From contig JALUUO010000068.1 in assembly GCA_027021335.1 (NCBI GenBank), positions 1-64,000 of the forward strand: a stretch of 64,000 nt of DNA, given 5' to 3'. A program made the position numbers and the translations under genes. Shown in pieces: positions 1-64,000 of this stretch. Position 1 is the first letter of the stretch, and the number at the start of each line of letters is the position of its first letter. This DNA comes from Nitrospirota bacterium (lineage in GTDB: Bacteria > Nitrospirota > Thermodesulfovibrionia > SZUA-242). The notes under the pieces were generated by a model, which searched no databases, was not told the DNA's origin, and was given only the letters and a program-made list of their open reading frames with translations.

Positions 1-95
1 CCCGTACTACCGATACTTAAACATACCGATTGTATTAATTAGTTGGCTATATTCAAAAACGATTAAAGCAGGGTTTAAAAGGAGTGTAAGCCATC

Positions 96-1748
96 ATGAA
101 AAACGATTATAAGTCTTTTTTAAAAAAAGTTAATTTTGGAACAAAAATCATCACTGTTGTGGTGATTAGCTTTGTACTGAGCTATGTTGTAAATTTTTTC
201 TTTATAAAAAAACAGATCGAAGAGAATGCTATTAACTCTCTTATCTCAAAATCCAGAGCGATCACCATTCAGGCTGAAAATGCTAGAAATTATGTATCAC
301 AACAAAGAAAACTCAAGGTGTTTGACGAAAAAAGATTAATGAAAGAGGTAAAGAGAAAAATTGCTGGAGCTAAAACGCCTGAGGAAATAATTAAAAGAGT
401 TAGGACAACTGCTTACTACAACATAATACCTATTGTGGCAGGATGGACTGTTGGCCAGACAAATGCCGAAAAAAGTGGTTACACATTCAGAGTTACAAAA
501 ATTCAGGCAAGAAATAAAGATAACGAGGCTATCCCCATCGAAAGGGAAATGATTAAAAAAATGTCGGCATCTAACCTGGAAGAGTACTGGGTTGTAGACG
601 AAAATATAAATTCACTTCGCTATATGAGAGCTATCGTTCTCCAGAAGGAGTGCCTGGTCTGTCATGGTACGGAAAAAGATTATCCCGCAGGTAAAGGTTA
701 TGATCCACTTGGGCTCAAGATGGAAGGATGGGCTGAAGGTGAACAGCATGGAGCTTTCGAAATATTGGCAGACCTGGGACCTATGCAGGAGGTAGTGGCC
801 TCCACCTTAAACAGAACAGTTATACTTGGGGCTGTTATCCTGTCAACTCTTGTCGCCATCTTGTTTACTCTCATGAAAAAGCTTGCCATAACACCTGTAA
901 GAGATCTCAGAAAATTGCTCGATAATGTTGCTGAGGGAAACCTTAATATTCAAGGAACAACAAAAACTGAGGATGATATCGGGCAGGCTATTTTCAGTAT
1001 CAACAACATGGTCGAAAAACTCAGCAGTGTTGTAGGTCATGTAAGATCTGCAACCAATCAGGTAGTCTCTAACAGCCAGGAATTAAGCAACAGCTCCGAA
1101 ACTATGTCGCAAGGTGCAACAGAGCAGGCGGCAGCTGCCGAGGAGGCATCTGCGTCGATGGAGGAGATGACATCCAGCATAAAACAGAACGCCGATAACG
1201 CTATTCAGACCGAAAAGATAGCTGTGAAAACAGCCGTGGATGCCAGGGAAGGTGGCAAAGCCGTTTCAGAAGCTGTAAGCGCCATGAAGGATATTGCCAA
1301 CAAAATTTCGATAGTTGAAGAGATTGCCCGCCAAACAAACTTACTGGCCTTGAATGCCGCTATAGAGGCGGCACGGGCAGGTGAGCACGGCAAAGGCTTT
1401 GCCGTGGTGGCTTCTGAGGTGAGAAAACTTGCGGAACGCAGCCAGATAGCAGCATCCGAGATCAGCCAGCTATCAATATCCAGTGTAGAAGTAGCAGAAA
1501 AAGCCGGCAGTATGCTGGCAAAAATCGTTCCTGACATACAGAAAACAGCAGAATTAGTTCAGGAAATTAGCGCTGCAAGCAACGAACAGAACGCTGGGGC
1601 GGAGCAGATAAACAAGGCGATACAGCAATTGGATCAAGTTACACAGCAGAACGCATCCGCATCAGAACAAATAGCCTCTACGGCCGTAGAGTTGTCCGCT
1701 CAAGCTAAAGACCTGGAAGACACAATATCTTTTTTTAAAACCGGCTAA
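96..1748 (+). CDS. Methyl-accepting chemotaxis protein with DUF3365-like periplasmic haem (CxxCH) sensor domain, HAMP and MCP signalling domain
   Basis: N-terminal [16 protein letters not shown] haem motif; second TM near residue 245-260; HAMP-like segment; MCP hairpin tip [42 protein letters not shown]. Confidence 0.93.
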
Positions 1749-1811
1749 TAGACGATTGCCATAGAAAGCTTCCTCATGATCTTTTCAGCAGGCGTGGCTG
1801 GCCGGAATCTA

Positions 1812-2294
1812 TTACGAATCCGCCTGGAAAACCTCGACCGTACATATTTTACGCTTGGAAATTCCAAGAAAGGTGTAACGTTCCGGCGTATTTATAATTT
1901 CAGCTTCCTTAATACTGAGAAATAACCGATCGTCGTTAACTATGTCCATGGGCATCTCACCGTTACTCGGCACAAAAAGTCCGCCTTGAATCTCAAAATT
2001 CAGAGTTTTAACCCTGATTTTGTAGAAACTCCCAGGTATTTTATTTGCTACAATAAGGGGTGTTTCCTCAAGAACTTGAACATAATCAATATGTTCCTTA
2101 TTGATAATAAACTCTGAGTCTTTACGGATTGGTTCATAAGAACTTACGTTTTTAATTTTCAGAAAAGGTTTCTTGTCATTTAAAAGATCCGACATACGGT
2201 CCACGTTATCAGGCAGTTGAACGTGGCCTATATACTTATTGCCATCTACACTGACACGAAGCTTTATAACACGTCTTCTGTTTACAGAATCCAT
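1812..2294 (-). CDS. Conserved hypothetical protein, possibly DUF6812-like
   Basis: Complete 160-aa ORF just upstream of hslU on the same strand; family not certain by eye. Confidence 0.6.
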   Translation of the reverse strand: MDSVNRRRVIKLRVSVDGNKYIGHVQLPDNVDRMSDLLNDKKPFLKIKNVSSYEPIRKDSEFIINKEHIDYVQVLEETPLIVANKIPGSFYKIRVKTLNFEIQGGLFVPSNGEMPMDIVNDDRLFLSIKEAEIINTPERYTFLGISKRKICTVEVFQADS

Positions 2295-2343
2295 AATACG
2301 TTTCTCCTTAAGTAGAGAGGTGATCTTGTGTACAGAATAAATT

Positions 2344-3708
2344 CTACAGAATGTACCGGCTTAAATCTTTATCTTCAACTATATCGTTTAGAACCTTTTC
2401 TACATGGGCAGCGTCTATAGAAATCTCTGTTCCAGCCATTTCCGGAGCATTGAACGAGATATCCTCAAGCAGGCGTTCCAGTACTGTCTGAAGTCTTCTG
2501 GCACCGATATTTTCGGTTTGTTCATTTACATACTCTGAAATCTGGGCAATCTTATCGATGGCATCATCCTGGAAGGAAAGGGTTACGGATTCGGTTGCCA
2601 GCAGGGCACAATACTGTTTAATTAGTGCATTTCTGGGTTCCGTTAAAATGCGTATAAACTCATTCTTACCAAGCGAATCAAGCTCTACACGTATAGGAAA
2701 ACGGCCTTGCAACTCAGGTATAAGATCCGAAGGTTTAGCCACATGGAAAGCACCTGCGGCTACAAACAGGATGTGATCCGTATGTACCGGTCCGTACTTT
2801 GTCGATACGGTAGACCCCTCAACTATAGGTAAAAGGTCCCTCTGAACGCCCTCACGCGATATATCCGGCCCATGTGACGCCTTGCCGGCAACCTTATCCA
2901 CCTCGTCAATAAAGACAATGCCAGCCTGCTCAGTCCTTGTGACGGCTTCCTGAGTGACTTTCTCAATGTCGATCATCTTGGCTGCCTCCTCCCGTGTAAG
3001 AAGACGAAGAGCCTCCGGAACCTTTACCTTGCGGTGTTTCTTTTTCTCAGGAAGCATGCTGCCAAGCATTTCTTTTAAGTTTTTCTCAAGATCTTCCATA
3101 CCCATATTGGAAACCACACCAAAAGGCATGATTTTTTCTTTTACTTTAATATCAACATAGCGGGTATCCAGTTTCCCCTGGCGCAGCAATTCCCGTAATT
3201 TTTCACGTGTTTCTACTGCTGCCGATGTTGACGTATCGCCACTTTCCAACACATCTACGGCAGAAGAAGCAGAAGGGGCTGAAGCTCTGCGTGGTTTTGG
3301 AAGCAGAAGGTCCAGAAGCCTCTCTTCCGCCTGAGCCTTAGCTTTTTCGTTAACCTGCTCAAACAACTCCGACTTTATCATATTCACCGCAAGTTCTGTG
3401 AGGTCACGAATCATTGACTCCACATCACGCCCCACGTAACCGACCTCTGTGAACTTCGATGCCTCAACCTTAATAAACGGGGCGTTTGTGAGGCGGGCCA
3501 GGCGGCGGGCTATTTCCGTCTTGCCGACGCCTGTCGGTCCGATCATAAGTATATTTTTGGGCAAAACCTCATCACGAAGCTCATCCGGCAGGCGTTTGCG
3601 TCGCCACCGGTTTCTAAGAGCAATCGCTACAGCCCTCTTGGCATCTCCCTGACCAATTATGTACTTATCAAGCTCTTCAACAATTTTTCTTGGTGTAAGA
3701 TCATCCAT
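2344..3708 (-). CDS. hslU: ATP-dependent protease ATPase subunit HslU (ClpY)
   Basis: [55 protein letters not shown] Walker A, FIDEVDK Walker B, C-terminal DLSRYIL; start taken at internal Met (MDDLT). Confidence 0.97.
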
Positions 3709-3768
3709 CAAACAGTTTCCTTTCATCCATATTGACAATTAGGCAAGCCACAGGGTACTTGTGACCTC

Positions 3769-4296
3769 CTACAACTCCTCCACATGTATTTGTGTATTTG
3801 TATAAATACATATATCAGCCGCTATCCGCAACGACTCTTTCACCATGCCGGCGGCATCAAGGCCGGAATGCAAAAACAAGGCCTTTGCCGCAGCCTGGGC
3901 ATAGGCTCCTCCTGAGCCGATGGCCGCTATGCCGTCCTCAGGCCCGATAACATCGCCTGTACCTGATATGATAAGAGTATTTTCCTTGTCGGCAACAATC
4001 AACAGAGCTTCAAGCCGCCGGAGCATTCTGTCTGTGCGCCAATCCTTTGCCAGCTCCACAGCAGCCCTCATAAGATTGCCGTGATAACTTTCAAGCTTGG
4101 CCTCAAACTTCTCAAACAGGGTAAATGCATCGGCTGTAGCTCCGGCAAAGCCGGCCAGTACTTTGTCGTTATACATTCGGCGTACTTTTCTTGCATTATG
4201 CTTCATCACGGTTTGTCCAAGAGTTACCTGACCGTCACCGCCCAAAGCTACCTTGTCACCGCGTCGAACACTTATTACGGTAGTTGCATGAAACAT
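3769..4296 (-). CDS. hslV: ATP-dependent protease peptidase subunit HslV
   Basis: [40 protein letters not shown]; adjacent to hslU. Confidence 0.97.
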
Positions 4297-4322
4297 AAAC
4301 CTAGTTCCTCCTTATAATGTGC

Positions 4323-5198
4323 TCATTCTTTTGATGCCCGTGGATGCGCCCGGTCGTAAACATCCATCAAATGCGCAACATCCAGATGCGTATACACCTG
4401 AGTGGATGAAAGCGATGCGTGTCCCAGCAACTCCTGAATAACCCTAAGATCGGCTCCTGACTGAAGCATGTGTGAAGCAAAGCTATGCCTAAGCATGTGT
4501 GGTCCAAGCCCGGCTTTGAGCAATACTTTACGACCATACTTTACAACTATACGCCTAATGCCGCGATCGCTGAACCTGGTTCCACGGTTGTTTAAAAAAA
4601 GCGCACTATTGACCATCTTACTTTTCTGATTTCGAAGTCGGATATATAACTTAAGGCTTTTTTGGGCCTTTTCCCCCACCGGTAGAATTCTCTCCTTACG
4701 TCCCTTGCCCAACACCCTTACCATGCATTCAGTTAAATTGAGATCCTCCATATTCAGAGCCGACATCTCGGCTACTCTGAGGCCGGAAGAATAAAACAAC
4801 TCCAGTATCGCCTTATCGCGCCTGCACAGAAAGTCATCTCCTTCCGGGGCCTCCATAAGACTGAACACCTCGTCTACTGTAAGCAATCCTGGAAGCGACT
4901 TAGGCACCTTAGGGGACGCCGTAAGCCGTGCCGGGTTTTTCTTTACAACTCCCTCCCTGTGGAGATAACCGTAGAATGAACGAACTGCTGAAAGCTTTCT
5001 AGCAATAGAGGTTCTGCTCAACTCCCGCCTGTTTAGGAACGCCAGGTAGCCACGAATATCTATGTGATCACAAGTATCCGGTTTTTTCTTCACTACCTGA
5101 AAAAATTCTTCCAGGTCGGTCATATAGGCCCGTAGTGTATGCTCAGAAACATTTCTCTCGGACTTCAAGTATTTAATAAACAAAGCATAGTGATTCAT
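4323..5198 (-). CDS. xerC: Tyrosine recombinase XerC
   Basis: SGLRVAEM, GKGRKERILPV, HMLRHSFASHML, LGHASLSSTQVYTH catalytic motifs; trmFO-xerC-hslVU context. Confidence 0.92.
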   Translation of the reverse strand: MNHYALFIKYLKSERNVSEHTLRAYMTDLEEFFQVVKKKPDTCDHIDIRGYLAFLNRRELSRTSIARKLSAVRSFYGYLHREGVVKKNPARLTASPKVPKSLPGLLTVDEVFSLMEAPEGDDFLCRRDKAILELFYSSGLRVAEMSALNMEDLNLTECMVRVLGKGRKERILPVGEKAQKSLKLYIRLRNQKSKMVNSALFLNNRGTRFSDRGIRRIVVKYGRKVLLKAGLGPHMLRHSFASHMLQSGADLRVIQELLGHASLSSTQVYTHLDVAHLMDVYDRAHPRASKE

Positions 5199-5301
5199 GG
5201 CCTGTTTTACTATCGTAAGCTTACGGTAATTTAATCAGTCCTGACAGGTCTGATAAGTCTTGCTTATTAATATAACCAATAAAACCAAATAGAACCAGAA
5301 A

Positions 5302-6603
5302 TTAAAGAGCTGCAAGAAACGCCTCCCAGGCTTTTAAGGCACGAGCCGAGATGCATTCGTAGCGTTCTTTTTTGTTTCGTATTTTTCTCTCAAAAGCAGG
5401 CAACAGGCCGAAATTGATGTTAGACGGCTGAAACCTTTCAGGTTTCGAAGCCGTAATATGCCCCACAAGTCCGCCATGAGCGGTTTCTTCTGGTGGAATT
5501 ACCGGTGCTTCGCCCCTTAACAACCTTGCTGAGTTCACCCCTGCAAGCCAACCCATGGCAGTGGATTCCACATACCCTTCTACTCCTGAAATCTGTCCGG
5601 CTAGTATTATATCGGGCCTGGCGCGAAACCGGAGCGTATTATCCAGAAGTTCGGGTGAACAAAGATATGTATTCCTGTGCAGGCTGCCGAAACGCAGGAA
5701 CTCTGCCTGCTCAAGCCCTGGAATCATCCGGAATACTCTTACCTGCTCCGCCTGCTTAAGCTTTGTTTGAAATCCAACCATGTTGTAAGCTGTTTTGTGC
5801 CGATTTTCCGTCCGCAACTGAACCACAGCATACGGCTCTCTACCGGTTTTCGGATCCGAAAGGCCAACCGGTTTCATAGGCCCGAAGCATAGGGTCTTCC
5901 TGCCGCGGGCGGCCAGCACCTCGATTGGCATACAGCCTTCAAAAACCTTTTCCTCTTCAAATAAATGGGTTGCGGTTTTTTCTGCAGTTGTAAGCGCATC
6001 ATAAAATCTGTCGTACTCCTCGCGCTGCATCGGGCAATTCACATAGTCATCACCACGGCCGTACCTGGAAGCTTTGTAAACACGGGACCAGTTTATACTT
6101 TCCGCATCCAAAATAGGAGCTATTGCATCGTAGAAATATAGCTGGCCAGCACCTGTAAGTTCTTGAATAGAGGCGGTCATGGAACTCGATGTAAGAGGAC
6201 CGGAGGCAAGCACAGTAAGACCGTCATCAGGAAGACCGGTCACCTCTTGCCTTATCACTTCCACGAGCGGCTCATTTTCCAGGCGGCGGGTTATAAAATC
6301 TGCAAACATAAGCCTGTCCACAGCCAAGGCTCCTCCGGCCGGTACTCTGGTCTCATCCGCAGCCTGCATAATCAGGGAACCCGCTCTTCGTAACTCTTCC
6401 TTTAAAAGGCCGACTGCATTATGGATGGAGTCCGAACGAAGAGAGTTTGAACAGACAAGTTCGGCCAAACGGTCGGTCTTATGAGCAGGAGTATGTGTTA
6501 CAGGCCGCATTTCGTAAAGCCGTACATGCACTCCACGCCTGGCCGCTTGCCATGCTGCCTCAGAACCAGCCAGTCCGCCGCCGATAACAGTTAGATTATA
6601 CAT
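5302..6603 (-). CDS. trmFO: Methylenetetrahydrofolate-tRNA-(uracil-5-)-methyltransferase TrmFO
   Basis: [28 protein letters not shown] motif, [18 protein letters not shown]. Confidence 0.96.
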
Positions 6604-6618
6604 TCAATTACAAAAAAC

Positions 6619-6647
6619 AAGGCACGGACAATTAACGCCCGTGCCTT
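6619..6647 (-). terminator. Rho-independent terminator of the acsEDC operon
   Basis: Perfect 9-bp stem AAGGCACGG/CCGTGCCTT; T-rich tract (TTGTTTTTTG) follows on the minus strand. Confidence 0.75.
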
Positions 6648-6688
6648 ACATAAAACTTCAGTTTGGAAATTGACCTGATCCGTCCGGC

Positions 6689-8032
6689 TTAGGCCGTCTT
6701 GTTTTTAAGAAATGCAGGAAGACCGTTTGCTTCTCTTGGACCCACCGTAATTTTCCATCCTGGAAGCTTGTCTTCAAGCGCGCCGCTAAGAATTGCCACC
6801 TGTCCCGGAATAACCAGTTCTTTATGGGAAACAGCGTTGAAGTCTTCAGTTTCATTAATAAACTGCGCAATTTTATTGGCGGTGAATTTCCCGGCAGCCC
6901 ATGCGGTAAGAACCGACAATCCTTCACAGTCCATAACTGCAAGCCTGGTCGGCACCTTGGAATTCTCTACTTCGCCGGCCACTATAAAATAGGTTAATGA
7001 AAAATTGGTTGTAATCAAAAGTGGCGCATCCGCTGCCGGATCACTTATTTCATAAACTTTCTGAGGTACCTGCATCGGCACCTGAGGATCTGTATAAATG
7101 TTTTGGCGTAAAGTAAAAAGCGCAAGGTTTTTCCAGCGCTCTATATGGTTCAATAGTATTATAGATGCATACTTTGCAATCGCGACAGCGGCAACGTTGG
7201 CCTCTACCATGGTATCATCGCGCATGCAATTATTAATCACAGGATAACCCAACTCTTTTACCCCTTTCTTTATTGCCGAGCGACGGATCTGAGTATTATG
7301 CTCTATAATATCTTTAGCCGTTTTTGCTCCGGTATCAATTACAATATCATCGACACCAGCCTCCTTGGCCTTTCTGGTAAGATCCATAACCGCCTCAATT
7401 CCATCCGCACTAACACCGAGTATTAACTTGTGCTCTTTAGCCAGGGCAACCATCGCATCCAGGTTTCCCTCATCAGCACCATATATCATGGGTTTTCTGG
7501 CGGCAACAACCTTAACGGCCGCTTCAACCGCCTGAGGGTCGGTACAATTGAGAATAATAGCAGCTTCAGGAGCCTTATCAGCCACAAGTTTTACGGCATC
7601 TGCATATTTACCTGCGTCACCTGATGCAAACTCCACCGAGACGGCATCAACACGAAGTTTCTGCCCCACACGGTCTATTTCTGAAGCCGCAACTTCAACG
7701 GCTCTTGCAGCAAGATCATCATCAGATAACGTATCAGAAAGATTTAACGCTATAGCACAAGGATTTACGAATTTTTTTTCATGCCGGAACATTACGTTCT
7801 CTTCGCCCATTTTTACGGATTTGTCACCTGTTCCAAGCATGATTCCACGAACAGGCGGCGCCGAAGCATCGCCAAGAGTTGCCTTGGCTTCTTCGGAAAC
7901 ATCCGGACACGCGCTTATCTCCGCTTGTCTCTGTGCAAGTTTCATTGCAAAAGCCAGGCAGGTTGGAAAACCACACTTCTTACAATTTGTTTTTGGAAGA
8001 AGTTTGAATATTTGAACTCCAGTTAATGCCAT
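6689..8032 (-). CDS. acsC: Corrinoid/iron-sulfur protein large subunit (acetyl-CoA synthase/decarbonylase gamma)
   Basis: ALTGVQIFKLLPKTNCKKCGFPTCLAFAMKLAQ 4Fe-4S motif; neighbours acsD and acsE. Confidence 0.95.
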   Translation of the reverse strand: MALTGVQIFKLLPKTNCKKCGFPTCLAFAMKLAQRQAEISACPDVSEEAKATLGDASAPPVRGIMLGTGDKSVKMGEENVMFRHEKKFVNPCAIALNLSDTLSDDDLAARAVEVAASEIDRVGQKLRVDAVSVEFASGDAGKYADAVKLVADKAPEAAIILNCTDPQAVEAAVKVVAARKPMIYGADEGNLDAMVALAKEHKLILGVSADGIEAVMDLTRKAKEAGVDDIVIDTGAKTAKDIIEHNTQIRRSAIKKGVKELGYPVINNCMRDDTMVEANVAAVAIAKYASIILLNHIERWKNLALFTLRQNIYTDPQVPMQVPQKVYEISDPAADAPLLITTNFSLTYFIVAGEVENSKVPTRLAVMDCEGLSVLTAWAAGKFTANKIAQFINETEDFNAVSHKELVIPGQVAILSGALEDKLPGWKITVGPREANGLPAFLKNKTA

Positions 8033-8044
8033 ATCAGTTCCCTC

Positions 8045-8986
8045 CTAGGTAAGCTCATCAAGGGTTTTGTTTACCCCTTCCACCGCCTTAGGGTGGCGCA
8101 TTATAAGTAGGTTGACTCCAGCCACCATAAGAGACGTGGCTGTTATGGATTCCCACGCAATACCGCGTTCTTCGATCGCCCCCCACTCCGGAAGATCCGT
8201 CTCAGGTGCCATTACTTCCTTTATCTTCCAGACGTACATTCCTACATCACCTACAATTGGTGGTTGCATTGTCGTATCGTTTTGTGCAAGCGCTGCCAGG
8301 CGAATTCGTTCCATAACCGAATAAGTATACTCCAAGCCGTAACCAAGAGCCGAGCACATGGGATCGGTTAGAACCCTGTCTGAGCTAAACCCCATCTGGC
8401 CTATAAGAATGTTAAGCTGCTTTGCCAGGTTTATATCCAATTCGCTCATTGCTATCAACTTGTGATTATTCGCAAGAGCTGCAGCCACGATAGTTTTATA
8501 GTTAGCCTCTTGCGCTTTGCCTATAACACAATTCTTTCCAGAGGCCGCCTCAGCCGCTGCCACAAGAACCTGGGAGTCCTTTTCAACATGGTTTGAACCA
8601 AGAATTATAAGCGGAACATCCACCGCATCCAGCACAGCTTTTACCGTACCGACCGCATCCTCGACGCTACGGTTTTCGCGATCAGGGTGTGTACCTACCA
8701 ACCTTAGGGCAACTGCCTTGGCTCCCAGATCATTCTGACAGTACTTAGCCCATCCGGCAGGATCATCCGAAACCGATGAGTACTGTTTTTTAACCTCGTC
8801 AGGCCAGTCAGACGGCGGAACATCCTGGATCTCAAGAGCGATCAACGGCCTCGTAGAGCCTTCGCCCTCGAACGAATGAAACGGAAGTGCGCTGCCTCCG
8901 CCCACAACCGCAGCCTTGTCTCCAGCTCCGAGTGTCATCTCGAGAACTTTCCCACTAAAGTTTTCTTTTGGAATAACGTAAGCCAT
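8045..8986 (-). CDS. acsD: Corrinoid/iron-sulfur protein small subunit (delta)
   Basis: TIM-barrel protein resembling CdhD/AcsD (DPMCSALGYGLEYTYSVMERIRLAAL); between acsC and acsE. Confidence 0.93.
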   Translation of the reverse strand: MAYVIPKENFSGKVLEMTLGAGDKAAVVGGGSALPFHSFEGEGSTRPLIALEIQDVPPSDWPDEVKKQYSSVSDDPAGWAKYCQNDLGAKAVALRLVGTHPDRENRSVEDAVGTVKAVLDAVDVPLIILGSNHVEKDSQVLVAAAEAASGKNCVIGKAQEANYKTIVAAALANNHKLIAMSELDINLAKQLNILIGQMGFSSDRVLTDPMCSALGYGLEYTYSVMERIRLAALAQNDTTMQPPIVGDVGMYVWKIKEVMAPETDLPEWGAIEERGIAWESITATSLMVAGVNLLIMRHPKAVEGVNKTLDELT

Positions 8987-9005
8987 ATCTCTAGAAATCC
9001 CTCCT

Positions 9006-9794
9006 TTACATCTCCAGATAGGAATGTGCGTAAAGTGTTTTATTCATTATAATATCAGTGGTTTTCATAGCGGTCATAACCTCTTTTTCGAGCGGATCGG
9101 CAATTGCAGCAGAAAGCCCTGCATAGATCAGAAATGACAGAAAATAACTGTTCAGTATCGGCCTTATATGCTTTGGACATCCGTTTGATATATTGCTGAG
9201 ACCAACCACCGTCTTCATAGGTGGATCGTTTAAGTCCTGAAACATCTTGATTGTTTCTATAACCTTTATTGCCTGATCCTGTGTTGTCGCTATCTGCAGC
9301 ACAAGCGGATCAAGGAATATATTCTCCATCGGGACACCATACTCCATACCCCTTGCCATTATCTCGGCAGCAATACCGGCCCTTTCCTCGGCATCAGCCG
9401 GAAGACCGCCCTTGCCCACTGTAAGACCGATCACCTGGCAGTTATACTTTGCCGCAAGCTCAAGCACCGGAAATCTTTCCGGGTCGTTCGAAGTGGAGTT
9501 AAGAAGAGGCGCCCCCCACTCATTATTGTGGACTTTAAGCCCGGCCTCAAGAGCACTAATGTTTGTAGTGTCTAGACAGACAGGAGCCGGAACTTTCTCT
9601 TGAATGGTTGTTATCATCCACTCCATAAGTCCTTCTCCATTGTCCTCGGCAGGCCCGATATTGGCATCTATCATGCCGGCACCGGCTTTCCATTGGGATT
9701 CAGCTATCTCCTGAATAGGGTTCTTATCCCTGTTCATCATAGCTTCACGAACTCGCTTGGCGATAATGCTTAGTTTTTCACCTATAATCAGCAT
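9006..9794 (-). CDS. acsE: Methyltetrahydrofolate:corrinoid/iron-sulfur protein methyltransferase
   Basis: Pterin-binding motifs MIDANIGPAEDNGEGLMEWM, DTTNISALEAGL, VGLSNISNGCP. Confidence 0.94.
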   Translation of the reverse strand: MLIIGEKLSIIAKRVREAMMNRDKNPIQEIAESQWKAGAGMIDANIGPAEDNGEGLMEWMITTIQEKVPAPVCLDTTNISALEAGLKVHNNEWGAPLLNSTSNDPERFPVLELAAKYNCQVIGLTVGKGGLPADAEERAGIAAEIMARGMEYGVPMENIFLDPLVLQIATTQDQAIKVIETIKMFQDLNDPPMKTVVGLSNISNGCPKHIRPILNSYFLSFLIYAGLSAAIADPLEKEVMTAMKTTDIIMNKTLYAHSYLEM

Positions 9795-10009
9795 CTTTAA
9801 AATTCCTCTCCTTTCTTTCTAATATTATATGGTAAGGTAATTCGGCACATCACCACTCCACTACCGCCGAACTTATTGCTGTAAAAGCAAATTCAGATAT
9901 ATTAGCATAACAGATATTATTAGGTAAAGAGTTTTGCAGAGCCCTACTACTACATTACTAAAACACTATAAACAATTAAGGAATGACCGGTTAACCGCTC
10001 AGTTTGGGT

Positions 10010-10039
10010 TTGACAAAAGCCTGCTAATGGTGCTATTTT
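10010..10039 (+). promoter_or_regulatory. Possible sigma-70 promoter (TTGACA-N18-TATTTT) for the TRASH/YHS-like gene
   Basis: Consensus -35 and near-consensus -10 about 100 bp upstream of the ORF; perfect palindrome CGGTTAACCG at 9988-9997 just upstream. Confidence 0.4.
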
Positions 10040-10135
10040 GCATAGAACCTTTAATATTATTGTGCAATAGAGTACAAAAAAACCTGTGAAAAATATTTAA
10101 AATATTTTTTTAAAGTATTTTTGGAGGCAGAAAAC

Positions 10136-10522
10136 ATGAAAGCAAAGATATTTATACTATTTTTAGGCGTTTTTATCCTCGGTATAATAAGCCTTGGGAA
10201 CGCCGAAGATAAAGCGGTAGAAACAGAGCAGTCAGGTATCCAGGCAAATTATGTCTGTATGGTGAATGATAAATACATGGGAAAGGAACAGATCCCGGTT
10301 GAGTACGAAGGGAAGATATACTATGGCTGCTGCAAGGGCTGTGTTGGCAACTTGCGAAACAACCGCGCCGTCAGATATTCGGTAGATCCCGCCACCGGCA
10401 AAGAAGTGGATAAGGCCACCGCCTATATTGTTATGAAACCTAATGGAACAAGTGAGGTTCTTTATTTTGAGTCGGAAGAAAGTTATAAAAAATACAAAAA
10501 AAGCCACTCTACTCAGAAATAG
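10136..10522 (+). CDS. Exported TRASH/YHS-like metal-binding protein
   Basis: Signal peptide AKIFILFLGVFILGIISLGNA; cysteine motif YVCMVNDKYMG..YYGCCKGC; GGAGG RBS before ATG 10136. Confidence 0.75.
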   Translation: MKAKIFILFLGVFILGIISLGNAEDKAVETEQSGIQANYVCMVNDKYMGKEQIPVEYEGKIYYGCCKGCVGNLRNNRAVRYSVDPATGKEVDKATAYIVMKPNGTSEVLYFESEESYKKYKKSHSTQK

Positions 10523-10636
10523 TGCGGTATCTACAAATATAAAAAAATAATTTTTAAAAATATAGTTTTCGAGAAAACCCAAAAATAACAAACGATTAAA
10601 ACACTGTTTTTAAGTCCTTAATCTATTTGCAAAAAA

Positions 10637-11902
10637 CTATTTACTTGATAACGTAAAGTAAAACGTCGCGCCTTTATTGACCTCACCTTCGGCCCACACC
10701 CTTCCCCTGTGACGGTGTATAATGCGCTGTACAGTTGCCAGGCCGATACCGGTACCTTCGAACTCCTTGCCATGCAACCGCTGAAAGGGGCCGAAAAGTT
10801 TGCCTGAGTAGTTCATATCAAAACCAGCCCCGTTATCGCAGATAAAATAGATCTCTTCCTCTTCCTTTATAATATGGCCGAACTCTATATGTGCCTGCGG
10901 CTGCTTACCAGAGAACTTCCAGGCGTTTTCAAGCAGATTTTTAAGAGCTACGCGCAATAACCCAGGGTCACCTTTGGCTACAAGCCCTTTACTTATGATA
11001 AACTCCACCCGGCGTTCCACCTGAATCTGCTTTAATTCTGCGGCAATTTCCTCTGCCAAAACACTTAAGTCAACGGTTCGGCAATGCATTTCGCTGCGTG
11101 TAACACGAGACAACGTCAGCATGTCATCAATCAACTCACCCATACGTTGACTGGCAGCACGTATACGCCTGAGATAGTCTCTGCCTTGCTCATCCAAGCT
11201 TTCACTGTAGTCCTCCAACAGCGCCTGGCTGAAACCGTCAATACATCGAAGCGGTGCGCGCAGATCGTGAGAGACCGAATAGTTGAACGCCTCAAGTTCT
11301 TTATTGGCAACCTCAAGCTCCGTGGTTCGTTCCGCTACCAGTTCTTCCAAGTGATCACGGTGTTTTTTAAGTTCATCTTGCACCCGTTTGCGCTCAATCA
11401 CTTCAGCCAATACATTGGCAATCGATTGAAAGAAATTAACATCATCCTTACTAAACATCCTACGGCTGTTTGTATGCACACCCATCACACCAAAAGGCCG
11501 CTCCTTGCCCCTGATAAGAACGCTGATACCGCTTATAACCCCATGGTCATAAAGCAACTGAGGACCGCTGAATCGTTTTTCCGTTCTAAGGTCTTCAACA
11601 ATAATCGGCTCATCAGACAGCAAGCTATAGCCGGCTTGTGACTGCTTCCCTGAATCCACAGTTGCACTGCCTACAAGACCATCCTTCCAGCCAACCCCAG
11701 AAATCAGAAGAAATGCCTTACCATCAGGAAGCAGCTCCAGGACCTTACAATGATCAGCGCCTAAGATCACTGATACCAAGGTCACAGCCTGGTCAAACAG
11801 TGCATATAAAGGCGGATCGGACAAGGCATACTGGCCCAGTTCAGCCACAGCCGCCTGCTGCTGTGCACGCTTTGCCAGCTCATCCTCAAGATTCTTATTC
11901 AC
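10637..11902 (-). CDS. GAF-domain sensor histidine kinase
   Basis: GAF-like N-terminus; HDLRAPLRCIDGFSQALLEDY H-box; CDNGAGFDMNY, GTGIGLATVQRIIHRHRGRVWAEG. Confidence 0.9.
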   Translation of the reverse strand: MNKNLEDELAKRAQQQAAVAELGQYALSDPPLYALFDQAVTLVSVILGADHCKVLELLPDGKAFLLISGVGWKDGLVGSATVDSGKQSQAGYSLLSDEPIIVEDLRTEKRFSGPQLLYDHGVISGISVLIRGKERPFGVMGVHTNSRRMFSKDDVNFFQSIANVLAEVIERKRVQDELKKHRDHLEELVAERTTELEVANKELEAFNYSVSHDLRAPLRCIDGFSQALLEDYSESLDEQGRDYLRRIRAASQRMGELIDDMLTLSRVTRSEMHCRTVDLSVLAEEIAAELKQIQVERRVEFIISKGLVAKGDPGLLRVALKNLLENAWKFSGKQPQAHIEFGHIIKEEEEIYFICDNGAGFDMNYSGKLFGPFQRLHGKEFEGTGIGLATVQRIIHRHRGRVWAEGEVNKGATFYFTLSSK

Positions 11903-12019
11903 CTTAAATTTTCGTATCTAAAAAAAGCCTGTACGGCCGGTTCAGGTATAAATAAATAAGTTCAGGGCCCATATCACCTGCAGACGGATTATGAGCCCTG
12001 AACCTTAGAGTGCCGGGCC

Positions 12020-12910
12020 TTAGTTATAAGCTCCGCTGTTGTTTATTCCGTCATTGTCATTATCAGTGTCGTAATCATCACGAATGCCATCATCGTCTGA
12101 ATCATTAATTTCATCATCGTCATTGGCGTCACTTATTCCGTCGTTATCATCATCGTCATCCTGATCGTCATTTATTCCGTCATTATCATCATCAGGGTCG
12201 TCTTTATCCGGCAGACCGTCGTTGTCGTCATCCTTGTCTTGGCCATTGCTTATACCATCATGGTCAAGATCGTTATCGTTTATTCCATCTCCATCATTAT
12301 CATTATCGTCAATATCCTTTATTCCGTCATTATCGTCGTCGTCGTCATCCCGGTTGGATATGCCGTCGCCGTCGTCATCCTCATAAACATTAATAATTCC
12401 ATCGTTGTCGTCATCCATCGGATCATCGGTTTTTAGAACGATCACAATGGCGGAATCCGTAACAGTAACCTCCAGGGGAAAGTCTTCCACTCCATCCCCG
12501 TTGCTGTCTGAAGACATATCACTACGACTCAAAGGAAGATCTACAAAACCAAGGTCTATATCTTCTCCGCTACTTGTAAATACGATGCTTGTATTGCCGT
12601 CCTTGTCCGTCAGTTTTATAGACGTTACGACTTTAGTTGTTTCATTCTCTTCATTAGTGATAAGCACCACACGGCATGACAGGTTTTTGGGTAACTCCAG
12701 GTCAAATGGATGCCTGTCGGTCCCATTGTCCGTGGATTTTACCGAGTAATAACTTCCATCATCGCAATATGCCTCGATAAGTGTACCCGGCACAGTACCC
12801 GTTAAAGAGTAGGTTGAACTGCTGGTCCCTCCCCCATCGCTGCTACTACCACCACATGCGGCAATCAATACGATCAGAAATAAAATACCGTAAAGTGCTT
12901 TCGTTTTCAT
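12020..12910 (-). CDS. Lipoprotein with thrombospondin-type-3-like Asp-rich Ca-binding repeats
   Basis: Lipobox LIVLIAAC; C-terminal DxDxDG repeats (DDDDDNDGIKDIDDNDNDGDGINDNDLDHDGISNG); AGGAGG RBS upstream of ATG 12910. Confidence 0.85.
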   Translation of the reverse strand: MKTKALYGILFLIVLIAACGGSSSDGGGTSSSTYSLTGTVPGTLIEAYCDDGSYYSVKSTDNGTDRHPFDLELPKNLSCRVVLITNEENETTKVVTSIKLTDKDGNTSIVFTSSGEDIDLGFVDLPLSRSDMSSDSNGDGVEDFPLEVTVTDSAIVIVLKTDDPMDDDNDGIINVYEDDDGDGISNRDDDDDDNDGIKDIDDNDNDGDGINDNDLDHDGISNGQDKDDDNDGLPDKDDPDDDNDGINDDQDDDDDNDGISDANDDDEINDSDDDGIRDDYDTDNDNDGINNSGAYN

Positions 12911-13023
12911 ACAGACCTCCTCGTTCTGAGTGTTAAATATTACTTCCGACAAAACCGGTAGTTTGCATGATGCTGACTGTTACTCTGACTTACAACTGCG
13001 TTATTAAGTGTTGCATCGGGTAT

Positions 13024-13074
13024 ACAAAAAAAAACAAAAAACCCGAGCCCCCTATTTAAAATACAAAGACCCGG
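13024..13074 (-). terminator. Probable terminator downstream of the HesB-like selenoprotein gene
   Basis: Imperfect GC hairpin (CCGGGTC...GGCTCGGG) followed by TTTTTTGTTTTTTTTT on the minus strand. Confidence 0.5.
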
Positions 13075-13117
13075 ATTTTCTGTTGTTTTTACTAAAGACA
13101 CCTGCTATATAACCAGT

Positions 13118-13441
13118 TCAACATTTGCATGTGCCGCAACTATTTTCCGCAGACTGACCCCCTAATGGATTTTCTGAGGTTATTGCAAGCCCTGAACGGT
13201 GACCATCATCTACATGATCAATTGTGAGCTTTCCCAGGGAGGTCAACAACTTTTCATCGACCACAAACTTTAGACTGTCAAACTCAAACACCTTGTCGTT
13301 GTTCTTTGGCTCATCCAGAGCCAGGCCCAAAGAGGGGCCGCCTCAGCCACCGGAAAGATACACCCTAAGCGGTGACGACTGGTTTTGCTCTTTTAGATAG
13401 CCGGTCAACATATCCTGTGCTATTTTAGTTACTTCCAGCAT
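13118..13441 (-). CDS. HesB/IscA-like selenoprotein (Sec at in-frame TGA, 13343-13345)
   Basis: Translating through TGA gives MLEVTKIAQDMLTGYLKEQNQSSPLRVYLSGG-U-GGPSLGLALDEPKNNDKVFEFDSLKFVVDEKLLTSLGKLTIDHVDDGHRSGLAITSENPLGGQSAENSCGTCKC; U sits where IscA has its first conserved Cys; bSECIS-like hairpin downstream. Confidence 0.87.
13308..13322 (-). promoter_or_regulatory. Candidate bacterial SECIS apical stem-loop
   Basis: GGCTC-TGGAT-GAGCC, perfect 5-bp stem; loop begins 26 nt after the TGA and has G among its first two bases. Confidence 0.55.
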
Positions 13442-13673
13442 AACATTTTCTCCTTCAAAGAAATATCGTACTATTCTACTTACTAGTATCGACCAAAGGG
13501 AGACTTTTTTTAACTTAGGGGTTAAAACAGCCTCGTTATCCCTGTGTCAACATGACAGTATGAAAGATAAAATCTATCCATGCTATCTATACTAATTATC
13601 CGACAGTTATACTCAAACTGTCAAATGAACAAATGAAGAGACTCCGGTATATTAAGGCAGAAAGATTAAAAAA

Positions 13674-15125
13674 TTAAAAAATAAGTGCAGAGTTCTTTGC
13701 CATGGCAAGAAGAGCCTCAGGGTAAACCCCTATCAACAACACTGCCAAAGCTGTTACGGCAAGAACAATTGTTATGGATACCGGCGCAGTCGACATGGAA
13801 GCAGCAGGTATTTCTCCTTCCTCAGGCTCTTCCATATACATAAACTTAACTACGCGCAGGTAAAAATACGCTGATATCACGCTGAAAAACACGGCAGCCA
13901 GCACTACAAAAGTATACCCGGCTTCCACCGCATTCATAAACAGGTAGAATTTACCCATAAAACCGGCTGTAGGCGGAATACCGGTAAGAGAAAACATGAA
14001 TATCAGCATTAAAAACGCCGGAACAGGATGGGTTTTGGCCAAACCCTTGAAATTGTCCAGCCGGTCGGATGATGCCGGGACTCTGCCCTTGTCAAGAATG
14101 ATCACGATCGAGAAAGCTCCTATGTTCATAAAAGCGTATATAATAAGATAGTTCATCATAGCACTGATACCGGCTGATGTTCCGGTAATCAGACCGATCA
14201 GGGCATAGCCGGCATGGGCAATGGATGAATATGCCAACATGCGTTTTATGTTTTGCTGGCTCAAGGCTATGATATTTCCAACAGCCATGGTAAGTATCGC
14301 TATTGGAACAAGTACCGTTGTCCAGTCAGCCTGCAGTGAATGCAGTGCCACCAGAAAAACACGGGCCATAACGGCAAAACCGGCAGCTTTCGGCCCCACA
14401 GACATAAAGGCGGTCACCGGAGTTGGAGCACCTTCGTAAACATCTGGGGCCCACATATGAAATGGCGCTGCTGCAACTTTAAAGCCGAACGCCACAACAA
14501 ACATAAGCAGTGCCATGAATAAAACCGGATTATCTACCAGCCCGCTTTCTGAAATTGCAGATGCCACAAGGTTTAACCGGGTGATGCCTGTTAAACCATA
14601 TATCAGAGAGATTCCATACAGCAGAAACGCCGATGAGAATGCGCCAAGCAAAAAATACTTCAGGGCCGATTCGTTCGATTTTACCTCACCCCTTATAAAG
14701 CCTGCCAGCACATAAGTCGACAGCGCCATAAGCTCCAGACCCAGGTAAATCGTTATAAGGTCTGCAGCCGAAGCCATAATCATCATACCGGCGGTGGATA
14801 AAAGAATAAGCGTGTAGTATTCGCCATGTTCTTCGTTTCGCCACCGCAGGTACCTACCGGAAACAAGAATCGCCATGGCAGCGCTTAGAATAAAAATATA
14901 CTTAAAAAACGAACTATACGCGTCCACTGAAAACATACCGCCGAATGTAACACCACTGGGTGTGGAGTAAACCGTAAATCCCGTTACCATTAAAAGAACA
15001 AGGCTTATAAAAGCGGTTGCATTTTTGTTTTTTATAGACAGATCAATTAACAACAACAGAAGCGCACCTAAAACCAAAAAGGCTTCCGGCAGCACAGGAG
15101 TCAGGTCAGGAAACTGAAAGTTCAT
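13674..15125 (-). CDS. nuoN: NADH-quinone oxidoreductase subunit N
   Basis: Multi-TM antiporter-like subunit; last gene of a colinear nuoA-N cluster. Confidence 0.96.
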   Translation of the reverse strand: MNFQFPDLTPVLPEAFLVLGALLLLLIDLSIKNKNATAFISLVLLMVTGFTVYSTPSGVTFGGMFSVDAYSSFFKYIFILSAAMAILVSGRYLRWRNEEHGEYYTLILLSTAGMMIMASAADLITIYLGLELMALSTYVLAGFIRGEVKSNESALKYFLLGAFSSAFLLYGISLIYGLTGITRLNLVASAISESGLVDNPVLFMALLMFVVAFGFKVAAAPFHMWAPDVYEGAPTPVTAFMSVGPKAAGFAVMARVFLVALHSLQADWTTVLVPIAILTMAVGNIIALSQQNIKRMLAYSSIAHAGYALIGLITGTSAGISAMMNYLIIYAFMNIGAFSIVIILDKGRVPASSDRLDNFKGLAKTHPVPAFLMLIFMFSLTGIPPTAGFMGKFYLFMNAVEAGYTFVVLAAVFFSVISAYFYLRVVKFMYMEEPEEGEIPAASMSTAPVSITIVLAVTALAVLLIGVYPEALLAMAKNSALIF

Positions 15126-15176
15126 TTTTTTATTCTTTATCCTTAATGATTTTCATGGTTAGTTAATTAGTAGTAA

Positions 15177-16712
15177 TTACCTCTCCAGAAGGAGTTGGGC
15201 CAGGCTCATACCCCCGGTTCCATTGCTCACCTGCTCTATAAGATGCTCAACTGAAGCGTGCATAAAACCCAGAAAAACATTCGGATACAACCCTATCCAG
15301 AAAACAAGTACAAACATTGGTATAAGGGTTAATGTCTCGCGCAGGTTTAGATCAACCAGAGCCTTTACATTATCTGATAGCTGTTGGAAGAACATACGCC
15401 GGTAGAGACCCAACATATAACCGGCGCCCAGTATGACGCCGGTAGCTGCTAAAACGCCAAGAGTTCTGTTTTTGGTAAAGCCGCCAAGCAGTACAAGAAA
15501 CTCACCGATAAAACCGTTTGTCGCAGGAAAACCGATTGCCGAAAGCGTAAAAATCAGAAAAAAGACGGCATAGACGGGAACCTTCTGTGCTATTCCTCCG
15601 TAGTAGGCGATCTCGCGGCTGTGAGTACGCTCGTATATTATACCGATCATAAGAAACAGTCCACCGGTCACTACGCCGTGGTTGATCATCTGCAGAATTC
15701 CGCCTTCAAGCCCATTAGTGTTAAGAGCGAATATTCCCAGGGTGATAAAACCCATGTGGCTTACCGAGCTATAGGCGATAAGCCGCTTCATATCGGTCTG
15801 TGCAAAGCATATGACGGCGCCATAGATTATGGCCGCAACCGAAAGTACCATCATCGGAACCGCCAGCAACTTTGTGGCTTCTGGAAAAAATGGAATCGAA
15901 AACCTCAAGAAACCGTAAGCTCCCATTTTAATCAAGACTGCGGCCAGAATCACAGAGCCGGCTGCCGGAGCTTCCGTATGAGCGTCAGGAAGCCAGGTAT
16001 GCACAGGCAGCATGGGGACCTTTACTGCAAACGCCGCAAAAAACGCAAACCACAAAAGAAGTTGTAACTTCAAAGGATACGAGCCGCTTAATGACATGAG
16101 TTCAGGAATAAAAAAGACTCCGCCTGATTTCAGATATAAGATAATAATACCCACAAGCATAAGAAGACTTCCGGCCAAGGTGAAAAGAAAGAATTTGATA
16201 GTGGCATAGAGTCTGCCAGGGCCGCCCCATATGCCGATAAGAAGGTACATGGGAATCAGCATCGCCTCCCAGAAGATATAAAAAAGGAAGAAGTCAAGAG
16301 CGCAGAAAACTCCTATCATGGCTCCTTCTATAAAAAGAATCGCAACGTAGAACTCTTTAATCTTTGTGGTAACCGCGTTCCATGAGACAAGTACGCATAG
16401 AATCCCCACAAGAGCTGAAAGCATCACAAATAAGATACTTATTCCATCTATGCCAAGGGCGTAGTTTATATTCCAGGCCGATATCCAGGCCTTGTACTCG
16501 GCAAATTGCCACTTCCAGGTCGTCTTGTCAAAGTTCGTTAAAAGCGGAATGGAAAGGGTAAAGTTCAAAAGAGTGACTGCAAGAGCCCAGAACTTTATAC
16601 CCGCATTTGACGCACGCGGCGCCAGCATAAGCAGCACCCCTCCCAGTATCGGAAGAAATATCAGCACTGTTAGCACCGGGTAAGACAGGCTGTTTAATAT
16701 AATCGAATTCAC
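15177..16712 (-). CDS. nuoM: NADH-quinone oxidoreductase subunit M
   Basis: LGIDGISILFVMLSALVGILC; FWEAMLIPMYLLIGIWGG; PMLPVHTWLPDAHTEAPAAGSVILAAVLIKMGAYG. Confidence 0.97.
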   Translation of the reverse strand: MNSIILNSLSYPVLTVLIFLPILGGVLLMLAPRASNAGIKFWALAVTLLNFTLSIPLLTNFDKTTWKWQFAEYKAWISAWNINYALGIDGISILFVMLSALVGILCVLVSWNAVTTKIKEFYVAILFIEGAMIGVFCALDFFLFYIFWEAMLIPMYLLIGIWGGPGRLYATIKFFLFTLAGSLLMLVGIIILYLKSGGVFFIPELMSLSGSYPLKLQLLLWFAFFAAFAVKVPMLPVHTWLPDAHTEAPAAGSVILAAVLIKMGAYGFLRFSIPFFPEATKLLAVPMMVLSVAAIIYGAVICFAQTDMKRLIAYSSVSHMGFITLGIFALNTNGLEGGILQMINHGVVTGGLFLMIGIIYERTHSREIAYYGGIAQKVPVYAVFFLIFTLSAIGFPATNGFIGEFLVLLGGFTKNRTLGVLAATGVILGAGYMLGLYRRMFFQQLSDNVKALVDLNLRETLTLIPMFVLVFWIGLYPNVFLGFMHASVEHLIEQVSNGTGGMSLAQLLLER

Positions 16713-16713
16713 C

Positions 16714-18669
16714 CTAGTTTCCCCCTGCCCATATCAGGGATGCCGCAATCATGATAAAGAATCCGAAAACAATCACTGCTGCGTAATGATGAAGCACTCC
16801 GCTTTGCGCTTTCCGTATCCACTGGCTGATCCTGCCTATCGATCTTGGTATTCCGTTTACGATCCCCTCGATTATTAGTCCGTCGGTTACAGTCACCAGT
16901 ATGTTTTTAGCCACCCATACAGTGGGGCGGATAATAAGGTAATCGTAAATTTCATCCACATAATATTTATTAAAAAACAATCTATAGGGCACGCCTGACA
17001 TTGCTCCGGCCGCCCGCTCCGGCAAGTCGGTCTTTCTGGCGTACATAGCCCAGGCAAGGCCAAGGCCCAAAAGACCGGCTGCAACTGATATCGCCATGAT
17101 CATCCATTCTTCGCTGTGGCTGTAATTTCCGTGCTCTGCCGCCACATGCCCGACCACCGGTTTCAAAAACTCGGCAAAGTGGTTTTCAAATCCCCATAGT
17201 GCCGGAAGACCGATCCATCCTGCGCCGACCGCTCCGGCACAAAGCAACATGAGAGGTATGGTCATCGATGCCGGAGATTCGTGCAGGTGATCTTTCTTCT
17301 CCACCTCTCCACGGAATTCGCCGTGGAAAGTACGGAAAATAACCCTGAAAGAATAGAAGGCGGTCAGAAACGCCACAAGGGTTCCTGTAGCCCAAAGCAT
17401 CTTTCCGAAGCTTCCGCCCGAGGAGTAGGCCAGCCATAGAATCTCGTCCTTACTGAAAAATCCGGCCAGAGGTGGCAGACCTGATATACTTAGAGATGCT
17501 ATCCAAAAGGTTATTGCCGTGATCTTCATATGCTTGAAAAGTCCACCCATGTTTCGGATGTCCTGGTCATGAACAGCATGTATTACGCTGCCGGCCCCGA
17601 GAAAAAGAAGGGCCTTGAAAAACGCATGAGTATAAAGATGGAAAACTCCTGCGGAATAAGCTCCTACACCGCAGGCCAGCACCATATAGCCGAGCTGGCT
17701 GATAGTGGAGTAGGCTATTACCCGCTTTATATCGTTTTGCACAAGAGCAATCGTCGCTGCAAACAGGGATGTTAAGGCCCCTGTCACCGCCACAACAGCC
17801 ATGGCGGCAGGAGATAAGTTGAATATCGCGTTACAGCGGGCCAGAAGGAACACACCTGCCGTCACCATTGTGGCTGCATGAATAAGAGCGCTGACCGGAG
17901 TCGGTCCCTCCATTGCATCAGGAAGCCATACGTGCAGGGGCACCTGGGCGGATTTGCCAACTGCACCGCAAAACAGCAGAAGAGCTATCACTGTTGCCAG
18001 ATCGGTTTCAAGGCCCAGAAGACTTATAGCAGGACTTTGCCAGCCGTCAATGGCGGAAAATACCGTCTGGTAGTCAAGGCTGCCGAATGTAAGGTAGATA
18101 AGAAAAAGCCCGAGTGCAAAGCCAAAATCGCCGAATCTGTTGACGATAAAGGCCTTCATTCCCGCCCTGGCCGCTGATTCCTTCTGATGATAGAACCCTA
18201 TCAACAGGTAAGAGCAAAGACCCACCGCCTCCCAACCGAAATAGAGCTGGAGAAAATTATTCGACATAATAAGCATGAGCATAGAGAAGGTAAAAAGGCT
18301 CAGGTATGCATAAAACCTCGAGTACCCCTCTTCGCCGTGCATATAACCCACAGAGTAGAGATGAACAAGGGTAGACACGGTCGTCACCACTATCAGCATC
18401 ACCGCTGTTAACTCATCTATACTGAATCCTACGGAAACCCTCAGCCCTCCGGAAGATATCCATGTATAAATATCTCCGTAGTACGTATGCCCCTGCATAA
18501 CCTTAAGAAGCGTCATAACAGAAAGAACCCAGGAGACCGCAACCGCCAATGCGGCAATCCAGTGGGCCTCCTGCTTAATCCACCTGGCTCCGAAAAGACC
18601 GTTGATCAGAAAAGCCAGAAGTGGAAGGCCGGGGATTAACATATGCATGTTTGTTATTTCCATAGTCAT
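16714..18669 (-). CDS. nuoL: NADH-quinone oxidoreductase subunit L
   Basis: GWEAVGLCSYLLIGFY; QVPLHVWLPDAMEGPTPVSALIHAATMVTAGVFLLAR. Confidence 0.97.
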   Translation of the reverse strand: MTMEITNMHMLIPGLPLLAFLINGLFGARWIKQEAHWIAALAVAVSWVLSVMTLLKVMQGHTYYGDIYTWISSGGLRVSVGFSIDELTAVMLIVVTTVSTLVHLYSVGYMHGEEGYSRFYAYLSLFTFSMLMLIMSNNFLQLYFGWEAVGLCSYLLIGFYHQKESAARAGMKAFIVNRFGDFGFALGLFLIYLTFGSLDYQTVFSAIDGWQSPAISLLGLETDLATVIALLLFCGAVGKSAQVPLHVWLPDAMEGPTPVSALIHAATMVTAGVFLLARCNAIFNLSPAAMAVVAVTGALTSLFAATIALVQNDIKRVIAYSTISQLGYMVLACGVGAYSAGVFHLYTHAFFKALLFLGAGSVIHAVHDQDIRNMGGLFKHMKITAITFWIASLSISGLPPLAGFFSKDEILWLAYSSGGSFGKMLWATGTLVAFLTAFYSFRVIFRTFHGEFRGEVEKKDHLHESPASMTIPLMLLCAGAVGAGWIGLPALWGFENHFAEFLKPVVGHVAAEHGNYSHSEEWMIMAISVAAGLLGLGLAWAMYARKTDLPERAAGAMSGVPYRLFFNKYYVDEIYDYLIIRPTVWVAKNILVTVTDGLIIEGIVNGIPRSIGRISQWIRKAQSGVLHHYAAVIVFGFFIMIAASLIWAGGN

Positions 18670-18968
18670 CCCTCCATCTCCTTGATTTCATCAACATGCA
18701 CCGTGGCCCGGTTTCTGAAAAGAGATATTATTATTGCAAGACCTATGGCTGCTTCAGCCGCTGCAACCGCGATGATAAAAAAGACCAAAATCTGTCCGCG
18801 CATATCTTGAAGGTAGTGGCTCATCGCCACCAGGTTGATGTTTACGGCATTTAGCATCAGTTCTATAGAAATAAACATAATAATCACGTTTCGCCTGGCG
18901 ATAAATCCGAATATTCCTATACAGAAAATAGCTGCCGACAGCATCATATACCATGTAACGGGAATCAT
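18666..18968 (-). CDS. nuoK: NADH-quinone oxidoreductase subunit K
   Basis: 100 aa; NVIIMFISIELMLNAVNINLVA; VAAAEAAIGLAIIISLFRN. Confidence 0.97.
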   Translation of the reverse strand: MIPVTWYMMLSAAIFCIGIFGFIARRNVIIMFISIELMLNAVNINLVAMSHYLQDMRGQILVFFIIAVAAAEAAIGLAIIISLFRNRATVHVDEIKEMEG

Positions 18969-18972
18969 CTTG

Positions 18973-19488
18973 TTATTCCTTCAGCTTTCTTTTAGCAAGA
19001 ACTATTGCACCAATAATAGCTACAAGCAGAATCACCGACGTAATCTCGAACGGAAACAGATACTCTGTATACAACATCCGGCCGATGGCATCCGGCTGAC
19101 CAAGATCACTGAGCATGACCGGCTCGGAATCTGCGATCTCAAAAGCTTGAAACGTTATTATTACCAGCAGAAACAGCCCGGCAACCAAAGACACGGCTAT
19201 TGACCAGATGTCCGTGTACTGCTCGCCCGCGATCTCTTTCTTTAAGTCAAGAAGCAGAACCACAAACAAAAACAGCACAAGAATCGCCCCTGCGTACACT
19301 ATAACCTGGATTATGGCGATCATTTCCGCATTTAAAAACAGGTACAAACCGGCTATATTGAAGAAAAGAAGCAGCATCCAAAGCACGCTGTGCACCGGGT
19401 TTTTTCTGGTCACCACCAGAACCGAAAGGCCGGTTATCATTGCGGCAAAATAAAAGAAGAACAGTTTAGGAAGCAATGTTATCTCCAC
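18973..19488 (-). CDS. nuoJ: NADH-quinone oxidoreductase subunit J
   Basis: RKNPVHSVLWMLLLFFNIAGLYLFLNAEMIAIIQVIVYAGAILVLFLFVVLLLD; start is likely GTG 19488 or TTG 19476, not the longer ORF in the track, which overlaps nuoI. Confidence 0.9.
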   Translation of the reverse strand: MEITLLPKLFFFYFAAMITGLSVLVVTRKNPVHSVLWMLLLFFNIAGLYLFLNAEMIAIIQVIVYAGAILVLFLFVVLLLDLKKEIAGEQYTDIWSIAVSLVAGLFLLVIITFQAFEIADSEPVMLSDLGQPDAIGRMLYTEYLFPFEITSVILLVAIIGAIVLAKRKLKE

Positions 19489-20023
19489 CCTTGAAATTTT
19501 TCTTTTTCGGTGTCCAGAAGCGCTCGAAATACCTGCCGCCGTCTTTGCCTGCCATGTATTTGTCCCAGTTTTCGAGCAGCCGGGGCATATCGTACACAAA
19601 ATCCTCCCTGCTGAAACCAGAGTATTCGTAATGACCAGTTAAAACCACCGCACCGTATGGACATGCCTCAACACAGAGAGCGCAGTACAAACATCTTAAA
19701 ACATCTACACGATAACCGGTGACGGTTTTTTTAAAGTCCGCACCTTCGGATGTATGAATATGAATACATTTAGACGGACACATAGCCGAGCACATACCGC
19801 AACCCACGCACTTCATTTTTCCGTTTTCATCCTTGGCAAGCGCATGAAGACCGCGAAAACCCGGCGCCGCCGGCCTTTTCTCCTTGGGATAGCGACGTGT
19901 GACAATGGTTTTATTGGTTTTCTTTTTAAACGGATCAAAAAGACCGCTGATCCAGACCCTCAGTGTAAGGGCCAGGCCCTGAACAATTTCATAAAGGAAT
20001 ATTTTTTTAAGTAGTGAGATCAT
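19466..20023 (-). CDS. nuoI: NADH-quinone oxidoreductase subunit I
   Basis: Two 4Fe-4S motifs CVGCGMCSAMCPSKCI and CLYCALCVEACPYGAV. Confidence 0.97.
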   Translation of the reverse strand: MISLLKKIFLYEIVQGLALTLRVWISGLFDPFKKKTNKTIVTRRYPKEKRPAAPGFRGLHALAKDENGKMKCVGCGMCSAMCPSKCIHIHTSEGADFKKTVTGYRVDVLRCLYCALCVEACPYGAVVLTGHYEYSGFSREDFVYDMPRLLENWDKYMAGKDGGRYFERFWTPKKKNFKGGDNIAS

Positions 20024-20031
20024 TAAAAACC

Positions 20032-21039
20032 TTAAAAAACAACCTTCCAGAGCCCTGTGAGAATAATATTAGCCAGCGAAATAGGTATCATAAATTTCCA
20101 GCCCAATGCCATGAGTTGATCGTACCGATACCTGGGCAGCGTAGAGCGTACCCAGAAATAGATAAAGAACAAAACATAAACTTTCACCAGGAACCACCAT
20201 ACCCCCGGAGGAAAAATCCAGCCGAGCCCTGGAACCGGATTCCAGCCGCCCAGAAAACATGCCACGGCCACGGCCGCCATAATGAACATACCCATGTACT
20301 CAGCCATAAAGAAAAGAGCAAAGCGAAAGCCGGAGTACTCAGCAAAGTAGCCAGCAACCAGTTCGCTTTCCGCCTCCGGAAGATCAAAAGGCGTACGGTT
20401 AGTCTCAGCCAAGGCCGCTATACAGAAGATCGCAAAGCCCGGAAATTGAGGCACAGCGTACCAGCCCAAAGGCCATGCTGACGCCTGTGCTTCGACAATG
20501 TCAGAAAGGTTCAGTGAGCCGGAAAGCATAATTACGCCGATCAGGGAAAGTCCCATCGCGACCTCATAACTTATTACCTGGGCAGATGAACGCAGGCTGC
20601 CCAGAAAAGCATACTTAGAGTTTGACGCCCATCCGGATAGTATTACACCGTAGGCACCAAGCGAAGACATGGCTAGTATAAACAGAAGCCCTATGTTAAG
20701 ATCGGCCAATGAGCCTCCCACAGTATAAGCTCCTATCTTAAAGCTGCCAAAAAAGGGCACCACCACTATAGAGCTCATTGCCCCGAAAAAGCATATCATC
20801 GGGGCTATCATAAAGACGTGCCTGTCCGCATTAGCCGGAATAATATCCTCTTTAAACAGGAGTTTTATTCCGTCGGCTATTGGCTGCAGCAATCCGTGCC
20901 ACCCGACTTCCATCGGTCCCATACGCACCTGCATATGTCCGATCACCTTGCGTTCGAAATAGCTGGCGTAAGCTACGTGCAGCAGGGCAATAGAGATCAC
21001 AACGGCTATCTTGACAAGTATAATGATCAAATTCAGCAT
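20032..21039 (-). CDS. nuoH: NADH-quinone oxidoreductase subunit H
   Basis: YFERKVIGHMQVRMGPMEVGWHGLLQPIADGIKLLFKED; ETNRTPFDLPEAESELVAGYFAEYSG. Confidence 0.97.
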   Translation of the reverse strand: MLNLIIILVKIAVVISIALLHVAYASYFERKVIGHMQVRMGPMEVGWHGLLQPIADGIKLLFKEDIIPANADRHVFMIAPMICFFGAMSSIVVVPFFGSFKIGAYTVGGSLADLNIGLLFILAMSSLGAYGVILSGWASNSKYAFLGSLRSSAQVISYEVAMGLSLIGVIMLSGSLNLSDIVEAQASAWPLGWYAVPQFPGFAIFCIAALAETNRTPFDLPEAESELVAGYFAEYSGFRFALFFMAEYMGMFIMAAVAVACFLGGWNPVPGLGWIFPPGVWWFLVKVYVLFFIYFWVRSTLPRYRYDQLMALGWKFMIPISLANIILTGLWKVVF

Positions 21040-21152
21040 AGTATCTATAATCCCGGCGGTTTTTCCCTTGTTAAAAGTTTTCCTTAAAGTTGCCTAAATC
21101 AGACCGATTAAACCAAAAAAAATAAAAAACTAAAAACTAAAAACTAAAAAAA

Positions 21153-23909
21153 TTAAACGGCTTCCACAGTTACTCTGCATTCTTCAAACGCCGGAGCTTT
21201 TGTTACAGGATCAACCGGCAGATTGGTGATCAGGCTGAGCGCCCCTACTCCAAGGTCTTCCAGGTACTCCGGAATCTTGACGGCTCCACGGGGTACTGAA
21301 CTATCAAAAACCGTCTCAAGTTCGAGCGTTTCTTCAGAACTCGGCGACGAGACCCTGACACGTCCGCCCTCAACAAGACCGGGTGCAGCATCTTCAGGAT
21401 GCATCCTGAGTACTGCCGCATCCGGGCGTATCCGTGATAATGCAGGAGTTTTTCGGCTTGTAACTCCTGAGTAAAACAGGGAGCGCTCTAAAAGCAAGAC
21501 AAAATCACGGTGCATGCTTTTTTTATCATCAAGGCTCCCGCCGGGCCGATCACAGGTTTTGATTAGGTCTTTAAAGCCTTCTCCATGGACAACACCGCCG
21601 GCCTGGCTTTTTGATGGTTGCCCCTTGTAAGGCCGGCAGAGCATTGTTCCTTTTTCGATATCAGGATAGCGTAAGTCACGGTGAACAGGAGAGACCCGCA
21701 CTATCTCAGCCATAATATCCGCCGGCGATGAGAACTTCATGGCAGTACCCATACGGCTTGAGATTTCGGCTATTATACGCCAGTCATCCCTGCCATACGT
21801 CATGTTTTTCACAGCACGGCGCAGCACCTGAATTCTGTGTTCGAGGTTTGTATAAGTACCCTCGCGTTCAGCCCATGAAAGCGCTGGAAGCACCACATCA
21901 GCCATGGCCGATGTTTCCGTAGGAAAGATATCCTGAACAACAAGAAGTTCCAGGCTCTTGATTTTAGATTTCCGGGTATCTCCGGCCGGCCAGTTTGGCA
22001 GATTCAGTGCAGGGTTTTCACCCATAACGTAAAGCCCCTTAATCTCTCCCTCACTAATAGCCTTCAACATAGGAAACAGGGTAAGCCCTTTGTCAGGCGG
22101 TGCGGTAAGCCCGGATATTTCCTCATACTTTTTTCTGAATCCATCGATGGCAAGTGACTGTCCGCCCGGCAGTCTGTCCGGCAGACATCCCATGTCAATA
22201 AGTCCCTGCTCATTCGGCCGGTCGGAAAGAAGAAATATACGGCCCGAAGCCAGGTAAGAAATACCGGCAAGGCAGAAAAGTCCGCAGTGTCCGGCAGCAC
22301 GCTGAACTATATCACTGCCGATAACCACGGCAAAAGATTCAGCAGAGGCAACGATTTCAGATATTTCAGCCATCTCGGCCTCAGTGACTCCGGTGACTTC
22401 TGTTGTTTTCTCTGCCGGCGGGGCGGCTGCGGCAGCTTTCAATTTTTCTTCAAACGCTGGAAGCTCGCCTGTCATCTCTTTTTTCGAAAACAGAAGGGCA
22501 AGAAGCCTTTCCAGAACTTTGTTCTCGGTAAAAAGATTCGCGGTGATTTCTTTCGGCTTAGAGCGACCAAGCCCTGCTGCCCGGCCCAGGGTTATTATCT
22601 TTGCACCCTTGGCCGCGGCTGCCCGAATATTTAAACCCAGAACAGGTGTTGCTATTGTGGGATCTCCGCCCACAACAAATATCACATCTGCATCCTCCAG
22701 ATCTGAAATCGGGTTGGCTGTAATTCCCTGCCCCATCAAATTCTCCAGATAAGCCTGAGCACCTGCAAAACCCAACCTTGCCGTGGAATCTATGTTGTTA
22801 GTTCCCAGAACTCCACGCATGAATTTCTGAAATATATAATTGTCCTCGTTCGTACACCGGGGCGAAGCTATGCCGGCCAGGGCAGAACCGCCACTGGAGT
22901 TCTTAATTTCATTTAGTTTTAAGGCCACAAAATCCAGAGCTTCATCCCATGATGTCTCGACCAGTTTTCCGTTTTTCCGAACCATTGGCGAGGTCAGGCG
23001 CTCTCTGCTGTCAACATACTCGTGGCCGAAGCGGCCCAGGGCGCATAAAAGTCCGCGATTTAGACTCTTACGGTTTTCGACAGAATTTTCATACAAATTT
23101 TTCTCTGTATTTTTCTCTGCAACGCCGGGCCCGAAGCGCTCGAAAGAACTGCGCAGGGCAGCGTCTTCCACCGGTATAACCTTTTTTATCGACTCGTCCC
23201 GCACCTGAAGGTTCAACAGGCAGCCAACCCCACAGTAACTGCATACAGTCGCTATGTTGGCGTCCATCTGCCACGGGCGGTAACTTGATTTAGACGGACG
23301 GGAAAGAATCGAACCAACCGGGCAGACCGTGAGGCAGTTGCCGCAGTACTCACAATCAAAACGGTTTCCGGAAAACGGCTCCATCAGTGTGCGGTCTCCC
23401 CGGTTGGTCATGGCTATGGCGTATGCTCCTTGAACATCTTCACACATACGAACACAACGTGTGCAGGCTATACATCTCTCCATATTTCTTGCAAGCAGCG
23501 GATCCGTATTGTTTTCCGGATGTTTGATCTTTTGCTCTTTAAACCGTCCGCTGCTTGGACCGTAAATGTAAACCGCATCTTGAAGCTCACACTCACCGGC
23601 CTTATCGCAGAAAGGACAGTCCAGGGGATGGTTGATAAGTATGAACTCAAGTACGCCACGCCGGACAGCGGATATCTGCTCGCTTTCGGTCGTAACCACC
23701 ATTCCGTCACTAACCAAAAAGGAGCAGGCAGGTTGAAGACGTGGCATTTTTTCGATCTCAACCAGGCAGAGACGGCAACCTCCATACATCTTGAGCCAGT
23801 CGTGATGACAGAGGGTCGGAATTTTTATCCCTGCCTTTCTTGCCGCCTTTAAAATTGTTTCCGGCTGCTCGAGCTCGATTTCTTTGCCGTTTATAGTGAC
23901 CTTTATCAT
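21153..23909 (-). CDS. nuoG: NADH-quinone oxidoreductase subunit G (918 aa, FeS plus molybdopterin-oxidoreductase-like domain)
   Basis: CHHDWLKMYGGCRLC 2Fe-2S; CDKAGECELQD; CIACTRCVRMCEDV; CEYCGNCLTVCPVG; CSYCGVGC. Confidence 0.95.
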   Translation of the reverse strand: MIKVTINGKEIELEQPETILKAARKAGIKIPTLCHHDWLKMYGGCRLCLVEIEKMPRLQPACSFLVSDGMVVTTESEQISAVRRGVLEFILINHPLDCPFCDKAGECELQDAVYIYGPSSGRFKEQKIKHPENNTDPLLARNMERCIACTRCVRMCEDVQGAYAIAMTNRGDRTLMEPFSGNRFDCEYCGNCLTVCPVGSILSRPSKSSYRPWQMDANIATVCSYCGVGCLLNLQVRDESIKKVIPVEDAALRSSFERFGPGVAEKNTEKNLYENSVENRKSLNRGLLCALGRFGHEYVDSRERLTSPMVRKNGKLVETSWDEALDFVALKLNEIKNSSGGSALAGIASPRCTNEDNYIFQKFMRGVLGTNNIDSTARLGFAGAQAYLENLMGQGITANPISDLEDADVIFVVGGDPTIATPVLGLNIRAAAAKGAKIITLGRAAGLGRSKPKEITANLFTENKVLERLLALLFSKKEMTGELPAFEEKLKAAAAAPPAEKTTEVTGVTEAEMAEISEIVASAESFAVVIGSDIVQRAAGHCGLFCLAGISYLASGRIFLLSDRPNEQGLIDMGCLPDRLPGGQSLAIDGFRKKYEEISGLTAPPDKGLTLFPMLKAISEGEIKGLYVMGENPALNLPNWPAGDTRKSKIKSLELLVVQDIFPTETSAMADVVLPALSWAEREGTYTNLEHRIQVLRRAVKNMTYGRDDWRIIAEISSRMGTAMKFSSPADIMAEIVRVSPVHRDLRYPDIEKGTMLCRPYKGQPSKSQAGGVVHGEGFKDLIKTCDRPGGSLDDKKSMHRDFVLLLERSLFYSGVTSRKTPALSRIRPDAAVLRMHPEDAAPGLVEGGRVRVSSPSSEETLELETVFDSSVPRGAVKIPEYLEDLGVGALSLITNLPVDPVTKAPAFEECRVTVEAV

Positions 23910-23985
23910 TTCAGTAATTGCCTGCAGGGTGCGGAATTACGCATCCGGCTTTTCCCGCATCCTGATATCTGCCTCATGTGAACTA

Positions 23986-25242
23986 TTAAAAAGGGCATCC
24001 TCTGCCTGTTATATGACTTTCAAACTCTGCCCTGAAGTGCTTTACAAAGTTCTGTACCACAGAGGCTGTTCCATCGCCCAGAGGACAGAAAGTTTTTCCT
24101 GCAATGTTGCCCGCTATTGAGACAAGAAGATCTATATCATCTTTATGACCTTCACCCTGTTCAATACGGGCCAGAATACGGCGAAGCCATCCTGTGCCGT
24201 CTTTGCATGGAGTACATTTGCCGCATGATTCGTGTTCGAAAAATTTAATAGCTCTAAGACAAACCTTTACCATGCATACGGATTCATCCATTACTATTAC
24301 AGCGCCTGACCCCAGCATGCTTCCGTGCTTTGGCATATTTACAAAATCCATCGGGCAGTCTATCTTGTCATGCGGAAGCACAGGAGTTGATATACCGCCT
24401 GGAATAACAGCCTTAAGAGTTTTTCCTCCCTTTATTCCTCCGCAATGCTCGTAAATAATCTCTTTAAGAGAAGTTCCCATCGGCAGTTCCAGAACTCCGG
24501 GCCGTTCTACATGTCCGCTTACCGAGTAAAGCTTGGGTCCCGGGCACTCGGGCGAACCGATGGCTGCGTACTGCTCCGGTCCGATGCGAATGAGCAGCGG
24601 AAGATTAGAAAGAGTTTCTACGTTGTTGACAATGGTCGGCAACCCCCACGCTCCTACGCTGACGGGAAAAGGAGGTTTAAGGCGGGGTTGTCCCTTTTTG
24701 CCCTCCAGTGACTCGATAAGCGCTGTTTCCTCTCCACAGATATACGCTCCGGCGCCTACGTGGACAGAAAGGTGAAATTTTTTCCCGCTTCCCATTACGT
24801 TATCGCCCAGGTATTTTTTTTCGTAAGCCTGATCAATAGCCTGCTCAAGTATTACTCTGGCATCTGGATATTCACCCCTAAGATAGATATAACCGTAATC
24901 CGACTTGAGCGCATGTGCTGAAATCGCCATGCCTTCGATCAGTATGTGAGGATTTTTTTCAAGGATAGGCCGGTCTTTAAATGTGCCTGGCTCACCTTCG
25001 TCAGCATTACATACGAGGTACTTGGGAAATTTCGGATCTCCAGAAGCAAAGGTCCACTTCATACCGGTCGGAAAACCAGCACCGCCCCGGCCGCGAAGGT
25101 TGGCATTTTTCACATTTTCGATGATAACGCCCGGGTCCATGGGAAGAGCTTTGCGAAGACTTTCGTAGCCTCCGTTTTGCTCGTAAAAATCTAGATCAGC
25201 CGACCGGGGATCATCTATGTTTGCTAACAGTGTTTTGTTCAA
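23986..25242 (-). CDS. nuoF: NADH-quinone oxidoreductase subunit F
   Basis: LRGRGGAGFPTGMKW; CNADEGEPGTFKDR; ESCGKCTPCKDGTGW. Confidence 0.97.
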   Translation of the reverse strand: MNKTLLANIDDPRSADLDFYEQNGGYESLRKALPMDPGVIIENVKNANLRGRGGAGFPTGMKWTFASGDPKFPKYLVCNADEGEPGTFKDRPILEKNPHILIEGMAISAHALKSDYGYIYLRGEYPDARVILEQAIDQAYEKKYLGDNVMGSGKKFHLSVHVGAGAYICGEETALIESLEGKKGQPRLKPPFPVSVGAWGLPTIVNNVETLSNLPLLIRIGPEQYAAIGSPECPGPKLYSVSGHVERPGVLELPMGTSLKEIIYEHCGGIKGGKTLKAVIPGGISTPVLPHDKIDCPMDFVNMPKHGSMLGSGAVIVMDESVCMVKVCLRAIKFFEHESCGKCTPCKDGTGWLRRILARIEQGEGHKDDIDLLVSIAGNIAGKTFCPLGDGTASVVQNFVKHFRAEFESHITGRGCPF

Positions 25243-25354
25243 TTTTTTACTTTTTTTTTTACTTTAAATTAAAAGTTTTTTACTTTTTTTATTTTCCGAT
25301 TAGATACGAATTTCCCAACAGGTAAGCAAACAGAACAGGTGTTTGCAACTGTGC

Positions 25355-25843
25355 CTATTTATATTCATCCAGAATCTTAATGATGTTTTCCTCTGTAAGA
25401 TTCTCGTGAAAATCCGTGTTTACCAGCATAGCCGGAGCTGTGCCGCAGGCGCCTATGCACTCCATAATCACCAGCGAAAAACGACCGTCGTCGCTTGTTT
25501 TTCCGGCCTCTACACCGTAATGTTTTTTTATGATGTCCACCAGCCGTTCTGCGCCGAACAACATGCAGGAGATGTTTGTGCATAGCTGTATCAAGTGCCG
25601 GCCCATCGGGTGTTTTTTATACATAGAGTAAAAAGTCGCCACACCGCGCACAGTCGCCTTTGGAACATCGAGTTCTTTTGACACCGCCTCCAGAGCCTCA
25701 AGGCTGAGCCATTCAAACCGTTTCTGAGCTTCATAAAGCGCCGGAAGAAGAGTGGCTTGCAACGTGGGATAACGCTTTCTTAAAGAGACCGGACTAAAAA
25801 GGCTTTTATTATCAAGATCATTTTGCATAACTTCTTTTTTCAC
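25355..25843 (-). CDS. nuoE: NADH-quinone oxidoreductase subunit E
   Basis: Thioredoxin-like 2Fe-2[12 protein letters not shown] ... [15 protein letters not shown]. Confidence 0.95.
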
Positions 25844-27033
25844 CGGTCACACTCTCCCAGCACTATGTCTATGGTTCCGATGTTTGCTATTACATCAGCC
25901 ACCATATGTCCTTTGCTTAGCCTGCCCAGCACTGAAGCATGGACAAAAGACGGCGAGCGGACATGCATTCTGTAGGGTTTTCCGGTTCCGTCGCTTACGA
26001 TATAAAATCCGAGTTCGCCTTTGGGCACCTCGGTAGAAACGTATAGTTCACCTACAGGCGCCTTTGGTCCTTCCGCGACAAGCACGAAGTGATGAATAAG
26101 GTGCTCCATGTCGCTAAGGACATCTTCTTTTGCCGGAAGTATGTACTTCATCTCTTCCGCAAGAATCGGCCCTGACGGCATTTTATCAATGCATTGCCGG
26201 ATTATTCTGTTAGACTGCTCCAGTTCGATCATCCTGCACCTGTATCTGTCATAGACATCGCCTTCTTTACCCACAGGCACCTCGAACTCAACTTGATCGT
26301 AGGCGTCATAAGGCATGTACTTTCTTACGTCATAGTCTATCCCCGATCCCCGCAGAGTTGCACCAGACAGACCCCGGTTAATTGCCTCCTCGCGGCCTAT
26401 AACTCCTATGCCTTTTGTCCGCTTAATCCAGATACGGTTCTGGTTTATAAGTGTTTCATATTCTTTGATCCTGCCCGGAAACTCATCAGTGAAACTCTTG
26501 AGTTCATCCAGCCAATCTTGGTCGGGTATATCGTTTCTTACACCGCCTATTCTTGGATAGCTTACGGTAAGGCGTGCTCCGCATAGACGTTCGAAAAGAC
26601 CGAGTATTGTTTCGCGTTCACGAAATGTATAGAGAAATACCGTCATCGCCCCTATATCCAGAGCGTGTGTAGCCAGCCAGAGCAGGTGACTTGATATTCT
26701 GGACATCTCACCGGCCATAGTTCGAATGAACTTGGCACGCTCCGGAGCCTCAATGCCCAGCAACTTTTCTACGGCCAGGCAGTACCCGATATTGTTCGAC
26801 ATGGAAGAGATATAGTCGAGCCTGTCTGTAAGTGGGATTATCTGCAAGTAAGTCCGGTGCTCCGAGAGCTTTTCGATGCCACGATGAAGGTAGCCCACAT
26901 GTGGCGTGCATTCGACCACTGTCTCACCATCAAGTTCAAGAACCAGCCTGAGCACACCATGAGTTGCCGGGTGCTGTGGCCCCATGCTTACGGTAAGTGT
27001 TCTTGTTTCAAGAGGCTTTGCTACTGTTTCCAC
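25840..27033 (-). CDS. nuoD: NADH-quinone oxidoreductase subunit D
   Basis: [44 protein letters not shown]-terminal DIVLGECDR. Confidence 0.97.
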
Positions 27034-27554
27034 TGAAACTCCCTGAAACTACGGCTCTTTTCTTTAACATTCCTGTAACCCCGCCACTCTTTTTCAGGAC
27101 CTTTAAGCGGGTAGTCTTTTCTCAATGGATTTCCCTCCCAGTCTTCCGGCATCAATATCCGGCGCATATCAGGATGTCCCTTAAAGGTTATACCGAACAT
27201 GTCGTAGGTTTCCCTCTCATGCCAGTTCATGCCGCTCCAGATCAAAGTAACAGAATCAATAACAGGATCGGATTCCGGCACCTGGGCTTTAAGTATTATC
27301 CGGTGGCGGTATTTAGTTGAATAAAGATTATAGATAACTTCAAATCGTGTCCGGCCGCGCCCAAGGTTATCCACTGCGCAAAGATCGGTTGGATAGTCGA
27401 AGCTCATATCAGGACTGTCGTGAAGGTACCTGCATATATCGACTATCCTGTCCTTACTTAGACTTACGGTAACCTGTCCACGAAATTCGGTGAAACCTAT
27501 CACCTCATCAGGAAAAGTCTTCTTTATCTCTTCTGCTATTTCCAGCGACCCCAC
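27021..27554 (-). CDS. nuoC: NADH-quinone oxidoreductase subunit C
   Basis: [40 protein letters not shown]. Confidence 0.97.
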
Positions 27555-28069
27555 CGGTGTTTTTCTCCTCTTATTTTTTCCTGAAGTTTGCCAAGCCCTT
27601 CCATTAAAGCTTCAGGCCTTGGCGGACAACCGGGTATGTAGACATCCACGGGCACAAACTCGTCAACTCCCTGCACAACAGAATAGGTATCGAAAACATT
27701 ACCGGAACAGGCGCATGATCCCATAGATATAACATACCTTGGCTCTGGAAGCTGGTCGTAAACCTTCCTTACAATAGGCGCCATTTTCTTACAAACCGTG
27801 CCGGCAACAATCATGAAGTCCGCCTGCCGGGGAGAACCACGGAAGATTATGCCGAGTCTGTCCAGATCGTAGTGCGATGATCCGGTTGTCATCATCTCGA
27901 TAGCACAACAGGCCAAACCAAAGGTGACCGGCCACATAGAGCTTAAACGGGCACGGTTTACAAACCAATCAATCAGCTTTTCACCAGAAGCCACCATTAC
28001 ATTCTGAGAATAGATACGTATGCCCTCAGGCGTTTCGGTTGGTTCAACAGCCAGGTTGTTCATTCCCAA
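27536..28069 (-). CDS. nuoB: NADH-quinone oxidoreductase subunit B
   Basis: [55 protein letters not shown]. Confidence 0.97.
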
Positions 28070-28431
28070 TTAAAAGCCTCCCTTTTCCAGGCGTAGGCAT
28101 ATCCAACCAGTAAAACAGATATGAAAAGAAACATCTCCACTATAGCGAAGAGGCCGATTTTATCATAGGCAACAGCCCATGGATAAAGAAATACCGTCTC
28201 AACGTCGAATACCACAAATAGCATAGCGATGACGTAGAATTTTACATCAAAACGATAACGCGGCTCGCCTACAGGCGGCATGCCGGATTCGTAAGGAGAA
28301 AGTTTTTCAGGGTAGGGTCGCCGGAGCCTTAAAAAATTACCGATGGTAAGCATCACCAATCCAAAGCAGGAGGCGATGATAAATATAATAAGAACCGGAA
28401 GATAGTTGGTTGGTATATAGCTTCCTGGCAT
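28060..28431 (-). CDS. nuoA: NADH-quinone oxidoreductase subunit A
   Basis: [41 protein letters not shown]; first gene of the nuo operon. Confidence 0.97.
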
Positions 28432-28649
28432 GATAGTCAGATTTTATAACCAATGACGATCAAAATTGTCAATACAAGCTTTGCACATGTTAGGATATTC
28501 ATCATGACGTTTTAAAGTCTGCAATACTTATGCCAAAGCCAGGGGCAAGGTACTACCTATAAAACAATATAAGGTTAAAAAGGTTAAATACGATTCTGTG
28601 GTTATTTATCATTGAATGAAATAAGACAGCAAAATGAAGGATATGCTAC

Positions 28650-29456
28650 ATGCTGAGTAAAAACCCTAAATCTCTAATGAACGACAGATTGAAAAGTAAG
28701 GAGAAAAAAACAGTGAGGACAGACGGACGAAAGAATGACCAGCTTAGAAAGGTAAAAATCATCAAAAACTATATAAAAGCAGCAGATGGATCGGCTCTTA
28801 TCGAGATGGGAAAAACAAGAGTTATTTGTAACGCTACCATTGAAGAGCATGTACCGCCTTTTCTCAGGGGAAAAGGACAGGGTTGGATAACCGCTGAGTA
28901 CGCAATGCTTCCCCGGGCCACTCAGCAGCGTACTCCCAGAGAATCATCAAAAGGTAAAGTGGGCGGCAGAACGCATGAGATCCAGCGTCTTATAGGCCGT
29001 TCCGTCAGAGCGGTTGTAGATCTCGAAATGCTGGGTGAACGAACAATTTGGCTGGACTGTGATGTGATCGAGGCGGACGGCGGCACCAGAACGGCCTCAA
29101 TTACCGGTGCTTACGTAGCACTTGCATTGGCCTTAAAGCGTGCTGTAATGATAGGAACAATTCCGGAAAACCCCATTAAAGATCACCTGGCGGCTGTAAG
29201 TGTGGGAATAGTCGGCGACACACCTCTTCTAGACCTGGCTTACGACGAAGATTTCAAAGCAGAGGTTGATATGAATATTGTTATGACAGGCAACGGCAGA
29301 TTTGTAGAGGTGCAGGGTACGGCCGAAGGTGAGCCTTTTACAAAAACGCATATGGGTAAACTTCTCACACTTGCCCAGGCAGGAGTACAGGAACTTATCG
29401 AAATTCAGAAAAAAACGCTAGAAAAAAAGACTGTAAAAAAGAAAGTAACCGGGTAA
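28650..29456 (+). CDS. rph: Ribonuclease PH (start may be internal, near MRTDGR-like [12 protein letters not shown])
   Basis: [58 protein letters not shown]. Confidence 0.95.
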
Positions 29457-29459
29457 GGC

Positions 29460-30032
29460 ATGAAAAAACTACTTATAGCCACACGCAATGAAAACAAGGT
29501 GCGGGAGATGAGGGCGGTTCTGGGTGACAGCGTAGAACTTGTTCCACTTCCGGATAATGCTCCGGAAGTTGTGGAGGATGGAAAAACATTCTATGAAAAT
29601 GCACTTAAAAAAGCACGTCAGTACTCTCAATACTCAAACCTGCCTACTATTGCTGAAGACTCCGGCCTGGAGGTTGAAGCTCTTGGAGGAGCTCCTGGAA
29701 TATATTCTGCCAGATTTGCCGGCGCCTCAGCCGGTTCGAAAGAAAACAACCGCCTTCTTCTGGAAAAACTTGCCGGGATTTCAGCTGAAAATCGTAGAGC
29801 GAGATTTGTTTGCTGTATTGTATACAAAGACGGTGATGTCGAGAAGTCCTTTGAAGGGGAAGTATGGGGCACAATCGCACTTGAGGAGGCAGGAGAAACT
29901 GGTTTCGGCTACGATCCTCTTTTTATTCCAGAGGGATTCAACCGAACGTTTGCGCAATTACCGATAGAGGTCAAAAACTCTATGAGTCACCGTTTTAATG
30001 CGATAAAAAAACTCTGCAAATACATCGGATAA
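29460..30032 (+). CDS. rdgB: dITP/XTP pyrophosphatase, RdgB/HAM1 family
   Basis: KLLIATRNENKVREMRAVL; AEDSGLEVEALGGAPGIYSARFAG; GYDPLFIPEGF; MSHRFNAIKKL. Confidence 0.95.
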   Translation: MKKLLIATRNENKVREMRAVLGDSVELVPLPDNAPEVVEDGKTFYENALKKARQYSQYSNLPTIAEDSGLEVEALGGAPGIYSARFAGASAGSKENNRLLLEKLAGISAENRRARFVCCIVYKDGDVEKSFEGEVWGTIALEEAGETGFGYDPLFIPEGFNRTFAQLPIEVKNSMSHRFNAIKKLCKYIG

Positions 30033-30174
30033 GCAGCTTCTCATATTTATTCTATATTGAATAAATCTGAAAGTTCTGAAATTCATTGACATTTTACAGT
30101 AATTTTACTAACATCCATGTTATGACTTAGAAGCAGTGCTGCTTTACCAACCAAACAATAAGGGAGGATAAAAA

Positions 30175-30414
30175 ATGCCACTGAAACGCAACCTACATAC
30201 TGTAGACAGAATTGCACGTTTTATTATTGGTTTAGCCTGTATTTACATTGGTTTTATTGATCACTCCATCATTAACAATACCATAGTTTCAATATTGGTT
30301 GGATTGTTTGGTCTTCTTAATCTGGGTGTAGTAATCTTTGCACACTGTCCTGTCTATAGCATTGCTGGTATTAGCACCTATTCTGATAAAAAAGATACAG
30401 CAGATCCTAAATAA
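30175..30414 (+). CDS. Small membrane protein, DUF2892 (YgaP TM-like)
   Basis: 79 aa; NLHTVDRIARFIIGLACIYIGF; GLLNLGVVIFAHCPVYSIAGIST; RBS agggagg. Confidence 0.8.
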   Translation: MPLKRNLHTVDRIARFIIGLACIYIGFIDHSIINNTIVSILVGLFGLLNLGVVIFAHCPVYSIAGISTYSDKKDTADPK

Positions 30415-30432
30415 TCTTCGTCCCCATTATTA

Positions 30433-31554
30433 ATGAGTCTACGAACCAAGCTTATATTAACTATTTCCAGCATAGGTTTGGGGGGGCTGCTCTTCATTAG
30501 TTATATCGCCTATCAAAGCGTTAGTGAATTAAGCGCTATAAAACAGCAGGAATTGTTAAAGGTTTTCTCCGAACAAATTCTGCTTAATCGTCCGGATAGC
30601 GATGCCAAGCCATCGGTTTGGAAAAGCTGGATTAAAAACAGTCAGCTTCTTAGCTCCTCCAAGTTCTCGGTTGTTACCTATAAGGGTGATAGCGGTTTGT
30701 TAATCATTAATGCCGGTGATCAATCCAGCGTTAACATTTCCTATGTCAAGTCTTTATCTAAGACTTTGTTGGATAAAAAGTTTCGAAAACACTATGTCTT
30801 GAACCAGGGATTACAGTATGTGTGGTATCGTTCCGATATTTCGGGAACACCTTATACTCTGTTCGTATTTTATGCCTCTCCCCCTGAAGGATTGTCCTTC
30901 TATTTTAGGTACATGGGGATTCCTTTGCTTATCGCAACAATACTAGTCTTATGGTTTTCAATCTGGGCGGCTGTCATTTTGGCCAACTTATTTCAGCGTT
31001 TAGCCGAACAAAAAAAAATCATGGAACACCAGGCCATGCACGATCCTTTAACTGGATTGCCCAACCGTAACTTGCTGGCTAACCGCCTCGATCATACGCT
31101 AAGCGTTGCAAAACGTGAGGGCATTTGTTTTGCGTTTTGCATACTGGACCTAAACCGATTCAAAGAAATCAATGATGTTTTGGGACATGCATATGGAGAT
31201 AAGTTGCTCATAGAAGTAGCCAAACGCAGCAAATGTATCTTACGCGAGGCCGATACCGTAGCGCGTCTTGGTGGAGATGAATTTGCAATTATTCTGCGTC
31301 ACGCTGACAGCCAGAGAGCTACCAAGATTGTAAATAGAATCTCTAACGCATTAAAAACGGAGTTTATAATCGAGGATAAAGAATTCCAGATCTCCGGAAG
31401 CTTTGGAATCGCAATATATCCTGAGCATGGTGTTTCGTCACAAACTTTAATGAAACATGCCGACCTTGCCATGTATCGGGCAAAACAGAAAAATAATGAT
31501 TTTGCCTTTTACAACCCTGATCAGGTGAATATTATCAACAAAACTTTACTTTGA
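30433..31554 (+). CDS. Membrane-bound GGDEF diguanylate cyclase
   Basis: Two TM segments flank an extracytoplasmic domain; HDPLTGLPNRNLL; RLGGDEFAIIL active-site motif. Confidence 0.92.
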   Translation: MSLRTKLILTISSIGLGGLLFISYIAYQSVSELSAIKQQELLKVFSEQILLNRPDSDAKPSVWKSWIKNSQLLSSSKFSVVTYKGDSGLLIINAGDQSSVNISYVKSLSKTLLDKKFRKHYVLNQGLQYVWYRSDISGTPYTLFVFYASPPEGLSFYFRYMGIPLLIATILVLWFSIWAAVILANLFQRLAEQKKIMEHQAMHDPLTGLPNRNLLANRLDHTLSVAKREGICFAFCILDLNRFKEINDVLGHAYGDKLLIEVAKRSKCILREADTVARLGGDEFAIILRHADSQRATKIVNRISNALKTEFIIEDKEFQISGSFGIAIYPEHGVSSQTLMKHADLAMYRAKQKNNDFAFYNPDQVNIINKTLL

Positions 31555-31592
31555 TCTTGATTCAGTGATCTTGTTGAAGCGGTTAACAACTA

Positions 31593-32171
31593 ATGATTAG
31601 GAATATTAGATTGACAAAAAAACCGAATAAAAAACCTGCTGTTTTTCTTGACCGTGATGGAACGGTTATCAAAGAGGTTGAATATCTTTCGAATATGCGT
31701 GACCTGAAACCTTTTACAGGTGTCGGAAAATCTCTCCGGATGCTTCGTAACTCCGGATTCGCTGTTGTGCTTATTACCAACCAGTCTGGCGTGGCCAGGG
31801 GGTATTTCACAATGGATTTTGTAGAGAGTGTTCATGCCAAGCTCGAAGAGATGCTATCGTTTAAATTTGATGGAATTTATTACTGTCCTCATGGTCCGGA
31901 CGATGGTTGTGACTGCCGAAAACCCAAAGCCGGCATGATAAGAAAAGCAGTGGAAGAAATAGGAATTGATCTAAACAACTCGTATATGATTGGAGATAAG
32001 AGTATAGATATTGAACTTGCAAACAGCTTAGGATTTCCGGGCCTGCTCGTCCTGACCGGCTACGGATTTGATCAGCAAAATAACCGGAATGCGGTGGAAA
32101 CCGCATACGTGGCAGCAGATCTTAATGATGCATGCAGATGGATTCTTGTAAGAGCCGCGGATAATCCATAG
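31593..32171 (+). CDS. gmhB: D-glycero-beta-D-manno-heptose-1,7-bisphosphate 7-phosphatase
   Basis: HAD motif AVFLDRDGTVIKEV; ITNQSGVARGYF; CPHGPDDGCDCRKPKAGMI; MIGDKSIDIELA. Confidence 0.93.
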   Translation: MIRNIRLTKKPNKKPAVFLDRDGTVIKEVEYLSNMRDLKPFTGVGKSLRMLRNSGFAVVLITNQSGVARGYFTMDFVESVHAKLEEMLSFKFDGIYYCPHGPDDGCDCRKPKAGMIRKAVEEIGIDLNNSYMIGDKSIDIELANSLGFPGLLVLTGYGFDQQNNRNAVETAYVAADLNDACRWILVRAADNP

Positions 32172-32176
32172 CCCCC

Positions 32177-32204
32177 CCCAGGTTCTTTAAAAACTCAACC
32201 TGGG
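32177..32204. terminator. Bidirectional terminator hairpin between convergent gmhB and the acyltransferase gene
   Basis: CCCAGGTT-N12-AACCTGGG perfect 8-bp stem between convergent genes. Confidence 0.65.
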
Positions 32205-32213
32205 TTTCTGAAT

Positions 32214-33095
32214 TTATATTTTGTTTTCCGGTATACGCTTCCAGCGCCTGTGTATCCAGAGCCATTCCTCTGGGTACTTACCTACATACTCAGCTATTTT
32301 TTTGGAGAAGTTCATGGTATTAACTTCCAGATCCTTATCATGATTTCCGGTATGTACTATTGGCATCACCTCGTTGAAAACAATTCTATGGCTGTTTTTA
32401 GTGCGATGAATAAATACCGGGATAACAGCCGCATCGGTTTTAAGCGCCATAAGGGCCGGCATCTTGGTGCTATAAGCGCGCCTCCCCAGAAAGTCGGTAA
32501 TAATTCCCTCTGAAGGTTTTACTCCCTGATCGATCAGGATTGCTACGGAACCTTTTTTGCGGAGAGTTTTAAGTACATCTCTAAGCGCTCCGTGCTTTGA
32601 AATAGAACGGTTTCCAAACATATGGCGAACCCGCTCGATCATACGGTTTAAATAGGGGTTATCCAGTGGACGGACAACAACCGAAAAGATACATCCCTTC
32701 CTTGCTACGGCGTTACCGATAAGCTCCCAGTTGCCAAGATGCCCGGTAATAAGCATCACAGGCCGGCCCGCAGCTTTTGACTCGAAGTAGTGCCTTAGTC
32801 CTTCGTACTCCACACCTCGAAAAACACTTTTGCGGCCAAGCCATACCTGCGATATCTCAACTATGGACATTCCCAGGCTATTAAAAGACGCCCGTACAAT
32901 ATCATCGCGTTCATGCCCGAACACAAGTTTAGTATTATTAAGAGCGACTTTCCGTCTTCTACCAAAGATGTGATAGAAGAACCATCCAAGAGCCTTACCG
33001 GTGGGCTTCACAAGGTATTGCGGAAGAACAGAAAGAGGAAGGATGACAATGACAGCCGCAGCAAACTCTGCGACTTGAAAAAACAACTTATACAT
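32214..33095 (-). CDS. LpxL/HtrB-family lysophospholipid (lipid A) acyltransferase
   Basis: GHLGNWELIGNAVA (HX4D/E-like), VVRPLDNPYLNRMIERVR, DQGVKPSEGI; C-terminal EEWLWIHRRWK. Confidence 0.92.
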   Translation of the reverse strand: MYKLFFQVAEFAAAVIVILPLSVLPQYLVKPTGKALGWFFYHIFGRRRKVALNNTKLVFGHERDDIVRASFNSLGMSIVEISQVWLGRKSVFRGVEYEGLRHYFESKAAGRPVMLITGHLGNWELIGNAVARKGCIFSVVVRPLDNPYLNRMIERVRHMFGNRSISKHGALRDVLKTLRKKGSVAILIDQGVKPSEGIITDFLGRRAYSTKMPALMALKTDAAVIPVFIHRTKNSHRIVFNEVMPIVHTGNHDKDLEVNTMNFSKKIAEYVGKYPEEWLWIHRRWKRIPENKI

Positions 33096-33099
33096 TCAA

Positions 33100-35568
33100 C
33101 TAACCCTTTTTATCATTTTGGCGGGCGAGTTTTTCTAACTTAACCGATTCTTTGTCTTCTTCTGAATTTTCTTTCTTTTTTTCCTTATGGGCATCGGCAA
33201 GCTCAATTAATCTTTTCATAACAGCATGATTAACTGTTGCTTCCGGATATTCTCCGTTTTCATTCATCTCTCCGGCAGGCATATCTGTAAGTACCTGCAA
33301 AGCATCCTCCGCCTTGTCTATGGCATAGATATGGAAGTTGCCTTTTTTCACCGCATCAACAACATCTGATCTAAGCATCAGATTTCGTATGTTTCTTGCC
33401 GGTATAATCACACCTTGGCTTTTATCAAGCCCTCTTGCCGCACAGATATCGAAGAATCCCTCGATTTTTTCGTTTACTCCTCCTACCGGCTGCACCTCGC
33501 CATGCTGATCCATAGAACCGGTAACAGCTATATTCTGTTTCAACGCAATACCGGTAATACTGCTTAAAAGAACATAGAGTTCGGCGCATGTGGCGCTGTC
33601 TCCCTCAACTCCTTCGTATAGCTGCTCAAATCCTATAGAAGCAGAAAGGCTTATGGGTTTTTTATGGGCATACTTTCCACCAATATATGACGAAAGAATA
33701 ACGATAGCTTTTTCATGAACCTTACCGCTCATCTTTGTCTCTCGTTCGATGTTTACAACTCCTGCCTTGCCGGCAAAAACTCTTGAAGTTATCCTGGAGG
33801 GCCTGCCGAACATATAGTCTCCGGTTCCGATAACCGTTAGAGCATTGATCTGCCCCACTTTGCTTCCGGATGTTTCTATAATAAGGGTATCTTCAAGAGT
33901 AGCCTCTTTCATAAGGTCCTCTATGCGACTGTTTCTGTAGATTTTTTCCTTTCGGGCTTTCTCTACATGCAGAGCACTTACAACCTTGCTTCCGTCCTTG
34001 CCTGCCCAGTAATCCGCTTCCATTATCAAGTCCGCCACATTACCGAACCTTGCAGATAGTTTTTCCTGGTGATCGGCCAGGCGGGAACCATATTCCACCA
34101 CTTTGGCCACACCGGTTCTATCAAAAGGCTTAAGCCCGTTATTTCTACAGCTGTTTGCAATAAAAGATGCATATTTTTGCAGGGTTCCCTCGTTTCGCTC
34201 CATCCTTCCATCGAAGTCCGCCTTCACCTTAAAAAGTTTTTTGTAGTCCTCGTCAAGATTATATAAAAGGTAGTAGATATACGGGCTGCCCACAAGAACA
34301 ACCTTAACGTTAAGCGGTATGGGTTCGGGACGCATTGTGGCTATCGAAACCATACGATACTGCTCCCATACGTCGTCCATACTTATACAGCGGTTTTTCA
34401 AGGCACGTTTCAGGCCATCGTAGGCGAAGATGTTTTTAAGAAGGTCCAACGCGTCTATAACAATATAACCGCCGTTTGCCCTATGCATACTTCCGGCTTT
34501 TATCATGGTAAAATCCGTAAAGGCCATTCCGTTTTGCACCCTATGCTCCACACGGCCGAACAGATTGAAGTAGGTAGGATTTTCTTCTATCACGACTGGT
34601 GCACCGGTTATGCCTTTATTGTCAACCATAACGTTAACCTTATACCTGGTGAAATCTTTATCAGGCTTCATACCCATGCCCACTATCATCATAGCCGGTT
34701 GCTGGCCTTCCTCCTGCGCCTTGAAGTCCGAAAGATTGTCAAGGACATCCTCGTACACCTCTTCCAGGTACTTCAGCACCGTTTCGCTTTCCCGGTATTT
34801 GCTCTGGAGCTCGGCGATCCACTGCCTGACCTCTTCCTGCGCGATCTCGCGTTCTAATATCCGTACCCTTTTCTTGGCTTCCTTCTCCCCCTGACGCACC
34901 TGCCGTACCACATCGTCCAGTTGCTCCTGAAGTCTTTTCCCCATCTTTTCTATGTTTTTTTTAGTATCTGCATCAAGGGCTGCAAACTCTTCATCCGTAA
35001 GGGCTTCACCATCTTTTTTTACAGGCGCTACCACCAGGCCGTGTGTCAACTTACGAATAGAGAAGCTGTTGTTTTTTGCCTCATCCTCCAACTCGGAAAA
35101 CAGGTCTCTTTGCTTTATCTGTAACGCCTCAAAAATTTTGTTCTTCTGTTTTTCGTACTCCTTTGATTCAAAGACCTTTGTAATTTCAGCCCTCAGAACT
35201 TTTGTGAGTTCCACCATATCTTTCTGGAAGATCACACCTTCTCCAGGATGAAGTTCCAGAGTGCGTGGATAGTCGGGCTTTGCGAAATTATATACATAAC
35301 ACTGATCAGGAGGAACCGTCTCACTTGCGGCTTTTTTCAGGATAAGATTTTTGACGGTGGTCATCTTTCCCGTCCCCTGTTGCCCCAGTGCATAGATATT
35401 AAATCCCTGCACACTGTTGCTAACATCAAGACCGAATTCCAGGGCGCTTTGAGCCCGCGTCTGGCCAATAGTTCCCTCAAACTCCGGCAGGTCACTTGTG
35501 GTCTCGAACCCGAATACGTCAGGAGCACAAAAATTATTTAATTCCTCAGCAATCAATTTCTTATACAT
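33100..35568 (-). CDS. Lon-family ATP-dependent protease (LonB/YcbZ-like AAA domain plus S16 peptidase)
   Basis: ALGQQGTGKMTTVKNL P-loop; GVEGDSATCAELYVLLSSITG catalytic Ser; GGVNEKIEGFFDICAARGL Lys region. Confidence 0.92.
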   Translation of the reverse strand: MYKKLIAEELNNFCAPDVFGFETTSDLPEFEGTIGQTRAQSALEFGLDVSNSVQGFNIYALGQQGTGKMTTVKNLILKKAASETVPPDQCYVYNFAKPDYPRTLELHPGEGVIFQKDMVELTKVLRAEITKVFESKEYEKQKNKIFEALQIKQRDLFSELEDEAKNNSFSIRKLTHGLVVAPVKKDGEALTDEEFAALDADTKKNIEKMGKRLQEQLDDVVRQVRQGEKEAKKRVRILEREIAQEEVRQWIAELQSKYRESETVLKYLEEVYEDVLDNLSDFKAQEEGQQPAMMIVGMGMKPDKDFTRYKVNVMVDNKGITGAPVVIEENPTYFNLFGRVEHRVQNGMAFTDFTMIKAGSMHRANGGYIVIDALDLLKNIFAYDGLKRALKNRCISMDDVWEQYRMVSIATMRPEPIPLNVKVVLVGSPYIYYLLYNLDEDYKKLFKVKADFDGRMERNEGTLQKYASFIANSCRNNGLKPFDRTGVAKVVEYGSRLADHQEKLSARFGNVADLIMEADYWAGKDGSKVVSALHVEKARKEKIYRNSRIEDLMKEATLEDTLIIETSGSKVGQINALTVIGTGDYMFGRPSRITSRVFAGKAGVVNIERETKMSGKVHEKAIVILSSYIGGKYAHKKPISLSASIGFEQLYEGVEGDSATCAELYVLLSSITGIALKQNIAVTGSMDQHGEVQPVGGVNEKIEGFFDICAARGLDKSQGVIIPARNIRNLMLRSDVVDAVKKGNFHIYAIDKAEDALQVLTDMPAGEMNENGEYPEATVNHAVMKRLIELADAHKEKKKENSEEDKESVKLEKLARQNDKKG

Positions 35569-35634
35569 AATTTTTTATACATCTCCGTTTCTTCTATCGC
35601 CCTTCTCAATTCACTCTTCATAAGTTCATAACTC

Positions 35635-36501
35635 TCATCCTCTTGGATGAAACTCCTTGTGCACCTTTTTCAACCTGCCCGAGGTAACTTTGGTATATAC
35701 CTGTGTCGTACTGATATCGCAATGGCCGAGCATCTTCTGGATCGATCTTAGGTCTGCTCCGCCTTCAAGTAAATGGGTGGCAAACGAATGGCGCACAACA
35801 TGCGGTGAAAGGTCAAGCGAAAGCTCTTTTCCGTACTTTTTTATACACTGCCAAAACCTTTGACGAGTGATACGTCTGCCACCCTGGGATACAAATATAT
35901 ACGGAGATATTTTTCCCTTAAGAATCATAGGCCTTCCATTTACAAGATAGTTGTTAACCGCCATAAGCGCGCGTGAATTGACAGGCGTAACACGGCTTTT
36001 ATTCCCTTTGCCGGTAAGCTGGATAAATCCTGCCTCGAAGTTTATATCTCCCAGCTTCAATGATATGAGTTCACTTACACGGAGGCCTGAGGAATACATC
36101 AGTTCCATCATGGCAGTGTCGCGAAGTCCCATATGGCCTTTTCTGGGGGTATCAAGCAGTCTCTGTATCTCGTCCGAACTTAATGCTTTTGGAAGCCTGC
36201 GCCATCCCTTCAAATTCTTAAGAGCTTCGGTAGGATCGTTATCCATAACCTTTTCGGCAACCAGAAACCTGGCATACCCGCGGATGGTTGAAAGCGCTCT
36301 GGAGACGGTAGCAGGAGATTTTCCCTCGTCAAGCTGTTTGAGGCAGAAAGAGCCTATGGTCTCCCTGGAAAAAGATGTCATATCTTCATTGCACGACAAA
36401 ACAAAGCATGCAAACCGCTTAAGATCATTACGGTAAGATTCCAGTGTATTTCCGGAAAGGCCTTTTTCCACAATAAGGAAATCAAGAAATGTCTCTACCA
36501 T
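35635..36501 (-). CDS. xerD: Tyrosine recombinase XerD
   Basis: SGLRVSELISL; GKGNKSRVTPVN; SPHVVRHSFATHLLEGGADLRSIQKMLGHCDISTTQVYT. Confidence 0.9.
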   Translation of the reverse strand: MVETFLDFLIVEKGLSGNTLESYRNDLKRFACFVLSCNEDMTSFSRETIGSFCLKQLDEGKSPATVSRALSTIRGYARFLVAEKVMDNDPTEALKNLKGWRRLPKALSSDEIQRLLDTPRKGHMGLRDTAMMELMYSSGLRVSELISLKLGDINFEAGFIQLTGKGNKSRVTPVNSRALMAVNNYLVNGRPMILKGKISPYIFVSQGGRRITRQRFWQCIKKYGKELSLDLSPHVVRHSFATHLLEGGADLRSIQKMLGHCDISTTQVYTKVTSGRLKKVHKEFHPRG

Positions 36502-36719
36502 GCAGGTTATCCTAAACGTTCTTAATCATTCATCGCAGTTTAGCTTAAATTTAGCTGAAATATTGCTTTACTGGAATTTACAAGTAATTTCCGGAAAACC
36601 TTTACTAAGCTAAACAACATTTATATAGCACAACAAGTTGATCGGTCTTTCTGCTTAATATGCGCATCTCTTTGCGACAGACGGCTCAACCCGGGCGGAG
36701 AAAAAAGCTTTGCCGCTAA

Positions 36720-37466
36720 TTACACCAGGTCTTTGTACTTAAGGCCGCAGCCTCCAAAAATATCAAGTGCGCTGCCCACTGTAAAATCCAGCTTTCCGCC
36801 TCCGAGCCTCTGAATGCTGGAGATATCCTCCATGGATCTGATGCCGCCTGCATAGGTGGTCGGCAGCATGGTCCACCTGCCAAGGTTTTCGACAAGTTCC
36901 GCCTCTATTCCTGAACACTTACCCTCGACATCAACGGCATGAACCAGGAACTCTGAACAATACTTAGAAAAGAACTCCAGTGTTTCCGGAGAAATCTCAA
37001 CATCTGTAAAATTCCGCCACAACTCGGTAACTATATAGTATCTTCCATCTTTTTTTCTGCAGCTAAGATCGAGAACCAGTCTTTCCCTTCCAACCGCACG
37101 AACGATGTTTTGCAGGTGCTCATTATTCACACGGCCGTTGCTAAAGACATAAGATGTAACTATCACACGTTCAGCGCCCGCGTCAAGCCAGTAACCGGCA
37201 TTGGTGTTATTGACGCCACCTCCAAGCTGAAGTCCGCCGGGATAGGCATGTAAAGCATCAAGCGCAGCCTTATCGTTTCCAGGTCCAAGTTTGATGACAT
37301 GCCCGCCCTTAAGTCCGTCTTTACGGTAAAGAGATGCATAATACGAGGCCGGCCGGCCGGATTGAAAGTTTGTGTCCGGTCCTGCTGCTTCACTGTTTTG
37401 AAGTGTGCCGCCGACTATCTGTTTTACAAGCCCGTTATGCAGGTCAATACACGGTCTAAAACGCAT
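36720..37466 (-). CDS. hisA: Eukaryote-type (HIS6-like) 5-ProFAR isomerase, HisA family
   Basis: RPCIDLHNGLVKQIVGGTL; PASYYASLYRKDGLKGGHVIKLGPGNDKAALDAL; GGGVNNTNAGYWLDAGAERVIVTSYVF; HAVDVEGKCSGIE; TYAGG; VGSALDIFGG. Confidence 0.88.
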   Translation of the reverse strand: MRFRPCIDLHNGLVKQIVGGTLQNSEAAGPDTNFQSGRPASYYASLYRKDGLKGGHVIKLGPGNDKAALDALHAYPGGLQLGGGVNNTNAGYWLDAGAERVIVTSYVFSNGRVNNEHLQNIVRAVGRERLVLDLSCRKKDGRYYIVTELWRNFTDVEISPETLEFFSKYCSEFLVHAVDVEGKCSGIEAELVENLGRWTMLPTTYAGGIRSMEDISSIQRLGGGKLDFTVGSALDIFGGCGLKYKDLV

Positions 37467-37508
37467 TTTCAGGTTTTTTGTTTTTTAGACTTTTTGATTT
37501 TAGGTTCA

Positions 37509-38888
37509 CTAGACAAGTCTTTCGGGATCCAGAAGTTTATCTGCATCACCTTCAGAAAGCAGCCCTTCCTGTATCACAACTTCCTTAACGGTTTTTCCCT
37601 GGATATACGCCTTTTCAGAAACTTCTGCCGCCTTATGGTAACCGATGATGGGGTTAAGAGCAGTTGCCATGGCAAGACTTTGCTCCACACGGCGTTCGCA
37701 TTCCTTACGGTCCGCTTTTATACCGCTGAGGCAGAGATCGTTAAATGTCCGCAAGCCATTGGATAATATTTCGATCGACATCAGGGTGTTATACGCGATT
37801 AGCGGCATCATAACATTAAGTTCAAGCTGACCAGCCTGAGCGGCATACGTGATCGTAGCATCGTTGCCTATTACCTGGAAACAGACCATGTTCATCATTT
37901 CCGCCATGACCGGATTTACCTTGCCGGGCATTATCGAAGAGCCGGGCTGAACTGCGGGGAGCTTAAGTTCGGCCAGGCCGGTCCTTGGCCCGGAGGACAG
38001 AAGCCGTATATCATTGGCGATTCTGGATACCGTAACGGCCAGCCCCCTTAAAGCGGCCGAAAGCTCCAGCGCGCCAACCACGTTCTGAATTCCCTCAAAA
38101 GTATTGTCCATGGGCCTGAACTTCATCCGGGTTATCCGTGCTATTTCACGAACGACTTCCGGCCGGTAACGTGGATGCGCGTTTATACCGGTACCCACCG
38201 CATTTCCGCCAAGGGGCAGCTCAAGAAGGGTTTGCGCAGTATGTTCGATCCTCAGTTTTTCCCGCTCCAGAGCTGATGCATAGCCTGAAAACTCCTGCCC
38301 AAGCCGCATCGGCACCGCGTCTTGAAGGTGAGTACGGCCGGATTTTACTATGGGCATGAATGCCTTTACCTTTCGTGCAAGGGTTTTGCTCAAAGAATTG
38401 AGAACCGGTCTCAGGTCATACTTTAATGCCTCTAGAGCGGATATATGTATTGCTGTCGGCATTGTATCGTTTGTGGACTGCGCCATGTTTACATGATCGT
38501 TAGGGTTGCAGAGCGAAGTATCTCCTTTTTGTCCGCCAAGAATCTCATTTGCCCGGTTTGCAATTACCTCATTGGCATTCATATTTTGGGATGTTCCGGC
38601 CCCGGCCTGGTAAACATCGACACAAAACTGGTTATCATGCCTGCCTTCCACGACCTCTTGGGCTGCCTGTTCAATCGCGGAGGCGAGCTTTTTATCCAGC
38701 TTTCCCAGGCGGCCGTTTGTGCGGGCTGCGGCAAGTTTAATTATTCCCTGGGCATGTACAAATCGCCGGGGCAGACGAAGTCCGCTTACCGGAAAATTCT
38801 GAATGGCTCGCTGGGTCTGTGCCCCGTAAAGTGCTTTTGCGGGCACCTTAACCTCTCCCAGCGTATCTGTTTCTATTCTGTATTTCAT
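37509..38888 (-). CDS. fumC: Class II fumarate hydratase
   Basis: ETDTLGEVKVPAKALYGAQTQRAIQNFPVSG; HVNMAQSTNDTMPTAIHI; GSSIMPGKVNPVMAEMMNMVCFQVIGND. Confidence 0.94.
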   Translation of the reverse strand: MKYRIETDTLGEVKVPAKALYGAQTQRAIQNFPVSGLRLPRRFVHAQGIIKLAAARTNGRLGKLDKKLASAIEQAAQEVVEGRHDNQFCVDVYQAGAGTSQNMNANEVIANRANEILGGQKGDTSLCNPNDHVNMAQSTNDTMPTAIHISALEALKYDLRPVLNSLSKTLARKVKAFMPIVKSGRTHLQDAVPMRLGQEFSGYASALEREKLRIEHTAQTLLELPLGGNAVGTGINAHPRYRPEVVREIARITRMKFRPMDNTFEGIQNVVGALELSAALRGLAVTVSRIANDIRLLSSGPRTGLAELKLPAVQPGSSIMPGKVNPVMAEMMNMVCFQVIGNDATITYAAQAGQLELNVMMPLIAYNTLMSIEILSNGLRTFNDLCLSGIKADRKECERRVEQSLAMATALNPIIGYHKAAEVSEKAYIQGKTVKEVVIQEGLLSEGDADKLLDPERLV

Positions 38889-38936
38889 CGAATAACCTCT
38901 CCGTAGAGGCGGAGTTGAAACCCTTCCCTACAATAT

Positions 38937-39977
38937 CTATTCCCCTGCAGCATTAATCGCATCGATCAGGTTTCGCAACCTGCCAAAATCCTTGCGATTG
39001 AAATCAATAACAAGCCTTGTAAGATAAGCCAACCCAGGTTCATCTGCCTCCTCAGGCAGAGCCCCGCATATGCGCATGCCCTTCCCTCCCGGTGTTAGTA
39101 TGTCGCCAAAAAGGCTCTCCAGTTCCAGAAGCAGACTTTGTTTTATGCCTGATACAAGCCGGATCACCAATAAACCGTTTACATATCTCAGGCTATGGTA
39201 ACGGCTGTAGAAACGGTTTATAATTTCGACAACTGCATCAACGGAATCGACACACTCAAACAGTGAAAAATCGGAATCGCTTATATATCCCTGCTTAAGG
39301 AGTTCATCCTCGAAAAACTTCAGCCACCGGTGCCAGTATGTTCCGCCCGGCTCATCCACAAGTATAAGAGGCAAAGGATCGCGTTTTCCTGTCTGAAGCA
39401 GGGTCAGGGTTTCCATGGCTTCGTCAAGGGTACCAAACCCGCCTGGAAACAGGGCAATAGCATGGGCTTCTTTAATAAAAGCCACCTTACGGTTAAAAAA
39501 ATACTTATACGTGATAAGACGAGGGTTGCCTTCAAGCACAGTATTGGCCTTTTGCTCAAATGGAAGCCGGATATTGACCCCAAAGGAGTTTTCCGGACCT
39601 GCACCTTCGTTAACCGACTGCATGATTCCAGGCCCGGCACCGGTTATAACCATGTATCCGGCTTCCACCAGTTTTTTCCCCAGTGTTCTGGCTGTAAGGT
39701 AGACTGGTTCGGACGGATCGGTTCTTGCCGAACCGAAAACAGTCACTTTTTTCATATGCCGGTAAGGAGAGAACACCTTGGAAGTAAAACGCATCTCTTT
39801 CAAGGTAGAGTTCATCTGCTTAAGATCCGCGCGGTCCCGCCCTTCCTGGCCGGCTTTGAGAGCCGCAAGTATCATCTCACGAACCAGCCCCGGATGCTGG
39901 ATATCCTCCACAAGTTCTATCAGGTTGTCTATAGCTTCGTCCGCCGGCCCGTTTGTTTTGGTAAAATGTAGTTCCAT
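38937..39977 (-). CDS. LOG-family (lysine-decarboxylase-like Rossmann fold) protein
   Basis: GAGPGIMQSVNEGAG; FPGGFGTLDEAMETLTLLQTGKR. Confidence 0.88.
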   Translation of the reverse strand: MELHFTKTNGPADEAIDNLIELVEDIQHPGLVREMILAALKAGQEGRDRADLKQMNSTLKEMRFTSKVFSPYRHMKKVTVFGSARTDPSEPVYLTARTLGKKLVEAGYMVITGAGPGIMQSVNEGAGPENSFGVNIRLPFEQKANTVLEGNPRLITYKYFFNRKVAFIKEAHAIALFPGGFGTLDEAMETLTLLQTGKRDPLPLILVDEPGGTYWHRWLKFFEDELLKQGYISDSDFSLFECVDSVDAVVEIINRFYSRYHSLRYVNGLLVIRLVSGIKQSLLLELESLFGDILTPGGKGMRICGALPEEADEPGLAYLTRLVIDFNRKDFGRLRNLIDAINAAGE

Positions 39978-39996
39978 AAGCTGGTAAAAGATGTTT

Positions 39997-41436
39997 TTAG
40001 GCTAATTTTCTCCTGTAGTTATTTATAACCATAATAGCTTTTTTTAGCCGTTTCAGAGTTTTTTCTTTGCCCATAACTTCTATCAGTTCGTAAATGCCCG
40101 GGCTTGCCGTGCCTCCGGTAAGCGCGACCCTGACAGGCTGAGCAAGTTTCTTAAGCTTGATCTCTGCCTTTTCGCAAATTTCCTTAAAGACTGCTTCCAA
40201 CGTGTCGTGAGTAAAATCATTGAGGTTTTCTATATGTTCCGTCAATGTCTCAAGAAGTGGAAGAGATTCATCCACAAGAAATTTTTCACGGGCTTTTTTA
40301 TCATACTCCACCTCGTCGGCAATGTAGTAACGCATAGAGTCCGCCATTTCCACCAGGGTTCTGCTTCGCTCCTTAAGTGTATCAACGGCCCTGGCAAGCC
40401 ATTTAGAATCAAGGACAGTATCCTCACTGATTAAGCCGTTTTTCGAAAGAAACGGTTTAAGAAGCTCAGAGAGTTTCTCCGAAGACATGCTTTTTATATA
40501 ATGGGCGTTCAGCCATAGAAGTTTTTCGGGATTAAATACAGCCGCAGCTTTGCCAATACTTTTGAAGGAGAATTTCTCTATCATCTCCTGCATAGAAAAA
40601 ACCTCCTGGTCGCCGCTTGACCAGCCCAGACGCACAAGGTAATTATTAAGAGCCTCAGGCAGGTATCCCATCTCCTTGTATGCCATAACTGAAGTGGCCC
40701 CATGACGCTTTGACAGCCGAGCCTTATCCGCTCCTAGGATCATAGGCAGATGAGCAAATTTGGGTGGTTCCTTCAGGCTGAGCGCTCTGTAGAGCTGAAT
40801 CTGCTTTGGAGTGTTGTTTATGTGATCGTCACCCCGGATTATATGAGAAATATTCATATCCAGGTCGTCTATTACAACAACAAAATTATAAACAGGCGTT
40901 CCGTCTGAACGCGCAATTATAAAATCATCAAGCTGACTGTTTTCAAATACCATACGGCCTCTTATCAAATCATCCACAACCGTGGTTCCAGGCGGCATTT
41001 TAAAACGGACGACAGGATCTACACCTTCACGGGGCTTTTTGCGCTGCCGGCAGGTTCCATCATATTTATATAGTTTTTTAGCGGCTACCGCCGCTGCTTT
41101 TTTTACTTCCAGCTCCTCTTTTGTACAGTAACAGTAATAGGCTTTTTCTTCGGCCAGTATCCTGTCTATATACTGTTTGTATACGCCAAGCCTATCTGTC
41201 TGGCGATACGGTCCTTCATCGGCCTTTAAGCCAAGCCATTGCATGCCGGCCAGGATCGCCTGTATGTACTCATCAGTTGAACGGTCCCTGTCCGTATCTT
41301 CAATCCTAAGTATGAATATACCACCGCAGGATTTCGCATAAAGCCAGTTAAAAAGTGCAGTACGCGCTCCACCGATATGCAGGTAACCGGTAGGGCTTGG
41401 CGCAAAGCGCACTCGAACCTTTTCATGCTCCGACAT
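39997..41436 (-). CDS. gltX: Glutamyl-tRNA synthetase
   Basis: [29 protein letters not shown] (HIGH); [34 protein letters not shown] (KMSKS-like). Confidence 0.97.
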
Positions 41437-42230
41437 TAATTTCTCCTTTTTACTCGGTCATTGCCCGATATAATAAACATAATCCAGCTGCCGCAGATAA
41501 TCATTAAGCTACTTAAAAGCTGTCCCATGGTTATAAAACCAAACAGAAAGCCGAGCTGAGGATCAGGTTCCCTGAAGAACTCAGCTATTATCCGGAAAAA
41601 ACCGTAACATATCAAAAACAAGGCGGTCATCTGTCCAGGCTTTTTAAGCCTATGTCTTGCAGACCACATAACTATAAATAATATAATACCTTCCAGCCCC
41701 AGCTCATATAGTTGAGACGGATGCCTCGGCAGCGAACCGGCATGCGGAAATACCATGCCCCATGGAAGACCGGTGATTCTTCCCCACAACTCCCCGTTTA
41801 TAAAATTGCCCAGGCGTCCAAAGCCCAGCCCGATAGGAGCCGTAATCATCACAATATCGGCAAGAGCCAGCGCCGGAACTCCATGCTTGCGGCAGAACCA
41901 TATGCCTGCTGCCGAAGCGCCAAGCAGGCCGCCATGAAAGGACATCCCGCCTTTCCATACAGCAACAATACTAAGTGGATTGGAAACGGCTTCCTCAAAA
42001 TCATAAAAAAGCATGTAACCAATCCTGGCCCCCAGTATAAGACCCAGAACCAGGAGAAAAAAGAGATCTTCTATCTGTTCATCCTTGAGCACCTTCCTTT
42101 CCAGGTTCAAACGGTATTTTATAAGCAGAAATGATGAGCCGAAACCAAACAGGTACATCATCCCGTACCATCTGAAGACCAGCGGACCTATTCGAAAAAT
42201 AACAGGATCGATATTTGGAAAGGGAATCAT
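41436..42230 (-). CDS. lgt: Prolipoprotein diacylglyceryl transferase
   Basis: [56 protein letters not shown]. Confidence 0.96.
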
Positions 42231-42358
42231 TATTGGAAAATCATCAGAAAGTAACCGGAAATTAAAAAAGGGGCTGAAACCATGTCCTGGGGGACTGGCA
42301 CTGCCCCTGTGAAAATATTACGTTATAATTTTTTCTGCTTCTACAGCCCTGTCAGTTT

Positions 42359-42676
42359 TTACCACTTAACAAACAAGATAATCAGTGAAACCACCAAGGC
42401 GTAAATGGCAAGCGACTCGATCATTGCAAGACCGATAATAAGTACTGTCTGGATCTTGCTGACCGCGCCCGGATTGCGGGCAATACCTTCCACTGCTTTG
42501 CCGACACCAAGACCCTGTCCAATGCCGGCTCCGAACGCAGCCAAACCGATCGAAATAGCAGAAGCCAGGTAAGCCATTGAGTGAAGACTTGTTTCGCCGT
42601 CTTCTGCCGCAAAAGCGGTTGAAGCTACCAGCACAAGCAGGGTTACAATAAACAATACACCTGAATGCTTTTTCAT
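42359..42676 (-). CDS. atpE: F-type ATP synthase subunit c
   Basis: Signal-like leader, GAGIGQGLGVGKAVEGIARNPGAVSKIQTVLIIGLAMIESLAIYALVVSLIILF. Confidence 0.96.
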   Translation of the reverse strand: MKKHSGVLFIVTLLVLVASTAFAAEDGETSLHSMAYLASAISIGLAAFGAGIGQGLGVGKAVEGIARNPGAVSKIQTVLIIGLAMIESLAIYALVVSLIILFVKW

Positions 42677-42721
42677 AGCATGTCCTCCTTTCTTTAAAAA
42701 TTTATACGAAAATATATTGGC

Positions 42722-43381
42722 TCAATGCGCGTGTTCAACAGCGCCTGCCAAGTAAAGAGTGCTTAGCAAAACAAAAACAAATGCCTGAATCACACTCACA
42801 AGTGTACCTAATGCTAAAACTGCGCTAGGTATAATCCAAGGAGAAAGTAAGCCCAGAATCGCAAGAATATAATGTTTGGCAATCATGTTGCCGAAAAGAC
42901 GTACGGAAAGCGTGACAGGCCGGGCTAGATGTCCGATCAACTCTATTGGCAACATCAGAGGAGCCAGCGCCAGCATAGGGCCGGTAAAATGCTTTATATA
43001 GCCGGCGCCATGATGTTTAAGACCCAAGTAATGAGTATAAAAGAAGACAGGAAGTGCCAGTGCCAGTGTTGTATTTATGTTTGATGTAGGGGCCCCGAAA
43101 CCAGGAACAAGGCCGAGAAAGTTTCCAAACAGGATAAACAGGCCAAGAGAAGCTATCAGCGGAAAAACATTACGTCCATATTTCCCCATGGCATCCTCAA
43201 TGATTTCAAGAAAGAAGTCAAGAAATGACTCAACAAGATTCTGAAGCCCGCCAGGCTTCAACGCCATAGCACCACGCACTGTGACGGCAATGGCCAGTAT
43301 GAACCCCATTACCAGCCAGCCATGCGTTACGTAAAGCGGTATGGCATGTATGCTGTGGAAAAACTCGAACGGTTCCTTCAT
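42722..43381 (-). CDS. atpB: F-type ATP synthase subunit a
   Basis: ALPVFFYTHYLG; ELIGHLARPVTLSVRLFGNMIAKH; VSVIQAFVFVLLSTLYLAGAVEHAH. Confidence 0.96.
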   Translation of the reverse strand: MKEPFEFFHSIHAIPLYVTHGWLVMGFILAIAVTVRGAMALKPGGLQNLVESFLDFFLEIIEDAMGKYGRNVFPLIASLGLFILFGNFLGLVPGFGAPTSNINTTLALALPVFFYTHYLGLKHHGAGYIKHFTGPMLALAPLMLPIELIGHLARPVTLSVRLFGNMIAKHYILAILGLLSPWIIPSAVLALGTLVSVIQAFVFVLLSTLYLAGAVEHAH

Positions 43382-43798
43382 GATGGTAAACTCACTCCTT
43401 AGGATTTTCTATATAATTTATGAATTTTCGTATAAATATAATAACAATAAAACTGGCTGATAGGGTAAGACGTTAATTTTTTATTCTTCTAAAAAGCCTT
43501 TAAAACTTTTTATTAAATAAATTTTAAAAACTTAATATACTACAAACGCCCTATTTAGCATGTCAAGCTCGCTAAGTAACAATATGCGCATTTTTAGACT
43601 CTTCTCCACTTTTTTCAGTTTTACATTTTGCACGCTTTGCAACATGGCTCTTGACAGAACAAAAACATAAATGGTAGAAAATACAGGCTTACGTCGTTGG
43701 AATTTGGAACTGTTTTTCTATTGAGGTTCCTAATTAAATGCATCTCCTAACGTCTGCTATAGCCCTGATATTTAAAACCTTTTGGAGATACTTTACTG

Positions 43799-45112
43799 TT
43801 GAATACAGGTACGTTCGAAAGAGGTACGCATCCACCGGACAATAAAGAGTTCACATCTGGCAGGGCTATATGTGATGCAAAAATCCCCAAACGTGTAATT
43901 ATCCCGCTCAGTCAACATATAGGCGCTCCATGTGAGGCTACCGTAAGTATCGGAGACAGCGTAAAGAAAGGTCAGGTTGTGGGCATGGCAAACGCATTTG
44001 TCTCTGCACCGGTTCATGCAACTGTTTCCGGCAAAGTTGTGGCCATAGCACCTTTTCCTCACACCATGGGCCGTGATGTCCTCTCGGTGGTTATAGAAAA
44101 CAACGGCAAGGAAGAATGGGTTGACAACATTTCAGAACATCAAAACTACCTTTCACTCGACGCTGAAACCCTTAAAAAGCTTGTAAAAGACGCCGGTATT
44201 GTCGGTATGGGCGGAGCCACGTTTCCCACGCACGTAAAGCTTTCTCCGCCAAAAGAAAAAAATATAGACTGTGTAATCTTAAACGGCGCCGAGTGCGAAC
44301 CATACCTGACAGCCGATCACCGGGTAATGCTGGAGCAGACAGAAGCCGTTGTTGAAGGCCTGAAAATCCTTATGAAGATTGTGGGCGTAAACAAGGGATA
44401 CATAGGCATTGAAGACAACAAGCCGGACGCAATATCCGCAATGAATGCCGCTGTTGGAAACGATGGCTCTATTCAGGTCTATTCATTAAAGGTTAAATAT
44501 CCTCAAGGGGCCGAAAAAATGTTGATCAAGGCTGTAGTCAACCGTGAGGTACCGGCCGGAGGACTACCTATGGATGTGGGTGTTGTTGTCCAGAATATCG
44601 GTACAGCTGTCGCTATTTACGATGCTGTGCGTTACGGACGGCCGCTGCTACAGAGAGTTGTCTCAGTAACAGGACGGGGCATTAACGAGCCTAAAAACCT
44701 GATGGTGAGAATCGGCACTCCTCTTTCTCAACTGGTGGAGGAATGCGGAGGTTTTAAGTACGATTCCGGCAAGGTAATTGCCGGCGGTCCGATGATGGGC
44801 ATGGCCCAGTCAACCCTTGACGCACCGGTGATTAAAGGCACATCAGGTCTCTTGGTGCTTACTCCTGAGGAATCCGAGGTGAGCACACACGGGCCTTGCA
44901 TACGTTGCGGCAGATGCATTGACGCATGTCCTATGGGACTTCAACCCGCCATGTTAAGCCTGCTGGTGGAACACGGTTTTTATGAAGATACAAAAGAATA
45001 TGATTTAATGAACTGCTTTGAATGCGGTACATGCGCATATATTTGTCCGTCAAAACGGCCGATCGTACAGTGGATCAAACTTGCAAAGATGAACTTAGCG
45101 CAGAAGAAGTGA
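43799..45112 (+). CDS. rnfC: Electron transport complex subunit RnfC (TTG start)
   Basis: GIVGMGGATFPTHVKL; NGAECEPYLTADHRVM; two 4Fe-4S motifs CIRCGRCIDACPMGL and CFECGTCAYICPSKRPI. Confidence 0.95.
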   Translation: MNTGTFERGTHPPDNKEFTSGRAICDAKIPKRVIIPLSQHIGAPCEATVSIGDSVKKGQVVGMANAFVSAPVHATVSGKVVAIAPFPHTMGRDVLSVVIENNGKEEWVDNISEHQNYLSLDAETLKKLVKDAGIVGMGGATFPTHVKLSPPKEKNIDCVILNGAECEPYLTADHRVMLEQTEAVVEGLKILMKIVGVNKGYIGIEDNKPDAISAMNAAVGNDGSIQVYSLKVKYPQGAEKMLIKAVVNREVPAGGLPMDVGVVVQNIGTAVAIYDAVRYGRPLLQRVVSVTGRGINEPKNLMVRIGTPLSQLVEECGGFKYDSGKVIAGGPMMGMAQSTLDAPVIKGTSGLLVLTPEESEVSTHGPCIRCGRCIDACPMGLQPAMLSLLVEHGFYEDTKEYDLMNCFECGTCAYICPSKRPIVQWIKLAKMNLAQKK

Positions 45113-45148
45113 GATAGAACAAGCTTTCTTTCAGGTATAAAAACAGAA

Positions 45149-46159
45149 ATGGGTGAAGAACAACATAAGCTGGTAGTTTCGGTAAGTCCTCATATAAAAT
45201 GCGAGGTAACAGTCGCGCGCATAATGTGGCTGGTAACCTTGGCTCTTGTTCCGGCTTTTGCCGCGTCAGTCTATTTTTTTGGTATGCGTTCGCTGATAGT
45301 GCAGGCGGTAACAATAATATCCTGTCTCGGGTTTGAGGCTATGACCCTAAAGATGGTAAACAGACCGATTAACCTGGCAGACGGCAGCGCCTTTCTTACC
45401 GGTCTTTTATTAGGATTCAATTTACCGTCAAATATTCCACTATATATACCTGTCATAGGTTCATTTGTCGCTATCACCATAACAAAACATATCTTTGGCG
45501 GCCTTGGATACAATATTTTCAATCCCGCCCTGATCGGCAGAGCTTTTGTTTTAATCTCATGGCCCAAACAGATGACAAGCTGGATGGCACCGGTTAAGTC
45601 GATTACAGACATGGATGTGGTTTCGGCAGCCACGCCTCTAAACGTGGTAAAACTTGGCGAAACAACATCTCAAGGCATGCAAACACTTCTTGAACAGTTT
45701 GGAGGAAGCGCTACCGCACTCTACAAAAGCCTTCTCTTTGGAGGTGTCTCAGGTTCACTAGGTGAAACATCCGCTTTACTGATACTTATAGGTGGAGTGT
45801 TCCTGTTGATAAGAGGATACATCACCTGGCACATACCTATTTCCTTTATCGCTACCGTGGCCATAGTTGCACAAGTCACGGGCAACGATCCGGTATTTCA
45901 CGTGCTGGCCGGCGGCTTGATGCTTGGAGCATTTTTTATGGCTACGGATTATGTGACATCTCCATCCGTAAGATCCGCTCAAATTGTCTTTGGTATTTGC
46001 TGCGGGCTGCTTACAATGCTGATTCGCCTAAAGGGAGGTTACCCCGAAGGCGTCATGTTCGCAATTCTTATCATGAACTGTTTTGCTCCGCTTCTCGATC
46101 GTGGAATGCGGACCAAGACATTCGGTGCAGCCGGTAAGAAGAAAGAGGTTGCGGCATGA
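45149..46159 (+). CDS. rnfD: Electron transport complex subunit RnfD
   Basis: Multi-TM; flavinylation-like SAATPLNVVK; GGLGYNIFNPALIGRAFVLISWPKQMTSW; TDYVTSPS. Confidence 0.95.
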   Translation: MGEEQHKLVVSVSPHIKCEVTVARIMWLVTLALVPAFAASVYFFGMRSLIVQAVTIISCLGFEAMTLKMVNRPINLADGSAFLTGLLLGFNLPSNIPLYIPVIGSFVAITITKHIFGGLGYNIFNPALIGRAFVLISWPKQMTSWMAPVKSITDMDVVSAATPLNVVKLGETTSQGMQTLLEQFGGSATALYKSLLFGGVSGSLGETSALLILIGGVFLLIRGYITWHIPISFIATVAIVAQVTGNDPVFHVLAGGLMLGAFFMATDYVTSPSVRSAQIVFGICCGLLTMLIRLKGGYPEGVMFAILIMNCFAPLLDRGMRTKTFGAAGKKKEVAA

Positions 46160-46782
46160 GCCGGCAAAACACAGATAGCATGACAGGTATGGACATGTTC
46201 AAAATAGTTGCCAACCTGATGCTCATCTATATTGCAGGCGGCTTGATACTTGCGAGTGTTTATGCAAAGACATCACCTATCATCTTTAAGAAAGCCAAGC
46301 AGGAAAAGGAAAATGCATTAAAAGAGATGATCGAGGCTGACAGTATAAAAGAAATGGGGGAATGGTATCCATATCCGAGAAAACACGCCGAATACTATAA
46401 GGCTACAACAGACGGCAAAACAGTTGGTTATATAATCGAAACATTCGGCAAGGGATATTCAAGTTATATAAATATACTGGTTTCCGTAAATACCGATCTT
46501 GTAGTACAGAAGATTAATGTGCTGCATCATGCAGAAACTCCGGGTTTGGGTGACGAGATTGAGAAAGATTACTTTAAAGACCAGTTTAAGGGCAAAACTA
46601 TTGAAACGCTCAAAGTGGTAAAGGACGGCGACCTTACATACGTGCAGGCAATTTCAGGCGCAACCATCTCCAGCCGGGCTGTTACTGAAGCCGGAGTAAG
46701 GCCGGCGGTACAGATGCTTTCCGACATACTATCCGGAAAGATCAAAGCCGAAACCGGAAAACATGGAGAGGAAGGGCACTAG
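46156..46782 (+). CDS. rnfG: Electron transport complex subunit RnfG
   Basis: Covalent FMN motif SGATISS; HHAETPGLGDEI; N-terminal TM. Confidence 0.94.
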   Translation: MSRQNTDSMTGMDMFKIVANLMLIYIAGGLILASVYAKTSPIIFKKAKQEKENALKEMIEADSIKEMGEWYPYPRKHAEYYKATTDGKTVGYIIETFGKGYSSYINILVSVNTDLVVQKINVLHHAETPGLGDEIEKDYFKDQFKGKTIETLKVVKDGDLTYVQAISGATISSRAVTEAGVRPAVQMLSDILSGKIKAETGKHGEEGH

Positions 46783-46783
46783 T

Positions 46784-47407
46784 ATGACCAATTGGGAGTT
46801 AATAAAAAACGGAATATTCACTGAAAATACTATCTTTAGGCTTGCTATCAGTCTTTGTCCATCTATTGCCGTTACAAACAGTGTAAAAAACGGTTTTCTA
46901 ATGGGAGTGGCTGTTATGTTTGTGCAGGTTATGGTAAATGTAACCGTTTCTATGATGAGAAACGTTATACATCCCAAAATCAGGATTCCGGTTTTCATGC
47001 TGATTATCTCCGGATGGGTCTCAGTTGTTGACATGACAATGGCTGCCTTTGCGCGTGAGGCATATGCCCAGATGGGGCTTTACATTCAACTTATAGTTGC
47101 ATTTGCCTCGATCCTGGCCAGAGCCGAGCTTTTTGCAAGCAAGAATACGTTTGTCCCATCTATGTTCGATGGTATCGGAATGGGAATCGGCTTTCTCGTG
47201 GCCTTGGTAATTCTGAGCTTTTTCCGCGAACTGCTTGGCAGAGGAAGTGTCTGGGGCTATGCACTGCTGGATTTCAAGCCTCTTCTTATTATGATTATGC
47301 CAACAGGAGGTTTTTTTGCTGTTGGAATTCTGATGGCGTTTTTTAACTGGATGGAACAACGCAGTAAAATAGCCAGCGATAAGGCGGCGGCGCACCAGCA
47401 TCACTGA
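46784..47407 (+). CDS. rnfE: Electron transport complex subunit RnfE
   Basis: MTNWELIKNGIFTENTIFRLAISLCPSIAVTNSVKNGF; RAELFASKNTFVPSMFDGIGMGIGF. Confidence 0.93.
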   Translation: MTNWELIKNGIFTENTIFRLAISLCPSIAVTNSVKNGFLMGVAVMFVQVMVNVTVSMMRNVIHPKIRIPVFMLIISGWVSVVDMTMAAFAREAYAQMGLYIQLIVAFASILARAELFASKNTFVPSMFDGIGMGIGFLVALVILSFFRELLGRGSVWGYALLDFKPLLIMIMPTGGFFAVGILMAFFNWMEQRSKIASDKAAAHQHH

Positions 47408-47505
47408 TCTTAAAACTACAAATTGAGTGGTAATTGGGCGATAAAATTGCTCAACTTGAATAAAACTCTTCTACTCATCCTATTTTTGAATCTGAATAGT
47501 TATTA

Positions 47506-47793
47506 TTGCCTATGCTTATAGGAGTTCTTTCTATGGATATTCACATTCCGGAGTCAGGATCTCTTAAGTCAAAGCGTTTTGTTCTGAAAAGCCTTAAAGA
47601 CAGGGTACATAACAAGTTTAATGTTTCGATAGCCGAGGTGGACTCTAATGATCTATGGCAGCGAAGCAGTCTGGGTGTGGCTATTGTGGCAAATGATTCG
47701 AGCCACGCGCATAAGGTGCTGGAAAAAGTGGTCTCTTTTACTGAAAATACACCTGAAATAGAATTGCTTGATTATGAAATAGAGGTATTGTGA
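47506..47793 (+). CDS. DUF503 family protein
   Basis: 95 aa; IGVLSMDIHIPESGSLKSKRFVLKSLKDRVHNKFNVSIAEVDSNDLWQRSSLGVAIVANDSSHAHKVLEKVV. Confidence 0.88.
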   Translation: MPMLIGVLSMDIHIPESGSLKSKRFVLKSLKDRVHNKFNVSIAEVDSNDLWQRSSLGVAIVANDSSHAHKVLEKVVSFTENTPEIELLDYEIEVL

Positions 47794-48701
47794 TGGAATT
47801 ACTTGTTGTTGGCTCCGTAGCATTTGATTCTGTAAAAACCCCATTTGGGGAGGTGAAAGAAGTTCTGGGAGGCTCTGCCACATATTTTTCCACAGCAGCC
47901 AGTTTTTTTACGAATGTTTCCCTTGTGGCTGTGGTGGGTGAAGATTTTCCGAAAGAGCATGTTGACTTTTTAAAAAGCAGAAACATAGATACCACCGGTC
48001 TGGTCCGGAGTGCGGGTAAAACCTTCAGATGGAAAGGCGAATACACATATGAGTTAAATGAAGCGCACACGCTGGATACACAACTTAACGTGTTCGAAAA
48101 GTTCAGACCCAGTCTTCCCCAAAGTTACAAGGATCATAAAGTAGTATTTCTCGCAAATATTGATCCTGACCTCCAAAGAGATGTCCTTAGACAGATAAAC
48201 GCTCCAAAACTTGTCGCCTGTGACACAATGAACTTTTGGATAGAAGGCAAGAGAGAATCGCTCATCAAAACCCTTAAGCTTGTTGATATTTTAATTATCA
48301 ACGATGGTGAAGCCCGTGAACTATCAAGAGAGCCCAACCTTGTTAAGGCTGCTTCTAAAATACGAGAACTGGGGCCAAAAACTTTGATCATTAAACAGGG
48401 TGAATATGGTGCTCTGCTCTTTACAAACAACAACGTGTTTTCCGCTCCTGGCTACCCCCTGGAATCCGTATTTGACCCTACTGGTGCGGGCGACTCTTTT
48501 GCAGGTGGTTTCATGGGTTACCTGGCCAACAGCATGAATCTAGACGACGACAACATCCGGAGGGCGGTTATTTTCGGAAGTGTCATGGCATCTTTCAACG
48601 TAGAAGACTTTTCACTAAACCGCCTTAAGAGCCTTGATTATCAGGAGATAGAAAACCGTTTCAGAGATTTTCGGCGTTTGACACATTTCGACGATATATA
48701 A
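47790..48701 (+). CDS. PfkB-family carbohydrate kinase
   Basis: GGSATYFSTAASFF; ANIDPDLQRDVL; DPTGAGDSFAGGFMGYLA. Confidence 0.92.
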   Translation: MMELLVVGSVAFDSVKTPFGEVKEVLGGSATYFSTAASFFTNVSLVAVVGEDFPKEHVDFLKSRNIDTTGLVRSAGKTFRWKGEYTYELNEAHTLDTQLNVFEKFRPSLPQSYKDHKVVFLANIDPDLQRDVLRQINAPKLVACDTMNFWIEGKRESLIKTLKLVDILIINDGEARELSREPNLVKAASKIRELGPKTLIIKQGEYGALLFTNNNVFSAPGYPLESVFDPTGAGDSFAGGFMGYLANSMNLDDDNIRRAVIFGSVMASFNVEDFSLNRLKSLDYQEIENRFRDFRRLTHFDDI

Positions 48702-48714
48702 GGTTAATTCTTCC

Positions 48715-49782
48715 ATGAAGATTGTCGTTGGTATGAGTGGCGGAGTGGATTCGTCTGTTACCGCCTTGTTGCTTTCAGAGGCAGGTCATGAAGTCCTCGG
48801 ACTTTCTCTTCAGATATGGGATCAGCGTTACAGAACAGATCCTAAAACATGCTGCTCCAGGGAAGCTGTTTTATCTGCCGAAACAGCCTGTAAGCGTCTG
48901 GGTATCGAACATATATCTATGGATACGCGCCAGGTATTTCTGGAGCAGGTAATAGAACCATTTTGTAAATCATACATTGCCGGTGAAACACCCAATCCCT
49001 GTGTTTTATGTAACCGCTTTATTAAATTCAGTTTTCTTCTAAGTAAGGCGGCCGATCTTGGGGCTGACGCCGTGGCCACGGGGCACTATGCCCAGATAGA
49101 AAGAGTTAAAACAGGCACCAGGTTCGCTTTGTTAAAGGGAATCGATCCACAGAAAGATCAGTCTTATTTTCTCTACGTGATGAAGCAAAACGAACTTTCC
49201 CGCACTATCTTGCCACTTGGAATTCTTCATAAAAAAGAAGTCAGGGAGATAGCAAAACGCGCGGGTCTTCCTGCAGCCGACAGACCCGAAAGCCAGGAGA
49301 TATGTTTTGTAGGAACCGGCGGTTACACCGATTTTATAAGCGGAGTCTCTCCGGAAGCTGTTAAGCCCGGCCCGATAGTTGATTCATCGGGACGTATCCT
49401 TGGAGAACACCGCGGAATCGCTTTTTACACTGTAGGGCAGAGGCGGGGCCTTGGAGTGGCAGCCGGTGCACGGCTTTACGTTATAAGAATAGACCGTGAT
49501 TCCAACACGGTGGTCCTCGGCCCCCGCCAAGAGGGTATGAGGAGCAAATACCTGGTTTGCGATATAAATTGGATAGCTTCTATACCCGAAAACGGAAATT
49601 TCGAGGCTGCCGTAAAAATACGATCAACAATGAAAGAGGCACCGGCCGGAATCAAGATACTGGGAAGAAACAGAGCCGAGATCAATTTCAAACAACCCCA
49701 GTGGGCACCTGCTCCTGGCCAGGCGGCTGTGTTTTACAGAGGGAACGAAGTGCTTGGAGGCGGAATAATTTCAACCGCCTGA
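48715..49782 (+). CDS. mnmA: tRNA-specific 2-thiouridylase MnmA
   Basis: VVGMSGGVDSSVTALLLSEAGHEVLGLSLQIW; TPNPCVLCNRFIKFSFLL; DQSYFLY; SQEICFV. Confidence 0.97.
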   Translation: MKIVVGMSGGVDSSVTALLLSEAGHEVLGLSLQIWDQRYRTDPKTCCSREAVLSAETACKRLGIEHISMDTRQVFLEQVIEPFCKSYIAGETPNPCVLCNRFIKFSFLLSKAADLGADAVATGHYAQIERVKTGTRFALLKGIDPQKDQSYFLYVMKQNELSRTILPLGILHKKEVREIAKRAGLPAADRPESQEICFVGTGGYTDFISGVSPEAVKPGPIVDSSGRILGEHRGIAFYTVGQRRGLGVAAGARLYVIRIDRDSNTVVLGPRQEGMRSKYLVCDINWIASIPENGNFEAAVKIRSTMKEAPAGIKILGRNRAEINFKQPQWAPAPGQAAVFYRGNEVLGGGIISTA

Positions 49783-49796
49783 TCCTGTTCAACTAT

Positions 49797-50180
49797 ATGC
49801 ATAAGATTGTCATAGCCATAGGATTTATTAATCTTATGTTCTCAGTGGTAGAATTTTTCAGGCCGGATCTATGGGAGAGTTTCTGGAGGGCATGGTCTTG
49901 CCACAGGCTGTTTCGTTTTCACGGGGCTTTACTTATTATAATCGCAGCCGTTCTTGTTGCCGCAATGCCAGTGCCAAGAATGCAGTGGTTTATCTGGATT
50001 GCTATTTTCTTCCTGTCACTGGTTGGAGTTGCTATCCTGACAAATCCGGAGCGAACTGCAAAATCTATTATAGAGTTTTACCTTAGCCGCTCTGAGAATG
50101 AAATTCACCAGTTCACGTACATGGATGCAGGACTGCGTGTAACCATCTCGCTCTGCCTGATTTTCTCGGTTATAGAGTGA
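49797..50180 (+). CDS. Small integral membrane protein, DUF2065-like
   Basis: ATG at 49797 gives MHKIVIAIGFINLMFSVVEFFRPDLWESFWRAW and several TM segments; the longer ORF-track start overlaps mnmA. Confidence 0.65.
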   Translation: MHKIVIAIGFINLMFSVVEFFRPDLWESFWRAWSCHRLFRFHGALLIIIAAVLVAAMPVPRMQWFIWIAIFFLSLVGVAILTNPERTAKSIIEFYLSRSENEIHQFTYMDAGLRVTISLCLIFSVIE

Positions 50181-50214
50181 TGTTTTCCATTATTTCAGAA
50201 ACCCCCTACTCTTC

Positions 50215-51708
50215 TTACTTGTCAATCCTGACATTTTTGCTTCTTTCCTCCGTCACAAGGTCCATTTTTATGTTATGCAGCCGGCTCTCGAGTCCGACAG
50301 GATAAACATGTGGATTAACAAACCTCTTTATTGCCGGATGGAAAAGCTCGAGCTGCTGCTTAGTGCGGATTTGAATCAGCGTGATTTCCGGAAGATCATA
50401 AACAGGCTTTCCCTGCCTTAAAACCGGAACAAGAAGATCTTCATATTCAAGTGCGGAAGCAACATCTTTTTTATGCATAGGGGTTACGGGATCCACGATT
50501 ATCCATGACTGACTTTCGTGCTCCTCAATATCGTATATAGCATCGGCCACTGCAAGTCCGTTCTTGTCAAAAAAGCGGCGTACATTAAGAATCCCCGGGT
50601 TATTCACCTTTATCACCTGCTCTGAAAGCTTAAGCTTGCGCTGCCAAACCTCGTTTTTTTTGATAGCGGCAAGTTTATAAACCCCTCCAAGTGCAGGCTG
50701 GCCATGCCCTGTTACCAGTTTGGTTCCAACCCCCCAGACTGTAATGGCCGCGCCTTGAAGATTTAAGCTTTCGATTATGGTTTCGTCGAGTTCGTTACTG
50801 GCCACAATCATAGTATTTCGAAATCCGGCTTCATCAAGCATACGCCGGGCCTCAATACTAAGGTAGGCAAGATCACCGGAGTCCAGGCGGATACCGATCA
50901 TTTCGTGTCCTTCCTGACGCAGCTTGATTCCGATCTTTATGGCATTTTTTACGCCGTTTAGGCTGTTATAGGTGTCAACGAGAAATATACAGTTATTCGG
51001 CATAGCTGCGGCATAGGCTGCAAATGACTCAAGCTCCGAGTCAAAAAACATAACCCAGCTATGGGCATGCGTTCCTTTTACCGGAATGCCGAAAAGCTTG
51101 CCGGCAAGAGTGTTGGATGTTCCGACACAGCCCCCGATAAATGCAGCCCGTGAGGCTGCAAGTCCCCCGTCTATGCCCTGAGCGCGCCGCAACCCGAACT
51201 CTATTACCGGTGTGGAACCTGCTGCCATGCAGACCCTGGCGGCTTTGGTTGCAATCAGTGACTGGAAATTGATTATATTTAGCAATAGGCTTTCAACAAG
51301 TTGTGCCTGTATAATAGGCCCTGTCACACGAACAAGCGGCTCATGGGGAAAAACCACTGTTCCCTCTGGTACAGCATCTATATCACAGCAGAACTCCATA
51401 CGGCCCAGGTAGTCCAGAAACTCTTTTTCAAACAAAGGCTTTCCATCGCTGCCTGTGAGAGACTCCAGGTACTCCAGGTCTGAGCTATCAAAGCGGAAGT
51501 TTTTGAGCAGATCTATAGCGTATTCAAGCCCTGCGGCCACTGTGTAACCGCCCTTGAACGGATTTCGTCTGAAAAAGTGATGAAAAACGACAAGGTCTTC
51601 CCCGGTTCCGGTCTTCCAGTAACCATAGGCCATGGTAAGCTCGTAGAGATCGGTAAGAAGGGTAAGCGAGGTGCCGTACGGCAGGGTTGAATAAGAATAA
51701 GAGCTCAC
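50215..51708 (-). CDS. pncB: Nicotinate phosphoribosyltransferase
   Basis: LLTDLYELTMAYGYWKTG; EFGLRRAQGIDGGLAASRAAFIGG; GTHAHSWVM; GIRLDSGDLAYLS. Confidence 0.94.
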   Translation of the reverse strand: MSSYSYSTLPYGTSLTLLTDLYELTMAYGYWKTGTGEDLVVFHHFFRRNPFKGGYTVAAGLEYAIDLLKNFRFDSSDLEYLESLTGSDGKPLFEKEFLDYLGRMEFCCDIDAVPEGTVVFPHEPLVRVTGPIIQAQLVESLLLNIINFQSLIATKAARVCMAAGSTPVIEFGLRRAQGIDGGLAASRAAFIGGCVGTSNTLAGKLFGIPVKGTHAHSWVMFFDSELESFAAYAAAMPNNCIFLVDTYNSLNGVKNAIKIGIKLRQEGHEMIGIRLDSGDLAYLSIEARRMLDEAGFRNTMIVASNELDETIIESLNLQGAAITVWGVGTKLVTGHGQPALGGVYKLAAIKKNEVWQRKLKLSEQVIKVNNPGILNVRRFFDKNGLAVADAIYDIEEHESQSWIIVDPVTPMHKKDVASALEYEDLLVPVLRQGKPVYDLPEITLIQIRTKQQLELFHPAIKRFVNPHVYPVGLESRLHNIKMDLVTEERSKNVRIDK

Positions 51709-51743
51709 AGAAACCAGCGATCAGACTGTTAGATTCAAAAGTT

Positions 51744-53024
51744 CTAAAAGTTCCGGGGGTCGGCGATTTTACCCTCGACAGCTGTGGCTGCGGCTGTAGC
51801 CGGGCTCATAAGGTGCACCATGCCGCCCGAACCCATGCGGCCGTTGAAATTCCGGTTGGTTGTCGATGCGCATACCTCACCCGGGGCCAAAACACCATTG
51901 CTCATACCTAAGCATGCTCCACAAGTAGGGTTTGTTACACAAAAACCGGCATCCATGAATACTTTGATTATGCCCTCGTCATCAGCGTCACGAAAGACCT
52001 TGGGTGTGGCAGGAGATACGATACCACGCACTGTGGAAGCGATTTTTCTGCCTTTAAGTATACCGGCAGCAGCTCTTAAGTCTTCCAGGCGGCCGTTGGT
52101 GCAGGAGCCTATGTAAACCTGGTCAACAGGTGTTCCCGCCATCTCCGAGACCCCTTTAACCTGGTCCGGCTTGTACCCAAAGGTCACAAGAGGCTCTAAC
52201 TGCGAAACATCAATCTCGATCACCTGATCGTAGCTGCACCCATCATCCGAACACCAGCGTCTGAAGTCTTCAAGTGCAGCCTTCTTATCTGCGTAGTCGC
52301 TTGAGATAAAAGGCCACAGGTAGTCCACGGTAGTAGCGTCGGGCATGCACATGCCGGAAGTGCCTCCTGCCTCGATAGCCATATTGCAGAGCGTCATGCG
52401 GCTCTCCATGGTCATCGAGTCGACCACCGGCCCGCCGAACTCTATCACCTTGTCAGTGGCGCCGTTAACCGTCAGAGTCTGCACAATCTTTAATATCACA
52501 TCTTTTGCATAAATCCGGCGCGGCACAGTGCCGGTAATGTTTAGACGAATTGTTTTTGGCTCTTTGAAAGCGCAGACACCTTTTAATATGCCTACCTCAA
52601 GGTCTGTTGTGCCCACACCAGCGGCAAATGCGCCAAACGCCCCGTGTGTACATGTGTGAGAGTCGCCCATAATTACCGTGTAGCCGGGCCGGATAAAGCC
52701 TTTTTCCGGAAACAGCGCGTGGCATACCCCGTTTCTGCCCACGTCAAAAAAATCCTGAATTTTATGTCTGCGCGCCCAGTCGCGAAGTATCTTTGCCTGT
52801 TCTGCTGTTTTTGTATCCTTAGCAGGGGTTACATGGTCGATTACCACCTTTATCTTGCCGGGATCGAATATACTGTCCATACCCCGCCCGATCAGATCGT
52901 TAATAGCGACAGGCGTGGTGATCTCATGACACATAACCACATCTATATCCAGAACCTTTGTTCCGGCAAAAGGCTCTTCTCTTAGGTGGGTCCGGAATAT
53001 TTTTTCAGCAAGTGTCTCTGGCAT
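51744..53024 (-). CDS. leuC: 3-isopropylmalate dehydratase large subunit / homoaconitase-family protein
   Basis: VMGDSHTCTHGAFGAFAAGVGTTDLE; YIGSCTNGRLEDL; CVTNPTCGACLGMSNGVLAPGEVCASTTNRNFNGRMG. Confidence 0.85.
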   Translation of the reverse strand: MPETLAEKIFRTHLREEPFAGTKVLDIDVVMCHEITTPVAINDLIGRGMDSIFDPGKIKVVIDHVTPAKDTKTAEQAKILRDWARRHKIQDFFDVGRNGVCHALFPEKGFIRPGYTVIMGDSHTCTHGAFGAFAAGVGTTDLEVGILKGVCAFKEPKTIRLNITGTVPRRIYAKDVILKIVQTLTVNGATDKVIEFGGPVVDSMTMESRMTLCNMAIEAGGTSGMCMPDATTVDYLWPFISSDYADKKAALEDFRRWCSDDGCSYDQVIEIDVSQLEPLVTFGYKPDQVKGVSEMAGTPVDQVYIGSCTNGRLEDLRAAAGILKGRKIASTVRGIVSPATPKVFRDADDEGIIKVFMDAGFCVTNPTCGACLGMSNGVLAPGEVCASTTNRNFNGRMGSGGMVHLMSPATAAATAVEGKIADPRNF

Positions 53025-53244
53025 AAAATTATGAAAACAGCTTTAGAATTTTTATTAAAGTAAAATTAAAGTATAGTCAGAGCAATTATGATTGTCAATA
53101 ATATCATAAAGATAACAGCAAAGTTAAGACACTCCAACGGTTATGTGATAGAATTTTGTTAGAAACATGGTTCAGGTGTTCTGATCAAACAAGAAAACAG
53201 CTTTATTTAATAAGGTTCAAGATACACCAGGAGAACTGACAATT

Positions 53245-54801
53245 ATGCCAAGACTTGATGTGAGGGTAAAGACGGAATTACCTGCAAAAGCGATCTGCAA
53301 TAAAAAAACTTCAAGCGTGATAATATCAGAGTTTAGTTTAAGCGGAGCTTTAGTAAATGGTTTGAATAGTAAGCATACAGGAATTATTACTATCAAACCT
53401 GAGTTTGGTGCTAATAAAAATATAGCTTTAACAGGAGAGATTATCAGGAAAAATAATGGCACAACAATTATTGAGTTTTACCACCCGGATAGATACGCCG
53501 GAGTAAGAGCCTGGCAATACATAAAACAACATCTTTCTCTTACGGAAGAGTGCCCTTATTGCAATAATAAAAATAGTCTTGGAGCAGATCATTGTGGAAG
53601 CTGTGGTTGGCTGCTTGATTTTAATGATATAGATTATCTGGATAAACATAATAGAGAGATTTTTGTACCAAAAATTCTTAGGCGTGCTTGCAGCCTTGAT
53701 CCGGACCAGATGCATACAGTTATAAACTTCATGGATACTGAACTGCGTAAAAAAAGGATGGAATTACCTGGTATAACTTGCCCTTACGGCATAGAGCACG
53801 AACTGCGCGGCAGCTATTGTTTTGAATCTATCCTAGGACATCATCCAAAGATGATAGCTATTTTGAAACTCATTGCCCAGGTTGCAGACACTGCTGCTAC
53901 CGTGCTGATTTACGGGGAAAGCGGCACCGGCAAAGAGCTTATTGCGCGAGCGCTGCATTACAACAGCAGGCGCAAAAACGCCATTTTTGCCACCATTAAC
54001 TGTGGTGCTCTGCCGGAAAACTTACTGGATACCGAGCTTTTCGGCCATGTCCGGGGTGCTTTTACAGGCGCTATCAAAGATAAAGCCGGATGGTTTGAAC
54101 ACGCTGATAAAGGCACTATTTTTCTTGACGAAATAAGTGAAATGCCTGCAGCGTTACAGGTTAAACTTCTTAGAATTCTGCAAACAGGGGAGTACAGCCG
54201 TGTGGGCAGCACGAAAATCAACCGCTGTGATGTACGTATTCTGGCAGCTACAAACAGGAATCTGAAAAACCTTGTAAGGGAAGGAACCTTTAGAGAAGAT
54301 TTGTACTATAGATTAAATGTGCTTGATATTGAACTTCCACCTCTTAGAGAAAGAAAGTGTGATATCCCGTTGTTAATACAACATCTGCTTAAAATTTTCA
54401 GCGCTAAGTATGCTAAGCCTCACCTGCGTCTTACCAAAGATGCAGAAGCACTGATTTTGGCTTATGACTTTCCTGGAAATATTCGTGAATTAGAAAATAT
54501 AATTCAAAGAGCCGTACTTCTGGCGGAGAGCAGTATTATTGAAACGCGTCATCTTCCGGCAGATATCCGTGATAAGAGTGTAACTTCTTTGCAGAAAGAA
54601 AATAAATTATCATCTTTCAAATTGGCCAAACAGCAGGCGGTAGAACAATTCGAGCGCAAATATATTAGTGACTGCCTGAAAACCACCAGTGGAAACATCA
54701 GCCGCGCCGCCTTTGCCGCCGGAATCAACGTGAAGAATTTTTATGAGAAGATGACTAAGTACGGCATTGATCCGCATTCCTTCAAGAATTTTTCAAAATA
54801 A
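53245..54801 (+). CDS. Sigma-54-dependent transcriptional activator with PilZ-like N-terminus and zinc ribbon
   Basis: RLDVR...EFSLSGALV (RxxxR / E-x-S-x-x-G PilZ-like); CPYCNNKNSLGADHCGSCG; GESGTGKELIARALH Walker A; GAFTGAIKDKAGWFEHADKGTIFLDE; Fis-type HTH at C-terminus (TTSGNISRAAFAAGINVKNFYEKM). Confidence 0.92.
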   Translation: MPRLDVRVKTELPAKAICNKKTSSVIISEFSLSGALVNGLNSKHTGIITIKPEFGANKNIALTGEIIRKNNGTTIIEFYHPDRYAGVRAWQYIKQHLSLTEECPYCNNKNSLGADHCGSCGWLLDFNDIDYLDKHNREIFVPKILRRACSLDPDQMHTVINFMDTELRKKRMELPGITCPYGIEHELRGSYCFESILGHHPKMIAILKLIAQVADTAATVLIYGESGTGKELIARALHYNSRRKNAIFATINCGALPENLLDTELFGHVRGAFTGAIKDKAGWFEHADKGTIFLDEISEMPAALQVKLLRILQTGEYSRVGSTKINRCDVRILAATNRNLKNLVREGTFREDLYYRLNVLDIELPPLRERKCDIPLLIQHLLKIFSAKYAKPHLRLTKDAEALILAYDFPGNIRELENIIQRAVLLAESSIIETRHLPADIRDKSVTSLQKENKLSSFKLAKQQAVEQFERKYISDCLKTTSGNISRAAFAAGINVKNFYEKMTKYGIDPHSFKNFSK

Positions 54802-54806
54802 CACCA

Positions 54807-54849
54807 CAATAAACCAGGGTGCTTTTGCCAAAACCCTGGTAAAAACACC
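54807..54849 (+). repeat. Repeated 43-bp element, copy 1; contains dyad GGTGCTTTTGCCA-N6-TGGTAAAAACACC (54818-54849)
   Basis: 41/43 identical to 63171-63213; half-sites are near reverse complements (11/13). Confidence 0.85.
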
Positions 54850-54917
54850 TAACTTTTAGTCGGGGTTATCGCGTCCTGTAAAATATCGAAGCTGGCTTTT
54901 TCTTTTGCTCTAACTCA

Positions 54918-54933
54918 TGGCATAAAGATTGCT
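54918..54933 (+). promoter_or_regulatory. Sigma-54 -24/-12 promoter
   Basis: TGGCATAAAGATTGCT matches TGGCAYRNNNNTTGCW exactly. Confidence 0.85.
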
Positions 54934-54976
54934 TATTCAATAACACACAAAGCAACGAAGAAAACAAGGCCATGTC

Positions 54977-55198
54977 ATGAACAAACACTGCGTATTGGTA
55001 TGCGGACCTAGTGTCGCTAATGAAAAGAAACTGGTTGTTGGAGTTCAAAAAAGTACGATGATACTAAAAAACAAAAACAGCAGCCAGATTGAATCGATAA
55101 TAAAGCAGTCGCTCTCATTCACTAGTGGTAGCAGAATAACATTGCCACAAGTAAAAACACCTAACCACAAACCAAGTTTCAGGAGAAGATTACTATGA
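54977..55198 (+). CDS. Small hypothetical protein (73 aa), possibly translationally coupled to the subtilase
   Basis: Starts just after the sigma-54 promoter; ATGA overlap with the next gene; composition unremarkable. Confidence 0.4.
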   Translation: MNKHCVLVCGPSVANEKKLVVGVQKSTMILKNKNSSQIESIIKQSLSFTSGSRITLPQVKTPNHKPSFRRRLL

Positions 55199-57918
55199 AA
55201 AACTTTCCGTTAGAACTCAGACATGGTTCAGGTACCATGATGATGCTTGATCAAACTCGTCTATTGCTTTTCTTTAAAGAAATACAAGAACGTAAGAAGG
55301 TTGAAACTCTTATAAAAAAAATTGGCTTTGTTCTTGAGGATGAGAATGATACAAAGCAGGAAAACGTGTCACGCTCACTCGAGGTTATTAACCATACAGA
55401 TAAACGCTTTTGGATTCGGTCACAACATGGGGACCCCATAGATCAGAAGCGTTTGAGCATGATCGAAAATAAACTTGAATCAACCATAGATTTGATTGCT
55501 CCAGTTTACCGACTAATGAGTACTAAAGAACGCGGGGGTCTTCTGTGTCCATTGCCAAATGTATTGTTAATTAAGACAACCACACAACTTGATAAAAAAG
55601 CAGAAAAAGATCTATCTAATATGTTTGGACAGTACGGTCTGAAAGAAGTCCTGGCAAAATCCAAATACCTAGGCGACTACCGTTACTGTATTATCAACAA
55701 TATCAAAAAGCAGCAGAATGCCTATCAGCTTAAGGAAGTTCTACTTAAAAAGGAGAAAGAGTTCATACGCGAAGCACGTTTTGAGAACATGCCAATGCTG
55801 GTTCCCATCGCTGTTGTGCCAAACGACACCCTATTCCCACAACAATGGAATATGACACAAATTCAAGCGGGAGGGCCAGGAACTACCGGTTGGGACATTT
55901 CTACGGGGGTTGCTACCGTAGTGGTATGCGTGTTAGATGAAGGCTGTGATTTAACTCATCCGGATTTACAGTTTTCAGGGCCGGGCATAAACCTAGGTAC
56001 AATGATGCCGGATGGATCGCCAACAGGTCCTCATGGTACGGCTTGTGCCGGCATCGTGGCAGGTAGATACAATAACGAGATTGGCGTGGCGGGAGTAGCT
56101 GGAAATTGCCAAATCATGCCCCTTGCATTTCAAAACTGGACAGAAACAGAAGTAGCAGCAGGTATCAACTATGCCGCAGATAATGGGGCTCAAGTTATAA
56201 GTATGAGTTTTGGCTCGAATAGTTGGGACCACGCAATAATTGATCCTGCTATTCAGCATGCGTTCAATACGAATGTGGTAATGTGTGTGGCAACACACAA
56301 TTATAACAGCAGCGTAACCTATCCGGCTACTAATCCTTTGGTCATGGCTTGTGGAGCTTCCGACCAAGTGGATAATCGTAAATCACCAACCAGCCCGGAT
56401 GGTGAATGTTGGGGATCAGATTTCGGACCTGAGATGTCTGTGGTTGCTCCAGGCGTTCTCTGTTATAGCACCGACATTCAAGGCAATGGTGGTTACAACG
56501 ACAACAACGGAGGACCAAAAAACAACTGGGCTTGTGTAAATTATCCAGTCTGTGGAGATACTGCCGGTGATTATATTTTCATCTTCGATGGAACTTCAGC
56601 GGCGACACCCCACGTAGCAGGTTTAGCTGCTTTACTTCTGAGTCAATACCCGACACTGACAAATGTTCAGGTTCGCAACATCATCGAACGAACTGCGGAA
56701 AAGGTAGGTACCATAGCTTATGCCGAAACCCCAGGCTATCCCAACGGCACGTGGAATCAGGATATGGGCTATGGTCGTATCAATGTGTTACAGGCATTGG
56801 ATTTCGCTGATGTAATGATCAAGGACTGGTCAGGTGATACTGGTATTGAACCCTCAACTCCACCGAGCGGTAATTTTTGGACATTCTCTGATATTGTTGT
56901 TCGCATCACAGACGATAACGTTTTTGTTCCAGACGACCCCAGTAAATCTAGAAATGTTGAACGTGGGCAGACGAACTACCTGTATATCCGTGTAACAAAT
57001 AATGGTCAAAGAGAAGCCCGCAACGTAGTTGTCAATGCCCGTATCACACCCTACGTAGGCTTACAATTTGTCTATCCAGCTGACTGGACAACAATAGATG
57101 CTACTCACGTCAGCCCGATACCTGTAAGCGCTACTTTCGCGTCAATACCATCGGGCGGTTCCGTCATTGCTAAATTTACTATTTCATCAGCACAAGTGGA
57201 AGACTTGTGGGGGTGGATCAGCGGCATGCACTGGCACCCATGCCTGTTGGCGGAAGTAAATGCCGACAATGATTATGCTTTCGCTACTGCAAACATGACA
57301 GGGGGTAATCTTACCTTAAGTCGGAATAACTTAGCTCAGCGCAACTTATCGGTAATTGATGTTTTGGCAGACGCAACTGCATCTTTTCCCTTCCTTGCAG
57401 GCAACTTACATAATGCCCAGCGTTTCATGGAAATAATAGTAAATAGAAGTCAGCTTCCTAAAGATATGCGACTCCTACTTTCGATTGACGAAGACGGAAA
57501 GGCATTCCCCCTTATTGATTTGACACCACCTGCCTTTACCACTAAAGACAGTTGTCATACCGGAACTGTTTTTTTGGAACGAACAAGGATTGAAACCACA
57601 TTGGGTTGTTGCCGAGGTGTGCTGACTTTAGAAAAAGGATCACGATTTGATTGCCTGCCGCCAACTAAAATTAGAATGTTGGAAATTATTAAAGGAGGAA
57701 TAGTCATCCTTCAGGATGATAAACGATTTGTAGAGATTAGAGAAGACATCGCAATCATTCGCATGGAAAAACAACCTGATCAGCTTGTTCCTTTAGCTTT
57801 ACAAACATCAATTCCTGCCAACGCTCAAAAAGGACAACAATTTATGATTAGTGTAGCGCAGCGAAATGAGAAGGAAGAAATAGTCGGTGGTGCATCCGTC
57901 ATTTACTTTATACGGTGA
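55195..57918 (+). CDS. S8-family subtilisin-like serine protease, 907 aa
   Basis: NDTLFPQQWNMTQIQA; Asp region VVVCVLDEGCDLTHPDL; His region GPHGTACAGIVAG; Ser region FDGTSAATPHVAGLAALLLSQYP; CARDB-like C-terminal segment. Confidence 0.93.
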   Translation: MKNFPLELRHGSGTMMMLDQTRLLLFFKEIQERKKVETLIKKIGFVLEDENDTKQENVSRSLEVINHTDKRFWIRSQHGDPIDQKRLSMIENKLESTIDLIAPVYRLMSTKERGGLLCPLPNVLLIKTTTQLDKKAEKDLSNMFGQYGLKEVLAKSKYLGDYRYCIINNIKKQQNAYQLKEVLLKKEKEFIREARFENMPMLVPIAVVPNDTLFPQQWNMTQIQAGGPGTTGWDISTGVATVVVCVLDEGCDLTHPDLQFSGPGINLGTMMPDGSPTGPHGTACAGIVAGRYNNEIGVAGVAGNCQIMPLAFQNWTETEVAAGINYAADNGAQVISMSFGSNSWDHAIIDPAIQHAFNTNVVMCVATHNYNSSVTYPATNPLVMACGASDQVDNRKSPTSPDGECWGSDFGPEMSVVAPGVLCYSTDIQGNGGYNDNNGGPKNNWACVNYPVCGDTAGDYIFIFDGTSAATPHVAGLAALLLSQYPTLTNVQVRNIIERTAEKVGTIAYAETPGYPNGTWNQDMGYGRINVLQALDFADVMIKDWSGDTGIEPSTPPSGNFWTFSDIVVRITDDNVFVPDDPSKSRNVERGQTNYLYIRVTNNGQREARNVVVNARITPYVGLQFVYPADWTTIDATHVSPIPVSATFASIPSGGSVIAKFTISSAQVEDLWGWISGMHWHPCLLAEVNADNDYAFATANMTGGNLTLSRNNLAQRNLSVIDVLADATASFPFLAGNLHNAQRFMEIIVNRSQLPKDMRLLLSIDEDGKAFPLIDLTPPAFTTKDSCHTGTVFLERTRIETTLGCCRGVLTLEKGSRFDCLPPTKIRMLEIIKGGIVILQDDKRFVEIREDIAIIRMEKQPDQLVPLALQTSIPANAQKGQQFMISVAQRNEKEEIVGGASVIYFIR

Positions 57919-58062
57919 TCTTCTAAAAACCCGCACATAACGCTTTGCGTTAGCTGTAACTTCAGGAAAAAATATTACCTACTTGGAGGAAAGAATTAAT
58001 TGCCGAACAGCTCTTAATTCGTAACTCTTAATTCCTAAGCTCACAAAAAAGGAGGGTTTACT

Positions 58063-61000
58063 ATGAAAAAAGAAATCGAGGACATTGAGATCAGTCTCGG
58101 CGAACCGAAGGTCAACTCCAACAGGAAGGCGGGGACAAAAGACGTCAACATCCCGATGGAGATAGAATCGCTAGAGCCCGGCACAAAAGTGGAGGTGCGC
58201 TACAGGGTAAATAGTGGGGAGGTACAAACAGTCACCGCTCGACTGGTCAAAAAAGCGGAAAAGCACAGCCGTTTCACGGCAAAATTGCCAGGTTTGAATG
58301 TCGGTGATATTGTCGAGTACTCGGCAATGCCAGTACGGCACGAACATGAATTGCCGACGGGTGAGGAGTTTTCCAACTTCGAAGCCTTTCGAATTACCGA
58401 GAAAGGATTCGAGCGCCTTGCTGCCTCGGAACTGGAAAGCGGCCTCCTGGCCAGAAGGCCACCGACGAACAGATATACTTTTCAACAACGTCTGAAGCCG
58501 GTACAGCTCATTTTCCAGCCTACGAGCAAGGATGAACCGCCAGTCGAAGAAAACGATTCCATCGAACTCGAACTCGGCGTCGAGGCGTTTTCCGACTTTG
58601 TGAAAGAGCGCCAGCTCGCAGTGACGCAGGTACACAAAAGTCTCACACAGATCAAGACGGACCTGACAAAGTTTTTTCCAACGGTCAGGGAGCTTTTCCC
58701 AGAAACCATCACGGGTGAGATCCTGAAGCCAGACGGAACCCCGGCTGAAAGAGTATCGGTCGAAGCGCAAGAGCCCGAATACACATCCAGCGAAAACGTC
58801 GCCAATATCGCCTGGCCAACGCCAAAAGCCATCACCGACGAACGCGGCGTTTTCACTCTGCAAATGCCACGAGTGCCGATTTCCGCAAAGGGACTTACAT
58901 TTCGCGTTCGCGGACGCAGCAATTCTACTAGTATCGTTTTGGAAAGAAGTGACTTTTTCGGGACGGGTGGACGACTGGGGCTTTTGATCCTTGACAGGGA
59001 GCTGGCTCCGATGCCGACAAGCATCGTTTCTCAGCTCAAAGATATTGTGCCCTCTGGAGCAGAAGACTCAGAAGATAATCCGGAGGACTTTGCGGAACAA
59101 ACGCCACCGATGATCCTCGGCGATGAGACAGATTGCGCGCAGGTCTTTCATTCGAACAGCGGTGTTATCGACAGGCATCGTTACTCAATTATGTTCCGAC
59201 TCGTTGATCCGCTTATCAGCCAGGCGCAGCCGACTGTCCGCTTTCCGATCCAATCAGATGAACTCAAGTTTATGTCTCTCTCGTTAACGACGCAGCGCAA
59301 CAGTCCGGCATTCGAGCGTGCGATCAACCGAGCGTTGCTTGCAAACGGTAAGTTGCGCTACGTTGATCGGGTTCCGGTGTCGCGTCCCATTGATGTTACG
59401 GACTTTTTCACCAACATTGCTGAAAATCCAGACGAAGTCCCGAAGGCAGCAAGCCTCGGACTTGGCTATGTCGTCAAAATGCACACCACGTGGGCACCAA
59501 AAGGCTTGTCGCTGGGCGATATGCTCTACGCATTGCCGCTGGCGCCAGGCGAAGAGCAGCGCGTCGCCATATTCGAACAGGAGCAACAACTGGCAGTGCG
59601 GGAATCGGAGCGTCTCGGTATTGCCGACGAGCAGATTCTGAGTGAAGTCCGCGATTCCTCGACCGAAGCCGTTTTTCAGTCGGCATTGCGTGAAGCGGCA
59701 AGCGGCGGCAGCAGCTTCCACACGGAAGCCGGCTCGCGGGGTGTTGGGATTGCTGGCGGTATCGGCGGATTTATTGGCGGGCTGTTATTTAGCGCTGGGG
59801 CTGCTGCCAGTTACGGCGGTTCGTCATCCAGCGGCAGCTCAAATAGCTGGCAGAAGGGGAGTCGGGATTTTGTTTCTTCTGCAACACAAGATTTTCATTC
59901 TATATTATCACGCGTCGCCAGGACGCGCCGTCAGGTGAACCGCTCCAGCGTCCGCCTTGCAACCGCCAGCGACCGCGAAGAGATCACGACGAAGCTCATC
60001 GCCAACCACAACCACAACCACGCACTAACTATGCAGTACTGGGAGGTGTTGCGGCACTTTTCGGTGAACACGAAGGTCGATGACGTGCAACTCGTCTGCT
60101 TCGTCCCGCTCGATATTGTTCAGTTCCTGCCAAATGGGCAGCCGTTGACGCTGCCGAGTGTTGAAATCACCAGAGATTTTTTGCTTCATCGCTATCAAAT
60201 GTTGATTCTGTACAACGATGCGCTTGCGCACCGCCTGCGCAGAAAGCGGAAATATTTTCACGGACTCAAGCTCTTGCGGGACTTCACTGCCAACCCGGCC
60301 ATGGGTATCGAAACCTCAAGCGGTTTAGCGGAGGATATTGTTGAAATTTTGGTCGAAGGTACTTTCATGCCATTCGAAGAGGTCTTTATCTCCATGTACA
60401 GCGATACTGGCAGACGCCTTGGAACCACCAGGTTAAGCCCCGTTGGTTCTGTAGAAGACGTTCCAACTGGCGATGACGGATTTGTTTCCTCGGAGGAATT
60501 ACTCCAGTATCTTAACAACCGTCGTCTCAACGAGGGAGGGTCGACGCATGAACGTACAGGCGCAATTAGATTGCCGCGGCACATCTCCCGCAGTAATGTT
60601 ACGCGTTTTGAGCTGACACGTCGTTTTCAATCCTTTACCTACCGTTTGAAGCCGCAGCCGCTCCCTGGTTTGTTAGGCAGTCTTGGTGACAGCATCATCG
60701 GCAACATAAATGACATTCTGAATTCCCAAAACCGTACCGTGACACTGAGTCCGACTAATATTGAAAGGGAAATCGGTGGGCCGATGGTGACTACAATAAA
60801 AGCCGACATTAAGAATGAAGGCGGCACATCTCTCATCACGTTCGTTGATGACCGAACATCAGAGCGGATGGGAACCCGTCTCTTGATCCCATCGCGTGAC
60901 ATTCCACCAGCGTTAAGCGAGGCTGATATTTTACATATTGAATCGGCATTCCAGCATATTGTCAGCAATACGGTGTCTTATTCGAAAACGATCTGGCAGT

Positions 61001-62049
61001 CGTTAACACCGGAAGAACGGGCCATCCTTCTCGAACGCTTTACCGTCGGTGTGCCTGAAGGCGGTATCGAAGACGCTACACAGGAAGTGCCGCTACTCAA
61101 TTGCGTCACCAACGAAGTTCTCGGCTTCTACGGCAACGCGATGATCATGCCGTTCCACATTCCGCCCGATGTCGCTAGTCAAATGGAGGTGACAACTCGT
61201 GATGTGCAGGAGGCACTACTCACTTTCCACCGTGAAGGGTTTACTCAAAATCGTTCGACAATTACCCTGCCGACGCAAGGTATGCTCGGCGAGACAGTTC
61301 TTGGTAACTGCAATTCCAGCGAAAAGATCGATATCACCCGCTTCTGGAACTGGAAAGACTCACCGCATGATAAGGCAGCACCTGCAGAAACAGCACCAGG
61401 TTTCCGCGGTCAAAGCCTGATAGGAAGCACCGGCGCCCAAGCTGCGAGCGTACTGAAACCGCCGCAACCGGTTAACTTGCTGAACGTCAATACTGCAGAC
61501 GGCAGTGGAGAGGCGAAATCACTGGCTTCGTCGCTCATCGACAAAGCGATTACAACAGGTACTTTTGGCGACCTCACTGGGAAAGACAAACTGGCGGCAC
61601 TGCAAACCGAGACACTGAAGACCGCCGAGAGCGCTCGTGATAAAGCGTTATCGGCAGCCAAAGGAATGGCCGAAAAAGTCATTGATAAACTCCCGGACGT
61701 TATGAAAACCAAAGCCGGTATCGATGAAAAGCAGGAAAAGAAACAGGAAGAGATAAAGGAGAAGCAGAAAAAGGCGAAGGAAAAGAAAAAATCCGATGGC
61801 ATCGCAAAGCTGAAAGAAGGAGCTAAAGGTTTCACCCTTCTGGCAGGGAGTCATCATCCTGACGAAGAAAAGGCGACCAACGAGGCAAAAAAAATTGTCA
61901 ATGATATTTTCGGTGATGAACTACCCGGACGTTCAGCCCTCGCAACGCTGCTCGAAACCTTCTCTATCGCAGAAGGTGACTCGGACAAGGTGAAGCTCGG
62001 CAAAACGACCATCCTGAAGGCGCTTGGGTTGCCTGTGCCGACGTCATAA
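58063..62049 (+). CDS. Large protein of unknown function (1328 aa) with CarboxypepD_reg-like domain and Gly-rich hydrophobic segment
   Basis: Long uninterrupted ORF with RBS aggaggg; ITGEILKPDGTPAERVSVEAQEPE...DERGVFTLQMP; GVGIAGGIGGFIGGLLFSAGAAASYGG; NHNHNHALTMQYWEVLRHF; Lys/Glu-rich coil near C-terminus. Confidence 0.85.
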   Translation: MKKEIEDIEISLGEPKVNSNRKAGTKDVNIPMEIESLEPGTKVEVRYRVNSGEVQTVTARLVKKAEKHSRFTAKLPGLNVGDIVEYSAMPVRHEHELPTGEEFSNFEAFRITEKGFERLAASELESGLLARRPPTNRYTFQQRLKPVQLIFQPTSKDEPPVEENDSIELELGVEAFSDFVKERQLAVTQVHKSLTQIKTDLTKFFPTVRELFPETITGEILKPDGTPAERVSVEAQEPEYTSSENVANIAWPTPKAITDERGVFTLQMPRVPISAKGLTFRVRGRSNSTSIVLERSDFFGTGGRLGLLILDRELAPMPTSIVSQLKDIVPSGAEDSEDNPEDFAEQTPPMILGDETDCAQVFHSNSGVIDRHRYSIMFRLVDPLISQAQPTVRFPIQSDELKFMSLSLTTQRNSPAFERAINRALLANGKLRYVDRVPVSRPIDVTDFFTNIAENPDEVPKAASLGLGYVVKMHTTWAPKGLSLGDMLYALPLAPGEEQRVAIFEQEQQLAVRESERLGIADEQILSEVRDSSTEAVFQSALREAASGGSSFHTEAGSRGVGIAGGIGGFIGGLLFSAGAAASYGGSSSSGSSNSWQKGSRDFVSSATQDFHSILSRVARTRRQVNRSSVRLATASDREEITTKLIANHNHNHALTMQYWEVLRHFSVNTKVDDVQLVCFVPLDIVQFLPNGQPLTLPSVEITRDFLLHRYQMLILYNDALAHRLRRKRKYFHGLKLLRDFTANPAMGIETSSGLAEDIVEILVEGTFMPFEEVFISMYSDTGRRLGTTRLSPVGSVEDVPTGDDGFVSSEELLQYLNNRRLNEGGSTHERTGAIRLPRHISRSNVTRFELTRRFQSFTYRLKPQPLPGLLGSLGDSIIGNINDILNSQNRTVTLSPTNIEREIGGPMVTTIKADIKNEGGTSLITFVDDRTSERMGTRLLIPSRDIPPALSEADILHIESAFQHIVSNTVSYSKTIWQSLTPEERAILLERFTVGVPEGGIEDATQEVPLLNCVTNEVLGFYGNAMIMPFHIPPDVASQMEVTTRDVQEALLTFHREGFTQNRSTITLPTQGMLGETVLGNCNSSEKIDITRFWNWKDSPHDKAAPAETAPGFRGQSLIGSTGAQAASVLKPPQPVNLLNVNTADGSGEAKSLASSLIDKAITTGTFGDLTGKDKLAALQTETLKTAESARDKALSAAKGMAEKVIDKLPDVMKTKAGIDEKQEKKQEEIKEKQKKAKEKKKSDGIAKLKEGAKGFTLLAGSHHPDEEKATNEAKKIVNDIFGDELPGRSALATLLETFSIAEGDSDKVKLGKTTILKALGLPVPTS

Positions 62050-62113
62050 CCTTTGCCATCTGCAAAAAACAGTGATTTTCAAAAAACACTTTCTAATTTA
62101 AGGAGAACAAATC

Positions 62114-63109
62114 ATGACTGAAAAAACCTTACCGCAAAAAGAAGAAGGAGTAGATATTGAAGATCAGGTAATCGCGACACTGCTCGGAGTTTTGAAAGAT
62201 TCCACCTCACCGGAATTCATGCGCACGCAGCAGATTCTGGCGCAACGCTTGGCACTCACCGGCAGCGTTATTCCGTCGCGGATCCCGGAGCCAAAGAACA
62301 TCACCGAAATTGGCGGCTATCTAAACCTGCTCGAAAAACTCGATGAAACCGAACTACGGTCACAGACCCTCGCCTCCATTCTTGGTGTCGCTGGCACGAA
62401 TCCACCTGCTGGATTTATGCCGACAGAGCTAGTGCTTTTCTTTGCCGCCCGCAAGAACGACCGGCCGGAAGTGACGCAACAGGCGACTATTCCGGTGCAA
62501 TTCACCATGCGCAGCGATTTCGCCGCTGCCTTTGACACTGCATTGAAGGAAATCCACGAGCGCGGCTGCACACTGCCGATTCTTTCCTCAGTACAGTCGC
62601 GATCCCAAATCGCGGATGCCGCCAATCCGACGAACATCGATTTTCTCAATGCCATCGGCCGCACACTCGAGCTGATGCCAACGACTGCTCTTATCGATCC
62701 TGACACCGACGCCCTCGTGCTTGCTCGACTGGCAGCTGGGGGAGATCAGCAAGTTGTCGCCCGCCAAATCGACGCTACCGCTCCGAAAGCAGGGAACGTC
62801 ACAACCGAAAGCTGGATCGCCTGGCAGTGCGACGCCACATCCTGCACCGAAACCACTGCGGACCGTACCTATCTTCTCCTCACCCCAATTCTGAACACGG
62901 CCGGCTGGTACCAATTTGCTGTACCGGATGTTCCCATGAGTCTCAGTGTATCCGGCAACTGGTTTCGCTGGACAAACATCACAGGGCTTATGCCGAACGT
63001 CACCCAATTTGGAGATGAGCTACGGTTGTTGTATACGGAAGCGGAAATTGTGGCGTCTCCGCTACGGGAACATTTGGACAAAGTCTGGGACGGGAGTACG
63101 TTTCAGTAA
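62114..63109 (+). CDS. Hypothetical protein (331 aa)
   Basis: 64 bp after the 1328-aa gene, RBS aaggaga; similar GC-rich composition. Confidence 0.8.
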   Translation: MTEKTLPQKEEGVDIEDQVIATLLGVLKDSTSPEFMRTQQILAQRLALTGSVIPSRIPEPKNITEIGGYLNLLEKLDETELRSQTLASILGVAGTNPPAGFMPTELVLFFAARKNDRPEVTQQATIPVQFTMRSDFAAAFDTALKEIHERGCTLPILSSVQSRSQIADAANPTNIDFLNAIGRTLELMPTTALIDPDTDALVLARLAAGGDQQVVARQIDATAPKAGNVTTESWIAWQCDATSCTETTADRTYLLLTPILNTAGWYQFAVPDVPMSLSVSGNWFRWTNITGLMPNVTQFGDELRLLYTEAEIVASPLREHLDKVWDGSTFQ

Positions 63110-63170
63110 TCAGTAAACAGGTAAATAAAAATCCCCGCTGCAAGCAGAGGGGTATTAAACCCAAGCTACG

Positions 63171-63213
63171 CAATAAACCAGGGTGCTTTTGCCAAAACTT
63201 TGGTAAAAACACC
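63171..63213 (+). repeat. Repeated 43-bp element, copy 2; dyad at 63182-63213
   Basis: CAATAAACCAGGGTGCTTTTGCCAAAACTTTGGTAAAAACACC; two mismatches to copy 1 at 54807. Confidence 0.85.
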
Positions 63214-63279
63214 ATGGTTTTGCTAGGTGACCATCGAGCCTCTTTAGAAAGCGCCAAGGCTGCTTCAACGGCAGCAGAA

Positions 63280-63315
63280 AGAGCCTTTCAGGTTTTTCCT
63301 GAAGGGCTCTTTTTT
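63280..63315 (+). terminator. Rho-independent terminator
   Basis: AGAGCCTTTCAGG-TTTTT-CCTGAAGGGCTCT stem followed by TTTTT. Confidence 0.85.
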
Positions 63316-63328
63316 GTAACCTGACTCA

Positions 63329-63344
63329 TGGTATAAAAACTGCT
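63329..63344 (+). promoter_or_regulatory. Sigma-54 -24/-12 promoter
   Basis: TGGTATAAAAACTGCT; correct GG-to-GC spacing; shares ACTCATGG.ATAAA.A.TGCTTATTCAA with the promoter at 54918. Confidence 0.78.
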
Positions 63345-63421
63345 TATTCAAAGTTATACAGAATAACGAAAAGACTGAAACACTAACACTGAAACAGAGT
63401 ATTTAAAATCAAGGAGGGATT

Positions 63422-64000
63422 ATGAATACTAGAATTCAGTATAAGTTCCTGGTTTTCCTTTTCGGTCTTGTATTCCTGCTTACCGGAAGGGCCGAGTTCT
63501 CTTTTGCAGCAAGCCAAACTCAACTGCTTTCAGGTTTAAGTGCCGCTGTAGGTATAGCTCTTGATGAAGCAAATAATCATCTATATTTTGTGGAGTATAA
63601 TGCTCCGGACCTGAAACGAATTATTCTTACTCCTGAATGTGAAAACGATCCGGCTGTGACATGTGTTGTAGATACTGTAGCCACCGGATTCACCCATGCT
63701 GAAGATGTTCAGCTTGATCCGGGTCATGGCCTGGCCTATGTCACAACCAGAGATGACCCAGGAACCTCAGGTGTCTTATGGAGGGTTGATATTTCTTCAG
63801 GCACAAAAAACATGGTGACCTTCAACCTCGGAGCGCCTCAGCAACTGGTTCTGGATATTCCGAACGATCAGGCTTATGTTGTTGGTTACAATGATGGAAG
63901 ACTAAGAAGGATCAACCTTACAACCGGAGTAAAAACCCCTGTTTTTACAGGATTAAGTCATCCAGTCGGCCTTGCTGTTACGAGTGATGGAAATTATGCC
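63422..64000 (+). CDS. Exported NHL/SMP-30-like beta-propeller protein (truncated by window end)
   Basis: GGAGGG RBS; signal peptide KFLVFLFGLVFLLTGRAEFSFAA; blade-like repeats GIALDEANNHLYFVEY, DVQLDPGHGLAYVTTR, QLVLDIPNDQAYVVGY, GLAVTSDGNYA; open to window end so absent from the ORF track. Confidence 0.82.
   Translation, partial: MNTRIQYKFLVFLFGLVFLLTGRAEFSFAASQTQLLSGLSAAVGIALDEANNHLYFVEYNAPDLKRIILTPECENDPAVTCVVDTVATGFTHAEDVQLDPGHGLAYVTTRDDPGTSGVLWRVDISSGTKNMVTFNLGAPQQLVLDIPNDQAYVVGYNDGRLRRINLTTGVKTPVFTGLSHPVGLAVTSDGNYA

Follow-up and report, generated by a model that had tools for sequence, protein, structure and literature searches.

The locus and its regulatory elements

The gene P0001 lies in a contig of a Nitrospirota bacterium, within the 64,000-nucleotide stretch of DNA that was analysed as a whole (the window). 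It is an ATG-initiated open reading frame of 1328 codons with a good ribosome-binding site (AAGGAGGG). Because it has relatives that are 37–39% identical over ~87% of its length, we consider P0001 to be a real gene. The features discussed below are as follows.

53245–54801 (+): sigma-54-dependent activator, 518 aa (PF00158, 1.8e-69; HTH_8, 3.9e-8), candidate regulator of the cassette, adjoining the palindrome/promoter pairs
54818–54849 (+): 32-nt palindrome GGTGCTTTTGCC-N8-GGTAAAAACACC, candidate upstream activator site 1 (genome search)
54918–54934 (+): putative sigma-54-type -24/-12 promoter TGGCAT-N5-TTGCTT (GG-N10-GC, spacing as read in the sequence) of the S8-scaffold-partner cassette
54977–55117 (+): degenerate copy of a receiver-like gene; its translation matches the start of an intact copy at contig position 68156–68524
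55195–57918 (+): S8 subtilase-family peptidase, 907 aa (Peptidase_S8, 1.2e-41; PDB subtilisins)
58063–62049 (+): P0001, 1328-aa core protein and candidate scaffold (open reading frame, relatives, alignment)
58150–58392 (+): N-terminal beta-like module, residues ~30–110 (alignment), missing in close relatives
58705–58932 (+): beta module, residues 215–290, carboxypeptidase regulatory-like by eye, conserved in the window's clade
59449–60132 (+): core block 1, residues 463–690, common to members in bacteria and one archaeon
59740–59820 (+): Gly-zipper-like tip GVGIAGGIGGFIGGLLFSAGAAASYGG, residues 560–586 (sequence)
60004–60021 (+): NxNHxH signature, residues 648–653 (alignment of 11 members)
60910–61392 (+): core block 2, residues 950–1110, with '..GN..' and 'LPTxGxxxEAxLGxCNxxExIDxTRFWxWxxSP' (alignment)
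61615–61857 (+): Lys/Glu-rich C-terminal coil, residues ~1185–1265; distant members carry enzyme modules at the same place
62114–63109 (+): partner protein, 331 aa, of no described family; a homologue follows the core gene in relatives
63182–63213 (+): palindrome copy 2, also a candidate upstream activator site (site 2; genome search)
63329–63345 (+): sigma-54-type promoter TGGTAT-N5-CTGCTT, the second of the two, ahead of the next unit (from 63422)

The activator combines an AAA+ sigma-54 interaction domain with a Fis-type helix-turn-helix. The palindrome, the first copy of which is embedded in a 43-nt direct repeat (95% identical), occurs at only two places genome-wide at ≤3 mismatches; a reversed-pattern control gave no occurrence. 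Each copy is followed by a sigma-54-type promoter, one pair preceding the cassette and the other the next unit. The promoter pattern has two matches in the window versus 0.06 expected, the second within a 66-nt repeat that is 73% identical to the first. In the source genome, the neighbouring activator would bind these sites and thereby switch on expression of the cassette.

The GC3 values are 0.57 for P0001, 0.59 for the partner gene and 0.38 for the S8 gene. Composition alone does not prove horizontal transfer, as the nearby leuC gene (0.55) is close to P0001 and its partner.

A two-block core with exchangeable ends

Full-length relatives sharing 37–39% identity with P0001 are present in Arenicellales, Rhodobiaceae, Loktanella, Ruegeria and Novosphingobium. 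The two core blocks recur in distant members from Streptomyces, Embleya, Nostoc, Haladaptatus, Psychrobacter, Polaromonas and Caballeronia; further genomes, belonging to the window's phylum or to two classes of Proteobacteria, contain the core as well. P0001 is thus not the orphan that the original prediction had taken it for; as judged by these alignments, it belongs to a scattered, undescribed superfamily of modular proteins in bacteria and archaea. Its distribution is patchy and often plasmid-borne, the loci residing on plasmids and chromosomes beside ordinary genes. We found no paper describing the family in the literature searched on neprosin, DUF2272 and polymorphic toxins. The earlier statement that no family could be recognized held for the core, for which no covering entry was found in Pfam, NCBIfam, PHROG, PADLOC or the PDB; PDB profile searches with the core and the partner alignments yielded nothing. 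The best Pfam matches of P0001 were CBM_56 (0.048) and DUF6894 (0.06), both below the cut-off.

Core block 1 displays the following order of elements: a 'W..G.SLG.L.YSLPLAPGE' segment, a helix, a Gly/Ser tip, a second helix and the sequence 'NxNHxHALTxxYxEVLR'. The core's beta segment opens into two helical stretches with the Gly/Ser-rich tip between them, probably a helical hairpin; the NxNHxH block and then the 'LPTxG...RFWxW' block complete the constant part. AlphaFold2 models, computed from six-row alignments that were too shallow, reached pLDDT values of only 33.7 (residues 300–1125) and 38.9 (residues 440–760). Several of the features read from P0001 at the outset were confirmed, namely the 1328-aa frame, the Gly-rich stretch with a Ser-rich linker directly after it, the NHNHNH run, the charged C-terminal coil (rich in Lys, Glu and Gln) and the lack of a signal peptide. 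Two readings have to be refined. The NHNHNH run (residues 649–654) overlaps only partly with the conserved signature N-x-N-H-x-H-A-x-T, in which Asn648 and Asn650 are invariant and His651 and His653 nearly invariant among 11 aligned members. The proposed carboxypeptidase regulatory domain had no Pfam match in P0001 even at E≤1, its support being the resemblance of residues 215–290 by eye.

The Gly-rich segment had also suggested insertion into membranes and a pore-forming function. Its location between two helical stretches fits such a role, as does its hydrophobicity in P0001 (moderate, with a Kyte-Doolittle value of 1.61) and in L074 (strong, 1.99, with a double Gly zipper). The tip is Gly/Ser/Ala-rich in nearly all members, its position is conserved, and length changes are concentrated there. 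However, its hydrophobicity is not conserved: the best 19-residue Kyte-Doolittle mean ranges from 0.2 to 2.0 across members and is 0.2–0.9 in many of them, including two of the window's clade (Novosphingobium, 0.49; L067, 0.72). A conserved membrane-spanning hydrophobic segment, as expected of pore-forming toxins, was therefore not found in the family; we rejected a conserved pore function of the Gly zipper, and consider a pore former very improbable.

At both ends of the constant two-block core, modules are swapped between members, with helix-hairpin-helix or beta modules in front and hydrolase or binding modules at the rear. The tail of L040 is papain-like (Peptidase_C70/AvrRpt2, 4.4e-15), and this protein also carries a GHSRGG hydrolase motif. 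L009 ends in DUF2272 (2.6e-15), which a review groups with peptidoglycan amidases, among them the T6SS effector Tse1 (PMC10318531), and L008 in an endolysin-like domain (4e-4). HExxH motifs are present in the tails of L039, L069, L071 and L072. BLAST comparison of 13 tails revealed relatedness over most of the length only for L039, L069 and L071; apart from this one metallopeptidase-like group, the tails are unrelated, the core being conserved. Some exchanged ends are not enzymes, such as an OmpA-like end in L010 (1.5e-5, just under the cut-off), a Tectonin insert and a GspG-like module recognized by eye. One distant member gave a weak MotB-type PADLOC match. No recognized enzyme tail was found in the window's clade; P0001 itself ends in the charged coil and small helices, with no toxin or other domain recognized by Pfam, NCBIfam or PADLOC.

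This architecture resembles that of polymorphic toxins (Zhang et al. 2012, PMC3482391), which likewise combine a constant front with exchangeable C-terminal modules, among them papain-like and peptidoglycan-targeting ones, and which share the patchy, often plasmid-borne distribution. A changing C-terminus is, however, a property of the superfamily and not of P0001 itself: the papain-like and DUF2272/Tse1-like effector domains of distant members are absent from P0001, and the window's clade has a partner protein in place of a C-terminal enzyme. Moreover, none of the described trafficking domains matches the constant part, and no signal peptide, WXG, PAAR, TPS or RHS element was found in the members scanned. 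P0001 in particular has no hydrophobic N-terminus and no known export domain in Pfam or NCBIfam, and no signal peptide was evident in the members examined. No immunity gene was recognized; the conserved downstream partner has no known family and shows a higher degree of conservation than is typical of immunity genes. A toxin-like role, also part of the original prediction, or an effector-like one is still plausible, given the exchangeable hydrolase modules at the C-termini of distant members.

The partner and peptidase genes

In every full-length relative, the gene following the core gene is a homologue of the partner, which is 43–46% identical to its counterparts in L001–L005 and L067. Among plasmids, partner matches were confined to exactly the four records with a window-type core; of the 396 phylum genomes, only the two with a window-type core contained the partner. 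Gene order and co-occurrence indicate that the partner is obligate in the window-type clade.

The upstream gene product is a subtilase by both domain and catalytic motifs. Its catalytic domain spans residues 241–527 with intact HGT and GTSAATPH motifs, the alignment to PDB subtilisins covers residues 208–537 including the HGT and GTS motifs, and no signal peptide is obvious; in PADLOC, its only matches were the generic subtilase model and, weakly, IetS. Of 10 loci, 3 have a separate peptidase gene ahead of the core gene. A link to S8 proteases had been proposed, yet the S8 enzyme occupies this slot only in the window; two relatives, L038 (2.5e-55) and Novosphingobium (record annotation), have a neprosin, and no peptidase was found next door in the other window-type loci inspected. 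Both neighbours are clear members of their classes by Pfam or annotation; neither is universal in the clade and neither corresponds to P0001. The conserved neighbour is the partner gene.

A candidate carrier for hydrolytic effectors

We propose, with a probability of roughly 0.4, that P0001 is the scaffold of a peptidase-scaffold-partner cassette, the core serving as a platform that carries or presents hydrolytic effectors used outside the producing cell. For the window's clade, it appears that a separate peptidase gene (S8 or neprosin) provides the effector in trans, and the partner would act as an obligate second subunit alongside the scaffold. Export, the carrier function and the role of the peptidase as cargo are inferred. 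Several observations argue against the carrier: no export route was identified, no immunity gene was recognized, some exchanged ends are not enzymes and the structure predictions are not confident. Most window-type loci also have no known adjacent peptidase, and the enzyme may therefore be unrelated or merely a processing enzyme. Rather doubtful is the more general view that the core, common to bacterial and archaeal members, is a hitherto unrecognized chassis that exports or presents enzymes without relying on contractile systems; proteases, amidases and lysozymes would be carried in cis or, for the window's clade, in trans and accompanied by a dedicated partner subunit.

A possible though not favoured alternative is that the peptidase matures or releases the scaffold, as the cis peptidase would in other members, so that P0001 and its partner form the working product, for instance an extracellular structural complex. 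Polymorphic toxins commonly contain autoprocessing peptidases (PMC3482391), the same upstream slot is held by two unrelated peptidase classes, and relatives without an adjacent peptidase could rely on another protease. The cis enzymes, however, form the very C-terminal end, where an effector is usually found rather than a processing domain, and endolysin-like and DUF2272 ends are not carrier-processing enzymes.

Delivery by a contractile injection system, either a T6SS or an extracellular one, with the core as loading domain, appears unlikely. The source genome (G000) does encode T6SS sheath proteins, a phage-type sheath (PF17482) occurs in 9 of 19 other hosts, albeit without adjacency to family loci, and the spread of the family over Euryarchaeota, actinobacteria, cyanobacteria, Nitrospirae and proteobacteria overlaps the PVC-type list (PMC3482391). 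PVC/eCIS cargo with a DUF4157 metallopeptidase likewise has no Sec signal, and some family members share metallopeptidase-like motifs with it; their HExxH is C-terminal rather than N-terminal. Against such delivery, no sheath or baseplate gene adjoins any inspected locus, no VgrG, PAAR or Hcp gene is adjacent, and PAAR, VgrG and DUF4157 had no match in the members scanned. PF17482 is absent from G000, a T6SS sheath is present in only 2 of the 19 other hosts, and several hosts have neither sheath type, though some of their genomes are incomplete; the sheath matches may also be prophages. The idea of a structural protein from a phage or prophage, for instance a tape measure or a tail tip, is largely refuted and highly improbable. 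Coils combined with a hydrophobic, Gly-rich stretch and with cell-wall modules recall tape-measure proteins in style, and one unverified 'Bacteriophage sp.' scaffold matches, but three scans of 2.9 million viral contigs gave no relatives, P0001 has no PHROG, and the loci are not prophages. With phmmer, the PDB gave one weak match, a tail-tip protein of a phage (E 0.25), which was treated as chance.

Taken together, the superfamily extends over several bacterial phyla and one haloarchaeon, with effector-like C-terminal enzymes and, in one clade, an obligate partner. If the carrier reading is true, hydrolases would be deployed against other cells or other substrates in a way not described before. 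Owing to the partner and the in-trans peptidases, this idea lends itself to direct tests in cultivable marine bacteria, among them Ruegeria and Novosphingobium.

Features and relatives of P0001

The open reading frame at 58063-62049 (forward strand) begins with an ATG downstream of a strong ribosome-binding site and encodes a protein of 1328 amino acids (denoted P0001). Its predicted features are present: a glycine-rich hydrophobic stretch (residues 560-586) followed by a serine-rich linker, the NHNHNH motif (residues 649-654) and, close to the C-terminus, a coil rich in Lys and Glu; the N-terminus is not hydrophobic, in keeping with the noted lack of an evident signal peptide. The failure to recognise an overall family was likewise borne out, with no convincing match among Pfam, NCBIfam, PHROG and PADLOC families or PDB chains.

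The description of P0001 as an orphan is refuted by close full-length relatives (denoted window-type cores) and by a wider superfamily. Five relatives with 37-38% identity over residues 167-1326 turned up in bacterial and archaeal genomes; their hosts are Arenicellales, Rhodobiaceae, Loktanella and two Ruegeria. Plasmid records added window-type relatives in Ruegeria and Novosphingobium, and genome searches added loci L038 (genome G224, of the window's phylum) and L067 (genome G756). No relative of P0001 was found in the 100 genomes closest to that of the window, so the window-type core is patchily distributed. At 20-22% identity, large proteins from Streptomyces, Nostoc, Haladaptatus (an archaeon), Psychrobacter and Polaromonas share the core; the window's phylum and two classes of Proteobacteria contribute further members. 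Core matches were obtained in 14 of 396, 3 of 337 and 12 of 321 genomes, the query genome being counted in each.

Constant core and exchangeable ends

Two blocks of the core are conserved:

Residues 463-690 of P0001: core block 1, with 'SLGxLxYSLPLAPGE', then a Gly/Ser-rich tip flanked by two helical stretches, then 'NxNHxHALTxxYxEVLR'
Residues 950-1110 of P0001: core block 2, ending 'LPTxG...EAxLGxCNxxExIDxTRFWxWxxSP'

The glycine segment lies at the tip, with one helical stretch on either side. Length changes in block 1 are concentrated there, and the tip is rich in Gly, Ser or Ala in nearly all members. Propensity averages and weak models suggest a hairpin around it, both AlphaFold2 runs on the core being of low confidence.

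Small stand-alone versions of the core (430-470 amino acids) were also found. These comprise block 1 flanked on both sides by CCP and cysteine motifs (L075 5558-6919, L076 7563-8855, L077 8290-9696, L078 6631-7956, L079 2655-4040); in L075 and L077 a conserved neighbour resembling a VWA-type protein follows. Very divergent members of 877-994 amino acids gave weak matches (E about 1e-7) in L042 (6976-9960) and L043 (7881-10514), and by eye their C-termini resemble GspG, a pseudopilin of type II secretion, in its soluble part.

Terminal modules of family members, by locus

Front, helix-hairpin-helix: L039 (6.6e-16), L072 (5.7e-9)
Front, beta modules: also present
Tail, papain-like Peptidase_C70/AvrRpt2: L040 (4.4e-15)
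Tail, GHSRGG hydrolase motif: L040
Tail, DUF2272: L009 (2.6e-15)
Tail, endolysin-like GRGxIQLT stretch: L008 (4e-4)
Tail, OmpA-like domain: L010 (just under cut-off)
Tail, HExxH motif and possible Met-turn: L039, L069, L071
Tail, HExxH motif, reprolysin-like: L072

All-against-all BLAST of 13 tails revealed relatedness over most of the length only among L039, L069 and L071; one further match, between L039 and L040, covered 39 residues. A review of papain-like enzymes (PMC10318531) groups DUF2272 with Tse1 and other peptidoglycan amidases. L040 (1826-12093) contains a tandem pair of family members with different tails, one α/β-hydrolase-like and one AvrRpt2-like papain. The tail of L012 5979-9587 (residues 998-1168) matches, at 34% identity, an unannotated stretch of the Rhizobium leguminosarum plasmid NZ_CP050086.1 from which the core is absent, which makes this tail a mobile module. 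A constant core with exchangeable ends is how polymorphic effectors are built (PMC3482391).

Flanking genes and their putative regulation

53245-54801: sigma-54-dependent activator
54807-54849 and 63171-63213: 43-nt repeat, 95% identical, containing the palindrome
54818-54849 and 63182-63213: 32-nt palindrome
54918 and 63329: -24/-12 type elements (GG-N10-GC)
54977-55117: degenerate duplicate of a small receiver-like gene, downstream of the first sigma-54 promoter and upstream of the S8 gene
55195-57918: S8 peptidase (Pfam 1.2e-41), directly upstream of P0001
62114-63109: partner, 331 amino acids

The partner is obligate for the window-type core: a homologue directly follows the core gene in every window-type locus examined. 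Its identity to the window's partner is 43-46% in L001-L005 and L067, against 38-40% in the Novosphingobium and L038 loci. Among 72,556 plasmids it occurs in exactly four, the same records that hold the window-type core. A scan of 396 genomes from the phylum located it only in the two with that core; the 12 others, which carry more distant cores, lack it. A single origin of the partner-bearing members would be compatible with the core tree (modest support, 58/84).

The conserved association with S8 proteases raised by the original prediction did not hold, since a neprosin-family peptidase lies directly upstream of the core gene in Novosphingobium (L014; record annotation) and in L038 (Pfam 2.5e-55), and no recognised peptidase adjoins it in the gene lists of L001-L005 and L067 or in the Ruegeria THAF33 annotation. 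A peptidase of varying class fills the upstream slot in 3 of 10 window-type loci (the plasmids of Novosphingobium US6-1 and Ruegeria AD91A lie outside this count). By eye, no signal peptide is evident in the S8 protein or the Novosphingobium neprosin.

The palindrome GGTGCTTTTGCC-N8-GGTAAAAACACC has exactly two copies in the 2.7 Mb genome, 69 or 115 nt upstream of the -24/-12 type elements. Two such elements in the window compare with 0.06 expected, an optimistic expectation, as the pattern was written after both sites had been seen. One palindrome/promoter pair stands before the S8-scaffold-partner cassette and the other before the next unit; position and pattern point to a probable two-operon sigma-54 regulon of the activator. 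The second unit (L081, contig 63422-68101) codes for a Peptidase_C13 lipoprotein and two secreted proteins, one propeller-like and one with an SWCGPATG motif (possibly a C39-like cysteine protease, with no Pfam match for it). With the S8 gene this unit shares an extracellular protease theme. Further downstream on the contig, beyond the window, lie the intact copy of the receiver-like gene (68156-68524) and three consecutive genes of about 240-260 amino acids and no described family (68841-71155), two of them paralogous at 25% identity.

Possible roles of the core

The best-supported reading, to which we assign a probability of about 0.4, is that the core serves as a platform that carries or presents hydrolytic effectors; in the window's clade a separate peptidase would act in trans. 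Processing of the scaffold by the peptidase is a less probable account. We consider it unlikely that P0001 is cargo of a contractile injection system: no sheath or baseplate genes lie beside any locus inspected, and among 19 other hosts a T6SS sheath occurs in 2 and a phage-type sheath in 9, which weakens this explanation. The window's own genome has T6SS sheath genes and lacks PF17482.

A pore is more doubtful still. Membrane insertion of the glycine segment had been proposed, yet a membrane-spanning role is not conserved, because the best 19-residue hydropathy of the tip varies from 0.22 to 1.99 across members, two from the clade of the window itself scoring just 0.49 and 0.72. A phage structural protein is very improbable, an idea weakened by three scans of viral contigs that found nothing.

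The literature search found no paper describing the family, and the core is not covered by any domain library searched. A minority case can be made for the core as a new kind of export chassis. That a constant part can bear exchangeable effector ends is known in general; for the core, the partner and the arrangement with the peptidase in trans, we found no earlier description.
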